NCBI GenBank assembly: GCA_032622095.1
Contig: CP136065.1
Span: forward strand, 154,445,577-154,509,576
From: Siphonodentalium dalli
Taxonomy: Eukaryota > Mollusca > Scaphopoda > Gadilida > Siphonodentaliidae
DNA length: 64,000 bases
Reading direction: 5' to 3'
This document shows positions 1 through 64,000 of this stretch, piece by piece (the first letter of the stretch is position 1; each line of letters starts with the position of its first letter). The notes under the pieces are model-generated. The model did not search any database. It was not told the origin of the DNA and saw only the letters and a list, made by a program, of their open reading frames with translations. The translations under genes were made by a program, and so were the position numbers.

Positions 1-540
1 TAGAACAGTATTTGATTTTAGATTGAAAATCTATCTTTTAAAAGCAATTTTAAGTGAAATATGTGTAAAACCAGGTGTTTCTCTTGTGTTTTGAGGAATA
101 ATAAGCAAGCATGATTTCAAAACAAGTTTTCCTGATATTTGTTGTTGTTGGATGTGGTGTCTGGAAGAGATAGAGCATCTTTAAACGTCTTGGGCAGCTA
201 GCGTTTCAGCAACAGTTCGACATTGCCATTTTATATAGATATTTTAAGTTGTGTAAAATTTCGAATTCTTGAATGACAAGATTTATTCTTAATTATAAAT
301 ACTTGACCATGTTTGTTTATTTGAAAGATATTGAAGTTAGTGGTTACTCCTGCGTAATGTCCAGTCTAACTATAACTAGACCAAGTTCTCAACTTCTCGT
401 AAGTTGAAAGTAATGAAAATTAGGTCTAGTTCTAATAAGACTGCGTAATGTCTTACATGTACTTTTTAGATTTTGCAGAGTTATTGTTTGTGAAATCGAG
501 ACTTCACCTCCTTTTTCGTGTGGATATTTTGTTTACTATA
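1..540. other. no feature recognised
   Basis: AT-rich sequence with no coding frame of note. A small inverted pair TAACTATAACTAGACC/GGTCTAGTTCTAA is near 365-435. Confidence 0.6.
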
Positions 541-752
541 CAGTAATGCCCTAAGTAATCGACTCTTTAACCACAGCAGAATTATCGGTAACTTTTCAGG
601 ATTTAGTCGGAATATGGCTTGTTGCCATTCATCGGAAAGCTCTCAGTGAGAGCTTTCCAATGAATGGCAACAAGCCATATTTCCGACTAAATCCTGAAAA
701 GTTACCCATAATTCTGCTGTGGTTAAAGAGTCAATTACTTACGGCATTACTG
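541..752. mobile_element. fold-back MITE, CAGTAATGCCCTAA family, full copy
   Basis: A near-perfect 212-bp palindrome whose arms meet at CTCTCAGTGAGAG. The ends are CAGTAATGCCCTAAGTAATC and its inverse, with TA on both sides, as for a Tc1/mariner-type target. It contains no coding capacity. It is the reference copy of the most abundant palindrome family here (eight copies). Confidence 0.85.
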
Positions 753-754
753 TA

Positions 755-1975
755 GGTACATTCATTCATAAATTCAGCTGTTGAATTTTGACGTTAATAA
801 GTTTTAGTTGCTCGAAGAAACAGCTATTGTTTGGAACTTTGAGAGTTCAACGTGTCCAATAATAAACAAGATAGCAAACAAAAACCTACAAAACATGAGG
901 TGAATGTCATCTCGCAAAATCTCGATTTCATGAACAAGAACTCTGGAAAACCTATGAAAGTAAGACATTACTATTTCTTGTATCTTCATCACATACTGTC
1001 ATTGTAAATGACAAAATTAGAAATGAAATGTTCTTCTGTATTAGATATGCATGCCAATTCTGCGATGGCATTAGTAATGATTCATTTACGACATATGCCG
1101 GTTGAAAATATTTTAACAATGGCTGTGCAAATCATTGCAAACCAATCCAAATATAGATTGCACTGAAGCGATTTTCCTTGAATTGTTCAGATTTATCAAA
1201 GTATACAAAAATTACCTCATAGTGTAATAATCAATGTATTGAGATATTGCTGTTTGTTTCATTAAGGGGAAGGAAACCCTCGACGAATCAGGCTGTCAAT
1301 ATATTTAGTATATCAACCATGGTGGGCTAAAACACCTCATTTCTCAGTTACATTCAAACACAATAATATCACATTGCGTAATACAAAACTCCCGCTAATT
1401 ACCGTGCGTCCATATTTATAAGATCATGATGTCACTGCCTCACTTCGCGTTACTCATCCTCAGTACAGATATTTATAAAGGCTATCACACTAAAATAATT
1501 TTGTCATGTTTGTTTGTAATTCTTCACAAAATCCAAACAATCACAGCCTATTGAATACTACATACATGTATTATAAGCCACAATTAATTTACGGCCAGTT
1601 AATGGTCGCATAACATTTGATTATGACAATCTGGGCCAAACTCAAATGACTGCTATATGTTCAAATATGATAACCAAACAATCTTTCGCGAATTAAACTA
1701 TAATTTATTCACAACAGATAATCATTTATTGTGCACAACTAACATCAATCGGCTGTTTTATTTATTTTTCATATCTAAAAACAGACTATCGTACATTATA
1801 CAGTTTAGCGTTAAACAACCAAGCAAAGCCGTGATGTCACAAACTGTAAAGGGAGATAAAATTACTTCCAAAATGGCGGCGTCAAGTTACCAGCATAATT
1901 GTTTGGGCGGTTTAGTTTTAGAATAGATGCCATATCTCCGATCTTGTGTGGAGATTTGCACTGAAGCTTTACATG
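755..1975. other. no feature recognised
   Basis: AT-rich non-coding sequence. The 89-residue frame at 1657-1926 has no family look and ends next to a MITE. Confidence 0.6.
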
Positions 1976-1977
1976 AA

Positions 1978-2240
1978 CAGAGCAAGCCTTGAAATCGTGT
2001 GTCTGTCATTTGCAGAATGAGGTTCCAGAGGGTGAATTTAGTGATGCTACCCCCGCATAGCAGGCTAGCATCACCAAATTCACCCTCTGGGAACCTCATT
2101 CTGCTGAGGTGTAAGCAGAATGAGGTCCCCAGAGGGTGAATTTGGTGATGCTAGCCCGCTATGCGGGGTAGCATCACTAAATTCACCCTCTGGGGACCTC
2201 ATTCTGCAAATGACAGACACGCTATTTCAAGGCTTGGAAC
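1978..2240. mobile_element. double-hairpin MITE, GCAGAATGAGGTCC family, compact copy
   Basis: Outer inverted ends GCCTTGAAATCGTGTGTCTG and its inverse enclose two adjacent palindromes. Each is built on CAGAATGAGGTCCCCAGAGG with a TGATGCTAGCCCGC apex. Apparent open frames here on both strands are products of the palindrome. Other copies: 20205-20645, 25678-26105, 44309-44460, 45140-45260, 45668-46115, 61735-62040. Confidence 0.85.
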
Positions 2241-2244
2241 AGAG

Positions 2245-4100
2245 AACAGCTTGCTTTAGTTATGCGATAGTTTCCTTCCCCTTTAACGATGTCTTTGTTG
2301 AATTTTTTTCTGAGTGTCTATTAAACTTGAGTTAATTTGTATTGTTGTTAATTGTGTCTTCAAGAAATTTCAGGAATTATACATTGTATTTCAAAAGATT
2401 GCACATTTTTCATCAAAAATGTTGCTTTCTTGAATATTCTACATCGCACTGCCTTCCACTTTTAAAATCAAGCACTAATAGCAAGATCATAATAAAAATT
2501 GTCATGAAGGAATTCTTTAACAGGGCCTTGATAGGAAAATGAACAATCTAAGTTATCTTTTGATCTGGAAGAAATTAATGGGTCCTTAGATATCTAGAAG
2601 GATTAAGCTTTAAGTGGTTCATTACAAGTATGTAAAATGGTCACATAACATATTTCCAAAATCATATTTCACAAACAATTTTAACAGTCCCAAGTGGCTA
2701 TGCACCGGGATGCGCAATTCCACAAAAACAATGCACTTAACTATATCAGTTGAATTTAGTATTACCAGACCAGACAGTGCCTCATTTCTTAACCCTTTGA
2801 ACCCTGGAATATATATGTACAATACCTCATTCCATCGGTTGAAGAACAAAATGATGATGTTTCAAATTACATCTAAACCACTTTACTATAGAATCAAGCA
2901 CATATAATTCATTGTATAAATCAACTAGGATGCACTGAATTAGAAAACACTAAGATTTATCGAATAAATGAGTCTTATGTCCGGTGGTTGAGATTTCTTT
3001 GTCATGCCCACCAAAAGTTATCCCCAAATTTCCCTGTTGCAAAGGAACAGTATATTTTATATATATAATATTGACGTCATATATCAGATGGCATCAGGCG
3101 TCATTTGTTTGTGGCAATTAAATCAGATGTTTCATACGGCATCAGCTGTTCAGTTTTTCAATGTTGTATTAAAATGAGGGCTATATACATCATATAAAAA
3201 CAACTCCGAGATATACAATTATTCAGTAGTTGGACTTACTATGCCATGCTTGCCAACAGTTACCACCAGGTTTCCCTATGCAACCCTGAAAAATATATTT
3301 TTCCGGCCAACCGGAATATAGCCGTTTGTGTGTTGGCCGGTTTTCCGCCCAACTGGGTTCAAAGGGTAAATGATGAAAGAACCCAAAGTCCTGATGTGTT
3401 AGTTTGGGACACTGCTACGAGAAGATGGTATTTCTTTAATGATATATGTACATGTATTCAGGGATACAGCTAAATTTTACAGAACTTATTTTGCTTTTGA
3501 TTTGAATTTTATTGCATAAAGTGACATGTTTAGTTCCAGAATTTTATTATCAATTTATATTGATATATTTGTGATGATTTAGAGGGACACTAACAATTAC
3601 ATAATTAATTTTCCAATGAAAAATAACATCATGTGGTTTATGTTAGTCTACTTTATATTTAATATGTCATTCTAATAATTTGTAAATGTGACAAAGCCAA
3701 CAGTACTATAGTGATGTAAAATTGGATTATCAGAAAATAAGTTGTTGTAACTGGAGGTCTGGAACCCTGAGTACATATTTAATATTTTCTTGATCTAACA
3801 TGATAATAGCTCACAATTTTATGTAATTAGTACCCTGGTATTTTATTTATGTAATTGGTACCCTGGTATTTTATATAATTGTGATTTTATTTGTTCATTT
3901 TATTTATATAATAATGTTCTGAGAACCATCGTTATTTTATCGTTGTTGATATCAGATATTAATGTTTATTATTTACTTTCCCATGAATTATAAGGTTTTA
4001 GCAGTGAGATATAAGTGATATCCCACTAGTGAGATATAAGTGATATCCCACTGGTGAAATTTCTGATGTATTGACATTCATTGGGGGCCATAGGCAAGTA
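2245..4100. other. non-coding, with one dispersed repeat
   Basis: Around 3575-3770 is a repeat (GGGACACTAACAATTA.. to ..TGTTGTAACTGGAGGTCTGG) that recurs worn at about 9225-9425 and 20705-20850. A duplicated TGTAATTGGTACCCTGGTAT unit is at 3820-3870. Otherwise nothing. Confidence 0.5.
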
Positions 4101-4106
4101 ACTAAA

Positions 4107-4287
4107 GTATATAATAAACAGAATATCCACACTTTTTGAGTGGATATGGGTTAAATCTCATTCGTGATGACAAAACATTTGAATTTCCACTCGTAGCTAA
4201 AGCCACTCGTGGAAATTCAATGTTTTGTCATCACTCATGAGATATAACCCATATCCACTGAAAAAGTGTGGATATCCTCTATATAAT
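4107..4287. mobile_element. palindromic MITE
   Basis: About 180 bp with arms GAATATCCACACTTTTTGAG..AATTTCCACTCG and the inverse, and apex TAGCTAAAGC. It lies directly next to the element at 4294. A 27-bp unit (GTGAGATATAAGTGATATCC) is duplicated just upstream at 4003-4052. Confidence 0.75.
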
Positions 4288-4293
4288 CTGTAA

Positions 4294-5882
4294 CCCTCTC
4301 TTTACTAAATATATTTTGACAAGTAGTTCCCTTAGGAAATGTTCACATAATAAGTTCAACAAATTGCCTGTTCAACAAACGACCACTGGTTGTTTGCTGA
4401 ACTTATTATCTAACATATCCCACCAATGAATATAAATACTTCTGCAATTGTATTATCATTTTGTCTGTCTGTCTGACGTCTGCTTATATTTCATGAACAT
4501 CTCTCCAGTAGTGCTGGGACGGTTGTCCGGATATCCGGTTACGGTTCGGTTAGGCATGTCAACCGGTTGGAAGAGGCCACAACCGGATAACCGTACTTTT
4601 GATAACGATCATACTATCATGGTAGTACTCTGTGTAAATGTTGCCAAAATCATTTACGGAAGTTTAAGTAACGAGAGTAAGTAATAAGAAGCCGCTTGGA
4701 AGCGATTTTGACAGTAGATTCTGTATTAATATACCCCACAACACAAGCCCATTTGATCACCGGCGGCTTTTCTAGACATGAAACCAACAACTACACTCTG
4801 TGTCAGTCTGCGAATAACTTGCTACACATTCAATGCCAATTTCCTTTGGCGGCATTACATGACGTTCCGGATTCACGTGCACCGTGGTATACATCAAAGC
4901 AATCAATTCTAGACTTTTACTACGTCATCAATAGTTTGTCTGTTTTATTGAAACTGTCCCCCCCTTTGTCATTATGATTATTTCGTCTCAAAGCGATGGC
5001 AGAAGACAGACACAAACGGAAATCAAACGTTTGGGGCATTTAGTCCTAATTGAAGATGACGAGAAAAAAAAAAGAAGAAATGGGCGGAATGCAAGGCCTG
5101 CCGAACGCCATTCGTTTATTCTGGATCAACATCCCATATCCAGAAAAAACACATAGGCCCACTGGGCTATATAGAGTATATAGCTAGTGATGTGTTCGAT
5201 AACTTTATTTCCTAAACACTGGCTGGGGCTTGTGTAATGAATCACGACGATTTAATTTTGTTTGAATTTGTTTATTAAATAATTGAAGTAACATCGGTGG
5301 GTCACATGTGATTAATACCTACCTATACCCAAACACTAGTAAACGTTACTAAACAACAGTATACCTACCTTCAGTACCTTGTAGTACACATGTTTGGGCT
5401 AATCGTGCCCGGGATATACACGAGGAAGGAACTCTATTTCGTCGCTGAAGGTTTTGCAAGCAAGCGCTGTTTATGCGGTGCAGAACTCCCGTAAACATCG
5501 ATATACTAGCCCACTACTAATATATATTATATTTTAGTTTGTTTGGGCTCAAAACTGAATTAATTTATACACATTTACCACTATTTGATCGCCGTAACGG
5601 GACTGCATTGTACGACCAAGACTTCGTTTGTGATCGCATGTATATCAACGTTTCCGGGACGCTTAATAAACACTTGTTTTGCCGATATAGTGACCAGTGT
5701 ATTCAATCTCGTTCTTAGGGTAATGATGGTCGCGGTTAACCAGTTATGATTAGGTTAATGCCCGTGGTTAACCGGTTAGGAAAAACCCCAACCGTCCCAG
5801 CACTACTCTCCAGATGAATAATAGTCCATTCTAATGTTTAATTTTATGACCAAATGGGAGAATTAATTTTGTAAAGAAAGGG
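4294..5882. mobile_element. TTAA-type miniature element interrupted by the hAT-like element
   Basis: The left half (4294-4508) has CCCTCTCTTTACTAAAT and the AATAAGTTCAACAAA hairpin. The right half (5814-5882) ends GTAAAGAAAGGG. The flanks are GTAA/TTAC, a worn TTAA. Removing the hAT insertion and one TSD leaves about 284 bp, close to the 256-bp intact relative at 54274-54529, which shows the empty site. Confidence 0.8.
4509..5805. mobile_element. hAT-like non-autonomous element with perfect 8-bp TSD
   Basis: 1297 bp. The perfect 17-bp terminal inverted repeat is TAGTGCTGGGACGGTTG. The 8-bp target duplication CTCTCCAG lies at 4501-4508 and 5806-5813. Eight-base duplications and TAGNG-type ends are hallmarks of hAT. 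No transposase is recognised; the internal frame at 4974-5156 is short and unlike known families. It sits inside a TTAA-type miniature element (4294-5882). Confidence 0.9.
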
Positions 5883-5946
5883 TTACTATTGGTAGTTGAT
5901 GTTTATCATAAGAATTTGTTTGTCATAGAAAAAGTATTATTTTTAA

Positions 5947-6405
5947 AGGCCCACTTAATTTTCATGTCGCCGATTATTTTTTTTATAGTAACTTGATATA
6001 CGGATCTATGCCATAAAATATGATTAAAATACTTTGATTCATCACTATATGAAACATCTGTGTCTCAGAAGATGCCCACAGAGAAATAGAAAACTGCTGA
6101 AATCATAGAATGACTTCCCCCCTTTGGCTCCCAGAATGCAACAGAATTCAAACTTTTTCAATGGAAGGGGAAGAACTCTATCTTTAATATATAGAGTTAT
6201 TTCCCTTGCATTGAAAATAATACTGATTTTTACTGCAATCTAGATGACAAAACGCGTTGGCAACTCAACAAAAACAACATGTCCACAGTTTATTACACTG
6301 GATAAGTTGATAATACAATGTTTTGGAGCTTCCTCTTTCAAATGGTATATAATATGGCATATATTTTATAAATGTGATCTGGGGGTTCGAAAATTAAGTG
6401 GGCCT
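5947..6405. mobile_element. TTAA-flanked miniature element, AGGCCCACTTAATTTTC ends
   Basis: 459 bp with TTAA at 5943-5946 and 6406-6409. The terminal inverted repeat AGGCCCACTTAATTTTC is exact. The open frame running from 6244 past the right end is chance. A second full copy is at 8364-8818 and a remnant at 9658-9804. Confidence 0.85.
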
Positions 6406-6409
6406 TTAA

Positions 6410-7456
6410 TACTGCCTGATTGCGACAATCAGAGGTTGAAAAAAAAGCTATATATCAATTATAGAATGAACTTTGTTGACGGATGGTCTGATTTTAGGTA
6501 TAACATGGCCATGCGACGATACCATGTATCACTTTGGGCTGGGTTGATCAAAGTAAATGATGTGTATATAGCCTATGGTAATATTTCACCTCACCCAGAA
6601 ATGGTGCATTCTGATTGGTTGAGAGGTGTGTCCTATATTGGGAAAGTGTTGTGCTAAATTCAGCACTCTACTATACCTGTATATAGTATCATGCTAAATT
6701 TAGCACAGTACAATAATAATAATAATGTATAGCATTTTTAAAGTGCCTATTCCCATGAGGCCAAAAGCGCTCAATGATACAGCAAATGATAGAGCTCCTA
6801 CACATTCAAATACATGCGCATGTACACACAAACAATAACTACAATAAAATAAATCAAACAATTCATATAAAAATCAGGATGAAGGCTGAGTATATTGTAT
6901 TAAACAATGCAGGAAAGATGTGGTTAGCATTGGTCATCGTCTTTGCCATAGTGAAGTTTAAATAGATAAGATTTGAGTTCTGTTTTGAAAGATTCCAGCA
7001 AAATTCCTAAGTGTAAGCGGGAGTGAATTCCAAAGGTTTCAAAAGATCATAGCATTCAAAAGATCGACGACCATAATTAACAAGGTCATGTTTGGGGACA
7101 TCAAGTAATATTTTATCAGCAGACCTTAAACCTGGTTTACCAGGTACATAGCATGAAAGCACCAAACTTGCATTGCAATAAGCAATGAACAGAGACTGCC
7201 ATCTTGAGAAAATATACATGAAGATGTACCCACTAATGTGTCAAATGAAATGAAATTGTTACTGTGAACACTTTCTACACAGGAAATATATCAGTTGGAT
7301 TCACTTTGCGGTTCCATTTAGGGCTTTGGTATAATCGAAATAAAAATTAAATACTGCACACAATTCGTTATTGAAATAAAGTTCAAGACATTCTTGCGAC
7401 AACTTTCTCTTAAACTGTTTTAAAGATGGATTATCTCTTTAAATAACAAATTTGAA
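6410..7456. other. non-coding, possible old retroelement debris
   Basis: No coding frame. The stretch 7000-7200 (GCGGGAGTGAATTCCAAAGG) has the style of a dispersed element, but I cannot name it. Confidence 0.4.
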
Positions 7457-7912
7457 ATAGTTGCATGGGTATAAAATAATAAATATGAACTGAAGACCCC
7501 TGTTCGGAAAGGCTTCTATCGATTAATATTGATTTTATTTTGGATATTTTATTGGGTCCGTTTATTTGTCTATTTTTAGAACAGACCATTCGGGTGATAC
7601 CATATAGCGATAGAGGGCATTAGGCTGTTCCTATGGCTACGTACCGAACATCAAATGTCTCAGATTGATTGGTTGTATTGTTTTATTCCATAGTTATAAG
7701 CGATAATGAGTATAATTAACGTTTATTTGTGACAAAATTACGCAATAAAATTTCTGGTCTCTGTTAACAATAACCACTATTGTTCATTAGCTAAACAACC
7801 ACACCTTTTTAGACCAGAAACTAATCGAAATAAAATGAATATTAATCGATAGAAGCATTTCTGGACAGGAGTCTTCGATTCAGATATAATATTTTATACC
7901 CCGGTAACTATA
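7457..7912. mobile_element. MITE with ~90-bp inverted ends
   Basis: About 455 bp. The ends ATAGTTGCATGGGTATAAAA and inverse continue through CTTCTATCGATTAATATTGA on both sides. The interior is AT-rich with no frame. Confidence 0.7.
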
Positions 7913-8363
7913 TAATACATGTTTACAAAGAAATAATCGACCTTTAAAATCATCAAGGGGATAGTAATATTTGTTCTCAGTAAAACGGGTTATACATGAT
8001 TTCTAGTAACTTCTCCTGAAGGGACTTCGAATAGTCCAGCAGTTTGTGTTGGTGGGATACAGTTTATATACTATATATCCTACAAGTTCGAACTCTTTGG
8101 TGAAATATAATAAATAGTCTTAGAGCATGTCTCGTCGTTGACTATGATGATTTAGTGCCCAGTGGGGTGGGTATAGTTCACGATGTGAAGACATGCTCTA
8201 TTTATTAAATATAGTGTGAGGTTAGACGTATAAATAATCTGGGCTACGGAATGTGGCATCAACAAGTCTTCCAGATCTTAATTTTACAACTGACTGGTTA
8301 CATTGAACATATGAATACTGAGTACCAGTTAACATGGGTATATGATACCTACATACCACTTAA

Positions 8364-8818
8364 AGGCCCATTTAATTTTTGAGTCACCGATTATTAATTT
8401 GTTTTGGTTTTAATAACAATATATGCCATAAAATATGATTAAAATACTATAATTCATCACCATTTGGAACGTCTGTCTCAGAAGGTGCCCGTAGAGTAAT
8501 AGAAAATAGCTGAAATCATAAACACATTTCCCCCCATTGTGGCTCCCAGAATTCAAACTATAGTTTATTTCCAATGGATGGGGAATAACTCTATATCTAA
8601 ATATATAGTGTTATTCTCCTTCCATTGAAAATAGTGGACTGTGCAGAAAATTGAGCACAGAATACACGTCGGCATCTCAACAAAAAGGAGATGTTCACAG
8701 TTTACTACATCAAATAATTTGAAAATACAATGTTTTGGAGCTTCCTCTTTCAAATGGTAAATAATATGGCATATATTTTAAATAATGTAATCTGGGTGCT
8801 CGAAAATTAAGTGGGCCT
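8364..8818. mobile_element. TTAA-flanked miniature element, AGGCCCACTTAATTTTC family
   Basis: 455 bp with TTAA at 8360-8363 and 8819-8822. The left end AGGCCCATTTAATTTTTG has a few changes. The body matches 5947-6405 throughout. Confidence 0.85.
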
Positions 8819-9589
8819 TTAAAATTAACCTCAATCCCAGAAAAGATGGGGAGGGGACACTCTCAGAACTTTGGGAGAAATATATTTATATCTGATTTAT
8901 AAATAGGTATGAATTTCTCAACACTAATATCCATCAAGTCTGATGTGAATTCTCTTCTCCATAAAGGGTGCCTCACTACCCATAGCAATTAGGAATGGTT
9001 GCCTTGATTTCATTCACCTAGTCATAATGTCATATCTGGAAATACTTATCTAACAATTTGTAATGGATAGAGTAATCTGTTTTTCATAACCATATATTTA
9101 AAGATGTGTTCAGGGTCCCATGGTAATGTTTAAAAAAAAAAAAAAAATTGGGATTATTTATATTTTACAGTATTTTCTTACATGTAAAGTTCTCTATCTA
9201 TTTATTTTAGATACTTTTCGATGATTTAGAGGTACAATAATAAGCAATTAATTTGACAACAACAATTACTTTGTATGGCAATTTCAAGTCTGGTATATAT
9301 GTTAGAGTCACATGCATCTTCTAACACATTTTTAAGTTGCACAATGCCATTGTATCAATATAAAACGATATTTCACAGCCACAAACAATGTTGTAACTGA
9401 CAGTCCAGAACTCTGAATACATCTTTTGAAATGAGTGATAGAATTATGTGATACTAGGTTTTATAGTTTGATGATTCACCAAGTGGAAAGGTTTACTTTG
9501 AAAACTTCTAACTTTTACCATCAAGCAGAAGCAGACTACAGTATACACCTATTGCCTACCTTGGGGTGGAAGAGCGAAAATTATTGTAT

Positions 9590-10280
9590 GCCTTGAGTTC
9601 ACAGAGGGTCATACTGTCTTTTGATTGGATGAAGCACCATCGCATGTCAGAGAATAGTTTTGGCAACTCAACAAAAACAACATGTCCACAGTTTATTACA
9701 CCACATAAGTTGATAATACAATGTTTTGGAGCTTACTCTTTCAAATGGTATATAATATGGCATATATTTTATATAATGTAATCTGGGGGTTCGAAAATTA
9801 AGTGCATACCAGGCAATGGTCAAAACTAATCTCGGACACGTAGCGCCTCATCCAATCAAAATACAGTATGAGCAGATACTCTACGAATAAATTAATGAGA
9901 ACTAATTTTTCCAGGTGGTGTATTTTGAGCAGCAAGCAGGACTACTGCTGTTCAGAAGATGCCATCAAGTGAAAATAGCTCTGGCTATTCCACCCAAGGC
10001 AGTCAATACGTGTTTTATTATATATGACACATATTCTCGTCTTGTGACATCAGCATTCAGGTTTACGTTCGAAGACTTTAGCCCAGAGATAGTTCGCTTT
10101 CCAGGCAATGGTAAAAACTACTCTCTGACTCGCGATTGCACTTCGTCCAATCAAAATACAGTATGACCCTCTGTGAACTCTATGTATATAATAATGAGAA
10201 CTATTTTTCCGAGGTGGTATCTTTTGAACAGCAAGCAGGACTATTGTCAATAGGACTGCTTGCTGTTCACAAGACACCAT
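9590..10280. mobile_element. nested repeat complex with inverted arms
   Basis: The arm at 9597-9661 (TTCACAGAGGGTCATACTGT..) recurs inverted at 10105-10185, and a related inverted arm lies at 9822-9890. Direct repeats carry GAGCAGCAAGCAGGACTACT (9930s) and GAACAGCAAGCAGGACTATT (10230s). Between them at 9658-9804 is the right half of an AGGCCCACTTAATTTTC-family element, cut at GAAAATTAAGTG. Boundaries are approximate. Confidence 0.6.
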
Positions 10281-10292
10281 CAAGGGGAAATA

Positions 10293-10403
10293 AAGTAATG
10301 CCCTAAATAATCGACTCCTTAACGACAGCAGAATTATGGGTATTTTTTTAGGATTTAGTCGGAAATATGGCTTGTTGCCATTCATCGGAAAGCTCTCACT
10401 GAG
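10293..10403. mobile_element. half copy of the CAGTAATGCC fold-back MITE
   Basis: Only the left arm is present. It stops at the hairpin apex (CTCTCACTGAGGG), then unrelated sequence follows. The end is slightly worn (AGTAATGCCC). Confidence 0.75.
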
Positions 10404-10492
10404 GGACGGCACAAGGGGCTGCACTATAAAGGGTGGACTGAAGATTCACTGTTATGCTTAGTAGAATATCAACAGAAACAGAACTACATGTA

Positions 10493-10632
10493 CAGTAATG
10501 CCCTAAATAATCGACTCCTTAACCCACAGAGCTTTCCGATGAATGGCAGCAAGCCATATTTCTGACTAATTCCTGAAAAATTTCCGATAATTCTGCTGTG
10601 GATAAGGAGTCGATTATTTAGGGCATTAATGT
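10493..10632. mobile_element. shortened CAGTAATGCC fold-back MITE
   Basis: 140 bp with the outer parts of both arms. The left arm has lost an internal block, so it runs from CGACTCCTTAACCCACAG straight to the AGCTTTCCGATGAATGGC half. The flank is TA on the left and TT on the right. Confidence 0.75.
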
Positions 10633-11221
10633 TGCTCTCACTTTTCCACCCAAGGCAGTCGATAGATGTTTTTACATATTTATTACGTGTTTTATTTTAT
10701 TATAATTCTCAATAATAATATTGCATAAGGTGCGGCAGGAGATCAGGTTCGACGGTAGTTGAAATTATATTATGTTGATAAACTCAGCATAATGCCAAGT
10801 TTGCATTGTTTAACAAGTTCAAGAAGCAGCCTCATTTAATACTGACTATATGTTACATTTCGTGTCTCACTGACGACTAAAGAAACAGCTGTGGAATGTT
10901 GTGCCGACTTCATTAGAAATAAAACAGTTTTCTCGCAAATGGATATTTTCCACTATAGGCATATACTGTTATAGTTTATGAGTGTTTGACAGGTGAAGTT
11001 AGAAGTTTATCAATCTAAACCTTTGCTGAAAGTGTTTCAGAGAGGCAAGTTCTCCTTAATTAACTCAATGTTAGCTGTGATCTTAGATAATTATGTTTTC
11101 ATGCTTGGGAACTTGTCATTGATTTGTTTGATAAATACACAGATTTCTCAGATTAATAAAAACATACATGTACATCGATTTGAAGCTTGATAATTATCCC
11201 TCCCTGGGACTAACCAAGATG

Positions 11222-11331
11222 CAGTAATGCCCTAAATAATTGACTCTTTAACCACAGCAGAATTATGGGTAATTTTTCAGGTTTAGTCGGAAATATGGCT
11301 TGTTTCCATTCATTGGAAAGCTCTCACTGAC
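11222..11331. mobile_element. half copy of the CAGTAATGCC fold-back MITE
   Basis: Left arm only, ending at the apex (GAAAGCTCTCACTGA), like the copy at 10293-10403. Confidence 0.75.
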
Positions 11332-11919
11332 TAGTAACGAATAATGAACGGTTTTGTTTTATACCTTGCACATGGTGGCTGACAAACTATAAAGTCACCA
11401 TGCAAGAACTAATTTAAACTATACATTGAGTAGTTATGATCACACTGATGATCACAGGTAAAACCCATCTTGCAGGCATTGAGCCGAAACATAACGTGAG
11501 ATATGCTTGTAGTATGGCACAGAGGTAGCAAGCTGCAACTGATGATCGTATCAAAACATTTTTCAATATTTTAAACTAATTGGGAGTAAATTATTTTTTT
11601 TTTATAAATTCTACATTTGGCATAAAAAAAAATCGTTTTTTTTGGGGAATACGTTCAAAAACACTCTTCAAAATCTTATTAAACTACTCCAGGATCCAGC
11701 TTCCACTTCAAAATTCATGTCATGAGAACAAGGAGCAATTTGTCTGTGATAAATTGGGATCTTGGCCATTAGGCATACTTAGCCTCTTCTAAAATATGCC
11801 CAACAGACATGCACCCGTTTCTCTTGTGATCCATACATTTATGTACAACCTTCATTATATGGGGAAATTAGATGTCGGATAGGTTGTAAGCCATTATTTC
11901 TTTCACTATAACGGAATAT

Positions 11920-12072
11920 TATAAGTTACGGGATACTTAGTGGTCGTATATGGTGTCATGTGAGGCGAAGTGAGATCAATATTAGGCGAGGCCATAGGCC
12001 GAGCCTAATATTAATCTCGCTGAGCCTCACATGACACCATATCCGACCACTATAAGCGTCCCGTAACGTATT
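11920..12072. mobile_element. palindromic MITE
   Basis: About 150 bp with arms GTTACGGGATACTTAGTGGT..CAATATTAGGC and the inverse, around a GAGGCCATAGGCC apex. A smaller related inverted repeat (CCTAATATTG/CATATTAGG) follows near 12418-12455. Confidence 0.75.
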
Positions 12073-12637
12073 TATTATGTCAGTGGACAAAATCCAGCAT
12101 ATATTGTAATTTGGTAAGATAAATGTGTCATCTATGGCCATTAACTTATGTAACATCACAGTGACGCATCATGGGCGTTGAACGTCAACGAATTGAGTCA
12201 ATGGCTAATTACCAGAAGTAGGACAACTTGTTGAGTTTGATGGTTAATTTATGAGTCTTTAGAATTCCTCAAATATATTGCATGCAGGTTTTGGTACATG
12301 GTACTATGTCTTTAAATTCACAGAAAATGATTTCCGACAAATATCCCCTTTCTTGGCGCCAAAAATATTCCCGAGGCGACTGAGTTTCTGAAAAATACAA
12401 GATGGCGGATAAGCACCTAATATTGATTTCATATTAGGTCACCGACCTAATATGGGTTCATATACCGTCGCTATATATCGACACTGATTGGCTAATTGCA
12501 AGAGCTGACATAATAATGTCCGTTAGCCAGTCCTTCAATCTGATTTGTTATAGTCATTCTGGATGGCAATGTGTGATTTTCGCTGACACTGCCATACGTG
12601 TCACCTGATCAGACACCCACTTACCTATAATGGTTAA

Positions 12638-13118
12638 AGGTACTCAATCCGATAAAACTCCTCTCAATTACTATTTCAATGGCTTCGGGGGTCAAAAATA
12701 TTTGATTCGAGTCGAGGAAGCCACCCATCAAAGCTCAGATTTTTTAGATATCGATTTTAGAAATCTATTATTTTTCATTATCGGGAATACTTTCTGGTCC
12801 AGAACACAGTCAAAATTGCGTTATTATTACCACTTGATTTTAGAGTTATCCATCCTTGTCTGTTTGAATAGTGTTTTGGTGTACACATCTCGAGCAGATT
12901 ACGCAGTTGAAGGCAATTATTAGTACTCATCTCGAGAAAATAACAAATTTCAAAAATCAATATCTAATAACTCTGAGCTTTGTTTGATGGGTTCCTCGAC
13001 TCGAATCAAATATTTTTCCCCCCCCAAAGCCAAATAAATAGTAATATAGGACCCTCTGATCGGATTGTTATTGTTGGAATTTGTTGAGATGGGGACCCTC
13101 TGATCGGATTGAGTACCT
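12638..13118. mobile_element. TTAA-flanked miniature element, AGGTACTCAATCCGAT ends
   Basis: 481 bp with TTAA at 12634-12637 and 13119-13122. The exact ends AGGTACTCAATCCGAT continue in long imperfect inverted arms (AAAATATTTGATTCGAGTCG on both sides). Open frames inside (12630-12960) read through the arms and are not genes. Confidence 0.85.
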
Positions 13119-13494
13119 TTAACCTATAAAATAACAATAATAGAAACCCATTGCATTGCCAACACATTGGAAAATGATTCCAAAAGTATCAAAGTGATTT
13201 TCCAAGGTAGGAACCGAAGCCTATCAAAATTTGGTACCAACGAACCATAGCGTTTGATTTGAGCAAACCGTAGCATACATGTGCTTCTTAAAACATGCAC
13301 TGAATGGTGATATGTGTGGAAGTGAGCAGGTTATTGTGAGTCACCATAATTCTCAATAAACAAACTTGATGAATGAGTTTTTCGATCATGAATAACATTT
13401 CATGGCACTCATTGTGCACCAGTCGTAGATCAATTGTGATAAACTGCATTTTTTTTATAACTGTGAAGCTTGTCTCAACAAATGCTTTTTAGAA

Positions 13495-13830
13495 GCGAGT
13501 GGCTATATGGCCATTGACGAGATGCATATTTATACCTGGAGTGACTATATGGTCATGGATGGGGTGTATATGTATATCTTGAATAGCTATTTGGCCATAG
13601 GTGTGGCGAATAGGTATACGGGGAGTGACTGTATCACCAACGGTGAGATGAATAGGTATACAAGGATTGACTTATGATCATGAATGTGGTGTATAGGTAT
13701 ACAGGGAGTGACTATATGATCATGGGTCAGGTGTATGTGTATAGAGTGAGTGACTAACTTGCCATTTGTGTGGTGTTTATGTGCATATATGGAGTGACTG
13801 TATGTTTAATAGTGGGTCGTTTGTACTTGT
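13495..13830. repeat. degenerate ~60-bp minisatellite
   Basis: About six worn units with GGAGTGACTATATGGTCATG and GTGTATAGGTATACAGGGAG-like segments. Confidence 0.7.
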
Positions 13831-14003
13831 GTAACCTGGGTGGCTATCGCTTTCCACAATAACCCCAAGGACATATTAATCGATAGAGAGGTCATGTCCG
13901 AGAGTTCTCCATCTTGATGGCGTTTATGCACAATGGAGTAAACGTTAAACCCCCTAACAATAGTTAATCAAATTTTATGCTAATTGGCAGGTGATTCAAG
14001 TCG

Positions 14004-14490
14004 GTGATATCTAGATGTCAAATATACAGAAGAATGCACTTATTGGGGTTCCATTCCTTCACGGGTAATGACTACCTTCCAAAAAGGAAAAAAACTCTTC
14101 TGGAAGTTGCTGGAAATACGATAAAATATATGGAAGTCCTGGCTTATTCAGGAATGAATTGTGTTTTGGACAGTGACACGATTACTACACTCGAGGAGTT
14201 AGCATGTGCCATATATGATCAAGGTTCGATAAAAATGAATCAAGCTAGGTGGATATTGTTCCAGCAGAAGTTCGAGAATCAACAGAAGGTACTTGATATT
14301 TCTGATATGTGAGGAATCTTTATTTCTACAGTCAAAATGAGCCAACATGATAGCAAAACAGTTGAGTTGCAACCGTTGCCAAATCAACCACTCCCGATGT
14401 AGCATTTCATGGATGGACGGCCGATAGGCAACCTGAGCTGTTTGAACCATTCTTCCCTGAAGATGTTGCACATGAATGCTATTGACTGAT
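14004..14490 (+). pseudogene. frameshifted fragment of a transposon-associated 'HxFTGxD' protein
   Basis: A 102-residue frame (14004-14312) contains LLGFHSFTGNDYLPKRKKTL, then a long helical stretch, LEELACAIYDQ and ARWILFQQKF. This pattern recurs in a family of FEN1/XPG-like proteins found in repetitive copies in many invertebrate and fish genomes (HAFTGCD..GKGK.., with a later HGW motif). The Gly-Asn-Asp-Tyr of the XPG-I region is visible. After the stop, a different frame continues with RANMIAKQL and AFHGWTADRQPELFEPF, which fits the usual end of that family. The copy is therefore broken by at least one frameshift. Assignment is from memory of the motif, not a search. Confidence 0.55.
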
Positions 14491-14572
14491 ACCATCACAT
14501 TTGATGAAATTGACAGTGACAGTGAAGATGAGATTGCATAAACCGTGGGCAGTACTATTGCAATATATGGTA

Positions 14573-15246
14573 CTAGCAGGTGACCCGACTTCGTCCGGGC
14601 TTTGACCTTGAATTGACCATTTTGAAGGTCAAGGTCAGGTCAGGGTAACGATTTGACCCGTCCAAAACACTCCCAGGACAAAAGTTTCCCTAGGTCAGGT
14701 CGGGGTCACGATTTGACCCGTCGAAAACACTCCCCCGACAAAAGTATCCTTAGGTATCAAATTTCGTCGAAATCCGTTAATTTTTTTAATCAAGAGAAAT
14801 GATGGTACCCGTCCCGTGATGGTACCCGTCCCTAAAAGAGGTACTTTTGTGGATACCCGTTTCAAGGTGAATATCACCTCGGGCGGAAGAACTTACCCGA
14901 TGAAAATCTCCCCCGTTCCTTGGAACCCCTAAGTACGAAGACAGACATAAGAATCACACAACACGCTCATGTCTAGATACAGACACACTCACGTCTGGCC
15001 CCAGACATAAGAATCACACTTCACGCATACGCTCTTTATCAACGACACTGCGGATACGAATGCTCTTTAATTATGAACGCGATTAACCCCACAATGCCAA
15101 GGAAGGGGTGCTCCGAGCTTCTCCAAAACGGTGGTAAACACTGCCCGTGGCTTTTTAACCTTAGATTGGAAGTTTGAGCTCAATCGGTCCAGCCGTTTTC
15201 CCGGCCATAGCTAAAACACAGACAGAAGTCCCAAAATATATATTAG
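14573..15246. mobile_element. repeat unit starting ACTAGCAGGTGACCCG
   Basis: The first of three head-to-tail segments that begin ACTAGC(A/C)GRTKAGCCCG and end in AAAATATATA-TTAG-like sequence (starts at about 14573, 15250 and 19154). It contains internal ~75-bp repeats (TTGACCTTGAATTGACCATT; GATTTGACCCGTC) and the tail GAGCTCAATCGGTCCAGCCG. Residues of the 18760-19150 segment recur at 15030-15240. The class is not recognised. A short relative, TCTAGCCGATGAGCCC, is at about 43047 in intron E/F. Confidence 0.5.
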
Positions 15247-15249
15247 ACT

Positions 15250-15540
15250 AGCAGGTTAGCCCGCCACTGGCGTGGTTCGTCATGATTTCACGTCGATGGT
15301 CCCATGCTTTCATCCGTCGAAAGGCGGGATTTGACCTTGAATTGACCATTTTGATGGTCAAGGTCTGATCGGGATCATGATTTGACCCGTTGAAAACAGT
15401 CCCCGGAAAAAAAAGTACCCCTAGGTAACAAATTTCGTCGAAATCCGTGCGTTTTACCCGATTTGACCTTGAATTGACCATTTTGAAGGTCAAGGTCAGG
15501 TCGGGGTAACGATTTGACCCGTCCAAAACAAAGCAGCACC
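15250..15540. repeat. second ACTAGC-type segment with TTGACCTTGAATTGACC repeats
   Basis: Starts ACTAGCAGGTTAGCCCGCC and repeats the TTGACCTTGAATTGACCATT and GATTTGACCCGT motifs of the preceding segment. It then merges into the 5' flank of the 164-bp array (15540-15795), in which no motif was recognised. Confidence 0.55.
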
Positions 15541-15794
15541 CTTATGATGTCATACAGATAAAGCCTCTCGGCGATGAGTCAAGAGGTACGATTTAGTGCA
15601 AGTACATTATTTACGGGATGCGTCGAAAACGGAAACATAAGACGATCGATGGAATCAACTAATGAAAGTGTCAATGACACTGTAGCTCAACTTGGAAAGG
15701 GAATAATTTAATGTATTACAGTCAATGGATCGAGCGATTAGGAATGTGGAATGTTGAATGTCTAATACTAGTTAAAAGACATGAAGAGAAAAGT

Positions 15795-18445
15795 AAAATC
15801 CAAGATGGCTGCTGGCGGCCATGTTTTCGGCCGAATGACCCCAAAATGAGTCGTTCCCATCTACATGTCATCGTTAACATCCATGACAAATTTTATGACG
15901 ATCAGACTAAAGGTACAACCTGTAGCCCATGCTAAAGAATTTAGACATACAAAGAGTAAAATCCAAGATGGCTGCTGGCGGCCATGTTTTTTGGCCGAAT
16001 GACCCCAAAATGACTCGTTCCCATCTACATGTCATTATTAAACTTCATGAAAATTTTTATGATGATCAGACTAAAGGTACAACCTGTAGCTCGTGCTAAA
16101 GGATTTAGTCATACAAAGAGTAAAATCCAAGATGACTGCTGGCGGCCATGTTTTTTGGCCGAATTACCCCAAAATTACTCATTCTCATCTACATGTCAAT
16201 ATTAACATTCTTGACAAATTTTATGATGATCAGACAAAAACTAGGACCTGTAGCCCGTGCTAAAGGATTTAGTCATACAAAGAGTAAAATCCAAGATGGC
16301 TGCATGGCGACCATGATCAGACAAACAGTACGACCTGTGGCCCGTGCTAATGGATTAAATTTTGAAATCCAAGATGGCCGCTGGTGGCCATGTTTTTTGT
16401 CCGAATGACCCCAAAATAACTCGTTCCCATCTGCATTCCAATTTCAACAGCCATGACAAATTTTATGATGATCAGACTAAAGGTACGACCTGTAGCCCGT
16501 GCTAAAGGATTTAGTCATACAAAGAGTAAAATCCAAGATGGCTGCTGGCGGCCATGTTTTTTGGCCGAATGACCCCAAAATGACTTGTTCCCATCTACAT
16601 GTCATTATTAACATTCTTGACAAATTTTATGATGATCAGACAAAAACTAGGACCTGTAGCCCGTGCTAAAGGATTTAGTCATACAAAGAGTAAAATCCAA
16701 GATGGCTGCTGGCGACCATGTTTTTTGGCCGAATGACCCCAAAATTACTCGTTCCCACCTACATGACATTGTTAATATCCATGAGAAATTTTATGATGAT
16801 CAGACTAAAGGTACGACCTGCAGCCCGTGCTGAAGAATTTAGTGATACAAAGAGTAAAATCCAAGATGGCTGCTGGCGGCCATGTTTTTTGGCCGAATGA
16901 CCCCAAAATTAGTCGTTCCCATCTACATGTCAATATTATCATCCATGACAAATTTCATGATGATCAGACAAACAGTACGACCTGTGGCCCGTGCTAAATT
17001 TTGAAATCCAAGATGGCCACTGGTGGCCATGTTTTTTGTCTGAATGACCCCAAAATGACTCGTTCCCATCTACATTCCAATTTCAACAGCCATGACAAAT
17101 TTTATGATGATCAGACTAAAGGTACGACCTGTAGCCCGTGCTAAGTGATTTAGTCATACAAAGAGTAAAATCCAAGATGGCTGCTGGTGGCCATGTTTTT
17201 TGGCCGAATGAGCCCAAAATAACTTGTTCCCATCTACATGTCATTATTAACATTCTTGACAAATTTTATGATGATCAGACAAAAAGTAGGACCTGTAGCC
17301 CGTGCTAAAGGATTTAGTCATACAAAGAGTAAAATCCAAGATGGCTGCTGGCGACCATGTTTTTGGGCCGAATGACCCCAAAATTACTCGTTCCCACCTA
17401 CATGACATTGTTAATATCCATGATGATCAGACGAACAGTACGACCTGTGGCCCGTTCTAATGGATTGAATTAAAAGAGATTTGCCTTATGCGGAAGAAGA
17501 GGAAGAAGAATTTTGAAATCCAAGATGGCCACTGGCGGCCATTGTTTTTTGTCTGAATGACCCCAAAATGACTCGTTCCCATCTACATTCCAATTTCAAC
17601 AGCCATGACAAATTTTATGATGATCGGACTAAAGGTACAACCTGTAGCCCGTGCTAAAGGATTTAGTCATACAAAGAGTAAAATCCAAGATGCCTGCTGG
17701 CGGCCATGTTTTTTAACCTAATCACCCCAAAATGACTCGTTCCCATCTACATGTTATTATCAACATTCATGACAAATTTTATGATGATCAGACTAAAGGT
17801 ACGACCTGTAGCCCGTGCTAAAGGATTTAGTCATACAAAGAGTAAAATCCAAGATGGCTGCTGGTGGCCATGTTTTTGGGCCAAATGACCCAAAAATTAC
17901 TCGTTCCCATCTACATGTCAATATTAACATCCATGACAAATTTCATGATGATCAGACGAACAGTACAACCTGTGGCCCGTGCTAATGGATTGAATTTTGA
18001 AATCCAAGATGGCCACTGGTGGCCATTGTTTTTTGTCCGAATGACCCCAAAATGACTCGTTCCCATCTACATTCCAATTTCAACAGCCATGACAAATTTT
18101 ATGATGATCGGACTAAAGGTACGACCTGTAGCCCGTGCTAAAGGATTTAGTCATACAAAGAGTAAAATCCAAGATGGCTGCTGGCGGCCATGTTTTTGGG
18201 CCAAATGACCCCAAAATTACTCGTTCCCATCTACATGTTAATATTAACATCCATGGCAAATTTCATGACGATCAGAAAAACAGTACGCCCTGTAGCTCGT
18301 GCTAATGGATTGAATTTTGAAATGAAAGATGGCCACTGGCGGCCATGTTTTTTTACCGAATGACCCCAAAATTAGTCATTCTGGTCTAAATGTTGATGTC
18401 AACAGCTATGACAAATTTCATAATGATCCGACCAAAGGTACGACC
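15795..18445. repeat. ~164-bp tandem array with two unit types
   Basis: About 17 units, anchored on CCAAGATGGC at 15801, 15964, 16128, 16292, 16370, 16534, 16698, 16862, 17009, 17174, 17337, 17521, 17686, 17850, 18005 and 18170, and on a worn AAAGATGG at 18327. Type A reads GAGTAAAATCCAAGATGGCT. Type B reads TTTGAAATCCAAGATGGCC and carries ATTCCAATTTCAACAGCC. B units recur after every one to three A units. Frames across it are not conserved because 164 is not a multiple of three. A 2.6-kb core of ~160-bp units is the layout of the 'pearl' elements of bivalves; this is inference. Confidence 0.9.
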
Positions 18446-18466
18446 TGTAGACTGCATTGTTGACGC

Positions 18467-18540
18467 CTTACGCACACACACACAGACGACAAAGCCATGG
18501 CAATAGCTCAAACTTTACAAAGTAAAGTTGAGCTAATAAG
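18467..18540. mobile_element. hairpin tail of the 164-bp-repeat element
   Basis: CGCACACACACACAGACGAC then CCATGGCAATAGCTC and the hairpin AGCTCAACTTTACT-like stem (18508-18536) ending GAGCTAA. The same 'atagctc..hairpin..gagctaa' finish closes the elements at 47207 and 40012. Confidence 0.6.
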
Positions 18541-18726
18541 TATTGTTCCCGGGCAATAAAAAATATCTTATGACTTGCAATAAATCTCTCCTCATAGTCC
18601 ACACCCTGGGGCATAACTGGGAAGTGAAGACATAATTTTAGAAGGCCTCGCAAGGGATTGATTTCGAGTGACAAAAATGACGATGTCGGAAAGAATAACA
18701 TATCTCGAACCCGGTGGTCGTAGAAT

Positions 18727-19059
18727 TTGATTTTTCATGGGAAAATGGACAGACTCCACGCTTTAATTGTATTAGGCAATTATCGAAGAGACATAAACGC
18801 ATTTATTAACAAATTTGCCAGCCTTGGGAAGATTCGTAGAAGCGAGTTCTATGCAATGGAAATGCATGCATATCTCCTATGTAACGGTTTAACAGTGTAT
18901 ATCGACGCTCTTTATCAACGACACTGCGGATACGGACGCTCTTTAACTATCAACGCGATTAATCCCACAGTGCCGTTTTTTGTGACTGAGAGTGGAGAAC
19001 GGGTATCGGAGCTTCTCCAAAACGCTGTGAAGACCATTCCCGTGGGTTTTTACCCTTAG
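18727..19059 (+). CDS. 110-residue frame in a repeated element, function unknown
   Basis: Begins MIFHGKMDRLHALIVLGNY and ends LLQNAVKTIPVGFYP, with the stop just before the tail GAGCTCAATCGGTCCAGCCG. No family is recognised, and no signal or membrane segment is seen. Part of the same DNA (CTTTATCAACGACACTGCGG..) recurs in degraded, non-open form at 15030-15175, so the frame belongs to a dispersed element. The 5' end may be a truncated remainder of a longer frame. It could also be a chance opening. Confidence 0.3.
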   Translation: MIFHGKMDRLHALIVLGNYRRDINAFINKFASLGKIRRSEFYAMEMHAYLLCNGLTVYIDALYQRHCGYGRSLTINAINPTVPFFVTESGERVSELLQNAVKTIPVGFYP

Positions 19060-19153
19060 ATAGGAAGTTTGAGCTCAATCGGTCCAGCCGTTTTCGAGTC
19101 TATAAAGGACAAATATACACACACATATACGGAAGTCTTAAAATATATAGGAG

Positions 19154-19735
19154 ACTAGCCGATGAGCCCGACGTTGTCCGCGCTATTCAAAAACCAAATT
19201 TCAAGTCGATATCTCCACCCGTTTCCGAGATCTGGTCTGCGCATGCGCGAAGCTGGCGTCGCACGGGCTCGGCGACCCGATAAAATTTGTATCCGGGGCA
19301 AGATACATTCACATAGCAAATTTCAAGTCGATAGCTCCACCCGTTTCCGAGATCTGGTCTGCGCATGCGCGAAGCTGGCGTTGCATGGGCTCGGCGACCC
19401 GATAAAATTCGTATCCGGGGCAAGATACATTCACATACCAAATTTCAAGTCGATAGCTCCACCCGTTTCCGAGATCTGGTCTGCGCATGCGCGAAGCTTG
19501 CGTCGCACGGGCTCGGCGACCCGATAAAATTCGTATCCGGGGCAAGATACATTCACATAGCAAATTTCAAGTCGATAGCTCCACCCTTTTCCGAGATCTT
19601 GTCTGCGCATGCGCTGCACGGGCTCGCCAATACGACAACGACGACCGCCTGGTCAAACTACACACACGTACCAAGTTTTGTCCCGATCGGTCGAGAATCG
19701 TAGATTTGTATAAATGACATACAGACAGACAGACA
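19154..19735. repeat. 122-bp tandem repeat in a third ACTAGC-type segment
   Basis: Four units with exact 122-bp spacing of CAAGTCGATA (19202, 19324, 19446, 19568). Each contains GATCTGGTCTGCGCATGCGC and GGGCTCGGCGACCCGATAAA and is GC-rich compared with its surroundings. Frames on both strands (84 to 121 residues) arise from the repeat. The segment closes with TCCCGATCGGTCGAGAATCG and a CAGACAGACAGACAAG tail. Confidence 0.9.
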
Positions 19736-20204
19736 AGTTTTTGAAAATATCTGTTTGTTGGATATCAGTGGTTATGATGTTGATATCAATGAATCATGTA
19801 TATAATGGTGAAAATTTTGATGCACACCGAGGACTTTATACCTAAAAATGAAAATTTTATAGAAAATCTTCTGGAAAACTTTTTTGAAAAAGCACTGCAA
19901 TTTATGCATTTTTTTTTGGAATTTTCCACAAAATATTGTTGGAGAATATCATTTATTGCACATCATTTATGTTAAGCAACCCAGATAGAATAAATATCTG
20001 ATATTCAAGTATATTTTATTTGTCTTGTTGGTTTTCCTGATTATACTAAAATTTGCAGGTAAAAAAAATATATTTTCCACCTGCTCCGCCCTGGATACCT
20101 CAGTGTTTTGGAACCCCCATGGGGCAAGGATAATTGGAGATAGCATCCAAATTTCTACCCTTTCGTGCGATACTACCCTCATCTGGGGGCCGGTCTATGA
20201 AACA

Positions 20205-20645
20205 AGTCTGAGTTTAGTGTGCCTGTCATTTGCAGAATGAGGTCCCCAGAGGGTGATTTTAGTGATGCCATCCCGCATAGCAGGCTAGCATCAATAAATT
20301 CACCCTATGGGGACATCTTTCTGCTTGGGCCTCATCTTCTCTAAAGTTTCTTTATTATAAAATTTCTATATAAACTTCATATATTCTATGACTTTTTTAG
20401 TTTAGTTTCCCTTTATCCCCAAATTGGTAGACGACACATTGCATAATTGAGGTTCCCAATGGGTGAACATCACAATATTCATGGGAATTTCAGAGTCTGC
20501 CTCCCATAGCAGATGAGGCCATGCAGAATGAGGTTCCCAGAGGGTGAATTTAGTAATGCTAGCCCAGTATGCAGGATAGCGTCACTAAATTAACACTCTG
20601 GGGACCTCATTCTGCAAACGGCACGGCACACTAAACTCGGGCTTG
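20205..20645. mobile_element. double-hairpin MITE, GCAGAATGAGGTCC family, long copy
   Basis: Inverted ends GTCTGAGTTTAGTGTGCCTG and its inverse near 20625-20645, with hairpin modules at each end and about 190 bp of AT-rich spacer. Confidence 0.8.
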
Positions 20646-23600
20646 GTTTGAAACAATGCTGCAATGAAATTGAATTTTCTATGCATTTATTTCATATGGT
20701 TTGTTTAGTGGGACACCAAAAATTATTAATTTTTCAATAACAAAATGATATTCTTTGGTATTAACATATGTCAACAGAACAAATCAGAACATGACGATAA
20801 ATTAGATGTTTTATGTTGTTGTTGTAACTGGAACCTTGAATGGATATAAGTTATAGTACAAAACATTTCTGCAGACCGTCATCAAGTACATACCCCAAAC
20901 GTCCTCTTAGCTGTATGTGTAGGTAAGTCAGTCCCCTAAATATGGTCATAAAGACAAACACAAAGTTTTTTTTTCTAAAGACTTTACTTTAATACATACC
21001 AAAGCATGCTACGAGCACAATATACAAGTCATGTTTTTAAATCAATTTCCTATCACTGAAACATTGCAATACGAGCTGCCCCCAATCCCTTAACCATCAA
21101 TCTGTCTGAAGTACAATTTTCTTCCTTCTATCTTGGTCACATACATATTCAGAAGCAGAATAATAAGTACATAATATGGTATTCTGGTCAGGCAATGGAG
21201 GCTGAGTACGAGATTCCGTATACATTTTACAGTAGCTATTGCACTATATTGTAGACACTGATTTGACAAGTGACTGGCGATGCCATATTGATATGTTTAA
21301 TGCTTGTTTAGATGTGCTTTATGAAACAGGATTTATAAACACAACTTTGTTCTAATCCAAAATTTTGGGTTTGGCACATAATGTTGTTCGGCATAATGAT
21401 AAAATAACAGTATTTTTTTTACTTGTTTCTTCAAAACAAAACTTCTGCTTATATCTAAACATCGGTATAGAGGTGGAGGCTATTTGATCCTGGAGTTTCA
21501 TGTTTCTATTTGGCATCTGTGGCAAACTATAATATATTTCAATGAAAAGGTATGGATAATTATCAAGGTGGTACAAATCAACTTTTGTGTGCAAATATTC
21601 ATTGAAAAATTTGAAAACATGTTTTGAAAATTACAATAGATCATGCATGTCAATTGACCTGAATAAAATTGGAATGAATTTTTCTAACTGAAAACTGAGA
21701 ACCTCATTGAAATTCAAGTTCAAATTTGACATGCAGAAGAAATAAAACTGAGAAACAGATTCAAACTAAAAGCACTGATATGTTGAGAAATAATTTAGTT
21801 GATATTGCCTTTGTCAATAAATATAATAAGAATTGTTCAAATAAAATCAAGAATGTAATCGCTATACTATTATTACTAGGTCAATGATTATGCTCAGACC
21901 ACAAGCTGTTAACATTGACAAAGTGCAGAGTACTATAATATGAAGATTATTTTCACAACGGTTAGATTTCGATTTCGATGTGTATGGTCATCATTGTCAA
22001 ATTTAATACAAACAATTTTACTAATAAGGTGCACGCCTGCCACTGACGAGGCACCAAAACAAAATGTCATCTTCTTTAAGATTGAGAAGATATACAAGTT
22101 CAATAAATAAACATTATGTACAGTTTAACAGACTCAGTTGTAATGGCTAGCACTTAATAGCAGGTGTCACTAATAAATTACACTGAATACTAAAACTCAA
22201 TGGGAATTAAAGGATTATTATAATCAGATTTGCACCCCCCCCCCCCCAAACACACATACATTGCCCAGGATTAGCAATTCAAATGATAGCTACAGATATT
22301 TTCAAATGCGATGGTGCAATTAAAAGTTACAGCACTTAATTCAGTCAGATTGTCAGTACAGCAGCTGCCATTTAATATGTTAGAAATAAGAAAATATTCA
22401 ATACTTAATGAAACTTTATATAAATGAAATTTTTAATCCTTGTCAAGTTCTCTTCTAATCTGAATTCAATAACGAGATTTTATATTCACAATAAAAGGTA
22501 TTTTCATCACCATTGAGATGTTGGATAATTTTGTAGAAAGTTTCTAATTGCTGTAACTTCCAAATGCATTATCGTTTCAGAATTATTTGTAGCTTGGTTC
22601 CAAGTATCGATAGGAAACAAATGAGAAATAACGAGGCTTTATGTGAGTAAAGCAGTGTACTGGGTCTTTATTTTCATGTTTGTGAGACGAAGAGAGGCAC
22701 AGAAATAATTGAGCGTCACAACCAACTGATATTATTAGCAAGTATAGGACTTGTTGTTTAAACTATTTTCTTCTGTATTAAAGAATGTTGGTTCTACTTT
22801 TCACTGTATGATACTAGCAGATAAATTTTCATAAATTCTGTAAATTTCATAATATTATCTTTTTAAGATGACAAAACCTAATCCTCTTTTCCTGCAGGTT
22901 TCATGGCTGGCATTTAAAATATATCCTCATTGAGGTATAAGGCATGTTGTGAGATGAAATTGTTAAAAATAATTTGAGATAAGATTTCCCCATTAGATTA
23001 GTTCATTCTCAAAATTAAGGCCAACGTTAAGGGACCACTTCGAAATGCGATTTAAAAAAATTTCTACAGACAAAACCAAAGGTGGAAAATTCTAAATCTT
23101 TCGCAGACAGAGAATCGTTAAAAAAATGTGTGAAACGTGTAGTTTCTAATATATTTCAGGAGAATAACCAATGCAGGAAGCTCGCTTCTATAAAAGTCTC
23201 CTTTGTCTTGTATGAGAGATCCTACCACTATTTTTAGGCATTTTATTTTTTATTACAGGTTTACAGATTTTTTTTTAGCTCAAAGGCAGGGGAGGTGGGA
23301 GGGGAAAAAATTTAAATAAAATAAGTATAATTGTTTTTAGAAAGGTTTCTGATGGCGTGATCGTTGCTCCATTTTTATTGACAGATTTCAATTCAGATAG
23401 TTTTCTTCCTTACATATTTATATACTATTACTAGTTCTGTAGTGTAATGTATCATAATCATAGCCATGCTTCACTGTTGGATCGATTATGTTGTATATTT
23501 TATGCAAACTTAAACATTTCATCTAATTGACATATCTTTTTGTATGTCTGGATTAATATTCCCATTGGCAGCAATATTTATATATATAAAAATAAAAAAA

Positions 23601-24075
23601 AAAATTTAAATTTGACAAACATCTTTTTTTTTGGGTAGGGAAATCCATAAACCAAGTAATAAAAAATAAAATGCCTTAATTGGTCACTTAACATTCACCT
23701 TGACAGAATGAACATAGTTATTTAATACAAGGGGAGAATACAAAAAAAATTATGGCTCACCTTAGCCAAAGTGCAATCATAAACAAGGCATCGATAATCT
23801 CCTCCATGTGGCACCAGTGTCAATGTCAACATATTAATTAAATTGATAATACAAAGGTTACATCTGATTATACAAAGATCATTCATTAACATGGAATCAT
23901 GAGCAGGTGGCGAGAAAATTTCATACCAACAATGCACCATCAAAGCTAACAAATCATAAATTATAAATCTCAAGTCAAATCACATGGATAACAAACCTGG
24001 AATACATTGATATAAAGTACTTTTGACTATTTCATTGGCACAAACAGAAACATTGTTTTTTTCTTTATATGCTTA

Positions 24076-24238
24076 CAGTAATGCTCTAATTAATCGACCT
24101 CTTAACCACAGCAGAATTATGGGTAACTTTTCAGGATTTAGTCGTAAATATGGCTTGTTGCCATATTTCAGACTAAATCCTGAAAAGTTACCCATAATTC
24201 TGCTGTGGTTAAGAGGTCGATTAATTAGAGCATTACTG
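24076..24238. mobile_element. CAGTAATGCC fold-back MITE, 163 bp
   Basis: Near-perfect palindrome flanked by TA on both sides. The central part of both arms is missing (apex GGCTTGTTGCCATATTTC), but the arms still match. Confidence 0.85.
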
Positions 24239-24501
24239 TATATTTGCCCTATTTATAAAAGCATGTCCTTCAGAAGGCCAGGCACTGATTATAAATAAAT
24301 ACATGCAGTGGAATAATTGAAATGACTTATGTTGCATTTGTCATTTCTTGAATAATTCCCCCAATCTTCCTCTGAACTGAAGACCATGATATTTACAGGT
24401 GAACCGATATAATGAGTATACGAAATAGAAATCCCATGCCACAGTTAAATTTAATTTAACAGACTCAACTTTTTGGTATTCTCTAGATGTAAAATTGTTC
24501 A

Positions 24502-24717
24502 AGGGGCACTGTACACTAAATCCGGCCATTTATGGGATCATCGAGTATAATCTCATTTTAATTATAATTACCATGTTGTTTCCATCGTTTATGGAGCACA
24601 TGAGTGTATTTTGCACTAACCATGGCTCAAATTCATTCATTTATTTATTGCATGTATTCTGTTGAGTATAAAAGGAGATGGTCTTATAAATGGCCAGATT
24701 TAGTGTACAGTCCCCCT
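24502..24717. mobile_element. TTAA-flanked miniature element, AGGGGCACTGTACACT ends
   Basis: 216 bp. The left site is TTCA (worn TTAA) and the right site TTAA at 24718-24721. The inverted ends AGGGGCACTGTACACTAAAT extend to about 30 bp. Confidence 0.75.
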
Positions 24718-25677
24718 TTAATAACATACATAATGATTGCACATATTTAATGCAATGTTTGGTGGAAATTCTTTTTGAATTCATTCTAATAATGTGGAGG
24801 GTGAAATTATGAGACTTCTAAAATGTTTGAATAAGTATTGAATCACATTCAGTTTGGCCAGAAGATTGGGAAAATTTTAAGACCTTATCATCTCCGTGTC
24901 GACATACTTAGTATGCATGACCAATTAGTTATGGCAACCACACCAGCATTGAGACCAATAAAATCATGAAAAACAACCATATTGAGGATATGCACATATA
25001 AAGGGATTGGGGGATGTTCATTTTTGCTCATAGGATGGAAACGGTGACTAAAACTAGTTATTTGCCTATTATTGAAATAATGTTGTACGAGTTTTCTGAA
25101 AATGTAAGAGAAATCCAACATCCTTGTAGACAAATGTTTAATAAGCATAAAATAAGATTTCAACCTTTCTAGGGTCTTGACAAAGAGCCTTACATGGTTT
25201 GAAATCTTGTGTTCTGCTTGTATAAACATATCATTAAGCTTTAAAGATCGTAGCTTTATCTCTCATAATTTGCCGTAGTAATATAGCACAAATCAATGTT
25301 TTCTTATTCGGGTCCTTGTGTTTTTTTTTTATGGCATATGCAGGACAGTCAAGCTATGAAAATGAACCCTAGAATTAAAAATATTTTTGTGTTACAGTAA
25401 AAATTGAACATGTAATATATGTTCCAATTCACTTTCAACTTTTGACTGGCCAACATGCTATGAACACTAGGGCATGACTGTCTTGGTAACAGATTGCAGC
25501 AACTTAGCTTGTTGTATTGACATAACATTAGTCTTAGGAATTGATGTGAAACAATAGAATACACACTTATTAAATAAATTAGTGGATCAATTATAATGGC
25601 AAACTAACATATATTGAGATGGAGAATCAAGTTGCAAAAGAAATAGTGGCTTCTTGCTGCCTCAATTTATTATCACT

Positions 25678-26105
25678 CAAGCCTGCTGATAGGGTGTCTG
25701 TCATTTGCAGAATGAGGTCCCCAGAGGGTGAATTTAGTGACGCTATCCCACACAGCAGGCTATCATCACTAAGTTCACCCTCTGGGGACCGGATTCTGCT
25801 TAGGACTCAACTGCTACGGGAGACAAAGGATGATTGAATTTCTCCAGTTAAAGTTATTTAGTCACCTCGATTATGCATTCTATATTCTGCAAATTAGTGG
25901 ATATAGCAACTTCGCAGAAGGGAAAAAGTAACTAAAATAATGTTAATCTGAGACTATAGATACTTCCCAGAAGATGAGGCTTAAGCAGAATGATGTCCCT
26001 AGAGGGTGAATTTGGTGATGCTATCCCATTGTGCGGGATAGCATCACTAAATACCCCTCTGGGGACTGCATTCTGCAAATGACAAGACACAATATTTGCA
26101 GGCTT
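25678..26105. mobile_element. double-hairpin MITE, GCAGAATGAGGTCC family, long copy
   Basis: Ends AAGCCTGCTGATAGGGTGTC and its imperfect inverse (..GACACAATATTTGCAGGCTT). Two hairpin modules and a spacer. Confidence 0.8.
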
Positions 26106-26989
26106 GTTATCACTCAGAATGGAATGTCAGCAATATCGGTTTCCAGTGAAGAAAGAATACTATTTGGTTTATGCCATCGGATTCTACCGATCAACATTCT
26201 CGTATTGTTTTATCACTTCTGATTGTCTAGAATTTTTTAATTTTTTTTTGGAAGGCAATTCTTTATGTCCAGTTTTCCATTGGAGAAAACCAACTGAATC
26301 TAATGCAGATAATTTATCAATTAAAGTTATTTATAAAGCACATCCATTTTTCTAAAAGTGGGTGCTGTACTTTAGTTCCAATATAAAATAGTTAATGCCA
26401 TTTAGCTGCCTGTATAAAATCAATTCAATACTGAAACAATATAGTGATACTGAATTTTTGAGAAACAACCTTCTTATATATGTTGAATCAATTTTATAAA
26501 TCCAATTTTTTTGGACTAGAAACAATTATCTTCCAATGAAATCATTTTTGTGACAATTTACAAGTTCAAATGAAAATTCATACCCAGTTTTGAACAAAAA
26601 TGGATGCACTGTATCATTCAATCTGAAGATGGTATGGATCGGCCAGGTTTTGAGAAGTAACCAGGGAACTTCAGCAACATTATCGAGGCTAAGCATGTGA
26701 CCGCAAATGCCGATAGTTGCCACGAATACCGTATTAAAATAGTTTGAAACACAGTTCCCCTATCTGAAGTGTTAAGATATGCATAATGATGAACGTATCA
26801 TAAAATTATATCCATATCAGCAAAACACATCATGAATTGTATGTCGTGACTCGCTGGCAAAATAATTTCTGTCCAACTATACTAATATTTACGTTTTTGC
26901 GCAGCTCAGTTATCATTCAGCTAATGTCATTTGACTTGTCGCCAAACATAATAATATGCATTAACTTACATGTATGAGTGATATTTATT

Positions 26990-27106
26990 TGAAGGAAATG
27001 TTTAGAAAATAAGTTCAACAAAGGACCTCTGGTAATTTGTTGAACTTATTATCTGAACATTTCCAATGGGAACTAATCGTCAACGAGTATTTACTATAGA
27101 AAGGTT
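26990..27106. mobile_element. partial TTAA-type miniature element
   Basis: Right portion only: the hairpin AATAAGTTCAACAAA/TTTGTTGAACTTATT and the end ATTTACTATAGAAAGGTTTAA. Confidence 0.6.
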
Positions 27107-28129
27107 TAACTAGTGTCACAATATTAAAACAGTGCTGTCGCATAATAAACTCAAATGAAAAACGTGACCGTAGTTATATTGAAAGTTATTTCTTTGTTGC
27201 AATATACCACAACATCTTGGTCTTTGTGGTAACAGCTTAGCCTAAGTTATTCTCAGAATTGATAATAAAACATAGGATACACAAGATATGCAATAAATAC
27301 AATGGCGACTACTTCATATACTGATTATTGCAAATAATTAGGTGAGATCGTCCAAATGCAAGTGAATTAAATTATAAAACAAAAACACATGTAATGGGAG
27401 CCAGATAGTCTGGTAAATGTCAAAAAACTTCAAAGGTTGAGCAGGATATATTTGCAACCTCTAGAAATGAGTGAACCTTCATGGAAGGTGTGAGGAAACT
27501 AACAGCAAGTGGCAAATTCAATCTTCTTTTTAAACTAACATATTACTCCCGTATTAAAATCAAACAACATTACACAATTTCTAGTTTTCCAATCTTGGTA
27601 AAGAAAAGGTGAAGGTCAATTTACTTTCATAGCCGATTCTGAAAAACTAGCTGATAATAGAACTCTAAATAATATACTCTAAATATTAAATATAACTTCT
27701 GAGAGAAGAATAAGTTGCACAACAACTGATTAAATTTCCAAGTTGATACTATTTGAGATCATGTCTCAATTTTTCTAACAGAGTGCGATTTATACATTGA
27801 TTTCCAAGATTCTTTTACTCTGTAAGCAATGGGTAGTCATGGGCAAGGTTGCAATGAAGATTGAGGTATTTCGGCTGAACAATAGCGTAGTGATGAACGG
27901 CAGCCTCATTAGAATCCCGCTATCACAGATTTTACAGGTGGGCTACTTATTCGGGAACATCCAGGTGCCTGAGTTAAAAATTATAACAATTGATGATGGA
28001 AGCCAGAGCAAAAACCAGAGAAAAAAGAAATGCAATTTAAGACAGACACATCTACAGAAATAAGAGATTCAACAGCATTTTTTTTGTTTACCATTTTAAC
28101 CCTTTGATAACTAAATAATCAGATGAGCA

Positions 28130-28343
28130 CAGTAATGCCCTAAATAATCGACTCCTTAACCACAGCAGAATTATGGGTAACTTTTCAGGATTTAGTCGGA
28201 AATATGGCTGGTTGCCATTCATCGGAAAGCTCTCAGTGAGAGCTTTCCAGTGAATGGCAACAAGCCATATTTCCGACTAAATCCTGAAAAGTTACCCATA
28301 ATTCTGCTGTGGTTAAGGAGTTGGATTATTTATGGCATTACTG
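28130..28343. mobile_element. CAGTAATGCC fold-back MITE, full copy
   Basis: 214-bp near-perfect palindrome, apex CTCTCAGTGAGAG, downstream flank TA. Confidence 0.85.
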
Positions 28344-31300
28344 TAGTTACTTGACTGTCATTGATTCATTTGTAGGAATGTTCACAAGTGCTTCTCAGCC
28401 TGTTATTTACCAAGTGTCGAAACATCCCTGTAAAATCAACAATGGTATACTTTAGATTTGAATAGGGAAATCTATTTAGTAATCAAAGTGCTAATACAGG
28501 TAACCAAAATAAATTTTATTGTGATAGATCCATCAGAAATTAAAATTCTAACAGTACTAAATGTAAAAAAAAAATTTATGGCAAAAACAATCCAAATAAT
28601 CAAAATAAGCCACTTAAAATTGCATGGCATTAAAATGATTCAGAAACTGACGCGTGACGAATCAATGCTGATTGCGATGATCATAATAGCCTTATAAAAT
28701 CAACTGCTTCAATGTTGGAATTGCATAAACATGGTTTATATAAAGATGATATTTTGTACCAATAAAATGTTTTAATACCATTTCAGCAGAAATAAGACAT
28801 AAACACAGGACAGGACTCCAACCATCTGCTAGTACTCTTTTTAATTATTTTTCATGTGGTTCAAATGCTCCATACTTTTTGTGCGATGTCTACAGCAGAG
28901 TTCCCACAGGTTAGAACTAATCAAATTCAAGGGCACTTTGACAATTTCAAGACCGTAAATTTTGAAATTCAAAGCCAATTCTCAGCAATTTTGACAATTT
29001 TTCAGGGCTATCATAATATGCAAATCATATTCAATTTCAAGTCCAGCAAGCGGTGCAGATATTGCTGAAATTCAATATTATTCAATGACCCATATGGCAA
29101 TTCCAAGACTTTTTCGGGTCCTGAATGGCCATTTATCATATTCTGCACAATTTTTAATAAAATATAGTAACTTTTGACAGTTAAAACTGTATTATTTGTA
29201 ATCTAATTGTTCCGTAAAATGGTTATTTTAAAGGAAGGAGTCCTACGGTGTGAGAATAATCCTAGTTTAAACTGGAAGAGAAACAGTCCTCAATATATAG
29301 TTCCCACTGAGCATGTGCAGTTCTCATCAATGTAACAGTATATGTGTGCTTGCAGAAAAGTTTGCTACACCAACAATTTGCTTAAAATTTGCACAATACA
29401 TAATACTGAGTTAGAAATTATCTTTTACGAATAATTTCCGACAATTGAAAAAAAAATATTTTGGTTTTAATTCAAATTTTTAAATTTCCAATTGTAAACC
29501 AGACCAAAGAACAAGCTAAATATGATAACTTCGTAATCACTAAATGGGACTAATTTGTTGAACTATTCCCCAACTAGTATAGATAAATAGTGGGTCAATT
29601 AACCAAATATTGGATGACGGATGAAATCCAGGAACAAACTCTAAGCTTCAACACAAAAAACATCTACTGTAGTGAAATAATACACTGTGGATGGATAGTT
29701 CAAAATCTTATGCAATTGATGGAAAATATCAGACATTTTTTTATTTTACAAATTTGCTGAATATCCATCTTCAATCAAGATTTTGAAAATTTCAGGAAGA
29801 CGAATTTCAATGCACATGTCTGTCGGTAAAATCCCCGTTTTAAATTTAGAAATCTCAGATTGTTTCAGTAAATTCATGTTTCGATGCCTGAATATCGCAT
29901 GCTCACTCCATCAATCATATATTTTGAACTATCCATCTTGTTGATATATATTACTATAAATCATATATTCAACACACTATCTGTACAAAGGAATGTGACA
30001 ATTTGATGGCCGGATAGGACAAAATATTTGTGAAATCATTCTACTTCAGAACAGAACTAGCACCATATTGCACCTCAAACAATATTGGAATTTATTCACG
30101 CATTGACACATTTAGACAGAATCCCAGCCATTTCATACATATTATTCTATACCTCTTGTGGAATACAAGCCGGAACGGAACTATTGTTCTTGACATTGTC
30201 GCTAAGAAAGAGGATGTACATTACGTCAACGTTCTGCATTTGGGTGATGTCCAGATTACTGGTTACTAATCAGACTTCCATCACAATAAAGGTAGCAATA
30301 CAGTATCAATGAAGGTGAGTTATGGATTGATCTTATCTGACACAACAGTGTAGAATAAACAAAGAACACAACATGCATCAATCTTTTATCGAAATCGTTG
30401 CGGACGGCAGTTACATTTCGCTGGAGCGAATTATATCCATTTCGCTAGAGCGAAATATATCCTTTTGCCATCCACAACTCATTTGGTAAAGATTCTTGAT
30501 TAAGATGAGCGTTGTGTATGGTCTATATATCCACAAGTTGTTATTACCTTTAGAAATTTTACAACAGGTAAATATTTTTTTTTTTAGAGAAATCAAAAGT
30601 ATATGCAAGAGTGAAAACGCAATGAAAAATTTATAATTTAATATTTCGTTTTCTGTAAATACAGGATTCTTGACAACCAATTAGATATTTGCATTAAATT
30701 TTGTTAATATCTTAAGACTGAAGATCAGACCTTTTTTACTAGTATGTGGACAAGCAAAATATGAAATATATTTCACTACAATTCACCGGAAGAATGATTT
30801 CACAGTTTGAATCAGATTGTGGGAAAGCCTCAGTTTCCTTCTGAGGATCAGTGTTGATGGCTTGAGATATATTGTAATGTTTTGTTTGAAAGACATTGTG
30901 ATAAGCATGTTAAGACATTAATAAGGAACAGAACCGTCTGCCGCTGCTGCCACGATGGAATTCACGAAAGAAAAAAAGAAATAAGAACACAAAACATTAA
31001 GCTGTACACAGTAGCAATTAGAAATAAACATGGATATAAATAATCGTGATGCCATTTTCCCAAAACAATGTTGATTAAATAATACTAGAATTACATGACA
31101 AAATAGTGATTTACATACAACAACCGTAGAAATATCTGACAATCCATTTTGAGAAATTAGTCCATTTAGAGCTTGAGTGATGTTCAGTAAACAAGCATCA
31201 TTTATTAATGTTTGATATAAATGAGATATCTCAAATTTGGTTATGTCAGTTTGCTGAGTCGATATAATATCTCCAGTCTGAATTAGCTGATGGTATTTGA

Positions 31301-31928
31301 AATAAAAGCTGGTAATGTTTTTAAAGTAAAATTGAAAATCGTCAAACGCAAAAATGTTTTAATTATAGGTTTGATTAAATTGGAAATGATGCAAAGTTTG
31401 ACTTAGATGTGCTCAGATGGTGGTCAACTTACAATTAGTTCATAACTCAAGTTTGGGAAAAGAATGAAGACAAATACTATAATGCCAGTAGCGCATTACA
31501 GTAAAGTTTTCTTCAGAATTTACAACATTATTTATATTTTTAACATTATAAACTTGATTGAAACACAAGTTATTATTCACTCATCGCGTCCAATTTAGTT
31601 ATTTCATTAATGATATTAATAATTAATTATTTCAAACTAACCACCAGCTAACTCAGAAAATGGCATACATTAATTGCAATTTATGTGTACAGTTAAGACA
31701 AAGATATTCAACAACTCATTTTATATATCAATAATCGTTGATCAAACATCATAAAGCCCCATCATAAACAAGGCAAAATGTCATCACACCTGATTACACA
31801 TCAAATTAACCCTTGACACGTTTCATAAGATCTTTGACCTGGAGGTGATGAAATTTAAGAAAGGATGGAATCGTTCAATATGGTGAAATAAGAGACGAAA
31901 CGTCAGGGATCTGTCCGCAGTAACAGCA

Positions 31929-32141
31929 CAGGAATGTCCTAAATAATCGACTCCTTAACCACAGCAGAATTATGGGTAACTTTTCAGGATTTAGTCGGAA
32001 ATATGGCCTGTTGCCATTCATTGGAAAACTCTCAGTGAGAGCTTTCCAATGAATGGCAACAAGCCATATTACCGACTAAATCCAGAAAAGTTACCCATAA
32101 TTCTGCTGTGGTTAAGGAGTTGATTATTTAGGACATTACTG
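31929..32141. mobile_element. CAGTAATGCC fold-back MITE, full copy
   Basis: 213-bp near-perfect palindrome with a few arm mismatches (CAGGAATGTCC at the left end), downstream flank TA. Confidence 0.85.
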
Positions 32142-32561
32142 TATATGCAAAGGGTTAATTTGTTTTGAGAAATCACACAAGGGATTTGGCCTCACACAGC
32201 CAATATACTTACTGATTGATATAACAACTGATAATATAATAGAGACATGTTCTTGATTCAATCATTATTAAATCACTGGCGGACGAACAACTACACTAGT
32301 ATTAAAAATAAAATGACTGAAAGCTTCAAGGGCACTTTTAAATACTATTGCAAATTCACCCCGTGATTCAGCAAATCATGACTTGCAGCTGAACAGGCAA
32401 ACTCCTAACAATGAAATGGGTATCATATCATAGGAACACAATAGTATTTGATATTTGGCATGACAAAGGTTAAGCTTGATTTACAGTTCTTCAAAGCTCA
32501 ACCTTGAGCAGTCCCTTTCCTTCGACCCTTATAATGCTGAACCCAATGCTCAGGACTTGGA

Positions 32562-32803
32562 ACCCCTTTCTTTACTAAATGGATTCTCTCATCAGTTACA
32601 AAAGTGCACATTTGAATGGTCTATTATTATATGGGGGGGTGTTCAGTTAATAGAAGCAGACGACAAACAAATGGATAATACAAGCCAGAAGGATTATTAT
32701 TTCATTGGTGGGAAACGTTCAGATAATAAGTTCTTTGTTGAACTTGTTATATGAACATTTCCTAAAGGAACTACTCATCAATGAGTATTTAGTAAAGAAA
32801 TGC
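32562..32803. mobile_element. TTAA-type miniature element, CCCTTTCTTTACTAAAT family
   Basis: Ends CCCTTTCTTTACTAAATGG and inverse ATTTAGTAAAGAAATGC before TTAA. The core hairpin is GATAATAAGTTCTTTGTTGA. Reverse orientation relative to 54274-54529. Confidence 0.7.
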
Positions 32804-32986
32804 TTAATAATGCAGGCTTAACGCTTTAGACTTTGGTGAAGTAATTTATCAGTGGTACATTCCATGGTATAACCATCAAGTCACAACACTAATGAGGATT
32901 TAGTGAAGATACATATATTGTGAATTTAAAAAAAGTTAAGCATTTTTATTAATTCCTGGCTCAAATGACATCTAAAACATCTTTGA

Positions 32987-33209
32987 CCTTTCAATACTAA
33001 ATGGCTTCTTCCATTCACTTATACAAGTATCCATTGGAATGGTCTACTTTACATTTGAAGGGGGGAGTATAAGCAGATGACGACAAAAACAAGTGCAGAA
33101 TGATTTCGATTAGTTGGTGGGAAATGTTCAGAGAGTAAGCTTGTTGAACTTATTATATGAACATTTCTCATGGGTACTAATCGTCGATGAGTATTTAGTA
33201 AAGTAAGGG
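32987..33209. mobile_element. TTAA-type miniature element, CCCTTTCTTTACTAAAT family
   Basis: 223 bp with left TTGA, right TTAA (33210-33213) and ends CCTTTCAATACTAAATGG and ATTTAGTAAAGTAAGGG. It lies about 180 bp from the previous copy in the same orientation. Confidence 0.7.
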
Positions 33210-36200
33210 TTAACAAGGTATAATTATATACAAGGCTCAGCAGAATAAGGGTGTTGCCTTGGAAGAGGAATATGGCATACATGAGTGGCATTTTTTATCC
33301 CCAGCAATCTATATACCACAATAATCTTGCCATTTTCGGTCTTCTGTTTCGAAGGAGATCTATGGGATAATTTCTATCTACTACAAACGGTAGGCTGCAA
33401 GTATATCATACCAAGTGACTAGACGAGGAAATGTTACTGAGAATGACATTGCCCCTTTTTTCAATATTCTATAAGATGTACTGTGGTATATATATTGGCA
33501 AATTTAAAACAGCTGCTGTTACAATCCAATTTCATTGGAAAATAGCATGTCTATAGATACTTTTACCCAATGACGAACGTGAAATAATAGTATGTTCAGA
33601 AATTCAGAAAATGGAACATCAAATCATACTACTAAAAGTTCAAAACTGCTTCAGTATGATGGTAGTGTTTAAATTCAAAGCACCTGTCTACAACTTTTGT
33701 AATTGTGACCATTCAGGGATATCATGAGTCTGAAATAGTCGGAATTGCAATTTAAACCGTTCTACCATCAGTACAAAATTTGTTAATATAATGCAGAAAT
33801 TCGAATCCATGATGTCTACCAATTGTAATGGTTGGTATTCAGGGATAATATGGATCTGTAACAGCAGCTGTTATGCGAGGATAAACATCAGATATTACAA
33901 TCACAATGAGTTGAAAACTCAACAAGACTGAGGAGATAGCCCTCAACAAGGTTTTCACCCCCAGTGGAGGGTTGGCCCTCGACAATATCACTGAATAGCA
34001 CTAAAATATTTTTTTTGTAATTTTTTCAACATTTTTTTTTTCATATATAACATTATTATAATGTATTTTTGTTCTCTATCACATGAAAGAAATACAGGAA
34101 TTAGGACTGACATATCACAGGTCACTATCCCGTCAAACTGACAGAAATCGGAATCCAAAACAAACACAAAAATATTACACTCAAATAGTGGATAACAACA
34201 AACACTTCTCTCGTATCGTTAAAAATTGGCAATTGATCATTACGGATATTCGATATATGTTGCCACGTCATGACAAAGAATCATCATGATCTGAGGTGAG
34301 GAGAGTTCTTCGCTGTCCCTTACTTCACATCTGAGTTTATTGAAGTGAAGAAACAACATGATTTTAACAGAAATTTGTTATATATAATGAAGTCTTCAAA
34401 AATATTCTTAGAGAGTTACATAGGAGTATGTCTAAGACAAGATGACAAGACTGTATAGAAATTTGAAAGACCCGATATACTCCAGACGAAGCAACAAGAT
34501 TAATAACCTTTCAGTGCAGTCACTTCTTGGAAGTAATAAGCACCAGATGAATATAAATTTGCATCGAAAATGCTCCAGGCCTCATGACAATTCGAAGCCT
34601 GGAAACAAAAGCATCCGGGAGAAATTCATCAAGTAGCCATAATTGAGCCCATTTTGAAAGAAATAAGTTGATACTTTTAGCCATGGAACTTTAAAAAAAT
34701 ATTTGATAAAACTACTGTATTGTCATGCAAGCTAAAGGAAGCATGATTCCTTGATGATTTTATTATCTATGCTGAATAAAAAAGAATCATTCAAATGATT
34801 TGAATGGAATAATAAATCCACAAACAATTTTTGTTCCCAAGCTTAAGTATACTTGCTATAAACATTGCTATGACCAGATGTATTTTATCAACATACTGAG
34901 ACTATTTTACTGAACAATTTGCGACTGTATAAACTTTATAAGTTTTTAACTGATTCAGACTTTCAAAATGGGCCAAGGCTACAAACTGACCAGAAATGAG
35001 GTGTGGAAAACTAACCCAAGCACTTGATCAGGTAACATTTTGAAAATGAAAGAACTGTTCATACAACCAACATCTCGACATAGATAAGTCGTAAATGTTA
35101 AGATACATGATATGACGGAGGAGATGCTGGGCAGTATGTGGCAAATACATGAGTGTCTTGATAGCAGGAGTGCATTAAAATGTGCTGAAAGATGCAATTT
35201 CTCAAGTGCACCTTCAGCCCTCGAAAGTGTTCAGTGAAATGCAAAAATAACACGAAATAACTTACATATACAATCAACGAATTGAGCATGATTCTGAGTT
35301 TACCATCTACCTGTAACTATTGAAGAAGTTCCCATTATGTAAGTGACTATTCTGGTAATTTCTGGGGTCATGAGATTTAAATCCATAGAAAATGCAAGCA
35401 GTTTAGCTCATGAGAAAATCTTCAATTTGCAAGATAAATGGTTCACTTTGAAGATCAAGGCTGTATTTGAAACTACTTTGAGCCTCAAAATACATGGAAG
35501 GTATGAGATAGTAACGAAGACATTCAGCTTGTGTTTTGGTGGTGTTTTTTTTTTTTCATTTTAAAATTATACATTGTCAAAATGTTGAAAATATATCCCA
35601 CAGTAAGTAAATAACCTCCCAGGATTAATCATGTTCTGAGACGGCAATTGTTGGACATATTTTCAACATCACAGATAAACATGATGAAGGTAAGTCACCA
35701 TGTGTTAACAAACTTAGGGATGTCATGTGGAAAATTACATCCCGATGTTATTAAACACAATACATATTCATCATCAGCCTAACAAACATAAAATGTTTTA
35801 AATAAATATTAAAGAAGTAAAATATAAAACTGATTTTAAAAGCTTCAGCACTATACAAATAATTCCACTTTTGGTTTGAAAATTGTGTACATATTAAATT
35901 TTACAAAAATTAACAGGAACATTGACATGGATTTGCATATTTTTTATTTTTTATAGATTTTTTTGGTATTTTATAATGTTAAATTTTTTATTTATTTTTT
36001 ATGGTTTTTATAGATTTTTTTGGTGCAAATAAATGTCAAATATCCTTTCAACAAAAACAATAGTATTATGTTTACATTATCAGGGTGTTATGTTTATATA
36101 TCTGTAATAATTTGAACTCTATCACATATATATAGTTATTTATATTATGACTTTCAATCTCCCCACACCTGTTAACACACACAAAGCATATAGTATTTTG

Positions 36201-37984
36201 GAAATCTATTTGGCACTGTTTTAGATACTGTATGTCTTTAATGTATTTGTGATAAGATCATTTTTGATTGATTTTGGGTTTATGAGTGTCCCCAGTAATT
36301 TAATTTTTACTCGACGACTATCTATCCAATAGGCACTTAAATTGTGTCCCTAACTGCTGCAAGTGACAAACTCAGTACTACATTTTTTTTATTTTCCACC
36401 ACAGCTCCGTGGCAATTCCATTGTCACACATCAGTTCTATTAAGGATCAAGATGGGGTATTACACACATAGTGGACAACTGTTCGGGTTGCAGTTGACTC
36501 TTTCGTTTCAGTTAATTAGATTGAATCAATAAATTTGCCTGAAATCATAAATCACGAGCATCACTGATAAGCCGTATATTTTCTTTTTGCCAAGCAAAAT
36601 ATTTCTGTTTAATGATATTCTTGTTTATCTTAGTGATAATGACGCAGTTTCACTAGAGCTCTGCTCCACCACAATTTACCATGCGGTCACAAATTATAAC
36701 CCGAATAGATTATATTATAGTGTCACCACTTTTGAAATGCACAGAATGTTTTTTTTAAATGGGACACAATTTTAGGGCAGTCAATGGGAGGTACATATGT
36801 CACCTGAGGCTACCATTACCCAAATGATTCCAGCAATGTGTAGCAAGGTTTACTCTTCTGATGAATTCATTTGCTTTTTCTTGAGAAGGCAATACCAGAT
36901 TATATATTTTGTCTGCATGACAACTTGAGAATGTAATGCCAATCATAGATTGTTTTACATGATGAAAGATACGTTCAACTTCATACTTTCAAATGCAGTT
37001 TCAGCATAAATGATAATGGCGGGAATGGTTTTGGAGAAGAAACTTTTGCTAAGTATTTTAGATTTCAGCAGTTGTTCATTTTGTCAGATCAGCTTCTAAC
37101 ATATTATTCAGCAAGATAAAGATGCATATAGGAAGGAGTGTGATCTGCGATCGACAGAGTCTGAGTCGTGCTTGGACTGAGAATTTCACTGGTATTTGAG
37201 TTATAAGTTACATATTTCCTGTAAAGGTCACTACAGTAAATGGATATCACTGACTGATCTCACTTTCTATATAATACACAAGTGAGCAAGATCTCTCATC
37301 TGTTTAGAAACAGTAACAAGTTGAGACATGTGGGCTTCTTGGAAATTTCAACACGATAGCACCCTAAGGACAAAGGTTAGACAAAATACATGGATGAAGT
37401 TGTTCACAAATGGAATGACTAGCATAAATTGATTGTTTGCATTTCACTGAACCTTTCTTCATAACAAATCCTGCATCAATTGATAAAAGCCCTGCAAAAA
37501 GTCAATTAATAAGAACTGACCCAAGCTACATTTACCACTCCAATCTGAACTCTGCGGTATATACGAGGAAATATTACTATCTTGCAGATCGGGAAATTTG
37601 CTCATCTAATGTCAAAATAGAATTGCCATTCAGATATCGACAAAGTCAAATCTCAAATCAAATTGTGTTCATATGTTTTCTCTCCAGTTTTGCAATTTGT
37701 CTACTTTGTTGCCATCGTTGTAGATTGGTTTGGTTTTTGAAGCTAGTAATCTGCATACTAGTACCTCTTTTCTGAAAGCCATTCATGTATATGAGATTAC
37801 GTATGTTGGCTTTGCGATTGGGTCTCAGTAATTCATTCAATAGTGTTGAATTTATAATTAGCGTAGCATAACAAAACTGAATTCTACATGTTAAATATAT
37901 CAATGAATTCTTTGTAACAGCTAGATAAAATGAAGCAGAGATAGTTAATCTTGTTCAAGAAATGAACTTTTAGCAGGGCTTTTT

Positions 37985-37990
37985 TTTATT
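37985..37990 (-). terminator. candidate poly(A) signal for TNRC6
   Basis: AATAAA on the minus strand, about 385 nt after the stop codon, with U-rich sequence and a CTGCTAAAA site downstream. In such AT-rich DNA the hexamer is common, and the 3'UTR may well be longer (an ATTAAA lies near 20990). Low confidence without transcript data. Confidence 0.3.
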
Positions 37991-38374
37991 ATTAATAACT
38001 GAAAGGTAAAAACAAAATATTACATTGAACAAGTGTATGGGTGAGAAAACAAGTAACCAAGACACAAATACTGCATGATTCACAGTAACCTAACCCGCAA
38101 AAATATGTTAACGAGATCACAACACTGGGATAACAGGAACCAGTCTAAACAAGTGTATTCTTCATAAAAACTCCAAATTTCATATTTTTTGGAATGAGAA
38201 TTTCAAACCTGCATGACACAAGCTGATATGTGACAAGTAAGGATCAAAGGTGTAGAAATATGTGTGACTCTTGCTTGGAAAGTAAAACGACAAGAGTTAT
38301 TGCTCTTTAGACTGATTCCTGCGGGAGACATATTCAGTGCATTTATAATCATATAATCATACAATACAATATAA

Positions 38375-38830
38375 TCACATGGAATCCTTGCCGAGAATCG
38401 AGCTAAGGAGAGGAGTTGCATTGTGGTCGTCATTCTGACCAGACCCCCAAGGGTCGCTGTTCCACATGCTGTTGCCGCTGTTACCTGAATTCTGGTAACT
38501 TCCGCCGATTGAGTATGTCGTCGATCCTGTAGATGAGCTGCCGCTCCATTGGCTGGAACTGTTGCGCGATATGCTTGCTTGAGACTGTGGGCCAGCGGCA
38601 GACAGTGAGCTACCTTGCTGCTCGTATATTCGGCGGACATCTGCTTCCGGCACAAAATCAGCCAAAATGGTTGTGTTGCCAAGGACGCAAGTATTGAGGG
38701 CCTTCTGTGCCTTCAGTGATTCTTCTGTCGATGAATAGCACACCAAGGCGAATCCCTGATTCAGATTCATTAAGAACATCTGCAGTGGGCCATGCTGCTG
38801 GCATAATGTTTTCAGTGTGGAAGCATCAAT
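38375..38830 (-). CDS. TNRC6: TNRC6 exon H: RRM and C-terminal tail
   Basis: Terminal coding exon; the acceptor GCATTTCAG precedes 38830 and stop TGA is at 38375-38377. It encodes IDASTLKTLCQQHGPLQMF and onward, then VLGNTTILADF, the strongly conserved TNRC6 RRM body (about residues 1372-1443). This RRM is known in the family not to bind RNA in the usual way. A Ser/Gly/Asn-rich tail of about 80 residues holds three Trp (SQWSGS, MWNSDPWGSG) and ends LLSSILGKDSM, comparable to the vertebrate Leu-Leu..Leu-Gly end. The tail is shorter than in vertebrates. Confidence 0.96.
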   Translation of the reverse strand: MDASTLKTLCQQHGPLQMFLMNLNQGFALVCYSSTEESLKAQKALNTCVLGNTTILADFVPEADVRRIYEQQGSSLSAAGPQSQASISRNSSSQWSGSSSTGSTTYSIGGSYQNSGNSGNSMWNSDPWGSGQNDDHNATPLLSSILGKDSM

Positions 38831-41800
38831 CTGAAATGCACACAAAGGGCTATTATAAACACAGTTGGCAAGTACATAAGGTGTTATCCTGGGTATTTTG
38901 GGAGTTGATCAGGGGCCCCTACAATGGTAAATAATTTTCAAGCTACTAAATAATCCCCCATCTCCCAACAAATGTTCAATGTTTGCAGCAGTTCAAACAT
39001 TCAATTGTGTATATTCATACTACGGTTACACCTTCCATGACTTTCCCCAATCAGACAACTTGTAACTACAAATGGCCTGACAGAATGCGATTAGGTATTT
39101 TTAGGCCAAAATTGGGAAATATCAGGTCTATTTTGTATTTGGATCGGGACCGATATCCCCCTGGGGCAACCTAGGATATTCCCTGTACATTGTATAATTT
39201 CTTTCAACCTAAATCTTTTTTTAACCTGATGGAAGTCTTCCATTTTTTTTGTATTTCCAATGTATGAAAGGATGTTTTCAAAAGTATGCAATAATTGAAG
39301 TGCAATATCAGTTAATCTCAAAGGCATAACTTGACAGTTTCATGTTGGGCTTTTTGAAAAACTACATTCTATTATCATATTTGAGCATATGCTCCATACT
39401 TTTGAGAGGTTTACAGTAATGCCTTAATTAATCGACTCCATAACCACAGCAGAATTATGCTGTGGTTATGGAGTCGATTAATTAGGGCATTAATGTAGCT
39501 GATGCTGGTGGCTGAGATATATTGAATCTGTAGATAAAATGAGCTCTCTCAATATGTAGGCAATGTTAATAGATTTGTGATAGATTTTTAAACAGAATAC
39601 ACTGCTCTCAATGTGTTGTTGAATTTCCAGCTATATCGCAACTGGCAAATGGGAAAATTTATGATGCAAAAATACCGTATATGACAGGAGAGTGAAAATG
39701 AGCAGCTTAAGATAACAATTATTATTCAGGGCATCATATTAATGACACTTTTTTTCATAACCAATTCGTGTTTCACAAAAGTGAATTACTTTTACACTGA
39801 CCTGAGGCGTCAAATTTCTGAGAGTTAACCATACGGATGGAGTGAAGTTTCTGTCCAAACCAGCTGAAAAAAGAAATAAAAGATGTAAATTAAATAACAA
39901 ATTTCATCGTGCATTGAGACGCAAGCTGAGAAGATGTTTAAAGAATTGAAAGACAGACGGATGAGGAGTGATGAGTATAGCTCCACCGGAGACTTCGTCT
40001 CAGGTGAGCTAAAAAGTAAATAATATCCACTTTCGAAGGAATGGCAGTTTTCATAGTAACAAAATTAATTAACATACACATCTTGTAGCATAATTCAACA
40101 TTGGTTTCCACAGGTTAAAACTAATGCATTAAACCTTTCATGACTGGAGCTTCCAGAAATTTAGCGAAAACCCTGTGACAATGCATTCTCTTATGTATGC
40201 GAAGCACCCTATCGGCTGAGAAGTTGCTATATTCATGTTATTCATCTCTGGTATTGGTCCTATTGGATCATTAAATATTACTGCTTGTGGTCGTTGCCGG
40301 GGGCGACTCAGTTGAAGAACTTGTCTGTGGCTTCAACAGTTACTGCTGGGCCTGAGCAATTGTTCAGTTGCTGCTGCAGGATTTGTTGACGAGCTGAATT
40401 CAATATTTACCTTGATCGTGTAAGCCAGTGTATTCTCATATATATATACACAAAATTCCCTATGGTAGATGCGCTTATATAAGAGAATGTATTGGCACAG
40501 GATCTTTAATGATGCACCAGCATTAAAGGGTTGATGACCATTTCACACTTTTGACGCTATTTCAACTCACTACAATTCCGTAACTCAAGGCCATTTTTAA
40601 GTATCCAAATGCTGCCAGTCTATTTATCATTTTTCAGGCCTTAAAGAGCCACTTATTAGATTCAAGGCTAGCCCAGTTGGATCCCTGATATCTATTACTC
40701 TCAGGTGCCTAATAATATTATTGTGTTGACACTTGCTTTTGAAGAAAATTTCACATGATCCAGCATGATCACTATTATTTGGCAAAGAGACCGAGTGATA
40801 TTGCCATCTCTATTATTAATTTTAGCCAAAAATTCCACCATCACTGTTATTTAGGCCATCACTATTATTAGGCACCTTAAGAGAAGTAACACTTACTCTG
40901 TTGGAATGCAGAACCAGATGAACGGCCAGCCCAAGATTGTTGGCGCATCGTTGATCTTCCAGCCATACCCTGTGATGGAGGACGAATATCAAGATTGTTC
41001 TTCGGTAGTGGCACGTTCCAGATCTGAGAGGTAAAGCTTGTCGGGGCGACAGACTCATTTGGCCATGACTTGTGGAGACCAGGTGTCAGTGAATTGACAA
41101 TTGAGTTGGCCGTGTTGAACTGGGAAGTATCAGTACTCGGGCTAGACTTGGCCTGGCTTGTCAGGTTGTTCAAATATTCATCTTTGATTGTGTTGACGCT
41201 AAGTTGACGGGCGCAGCTTCCTGGCGTAATATGAGGATCATCCTCTGGGTTCTTTGAAAGCTTTTGGATTCCACCCCAAGGCTGGCCGGGAACGAACTCT
41301 ATGACTGAATCGTTGTTTTCAGCATCATTTGCAGCCGAGTTTGGTGTCGCAATTGCTGTCGTTGGGGCAGTTGACACCGGAGTCAAATCAGTTGGTGAAG
41401 TAGCTTTGATTTCCCCTGTGGACTCTTTTGCATCACCAACTGGAGATCCCTTATTGCTTTTTGTCGGCCAGTTAGCTAAATTTGAACTTGCAGCATTTGA
41501 CCAAGTGGTATCGCCGCTCAAGTTGAGACTCATTGCAGAACCAAGGTTTGGGGTCGACTGCGATTGGTGAATCGGTTTACTTCCAACAGCTTTGTTCAGA
41601 GAACTTTCGCCTGCATCAGAAGAGTCGCTACTTACAGATGACGGCGTCTTCCATTGTTTCAGACGGGACTGTGTCTGTGGCCCAGGCTGAGAAGTTGCTA
41701 TATTCATGTTATTCATCTCTGGTATTGGTCCTATTGGATCATTATTACTGCTTGTGGTCGTTGCCGGGGGCGACTCAGTTGAAGAACTTGTCTGTGGCTT

Positions 41801-44800
41801 CAACAGTTGCTGCTGGGCCTGAGCAATCTTCTGTTGCTGCTGTAGGATTTGTTGACGAGCTGAATTCATTATTATAACCAACTGTGAGAGCTGATACTGA
41901 CCCCCTCTTTCTTGTTGCTGCTGCAGCTGCTGTTGCTTGGCAACCAACTGTTGCAGCACTTGCTGTTGTTGCAATAACTGCTGGATAAGGATGAGCATCG
42001 GAGGTGGGAGAGGGTGTGTCAATAATTGGGGGTCAATAAGACCAGTGTTGACAGCCATTTTGAGTTGCTGATGAATCTGCTGAGTCGCTTGTTGATGCGC
42101 CACCTGGTTTGTGAGCTGGTTGCGCCCAGTGAGAGGTTGACCTGGCGGAGGAGTAAAGTTATTCATTGGCTGAACTTGTAGCAGCTTCTGCTGAAGATTC
42201 TTCTGTTGCATCATATTAATACTGGGGTTAGGAGTAAGACTAGAGTGAGGCAGACTAGTACCACCTTGCTTCAGATTGGCTATAGCTGGATTTGGTACTT
42301 GAGCATTTTGAAATGGAGTATTTTGCATGGAATTGTTGGTAGGCACAAGTGAGTTGTCATTCTGAGTATCTGATATGTCATCGTTTGACAGAGAGTTGGC
42401 AGGTGCCATCCCTGAGCCTGTCAGCTTCCTCGGCACACTGCTGAATACGTCCGAATCAGATTCTTTTTTAGCACCTTGAACAAGATCAGCTGCAAATGAA
42501 AATAGTACAGTTTAAAGATTTAAGCTGCTTTCATAGACCTGCGGCTGGTGCATGCGGCTATCTGGTAATAGGCGCAACATTTCAAACCATACATATATCA
42601 ATGGGGCTGCGGCTGATTTAGTTGAACGCAACAGATTTCAAAACTTTTTTAAATCAGATGTGTTTAACTAGGTCAGCTGCAAACCAGTGATATATGTATG
42701 GTTTGAAATGTTGCGCCGCATGCATTGGTCTCATGCGTCAGCCACGAAATTTTTAGATAACTAAATAACTCACTGAAGAGTAGATAACTCATTGAAGAGT
42801 AGTTCACTCAGGGAATTATCAGTTAATAAAGGTTAACAAACACTGTTTTTGAACTTATATCCCAACATTCCTTCCAAATGAAAAAATAGGAATCCTATGT
42901 CTTCTGCGCTTTTATCATCAAAACACTCCTCCAAATGAAGAATAGACCATTTCTAAGTATTCATTATACAATACGTGATGGGAGAATATATTCAATAAAG
43001 AAAGGGTTAATAAAAATTAATGATTAATACCGTATTATATAAGTCTAGCCGATGAGCCCAAAATATATATGAGATATATATCCCTAAGTTTAACACCCTA
43101 ACCAATCATAATTCTGGCCTGATCATCCATACTGGTAATGGCTCAATGATTGAAATTGAGAAACACCAAAACAACCTCATCAAATAATGAAATCATTCCA
43201 CATTTAAGAGTGGCACAATCTATACCTATTTTCCTTCTAAATTTCAATTATAAATATGAGCTTTTAACAATTACTGATTTTTAAAAAATCCACTTCGGGT
43301 TAGAGGCTTGATTGGCGACATAGGTTCCTAGCCCTTAACAATCTTGTGCTATTTGCTATTATATTTAGTTTCAAGGAAATTACAATTTCTTTTATATAAT
43401 GAAATCTAGAACCATGGCTAGTATCGCAGATGCTAGTCGACATCTAATTTTCTCTTTGTTGAGAAATAAGCAACACAGGTTGTAAATCTGAAAGTTTTTC
43501 TCCTACTTACCAAGTGCACTTTCAAAATTCATATTGTTGGTTATGAGAGCAGCTTGGGCATCATCTTTCTGCAAAGAGAGCGATGTGGAAAACATTGATT
43601 CACTGATCTCAGACAACAGCCGAAAACACAAATAACAAGACAGTCAAAGACTGTGGGGTCGCTCACCAGACTGCAAAGACTGATAAGACTGGGACTTTGG
43701 AGACCATAACAGTTAGAACTTTTCATAATCACTTTAAAAAAGTAGATCTAAACAGGATATGTAGATAGAGAGGCTTCATGTACCAACTGTACGCTACTGA
43801 TCACCCCCCCCCCCCCCATGTAGTGTGAGTGGGGTCTCTGCCCCTATTTGAACAAACATGAATCCCCATCTCTGATATCTATTCATCTTATAATTATAAA
43901 CATTCGCTTTTAAGAGTTGAAGTTAATTGATTTTCCAAAAAGGCCCCCATTGGAACAGATCTAAACATGCCACCCAAGGACCCTGCATACACAAATATAA
44001 GCTAAATAGACTTGATGGTTCTTGAGTAGTAATAGTTGTTAGAATTACTATGGAGGGAAAACGTTGTGGCCCTGGCACCCCTCCTATTTGACCTGGTGAA
44101 CTTATTTGAACAAATCTGAATGTGAGTCACATACAGGTAGAGAATTCATATAGATCTCGAGAAGAAAACAATTGTTGATGGATGGATGGACAGAACAATG
44201 GATGGAAGTACACTCCAACCGACCAACAGATTTAATCCAATATACCCCCACACTTTTTTGTCCATAATAAGGTATAATGAGGTCACATAGCTAAGTGGTT
44301 AAGAAAATAATATTGGAACAGCCAAGCGTGAATTTAGTGTGTCTGAGGTCCCAAAAGGGTGAATGTAGTGATGCTATTCTGTAAGGTAGGCTAGCATCAC
44401 CAAATTCACCATCTGGGAACCCAATTTTACTTAGTCCCAACTGCTATGGGAGACCTAGGGACAGACAGAAGTTCTCCAGCTGAAGTTGGTGACATTACTG
44501 ACATATGAATACACTCCCTGGGGACTGTGCCTATAGCTACAGAAGTTCTCTTATCTTTCTATCTGGCCATGATTATAAACAACATGTGTCATGTCTGTCA
44601 GTTCAGAGCAGAGTTGGCTTGTAATGGGAATGCACAGATACTAGTATTAAAAGGAATTTACTGAACATTTCTGTACATCTGTCTGTTCATCTTTTCTCCC
44701 AAACCCCTGATTTCAACCAAATTTAGTGGGGAGACTAGAGGTACCTACCCCCCCCCCCCCCGAAGATGTAATGTCATAAGTTCTTCAAAATTTTAATTAA

Positions 44801-47800
44801 ATGTTTTTTATTTTATTTAAATAAAAAATATTTTAGTTAATAAAAAAAAATATTTATTAAAAATAAAATATATATAATTTTTTTTTTTTTTGGTTAAACT
44901 GAGCACTCCTCCCCATTGCCTCAAACATTGCCCCCACCCAGGCTGTCTAGAAATCAATATTATTATACCAGTACCACACAGCATAGACGAGAGTTAAATC
45001 TCTTATCTCTGCCCCTATTAGAACAAATGTGAATCCTCATCTATGAGATCCATTCATCTAGTAATATCAATATACCCCCCAATTTTCTTTGAAAAATCAG
45101 GGTATGATTTCACGTGGATAAGTGCTGGTTAAGAAACTAATATTGGAACAGCCGAGTCTGTATTTAGTGTCTGATCTTTGCAGGTGAATTTAATGACAAT
45201 ATTCCGCAAGGTGGACTAACATCACCGAATTCACCCTCTGGGGACCTCATTTCCTAAAAATGACCCCATGAACAAATATGAACCCCAGTCACCCAAGGCC
45301 CCTCCATACCAAATATAAGCTATATAGGCCTAATGGTTCTTGAGAAAAAACTGTTTTAAGACTTACTATGGAGGGAAAGAGTTATGGCCCTGGCTTGGCA
45401 CCTACATGTATTTGATGTGAAGAACTTAATTGAACAAATCTGATTGTGAGACACCTAGGGAACATGCACACTGAACTATATAAACACATTCCGTCTTTAA
45501 TATGGAGAAGAAATCAATTGTTGATAGATGGATGGATAGACATCTCAACAGGCAGACGGATGGAAGCCCGACAGATAGAAGACAAATTTAATCCAATATA
45601 TACCCCCCCCCATTTCTCTTTGAATATTAGTCGTATGATTTCATCTGGATAAGTAGTGATTAAAACAATAATATGAAATGGCCAAACCTGAATTTAGTAT
45701 GTCTGACATTTGCAGAATTAGGTCCCAAAAATGTGGATTTAATGACAATATTCTGTAAGGCAGGCTAGCATCACCAAATTCATCCTCAATCTGATTAGGC
45801 CTCAATGGCCAATAAAACAAAGGAACAGATTGAAGTCCTACAGTTGAAGTTGGTGATACACACCCATTGAGCACCTCAATTATGCATTTTATCTTCTGCA
45901 AATTAGGGGGACATTGAAACTGAACAGGTGGAAAAAGTGACTAAATCAAACTGTCAATTTGATACTTAGAATACTTCCCAGAAGATGAGGACTAAGCAGA
46001 ATTAGGTCCCTCGCAGTGTATTTGGTGATGCTAGCATGCTGTATGGGGTAGCAACACTAAATTCACCATCTGGGGACCTCACTATGTAAATGTCAGACAC
46101 ACTATTTCCAGACTTGAAGAAATCAAAGCCATTCACAGTATCATTGAATGTCAGTCATCACATAACCATGGGAGCACCAGTTTGTTGTTAAATTGCTACA
46201 GATATGTTTAGATTAGAATAATACATGTCATCTGGCCAGTTTATATAATTAATGACCTGTACCTTTACAGATATATATGCCTCTGTGGTGACCACACTAT
46301 GATAAATTGGCTTTTTCAATAATACAGGCTTCAGTGTTCTCTTAAAAATTAATAGTGCATAGCAAAGAGGTGTGAATTATAAAGGGCCATAACTCTGTTA
46401 AAATATATCGGATCAAACCCATATTTTAACTTGATCTGTATATAAGTGTCAAAAATTCATATACCAAATTTGGTGTTGATCAGATGAAAAATGTTTGAGT
46501 AATCCTGTCTTGGATGAATTCTATATCAAAACAAGAGTGGAAGGGGTTAAATAAACAATACCAAAATCCATACAGATGAAGAACATGCTAAGAAAAATCT
46601 AGGTAAGAAATATGAGGCTGTGATGTGTCCTAAACAAAAATTAAAGGTCAAAATGCAAAAATAATTTTTTGTTTTTAAAGTTATGTCCCTAGCTCTGCCC
46701 CTATTTGACCCAGTGACCCCATTTGAACAAATCTGAACCCCAGTCACCCAAGGTCTCTCTGTACCAAATATAAGCTAAATCGGCCAAATATTTTTTTAGA
46801 AGAAGTCATTGTAAGAATTACTATGAGTTATGGCCCTGGTTTCTCAACTAATTGACCGGGTGACCTCATTTGAACAAATCTGAACACCAGTCACCCAAAG
46901 GACCCTCCATACCAAATATTAGCTAAATCGGCCCAATGGTTCTGAACAAGAAGTCGTTGTAAGAATTACTATGGAGGAATAGAGTTATGGCCCTGGCTTC
47001 GCAACTATTTGATCCAGTGACCTCATTTGATCAAATCTGAATGAGAGTCACCTAGGGAACATCCACACCAAATATGAACCAATTCGGTATGATGGTTTCA
47101 GAGGAGAAGATGTTTTTTAAAAAGTTGACAGACGAACGGACGGACAGACGGACGCACGAGGAGTGATGACTATAGCTCCACCGGAGACTTCGTCTCAGGT
47201 GAGCTAATAAAAGCAATCTTGAAAGGTTGACATGGTGAAAATCTTCATAAGGCCAAAAAAATAAAGATAACTTATGTTTCCGCTAATGGTGTGAAAAAAT
47301 TAGGGTAGGTTGGTAGGGAATTTTTTTTGTATTATTTTAATTTTTAATTTTGTATCCAGCTGCAGAAATATTGAACTACATCGACCAAAGTGGCATAAAA
47401 TGCCAACTCATGTTGTGGGGAATGTATTACTTGAACAACATAGTGGAAATATACATTAAGATTGAATAAAAGATCAAACTTGGTTTATGCTTAAGTGTTT
47501 GATTTGTTATTTTACATACCGCATTTTCATAATTTTGGCTATATTACTTGGTACGAAATTGATGTCACTAACGTTTGATGAGAATTTTACCCATAATACC
47601 ACCAGTACACCGGTACTTGTATTGTGATGACTACATCCCATTGTCTGGAGGAAGCCAGTACATGTACATCCAACCTACTAGTAGCATGACTGGTTTTTGG
47701 AAACAGTAGCTATACCCATATCATGTGTGGTGATAACCTCTATACATATATCGATACACACCCACCATGTCAGTTGATAGTTCCCAAACAAGGCTTAAAG

Positions 47801-50800
47801 CAGGCCTGAGAAATTAAAATCGCAAAATCACGCCCATCAATCCATGAATCCACACCTGGAGTTCTAACTGTTGAGGTCCAGTTGTCACTTATGGTCACTT
47901 TACACAGGGATATGTTAGAAACCATGTGTTATGCACACTAATGAACATCATTATGTATGTGCATTGGTGGTTAAAAAAAACTTTTTAAAAAATATCAATA
48001 AAAAGATTAGGGCCAGCAGTTATTTTTAGGGTCGGTCTATGTGTGGAAACATATTATCTTTTTTCTTTGGCCTAACATCAGTCAAATGTACCAATAATTT
48101 GAAAGATAGCTATATTATGATATCAGCTTTTCACAGAGACTAAAACTGCTGGTTATTGATGTGTTAAAAACACTCAAATGAGGTGACAAACAGAGTAGCA
48201 ATTGATATACAATTTTTTACGTCAAAAGTCAACAAAATGAACAAATGCCAATATGGTTGCACAACTGGATGCCGATAAATGCTGAAGTGTTGGGTAAAAG
48301 GTTAATGGAAACTCTCGCATGAAAAATGGTAAGGATTTGAACATGATTGATTGATTGGGGTTTATTTTCGCTTTAGCAACTAAGGCCATTTGAACAGGAT
48401 AAGATGCTTGATATATAATTCAATGAACTAACCTTAAATCCCATATCGATGAGCTGTTGAAGAAGCTTGCTTCGTTGTGGTAATTGATTTGGGCCAGTTC
48501 TCACAGTTGGTGGCATCTGAAATGAAAAAAAACTTATCCTCAGACCTCAGGTCAACTAAACTTGAAAAGAACACCACTTTAAACTTGGGACTTCCACTCA
48601 ATTTCCTTTTTGCTTAATGCATGCAGCATTTCCTGTCAAGTGTAAGGTTAGGTGTTTTTTTATACCATACCATAATTAAGCTGTTAGGCCAAAAAAAAAA
48701 AGTTTTGGTTCTCGGGGCAAATTTTTTTTCTAATCAGTGGGGGGAGGGGACAATGTAGAAGGAACTGTTATGCATAAAAACTCATTTAATTTTATGTAAA
48801 AATTACATTGTACAACCAGTATATGATATGGATTACCTAACATTATATAGCGCCCCTGACTATTTACTATTTTTGTTGTTGTCTATAAACTGATAACTCT
48901 CCATTCTACTATGTGATCCTGAATTTCATCCAGTGCCTTTCAATTGTCTGGAGTTACAATTAGGCCAAAACAAAAAGATAGTATGTTTCCGATAACGAAG
49001 TGAAAAAATTAGGGTAGGTAGGTAGGTAGGGAATTTTTTTTATTTTTTTTTATTTTGATATTTTTTATCCAGCTGCAGAAATATTGAATTACCTCGACCG
49101 AAAATGACATAAAATGCCAACTTGTGTTGTGGGAAAGTATTACTTGATAAACACAGCACTAGGAAATATACATTAAGATTGATGAAAGATCAAACTTACT
49201 TCATGCTTTAATAAGGATGTTATTTATTTTTCACATACCACATTTTATAAATTTGGCTATAAACTTGGTATGAGATTGATGTCACTAACTTTTATAAGAA
49301 TTTTACCCATAATACCACCATTATACCATACTTGTATTGTGACAACAGCATCCCATTGTCTAGAGGTAGCCAGTGCACCCAACCTAGCATGCCTGTTTTT
49401 TGGAAACAGTAGCTGTACCCCTAACATATGTGGTCATAACCTATATACATGTATATATACAGATACACACACGTCTGTTTATAGTGTTCCTACCGGTACT
49501 CTCAGGCTCCAAATAAAAGTGCAGGCCCAAATAATAGTGCACAGGAAAAATTCCATTGAAAGTTAAAACAAATAACTCTGAGCAAAACATCAACTATAGT
49601 TAAAAATTGTATAGTACATGTAGGTCAAGCATAGGAATCAGCGTAGTATGTGTCATATAGAGTTTTATTCGATATTGACATGTTCACATGTATGCCATAT
49701 ACTTTTCATAGCCTCAAAATTAATAAACTTGCACTCAGATAAGCACTGTGCAGGGGGGGGGGGGGGGTGGGGGGGGGGGATTTCCCAAGAAAATAATAAA
49801 TGGGCATGCATGTTTATTTGGAACTCATGAATATGTTCCATAAGTCCCAAACAAGGCATACTGGTAAAGCAGGCATGAGATCCACTCTCTTGAAATTAAA
49901 ATTGCAAGATTCATGCCTATCAATCCACAACCCATCACACACCTGTGGCTTTTGAGACAACTGTCACACTTCATGTCACTTATCACAGGCTTATGTTAGA
50001 AACCATGTGTTTTGCACCTAATGACAGGCCTCAGCCTAGGGGTTCAGAACAGGGAGACTTGAAGTCTCCCTCCAGGAAATTTAGGGAGACTTCAGGAAAT
50101 TTAGGGAGACTTCAGGGAGAAGTGGAGACTACGGAAAATTGACAATTTTCAACTATCGCTTTATTTTATAACATCAATAAAAAATTTAAAAACATAAAAT
50201 AAGAAATAAAACTAAAAAAATTTGACTTTATCTGAAATTAGCCTAATTGTTATTTTACATTTAAATTTTTTGGAAATGTTTTGTGTAGCTATCATTTAAG
50301 CAAGACAATTATCAAGTTACAGTAGTAGTTAATTTTTTAACTAAATGGAAGAAGTATTATTTCCTAGACTGCAGCCTGGAAGATACGTTTGTAGTATTGA
50401 CTATTGTCAGATTGTACAGTCTGAATCATGATGCATGTAAATTGTATTAATTTGTAAGTTGTAACTTTGAAAGTTTAATTTGGTCACGGCTGTAATGTGG
50501 GTGTCCGCTAAAATAAACAATAAGGATTAACTAACAAAGGAGTTGCAAAAGCTTTTAGTTTTATTGCTAAAGCTTTTATTAATTAATGGCCTCCCTTAAT
50601 TAATGCCAACATCACTGGTATAATCCGATTAAAGCAATAAACTTGACATTTATTTATTTACGGAAGCGGTCTCTTCCGTCAAAAAGTGTGACGCGGTCTC
50701 TTCAAAAAGTGCAACGCGTTACCGAAACGAACTTCCGAAGCGCCTGGTACATACTCTAATAATGTCGTATTTGTTTTATATCTGAAATGCGGGACAGCGG

Positions 50801-51080
50801 TCTTTTAAGTTAATTAAAACATTATTTGTGACACTCACGATGGTCAATAACAACAGATGCTAAGTTGCTAACATCTCATCGTGTTTTCAGCGTGTCAAAA
50901 CATTCGTGATTAACATTCATTGCCGCAAAGGGAACAACGGCGACTGAATAACAACACAAAATAATAGGTCATATTTTATTTTAAACACTTGGGACTTTGT
51001 CTCTGCATCGTCCGTTTCTTTTTGGGATGGCCGCCACAATTCATCTATATACGGACATGTCTGGGAAAAAAACTAGAAAA

Positions 51081-51111
<31 letters not shown>

Positions 51112-54100
51112 CTTAAAATTGAAGGCGACTTCGATTTCGCCTTAGAGCGACGATAGGGCGAAGTCAGCGACAGTAAGGCGAAAATCTCGCCTGAGTCGCC
51201 TTGTGAGCTGAGGCCTGCCTAATGATTATCAATATTTATGAGCATTAGCAGTAAAAACAGTAAAAAAAATAAATATCAATAAAAAGATTAGGGTCGGCGG
51301 GTTATTTTTAGGGTCGGTCGATGTACGGAAACATAATATCTTTTTTATTTGCCCTTAGTAATTTAGAACACAATTACTAATTGTAACAAGAGCATGAGGA
51401 TCAGCTAATCATTTTCTTAATTGCAGTCATCGACTTCATGTTCTAGGTCTACAAGTCACTTTTCGCACATTACATATCAAATGTATATGTTAGAGCACAA
51501 TATTTTGCACACTAAAAATGTCCAATAGATATCTATGGATATGTTGGCAATAACATTTATATTCTTCAGAATATAATTAACACTGTGTATCAGGAAACGA
51601 GGGGGGCACTCAAAAGAAAGATTGTTCATTGACAACTAAACACTAGTTCAAATTCAATGGGCTGTTTATTAATATAAATAACCAATATAACTAAGTGTGA
51701 ACAAAATAAATTTGTCAAAAAGGTGGAGGGCAATAACCGCCACAAGGCAATGATTACTATCCATATTCATAGTTTTCTTTCAAATTTTTTTTTTCTCAAG
51801 TTTTTTTGTCATAACATCAGGCATCAAAATAAGAATGCTCAACGTGGCTCTTTTCATTCAATTTGGCCTGAGAACCAAAACCTTTTTTTGCCTTAAGGAG
51901 AAATGTTTAGCACATTTCATAAAATGTGAAGTTCATACAGTATGTCATTGAGTGTCTGAAACAGTGTAATTGAGTTTCAAACTAATAAGATTGCAGGTTT
52001 AATTTGGGACAATTTGATACATTTTGTCAGATTCATTAGAATTTAATATTCAAAGTAACACTTAGAAAATAATTCTTCTCCCGCGCTAAATTGAGTGCTG
52101 TGTGTCAGGCCACACAGTCAATGTTTCGGTTTTCAAACTATTTTTTTCTAAAATGCATGCAGTTGGGATTTGTTTTTAATACTTTATCTTCGATGACTCT
52201 TATCAAACACCACATGACAAGGTAACTTAGTGGTAAGACATGAATTGTCTCAAACCTTGAAGATCAGGTCTCAAAACTTGAAGATCAAAATCAGTGATTT
52301 TTTCATTAATTATAACAAGCTTTATTTGCAAATGTCATTAAATTCTTGTGTCGCGTTAGATATCCTCCCCCCATTCACATTTTGAAAATGCCATCCATTG
52401 AGATAGAATCTAGGGATCTCTCAACCAATCCGAGTCACTATTTTGGAGGCGAATTAGGGACAGTTTATCAGTATTAACATTTAGAATTCCAATAAATATA
52501 TGTTATTGTAATGGTGCTGATGCTATCTAAAGAACCCCAATTGAGTTAAATAGAGTTCAGCTGATTAAATTTGTTAATAATTCTTCCAATAAGTCGTGGC
52601 ACCATGAATAACATTTTATTATTAAATATTTTCAGCGGTGACTAAAATATTAAAAAAAAAATCATGTGGGGGTTTTGGGCGGGCTTGAGAACAGAAACAT
52701 CAACTTTGTGGCCTTAATCAGAATAAAAGCCATAAAACTTTTTTTGATGTAAAATCCTGAAATCAATGTAAAATTTAGTTTTAACTGCAGACTACGAGTT
52801 ATCTCGAACTTTTTTCATGTGATTGAATGTGAGTAGCCAGTGAACTTGTTATACAAAAATACTCAAAATATAATTTTTAGGGTTTCATTGAATTTGCCAT
52901 TTTTTGCCACAAGTTGCCAGAATTGTTATATAAAATTTAATTAGCTTCTTGAATGCCTAAAATATTGTAGAAGACCAATAAAATTTGTCACCTTAAACAC
53001 AGACATGTCGCTTTGAACAAGTTCTCTGTAATAATTAAATCAGAAATCAGGCCATTGTGAATTAAATTTACCGTACTTGAGATATAGAGCTACCCTTTTT
53101 TACAAAATAATTATCTTCCTCTTTCGATTCAAAACAAAATAATTGAAAACTATAGTTTAAAATAGACTTTTAACAGATTTTAACAGCCTTAGATAGGTGT
53201 AATATACTGAATATCTGAGTTTACGTCATGGTTGTTTTACAGCAGTCTGGTTAAGGACTTTGTCAACCCATTTTCCCCAAAATTTGACGGGAGTAAAACT
53301 AACGGATTCTGTGGATTTATATTAGTTATCACAGTAACCAAGCCAGTGGATGCACCATTTTAAGAGTATAATTCATGATGGATTACCTTAGAAAAACAAA
53401 ATGTCAACTTTATAGAGGTTTAAAAAAAAAAAAAAAATTTCGAACCCAAATCCAACAAACGCAAAGTCCATATCTAAGAAAAAAATATTAGGAATGTCTG
53501 TGTGCTGAACACTGAAGAATGACGAACAATAAAAATATTCATATTTACCAAACGTTCTTTGAAAAATATACTCAGAACCACTTGTTTACAAATGGTAGAT
53601 TTACTTTCTCAGTAATTATGTCTGGAAGATGACACTTGATGGGTGGATTATGGGTCACCTTGTGCCCAGTGTTGCTGGGATTGTTATTAGCCTGTGTGCC
53701 AGCCTGTGGCCACTGGACGGTAAGGCATTATTCCATGATTGGTGACCTATTTAGTGGTTACAGGGTGGTGTGCCAAACTGAAGCTCAAGAAGTTATTTTA
53801 TCAACTCACCACTGTCAATAGTTAACCAATTGCTGCCAGCTCCCAGTTGGCCATGTTGGGGAAGTAATTCTATCATTTGTTAACAACTGGTTCTAAGTAC
53901 ATTTTTCAAAGAACACTTGGTAAATGAATAGTTTTATTGTTCATCATTCTTCACAGTATTCAGTACACATTTCCATATTTTTTTCTTAGAAATTGATTTT
54001 GTTTTTGTTGGATTTGGGTGAGAACAAATATTTTTTAAAACCTCTATAAAGTTCACATTTTATATTTCTAAGATAATCCACCATGACTTATACTGTTAAA

Positions 54101-57100
54101 ATGGTGCATCCATGGGTTTGGTTGCTGTGATTACTAATAAAAGTGAGCACAATCCATTATTTGGACTCCCATCAAATTTGGGTTGAAAATGGGTTAGCAA
54201 AGACCTTAAAACATTCTTATCATGACCAGCATGCAAAGTGAATTAACCATGTTACAATGCTCGAGAATATTGACCCTTTGTTTACTAAATCTTCATTGAC
54301 AAGTAGTTCCCATAGCAATGTTCAGATAACAAGTTCAACAAATTATCACTAAGGTCATTTATTGAACTTATTATCTGAACATTTCCCTCCAATAAATAAG
54401 ACTTAGGACTTCTGCACTTGTATTAGCTTTCCGTCTTATCTCATCTGCTCCAAACATTCATCCAAATTAATAATAGACAATTCCAATGCAAACTTTTTCG
54501 AGTGAATGGGACATTCAGTACAGAAAGGGTTAACTCTTCCATGACTGGAGCTTCGTGAACTTTTGCGAAAACCCTGTGCCAATGCATTCTCTTATATATG
54601 CGAGTCTCCCATGGGAGCCTCGCATATATGAGAATACATTGGCCTAACAATATTTACCTCGACCTTGTAAGCCAGTGCGAGACTCGCATATTTAAGAGAA
54701 TGCCCTGGCACAGGATCTTTTAATACCAGCGCAGCTCCCGCCATGATAGTGTTAAAGAAACATTTCAGAGTTATACTTATCATTGTTCCTTTCTGTGCGG
54801 AAATATATTCAACATTTAACACTGAGCAAAACAAATGTTAGTACACAATATAATGTTAAGAGAGATGTTAACTTGATAAAACGAAGTGCAGCTGCTGCAT
54901 CGCAGAACTGAAATGTGCCCAACTTCTTGTCTCGCGATACCTTAAACTGATTGAGTATCTTCCTGCCGCGTGCGCTTGAAGCGCTTGTCCACGAGCAATT
55001 AAACTCTTGCATGTCACTCCAGTTGCCCATGTCAGCATCATTCCAATTTCTCTGAGACTCAATCCATGAATCTGCCTATATAGCAAAAGGACCAAAATGA
55101 AGGACCATTTAGTACATTTAAAACTTGAACCTAATCTCACTTGTAGTCATACTTTACTTGAAGCGAAGAACAGGATAACAGCATAACAGGGCTTAAAATC
55201 TAACGAGAATCAGAATCATGATTCTCAGTGATTCTCGTAAAAGCAGCCGATTCGCTGTAGAAGTGCTATGTTTTGAATCCCGCAATTTAAATTTTTTTTA
55301 TTTTAAGGCTTGCAGTTGAAACTTATCACCATGATATTTCAAAGAGTCAAACTTGTGTGACAAAAGTAATGAATAGGCCAGATATTGTTTCTACTGGTAA
55401 TTATACAAGGCCTTATGTGTTGTTTGATTCATGGAAGGCATACATGTCTCCAATAGCTCCAATTTGTTTTATTTGAACAAATAACATTCCGTATACGCTT
55501 TCCAATATTGAGAATATCCAACTTCTAGGATTATTTGACAAAAAGGTCCTTAATATTGATTAACTTTCACATAATTGAACCTCTGATCCTTCAATAAATT
55601 TGGAACTGTCCATTGTTCAAGACCAAATGTCAGCCTGAATATACACCACTACTTCAAAGATGAAAAAAGCAATTTTCTTTATAAACATTTTTGAACAATC
55701 TAATTTTTTAATTTGTTTGAACAATCAATAGTGCCAAGTATGATTGACAATATATTTCCATATACCATTTTTGCATGAATCAATGAAATTGAAACTCAGA
55801 ACTGGAACATTTCTCATCAAACCAACCAATCAGTCACCGAGAAAAATTGCTTTTGAAAGTCACTAGTTCCAAGTAATTATGACGAGTAAAAGCCAAGTAT
55901 TCATGTATATGATTCGCTATACTGCATACCTTGTCATGCTTCATTTACAGTCAGAACAGAAATGACATGGAATTTTCGGATTTTACATTTTTAGCCTAAT
56001 ACTTTCTGAACGTAATAAAATACATCATCGGGCAGTCACAAACTGACACCAAGCTCTGTCAATAGTTCAGCCTCGCCAGGAATGCAGAACCATCACAAAT
56101 ACATACCAGTACATATAATGAAAAATATCCCAAAATGTACAGGAACGATAATCATGAAAAGCTTGTCCATTTTTTTATTTTTAAATCAAGAATACCCATA
56201 TTCTGTTTGAAATGCTCAATAAAATAAATTCAATGCAGATGTTAAAAGTTCAGTGTGCCATGGCCTGTGTAAATTTTTCAAGATTATCCCTCACTATAAA
56301 GGATTGCCAGCTAGCAACAGAAAGGAAGTTATCAGCAATTTGCATCCATTTTTTTTAAATTTAAATTTAGAAAATTAATTAACCTTATTTCATGCAATTG
56401 AGTAACTTACTCCTAGGTTGATAAACACAAATAATTATGCCAAATATTGTCCATCAATTGTTTACTCTTCACTTCATAGCTGAAAAGACTGCATAGAGAC
56501 ATCTGTCTCTTCGGCAATAAAGAACAACACATGCCACAAATACATCTAACTACTAGTAACAAAAGCAGACAATGTAAATGGCATTGGACACTCGCAAGGT
56601 CGGCAAGGAACATTCATGCTTAAGGGTGGGATATTAAACAAGGGATATATTAATCGATTCCCTGAAATTAAAATTCAATTCTAACAGCTTTGTGAAAAGC
56701 GATGGTATGGTCATGAGCGATTTGACCAAAAGTCGAAAACGGATTATATTGTGACACTTCTGTATTTTTTCTTTCTTCAGAGTCAGAAATGGGTCACTTA
56801 CTTTCTTTGCATTCTGAGCATTCCAGTTGGCTTCGTTATTGTCTTGCCAATTTGAATTGGGCTGCTTTGGACGTGCAATAGGGTTCCAACTAGCATTATT
56901 TGCTGTATCACCCCAACCGGCTGCTTGGGCCTGCAAAATGTATTTAATTGTTTAACCCTGAAAATGGTCATTCTGAAAACTTATCAGAATTAATCCACAT
57001 TTTAAGGGAGTTTGACTCGCTATATCCTGAAAGAAGAATTGCAGGGTAAATACCACAAAGAGAAACTGACTAACTACAACAACAAAACTACTAAACACCA

Positions 57101-59332
57101 TGCAACAACGTAATAATGCAAACATATTACAAAACAGAAGGAACAGGGATAAATGAAAATCTCAATTCCTGGCCAGGAACTAATATTATGTTTTGTTCTT
57201 TTCCTGAACAAAAATTAAGGGTGCACCTATTACTTTGAATAGTCAAGAACAAGGAGAAATAACAAATTTGTTAAGTTTCATGGAAATCTGGTACAAGGCC
57301 AAGCAGATGGGAGTGTTTAGCTGATTTATCTAGTAACACTGGCTTCAAATGAGTGCTTGGTGACAGTGATGTGACAGGCAAACAAGCATGATGCCAAAAT
57401 TTAGCTCATTTATCACATGTTAAAGTTAGGGCTGGCACACTATTGCAATCTGTATATTCACTATATTGAATTTTTTTTATTGAGCACTACAAACTACTAA
57501 GAATTGTAAACTTGCAATATAAATATAACAGAATTAGATAAAAGTTCTTTGTGGATTATCTTCTCATCATATATACAATGTGTCTTTTTCAACATTATTT
57601 ACATACAAAATGTGTATCTGATTTATCTGCATTCTCGTCATAGCAAAACTATTTAACTTGATGACTGCCCAAAAAATACCTTGCTTGCATGTGACTAATA
57701 TTTTGAGAAAATATTGATTCTTTCTGAAAAATATTCTTCAGTAACATCTGAGACCAGTTAAGTGATTACATCACCAAATGAAAAAAAAAATCCATCAAAC
57801 TGCATCAGATATCAATTAACCCTTTACCCAACAAACCGGCCAAATAAAGCTTCAACAGCCTAAATTATCTTCGGTCTGTCTCAATAGAACCATATAAATA
57901 TGGATATCATTGGAACCGGCTCCTTGACCACATTGTGATAGTTACAGTTATACCCTGTGCCAATGCATTCTCTTATATATGCGAGTCGACCATAGGTCGC
58001 CTCGCATATATAAGAGAATGCATTGGCCTAAAAAAAATCTTTTTTTAACACTTTTTACCATTTTTTCTTACAATCTTTAACAATTTTATAATTTTTAATG
58101 TGTTAAGCTAATGCATTCTCTTATATATGCGAGGCGACCTATGGTCGACTCGCATATATAAGAGAATGCATTGGCACAGGGCCCTTCTGTTGGGTAAAGG
58201 GTTAAACACAAGAAAACATGAAGGTATAAATAGAACAATTCTCAATGAAGTAATGCCAAACACAAAACTAAAAGGTGGATTTTGAAAAGACTTCATACAC
58301 TGAGTAATTAAACTATATCATAGTTTTTGTTTTTAGTTACCTCAGATGGCTTAAGGGGAAGACATGTCAAGGTACAAAATTCATTTGAAATAAAAAACTG
58401 CCTCAATCACAAATCCAATTACGCAATTATTCTGCATAATATAGCAAATTAAAAAAAATTAATTAATTAATAATTCAAGAAAGCATGAAGCAGAGCTCGG
58501 TAAGATGAAGCCAAATTTGATATATATCTATATTTAAACATGAGAAAAGAAAAATCTTATTAGTAAACAAAAGATGAAATTTTGATCATTCCGTAGTATG
58601 TAGTTGCTCCATCCTGAAATGATTGCATGACTTATTCAATCCAAGTTTTATTTGATATATTAGGGAATGATTGATAAATACCCAATTGTCACCTCTATTA
58701 GTGCCACAGCTGACATTAGCTAGTTTAGCCTTAAGAATTCAGTTATCATGAGTGTGTCCAAACCCAGGGGGTTGTCATCAATTTTTTTTCAAGTTTAGCT
58801 TGTTTTATCAGGGCACTTGAGGCTTCCATGAATATGTTCAGTATGCTCATCCCATTTTAAAATAATTTCCACCAATTCATACAGAATTAGCTAGTATTTT
58901 TTATAGGATTTCTTGTTGTGGGATCCCATCGTCATGGAATCCCAATAAGAAATTTATTTGCACAAGAAATTAAATGTTTCTTTGTTTGGCCTAAAATCCA
59001 ATGGAAGTTCTTTAAATTTTCAATTTTGTTTTTCTAATTATAGTATACAGGCATGTCCAATCTGGTTGACCTTGGCACTAAAAGAGTTCCGAAAAAACAA
59101 AGCATTGCCATTGCAGGAAAAATCAACATTGCTTACCTGCTGTTGGGCATTGGCTGCCCAGATACTGGTGCCATCATCATTTACACGGTTCATTGGTCCT
59201 GGATCTCCCCATCCATTGGGATTGGGGCCCGGGGGGCGAGCCTGTTGTGTTTTGTTCCATTCAGCTTCGGAAGTGGGTGGACACGGTGGAGGCGGCTGCA
59301 TGGCCCCGGGTGGTGGTGGTGGTTGATGTTGT

Positions 59333-59364
<32 letters not shown>

Positions 59365-61187
59365 TTGTTGTTGTTGTTTCATCATTTGTGGTTCGGCAGC
59401 ACCCCATCCTGGTGGCTGCATGTTCTTCTCAGAAGGGTTCCACCCTTGCGGAGGCATTTGTGGAGGCATTTGCTGTGACATTTGTGGAGGCTTTTGATTC
59501 ATTTCTCCCCAGTTGCCCGAAGGATCTGGACGCCTATTATAATCCGGTCTACCACCGTTCCACTGTGCGTTGGGATCATTTTCACCCCACGAACCAGTCT
59601 CTGTCTTTCCACCCCACATGTCGCCATTTTCATTGGTACCACCACTTGGACCCCATGTACCAATCGTGTTAGCCTGATTTTCTATTTCAGCTTTCCAGTT
59701 AGGGTTTTCCTCTTTTGAACCGGGCCACTGTTGTGGATTATGGTCCATGTTTGGCATGCCCGAAGCACCAGAATTTGTCCAAGCAAAATTGTTCGCAGCA
59801 TTGTTCGCAGCATTGTTCGCAGCGTTGTTCGCAGCGTTGTTCGCAGCGTTGTTCGCAGCGGCAGTGTTTCTCGCAGCAAGCTGTGCCTGCTGCTGTTCTT
59901 GAACTGCAGCCTCCCAAATTGCTGTACCGTTATTATTATTCCAAACATTTGACGGAACCACCTCTTTTGGTTCAGCAGAAAACTTGCGTTTACTATTTGG
60001 AGACTGGCTCAATTCCCATTGAGTATCTTGTCTAACAGGTCGTGTGCCCCATCCTGTTGGGTTGTCGATCACACTACGAAGCTTATCTGACTCGGACTGA
60101 GCTTTAAAAGCCTGAGCTGCTGCAGCAGAAGCCTTGGGGTTGTCAGGATTACTTGGGGTAGGCGGCAGACCTTTCCCTGCCGCTTGAGCCCAAGTACTTG
60201 GCGGCGCCTGAGACTTTGGAACATTGGAATTGGTTTGATTTGAAGCTTCATCTCCCCATTGGCTTTGCGAATTTGCACTGTCCCATTGTGACTGAGTTTT
60301 GCCATCCGCTGAAGCGCCCCATTCACTTGCACCTGAGGGAGCAGTATTGCTCCATCCTGAGGAATTAGCACTTGCACTTGAAGTATTCGGTCCAACTGGT
60401 CCCCAGCCGGGCGACTGATTGGTCACGCTCCCTGAGGTATTGCCACCACCCTTATTAGCATTTGATGCATCACCGATAACACTCACAGTGTTACTGAAAC
60501 TGGTTGAACTAGAATTATTCCAAGCTGACTCAACAGACTTTGGCAACAGGGAGCTGGCGTTACCCTGACCAGGCCACATTTGATTATTGTTCGGCCCTGC
60601 TTGACTGGACGCCAAGTTAGGACCAGTGTTTTGAGCACCAGAAAATCCAACGGTATTCCCTGCACCAGGTTGCACATAGTTTTGTGGCCTATTAGAGGCA
60701 GTTGAAGTCCATCCTGATTTGGATGGGAAATTGGAATTTGATAAATTATCACTGCCAGCGGAACTGGCGTCATTTTGCATATTATGTCCACGATTGGTCA
60801 TAGAAAGACTAGTAGGCGTATTGCCCCAACCCAATGAGTTCATAGTCGCAGCAGTAGAGTTTGGAGCACTACTCATGCCCCAAGTCGCATCAATTCCATT
60901 TTGGGTGGAACTGGCACTCCAAATATCAGAAGCACCTTGACTTTGAATGGCACTTGTAGTTTGATTTGCCTCGTGGCCTTGACTTGGGTTGCTTGAGCTA
61001 GATATCACAGATCCTGACTTGACGGAAACATTGTCATCTGCTTCAGAAGCAGTTTCGGAGTTGTCATTATTTATGGAAGGCCAGGCTTCCTTGTCAGTGG
61101 AATCCACAACAATACCATTTCCATTAGGCTTCCCTCCGAGGCCTCGCCATCCCACTGAGGCATCGGGAGCCCCCATTCCAGAAACAC
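38375..61187 (-). CDS. TNRC6: TNRC6/GW182 ortholog, 3' eight exons (5' end missing)
   Basis: The cytoplasmic (P-body) scaffold of microRNA silencing. Known role of the family: an N-terminal GW region binds Argonaute, and the C-terminal silencing domain binds PABP and recruits CCR4-NOT and PAN2-PAN3. Join on the minus strand: 61187-59137, 56930-56802, 55075-54941, 48516-48433, 43568-43511, 42489-40897, 39863-39802, 38830-38375. The exons sum to 4568 nt, phases agree at every junction, and all introns are GT..AG. The product is the last 1522 residues: GW region 1-772, UBA about 787-826, Gln-rich about 912-1052, PAM2-like about 1216-1227, RRM about 1361-1443, Ser/Trp tail to 1522. Order and motifs match vertebrate TNRC6A-C. 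The first exon starts with two bases of a split codon, so the start lies upstream. No upstream exon was recognised between 61188 and 64000. Assignment to the family is near certain; exact junctions are inferred by eye. Confidence 0.95.
39414..39495. mobile_element. minimal CAGTAATGCC fold-back MITE, 82 bp
   Basis: In the intron between exons G and H. It keeps only about 40 bp of each arm, with apex GCAGAATTATGCTGTGG, and is flanked by TA on both sides. It is the shortest copy in the window. Confidence 0.85.
39802..39863 (-). CDS. TNRC6: TNRC6 exon G: start of RRM
   Basis: 62 nt; with the carried base it gives 21 codons and leaves in phase 0. The acceptor is CTTTTTTCAG before 39863 and the donor CAG|GTCAGT follows 39802. 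The peptide TGLDRNFTPSVWLTLRNLTPQ contains the first strand of the RRM and the TNRC6-specific Leu-Arg-Asn-Leu-Thr-Pro-Gln motif. The small exon is confirmed by phase and by the family match on both sides. Confidence 0.95.
40133..40530. mobile_element. TTAA-flanked miniature element carrying a TNRC6 exon fragment
   Basis: Flanked by TTAA (40129-40132) and a decayed TTGA (40531-40534). The ends ACCTTTCATGACTGGAGC and ..AGGG, and the subterminal hairpin CCTGTGaCAATGCATTCTCTTA, match the element at 54534-54751. The middle is replaced by a TNRC6 exon copy (40214-40402). It lies in the intron between exons F and G. The TTAA target and CCC-type ends suggest a piggyBac-like non-autonomous element; no transposase is present. 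Confidence 0.8.
40214..40402 (-). pseudogene. captured copy of TNRC6 exon F fragment
   Basis: 189 bp in the same orientation as the gene, copied from 41685-41868 (184 bp). Most of it is base-for-base identical, for example the stretch over GTCGTTGCCGGGGGCGACTC. Differences seen: a 4-bp insertion (TTAAATATTACTG versus TTATTACTG), an A/G change, and a small block (TTGTTCAG versus CTTCTG) adding one base. Identity is about 95% by eye. The source encodes about residues 1028-1088 of the Gln-rich region. The two indels break the frame and no splice sites are obvious at the edges, so it is not a coding exon. Both joins fall in mobile-element sequence. Confidence 0.9.
40897..42489 (-). CDS. TNRC6: TNRC6 exon F: UBA end, Gln-rich region, PAM2-like motif
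   Basis: 1593 nt encoding residues 820-1350. The acceptor is TTTGCAG before 42489 and the donor CAGA|GTAAGT follows 40897. It opens with ADLVQG, the end of the UBA. Next comes a Gln-rich region (about residues 912-1052) that in the family contributes to P-body localisation. A SQSRLKQW motif matches vertebrate TNRC6. Then come IEFVPGQPWGGIQ (Phe1218, Trp1224; nt about 41263-41302) and DDPHITPGS, which is the PAM2-like element that binds the MLLE domain of PABP, with its conserved follow-on. The rest is Ser/Thr/Pro-rich with scattered Trp (KSWPN, QIWNV, QSWAG) of the kind that recruit deadenylases. Nucleotides 41685-41868 are copied in the next intron (see 40214-40402). Confidence 0.95.
42535..42750. 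mobile_element. MITE in intron E/F
   Basis: Imperfect inverted arms of about 85 bp sharing GGCGCAACATTTCAAACCAT and CATACATATATCA, starting 46 bp upstream of exon F's acceptor. A degenerate copy of the CCCTTTCTTTACTAAAT family follows at about 42840-43006. Confidence 0.7.
43511..43568 (-). CDS. TNRC6: TNRC6 exon E: second part of UBA domain
   Basis: 58 nt, entered in phase 0 and leaving one base of the next codon. The acceptor is TCTTTGCAG before 43568 and the donor G|GTAAGT follows 43511. The peptide KDDAQAALITNNMNFESAL covers UBA helices 2 and 3, with the SNNMN-type turn seen in vertebrate TNRC6. It is too short to show as an open frame of its own and was found by following the UBA fold from exon D into exon F. 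Confidence 0.93.
45668..46115. mobile_element. double-hairpin MITE, GCAGAATGAGGTCC family
   Basis: In intron D/E. Ends TGAATTTAGTATGTCTGACA and inverse near 46090. Two worn hairpin modules. Partial copies of the same family lie at 44309-44460 and 45140-45260 in the same intron. Confidence 0.7.
46360..47215. repeat. dispersed element with ~130-bp internal repeats and GACGGACG tail
   Basis: In intron D/E. Tandem worn units share ATTTGAACAAATCTGAA, CACCCAAGG and TACCAAATATAAGCTAAATC. It ends GACGGACAGACGGACGCACG and the hairpin TAGCTCCACCGGAGACTTCG..GTGAGCTAA. More internal units lie at 43830-44170, 44985-45070 and 45285-45560, split by hairpin MITEs. A tail-only copy is at about 39945-40012 in intron F/G, and a similar GACGGACG tract is at 63905-63960. 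Confidence 0.7.
47250..48073. mobile_element. ~820-bp element with GGCCAAA..GATAACTTATGTTTCC inverted ends
   Basis: In intron D/E. The left end AAGGCCAAAAAAATAAAGAT and the right end are inverses over about 45 bp, continuing through TATGTTTCC and TTAGGG. A second, longer copy is at 48960-51355. No coding frame is recognised. Confidence 0.65.
48433..48516 (-). CDS. TNRC6: TNRC6 exon D: first half of UBA domain
   Basis: 84 nt, 28 codons, phase 0 at both ends. The acceptor is CATTTCAG before 48516 and the donor AAG|GTTAGT follows 48433. The peptide is a short linker, then SKLLQQLIDMGFK. This is UBA helix 1 with the diagnostic Met-Gly-Phe loop, and matches the vertebrate TNRC6 Leu-Ile-Lys-Gln-Leu..Met-Gly-Phe stretch. 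The 6.4-kb intron upstream (48517-54940) is the longest of the gene and is full of repeats. Confidence 0.93.
48960..51355. mobile_element. second copy of the GGCCAAA-ended element, split by a hAT-like insertion
   Basis: In intron C/D. It matches 47250-48073 through ATTAGGGTAGGT, CCAGCTGCAGAAATATTGAA and GTTAGAAACCATGTGTT. It is interrupted at 50025-51217, then resumes to ATTAGGGTCGGCGGGTTATT and the right end near 51350. Confidence 0.7.
50025..51217. mobile_element. hAT-like non-autonomous element with perfect 8-bp TSD
   Basis: 1193 bp with terminal inverted repeat CAGGCCTCAGC and target duplication CCTAATGA at 50017-50024 and 51218-51225. Subterminal repeats: GGGAGACTTCAGG-type units at the left, and GCGAC/CGCC-rich units at the right. 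No transposase frame is seen. CAGG ends with an 8-bp duplication indicate hAT. Confidence 0.9.
53390..54190. mobile_element. large imperfect inverted-repeat element
   Basis: The left arm from about 53270 (CCCATTTTCCCCAAAATTTG) to 53610 and the right arm from about 53880 to 54200 (..ATCAAATTTGGGTTGAAAAT) are inverse copies. Shared stretches include GGTTACTGTGATAAC-like sequence, the GGATTTGGGT segment and the GAACACTTGGTAAATGAATA end. The loop (53640-53850) contains the chance frame 53636-53821. Confidence 0.6.
54274..54529. mobile_element. TTAA-flanked miniature element, CCCTTTCTTTACTAAAT family
   Basis: 256 bp with ends CCCTTTGTTTACTAAAT and ..ACAGAAAGGG, followed by TTAA (left site TTGA). 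It has an internal hairpin ACAAGTTCAACAAA/TTTATTGAACTTATTATC. Other copies: 4294-5882 (interrupted), 26990-27106 (partial), 32562-32803, 32987-33209 and 42840-43006 (degenerate). Confidence 0.75.
54534..54751. mobile_element. TTAA-flanked miniature element, insert-free sister of 40133-40530
   Basis: 218 bp in intron C/D with TTAA on both sides (54530-54533, 54752-54755). The ends are CTCTTCCATGACTGGAGC and its imperfect inverse, with two internal hairpins built on CCAATGCATTCTCTTATATATG. It shares its left TTAA with the abutting element 54274-54529. It provides the uncaptured reference for the exon-carrying element. Confidence 0.85.
54941..55075 (-). CDS. TNRC6: TNRC6 exon C
   Basis: 135 nt, 45 codons, phase 0 at both ends. 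The acceptor is TTTTGCTATATAG before 55075; the donor AAG|GTATCG after 54941 is weaker than the others. The peptide starts ADSWIESQRNWNDADMGNWS and ends GRKILNQFK. It aligns with the vertebrate stretch just upstream of the UBA domain, which has acidic Trp motifs, a Ser-Cys-Ser-Ser-Trp-like patch and a basic end. The exon extent rests on phase agreement with its neighbours and this position match, so the 3' edge is the least certain of the set. Confidence 0.8.
56802..56930 (-). CDS. TNRC6: TNRC6 exon B
   Basis: 129 nt, 43 codons, phase 0 at both ends. The acceptor TTTTGCAG is at 56931-56938 and the donor GTAAGT is at 56796-56801. The peptide begins AQAAGWGDTANNASWNP and ends NWNAQNAKK, with four Trp in Gly/Asn context. 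This continues the Trp-rich region after the DDGTSIWA motif of exon A, as in vertebrate TNRC6. The residues after the donor (reading VSDPFL) are intronic. Confidence 0.9.
57816..58205. mobile_element. TTAA-ended double-hairpin element, CCCTTTACCCAACA ends
   Basis: 390 bp in intron A/B. It begins TTAACCCTTTACCCAACA and ends with the inverse TGTTGGGTAAAGGGTTAA. Inside are two near-perfect mirror hairpins (57953-58028 and 58112-58181) built on CCAATGCATTCTCTTATATA, separated by an AT-rich spacer. The inner motif is shared with 40133-40530 and 54534-54751, so these form one broader piggyBac-like group. CCC next to TTAA is typical of that superfamily; the assignment is inferred. Confidence 0.8.
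59137..61187 (-). CDS. TNRC6: TNRC6 exon A: Trp-rich Argonaute-binding region
   Basis: Large exon of 2051 nt encoding residues 1-684 of the visible product. The acceptor is CTTCTTCAG before 61187 and the donor is CAG|GTAAGC after 59137. About 31 tryptophans are seen, roughly half in GW or WG context, spread through Ser/Asn/Gly-rich low-complexity sequence, as expected for the Argonaute-binding domain. Anchors shared with vertebrate TNRC6 include DKEAWPSI near the start, TGWGTRPVRQDTQWELSQSP with a following NNGTAIWEA, and DDGTSIWA at the end. It also has six 12-bp repeats (59789-59860) giving Asn-Asn-Ala-Ala units and a run of 16 Gln (59329-59376) followed by His-Gln-Pro5. The open frame runs past both ends, to 61437 and 59038, but those extensions read into introns and lose the composition. 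The upstream ATG at 61437 is rejected as the start. Confidence 0.95.
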
Positions 61188-61734
61188 CTGAAGAAGGGAA
61201 AAACACTATTGTAAAATGAACAAGCAGCCAAAGAGGGTCACGTGAGCGAAGACGTCGCCCTAGCACTGCACATGTCGCTCTGAAAATTCCCAAGTACTGA
61301 CGAAAGTTGGCAAAATGCTCCAAATAATTCATAATTACTTGGTTTACAACTGTGTGATAATCAGATTGCACACAATACTCCACTATTAGAGTGTAATAAA
61401 AACAATTAACACGTGTATTGATCCAATCTGGAAGCATGTTTCGTTTTGGTTAATACTGTTGGCATTTTTAAACAACCGCTGATACGAAAAATATGAAATA
61501 AAATCCTGCCATTCTCCCAAAATTATTATATAAATGCTGATATTCTCTCACAATTATGTTTGGGTATCATTCATAGTTATTAGAGTCATGAAGTGAACAT
61601 AAAGACCCGATAATTCAACCATAGTTTCGTAAGTTTGTTACATCTCTCCTAATTTCTTTATATACATGTAGCGACTACTGATCAATTTTGTAGCACCCAC
61701 TTCACCCTCGAAAATGACCAGTGCACCTTATTTT

Positions 61735-62040
61735 GTGGTGAATTTAGTGACGCTACCAATCACAGTGGGCTATAGCATCCCCAAAATTCATCCTCTGGGG
61801 ATCTCATTCTGCTGTGGGAGACCTGACAGTTTTAAGTTCCCAGATGGTGAATGATCACCTCGATTATGCATTCTGTCGTCTGCCAATTTGGAGACAGAGA
61901 ACTAAACTAAATATGAAAAAGAGACTTTTGAAGAAGTTTCTAAAGATTAAATAGATACTTTCCGAATATGGGTTCTAAGCAGAATAAGGTACCCAGAGAG
62001 TGAATTTAGTTTTGCTAGCCCTCTGTGCATCACTAAATCA
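61735..62040. mobile_element. degenerate double-hairpin MITE, GCAGAATGAGGTCC family
   Basis: Upstream of exon A. Two worn modules (61736-61814 and 61975-62040) with the family spacer (CACCTCGATTATGCATTCTG). One outer end is lost. Confidence 0.65.
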
Positions 62041-63589
62041 GGGTTCGTACAGGATTTTCACAATTTGATTCAAGGACTATTCAAGAACTATATGGGTCAA
62101 ATTTAAGGACTTGTCCCCTATAAAAGATGACAATTCCAACAGGTTATAACATTCCCCGTATAGCATCCTTTCATTACAAATGTTAATATGTAGTAAGATA
62201 CAGGCTTATAAGCTTTATTGTAACCTAGTGTCCTCACCAATGTTGTCTAGTTATGTTAAAGTTTGAAATTACATCAACTAAATAGAGTTCTAACAATGTC
62301 AAGACTGCATATGCGAGTCAACTGAAGTGAATGGACCACAAATTTAACGAGAGGCCGATCACGATCGGCAGATGTTTAACCCATACCTTGGCGATAGCGA
62401 TCTTTTTATGAGTGCAAGAATATCAACAATTCACAGCGTACTATTATTTATTAGTTTCATAGTGGAATCAAGACTTATTGAGCAACTTGCTCATTTAAAC
62501 ACAATAGGAACATGGATATGACATTCGATTTCAACCTATTAGGTCACTCCAACAGAGATACATGTATGTGTGATAGATTGATAAAGATAATTATGCCCAA
62601 CCACAGTCAGACAGATGCACCATAGCTGTTAAAGATATAATAGTTACAATATTAACATCATAATAACTTTATTTACTTCTTACAATGGAACCTGAGTCAT
62701 AACAGATTGTTGTTGTGTTAGCTGCATAGTAAAAGTTATGGGATGATTGAGATTAGAGACCAACAAACACCTGAACATCTATATAAGTGAGGGGTGTATA
62801 GACCTTGATATTAAATATGATTGATAATGGTTGGATATAAAATATTTTAATACAGAATTATCAGATAACTAAAGGAGAGATATGAGAAGGGTCAAATTGA
62901 AAATATTAGAGTCATAACATTGGATCGCGTACAGTATACCTGTAATGGTTAATTTTATTCTAACCTGATCATTGGAAAGATACAATGTCTGTAACAGCGG
63001 AAATATTATTAAATGTTGGGTTAATATTCTCAAAAACATTCAATCAATACCAAAATCTATACACGTGAAGAATGTGTCACGATCAACCTGAATGAGATTA
63101 TAAAAGTGATTGGGTGAAAAATATTTGACCAATAAGTCAGCTTCAAGAATACCAGAACCATTATTATTATCCTGCAGCCCAAATGCAATAGAGGGAATTT
63201 CAAAATAAGATATTTCCTCAAATGATGAATATTCAATTGGTGGCTTATAGACATTCTTAGTGAACCTGGCCCAAGGCGAAAGAGATAATTTAAAATCTGC
63301 CTATCAGATATCATGTGTCTATGGAATAGGTTAATTTTAATCATGAAATACATGCAAGTGAAAAGTGGATCACGATCAACCTGGACATAGAATAGGAGAA
63401 TGAACATATGTGTGGAGAGGGTTAATCATTTTCAATGACATCATATGATGGAACTAATGTGTGGATTAATTTTTTTCTCAAGATAAGACAACAGTGTCTC
63501 TGTAAACAACAATTCTCTAAACAGCCATGCTCTAGAACATCCTACAAATGGACAATGGACTATTTGTATTAATGCCATGAACATGTTTC

Positions 63590-63593
<4 letters not shown>

Positions 63594-63623
<30 letters not shown>
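63594..63623. repeat. 30-bp poly(G) run
   Basis: An uninterrupted G tract. Shorter G/C tracts are at 22235-22247, 43804-43817, 44748-44761 and 49753-49779 (one T). Length may be affected by sequencing. Confidence 0.9.
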
Positions 63624-63627
<4 letters not shown>

Positions 63628-64000
63628 ATTACTATTGCACACAAACTGGAGTAAAGAATCATCAATCACTTAAATTTGACAGCTCTGGGAGCAGCCAGTG
63701 GTTTAGCAGTTAGTATCCAGTGTCATTCTTCGATTCCAATAAAGCAGATTACTGTGTAATATCATTTGTCTTAAACTCCCACAGGGCATATAGATAGTAA
63801 ATTAAAAACTATACAGGTGAGGAGTGTGTCATCATAAACATGCACATATAATTTTAACAAGATCCGATAAAAAATATTCAAGTAAATGAATCGGATAGCA
63901 AGTGTCTACGGACAGACGGATAGACGGACGGACAGACAGACGGACGGACGAACGATGGATGGTTGATCCGGACGTCAGCATTATGTGTACCATACATGGT

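Follow-up and report, generated by a model that had tools for sequence, protein, structure and literature searches.

Plant Pack-MULEs are elements with terminal inverted repeats (TIRs) that contain a host gene fragment; their ends are of the MULE type and are bordered by target-site repeats of 9-11 bp, and their cargo is frequently, but not universally, spread by transposition. The main text of Tan et al. (2021; PMC8277862) reports that Pack-MULEs are more often multicopy (36% in rice) and describes 370 Pack-TIRs in animals, of which 323 belong to hAT or TcMariner elements and none was found in insect and bird reference genomes. As presented there, most single-copy cases arose by gap filling without transposition: 160 of 281 lie within 15 kb of their source, the microhomology at the joins has a median of 2 bp, the breakpoints are skewed inward, and 91 of 97 primate cases were captured after the element had inserted; the authors invoke "internal fragile sites" (Tan et al., 2021; PMC8277862). 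Templated insertions left by microhomology-mediated repair or replication are, in the parts of that literature we drew on, known from cancer cells and yeast breaks. Here we describe a copy of an exon fragment inside a miniature TTAA element of the scaphopod Siphonodentalium dalli, which we interpret as a known kind of animal DNA repair scar and not as a gene-carrying transposon, the new detail being its anatomy at the tip of a hairpin.

The analysis was centered on a stretch of 64,000 nucleotides (the window). The original prediction was that a TTAA-type miniature element in it holds a near-identical copy of a TNRC6 exon fragment in the same orientation, and the alignment confirms this. The copy (40214-40402, plus strand) and its source, a Gln-rich stretch of the exon (41685-41868; the gene is on the minus strand), agree at 180 of 184 aligned bases and differ by 4 mismatches and by two gaps in the copy, of 4 and 1. 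In a self-BLAST of the window the pair appeared once among the matches listed, as 40214-40407 and 41685-41873, with an E value of 1.3e-81 that excludes chance. The two sequences lie on the same chromosome, with a start-to-start spacing of 1466-1471 bases (~1.47 kb). Elsewhere in the window, the self-comparison revealed tandem arrays at 15789-18450 and 19185-19614, and another short repeat is present in three copies (537-759, 28126-28350 and 31925-32145) that are 92-95% alike and match one another on both strands.

A plain tandem or segmental duplication reaching beyond the element had been named as the alternative that would speak against capture. It was rejected, as the similarity ends at the joins and is not continued in the 200-base flanks of copy and source: the left flanks score 13, a weak short match that 2 of 200 shuffles attained, and the right flanks score 9, as 113 of 200 shuffles also did. 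The proposed search for further copies was carried out on the whole 2.23-Gb genome with the insert as query; it returned two candidates, both of which matched, namely this copy and the TNRC6 exon. Within the sensitivity of this search, in which weak matches may be missed, no other element was found to carry the TNRC6 piece; since it occurs at two places only, nothing shows that it moved as cargo. That the duplicate arose in assembly has practically no probability in our view: the locus is represented by one assembly only, but the two copies are separated by 4 substitutions and 2 indels, and the joins fall at meaningful positions of the element.

A 544-codon open frame on the minus strand contains the source; it has a match to the Pfam TNRC6-PABC binding domain (E 8.3e-8) and another, below the Pfam cut-off, to the GW182 M domain. 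The next downstream open frame (38375-38908, minus strand), with predicted exon limits, encodes an RRM for which a comparison with PDB sequences at E 0.01 gave GW182 alone (2wbr, E 2.5e-18). By these domain matches the host gene is identified as GW182/TNRC6. The source exon is placed at 40897-42511 (minus strand), where the 3′ end is predicted from a GTAAGTG donor at 40890-40896 and 42511 is the limit of the open frame, not a proven exon start. With limits predicted in this way, the element sits in an intron of ~2 kb between the source exon and the RRM exon. All three frames of the copy are interrupted by stops on the strand of the gene. The insert derives from within one exon and is in the sense of the TNRC6 transcript, as would also be expected if a break had been filled from the pre-mRNA or cDNA of the gene itself. 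However, nothing separates an RNA from a DNA template here, the insert contains no splice join, and a DNA template 1.47 kb away suffices, so that we regard an RNA-templated patch as extremely unlikely.

On the basis of the sequence, the family search and the alignment to the family consensus, the element that holds the copy was delimited to 40129-40534 (plus strand), with a TTAA at 40129-40132 on the left and a right repeat mutated to TTGA at 40531-40534. The consensus, derived from 61 copies, is 263 bp long (TTAACCC...GGGTTAA), and its terminal repeats are alike at 17 of 19 positions. Inside it are two hairpins with stems of 32 bp and loops of 3 bases (hairpin 1 is paired at 30 of 32 positions and hairpin 2 at 31 of 32), separated by a short core with AATATTTACC. 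In each of the genome searches for relatives the best 40 candidates were scored, and one candidate, L003, whose left side consists of another repeat, was for that reason excluded from the final consensus and from the deletion and insertion counts. A related repeat (L003, C1:6711145 and others) has hairpin 1 with another loop (GCGACCTATGGTCG...GGCACAGGG), followed by different sequence. The captured copy has a 12-bp end deletion in common with copy L004. An insert-free sister had been placed at 54534-54751; it does belong to the same family and lacks the insert, but including the TTAA its limits are 54530-54755 (plus strand), and positions 152-182 of the consensus, in hairpin 2, are deleted. 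In single-strand folding compared with shuffles, copy L010 (z -10.7) and the sister (z -8.5) were both better, and the captured copy with its insert gave a z of -4.2.

The ends of piggyBac-like elements start with CCC. The consensus has such ends together with TTAA target-site repeats, of which the right one of the captured copy reads TTGA, and the TTAA ends suggest that the family is related to piggyBac. Matches to the piggyBac transposase family number 128 in the genome, and many of them have no stops (e.g., L074-L083), which suggests that the superfamily was recently active. Among the 10 of these 128 loci that were scanned, the terminal repeats of the miniature family were absent, the best agreement being 15 of 22 positions. 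The miniature family itself is abundant: a pattern anchored on the exact sequence of hairpin 1 and the core at normal spacing had 4,122 matches in the genome, some in tandem or segmental arrays. At C2:168935279-168936223, C1:225962830-225963190 and C3:21874555-21875007 hairpin-plus-core units follow one another head to tail at a spacing of ~96-97 bp; these arrays look satellite-like and derived from the miniature element. At C1:736280-921487 near-identical element units recur every ~14.6 kb and then every ~11.2 kb, forming large tandem arrays.

Alignment of the captured copy to the consensus showed that the exon copy replaces the right arm of hairpin 1 and its foot CCTAACA, a loss of 39 bp or 14.8% of the element. 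Retained on the left are the left arm (40178-40209) and the loop (40210-40212, in the flipped TAT form), i.e., hairpin 1 up to its tip (40178-40212, plus strand), so that the left join coincides with the tip of the stem. There follow one C and then a GG that is also present in the element after the loop (40213-40215, plus strand). On the right, the element resumes at ATATTTACC directly after the terminal CA of the exon copy (40401-40402, plus strand), and the core, hairpin 2 and the right end are kept (40403-40534, plus strand). The microhomology therefore amounts to 2 bp (CA) on the right, and on the left either to 2 bp (GG) or to none with one added base. This is less than the GGCTGAG and ATTCA originally taken as bases shared by element and exon: GGCTGAG in full belongs to the exon and does not occur in the consensus. 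Random joins have a microhomology of at least 2 bp in 16% of cases, so 2 bp is within chance, and in ~9% of random pairs of breakpoints one or the other lies no more than 3 bp from a tip.

The missing arm could have been lost first, by an ordinary deletion, with the exon piece inserted later and independently at the scar. Losses of most of this arm with no filler do exist, in copies L059 (84-113) and L069 (84-109), but this order of events needs two events at one spot, where a one-step gap fill covers both, and we consider it improbable.

The relative ages of element and insert were estimated from their divergence. The element body differs from the family consensus at 25 of 212 sites (8 of 83 in the left part with the TAT form of the loop, rising to 11 of 83 with the other form, and 17 of 129 in the right part), versus 4 of 184 sites between insert and source exon (Fisher P 0.00017). 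For the other copies the median divergence is 7.2% on the left (measured in 51 of the 61) and 5.7% on the right (in 42 of the 61); since the captured copy is more diverged than these, part of the 25 differences may reflect a subfamily. In a sensitivity test that assumed 15 differences in 212, about half of the 14% distance to the nearest relatives, the contrast gave a P of 0.032. The difference between body and insert points to capture most likely in place, well after the element had landed, and the insert is probably younger than the residence of the element at the locus. Gene conversion from the exon could have kept the insert young and so mimicked a late capture.

These estimates also bear on capture during transposition, in which the exon piece would have been acquired at excision or re-insertion, in a Pack-MULE-like or FoSTeST-like manner, and have traveled as mobile cargo. 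The TTAA-type ends would suit such an origin, and the many stop-free transposase frames make activity possible. However, the piece is found only here and at its source, it is less diverged than the body of the element, and its breakpoints are internal, at a hairpin; moreover, that a cargo copy should land by chance as near as 1.47 kb to the exon it came from, in a genome of 2.2 Gb, would be a very rare coincidence. Taken together, the two-place occurrence, the proximity and the order of divergence argue against capture before or during transposition, which we judge very unlikely. The link that the original prediction had drawn to mobile cargo of the Pack-MULE sort was accordingly dropped: the insert is single-copy, and the element around it looks much older.

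Our preferred reading, in which an old intronic TTAA element was later patched in place, seems to us highly likely as a whole. The miniature element would have inserted in the GW182/TNRC6 intron long ago. Much later, its first internal hairpin may have broken, or stalled a replication fork, at the tip, and the downstream arm of the hairpin would have been lost. The broken end would then have been extended on a template of ~184 exon bases, which lie 1.47 kb away and were copied in the same orientation, and have been joined again to the core of the element, directly beyond the hairpin, at the 2-bp match CA. The data show the copy and its limits, the loss of one arm, the single occurrence of the piece within the sensitivity of the search, and the order of divergence. 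We infer the hairpin as the cause, the break itself, the use of a DNA and not an RNA template, the copying by template switching or synthesis-dependent gap filling, and the enzymes. Template switching at short microhomology, by which an exon of the same gene was copied into a piggyBac-like TTAA element, remains the most likely route, as had been proposed.

On each feature testable here, the case fits the single-copy Pack-TIRs that Tan et al. (2021), in their main text, trace to gap filling independent of transposition. A TIR element contains an internal copy of foreign genomic DNA, here from the host; the insert is present in a single copy near its source on the same chromosome, the joins have short microhomology, the breakpoints are internal, and capture appears to have followed insertion. 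The differences are that our element is a TTAA miniature, whereas theirs are mostly hAT or TcMariner; that the gap lost exceeds their median of 4.6% of the element (PMC8277862); and that a breakpoint lies at a hairpin tip, the words piggyBac and hairpin having no occurrence in the main text of that paper. The claim that such captures are seldom described therefore fails for animal TIR elements generally, given that gap filling accounts for most single-copy cases among the 370 Pack-TIRs (PMC8277862). No Pack-TIR capture in piggyBac elements was found in a narrow literature search, mostly of journals open without subscription. With plant Pack-MULEs the locus has in common a host gene fragment within a TIR element, but the superfamily and the target-site repeat are different, the consensus ends here being TTAA, and no spread of the cargo by transposition is seen. 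With templated insertions, as far as described in the sources we drew on, it has in common a template copy at a break and short microhomology, but it is a germline scar in a hairpin element.

Whether tips break more generally was examined in the other copies of the family. The 37 copies that were retrieved by searching with the captured copy contain 24 distinct deletions, of which 7 have an edge at a tip, where 3.3 were expected (P 0.04). In all 61 copies this holds for 20 of 48 distinct deletions, with 7.1 expected; 24 of the 61 copies are biased, namely the sister with its deletion in hairpin 2 and those retrieved by searching with the sister. Insertions of at least 3 bases, in turn, speak against tips as insertion sites, with only 1 of 30 near a tip in the 61 aligned copies.

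Fillers past the tip of hairpin 1 were sought with sequence patterns. All patterns miss diverged copies, the captured copy included, because they are anchored on exact hairpin sequence. A pattern allowing a gap of 102-161 bases had 345 matches; among the ~100 matches listed, many were by eye tandem units or related repeats, and three copies with foreign-looking sequence after the tip (L039, L040 and L041) were traced. In L039, 78 bp (4043-4120), starting 14 bases past the hairpin 1 loop, come from inside a dispersed repeat that has at least 39 other places at 95-96% and no Rfam match at E 1. The filler of L041 is by eye an AT-rich repeat, and a search within 4 kb for templates of the L039 and L041 fillers gave nothing other than short or AT-rich matches. 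In L040, a chimera of elements, the 19 bases directly after a tip (4008-4026) are identical to 3465-3483 on the other strand, ~0.5 kb away (E 1e-5; 50 shuffles gave no match at E 1e-3), and are possibly a short local templated filler. Stricter patterns with changed bases adjoining the core matched 4, 4 and 8 places, one of them in common, and by eye only C6:42572147 (L070) had non-element sequence directly past the tip. Two further patterns for changed bases at the tip matched 10 and 16 places, which cannot prove a hot spot since they were selected for such changes. Among individual loci, C5:106191107 has by eye, at the hairpin 1 tip, an insertion of ~19 bases that match hairpin 2, and C7:142752554 a longer hairpin-2-like piece. 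A hot spot at the tip was not established by fillers; insertions do not favor the tip, and deletions alone do.

These observations suggest, but do not prove, that the hairpin tip is a general fragile site. We propose only tentatively, and with some doubt, that the long hairpins in this family break repeatedly: their tips would break or stall replication forks, with loss of an arm and patching of the gap from a nearby element, repeat or exon. The hairpin tip to which the capture is tied is a concrete candidate for what the main text of Tan et al. (2021; PMC8277862) calls "internal fragile sites". In this single case, ages can moreover be estimated for element and insert alike, and both point to capture in place and not to mobile cargo. 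The family has thousands of hairpin units within one genome and could serve to measure how frequently patching of this sort occurs and over what distance templates are copied. If the hairpins do break recurrently, intronic copies of the element would be a standing source of exon-fragment duplications in the genes that host them.
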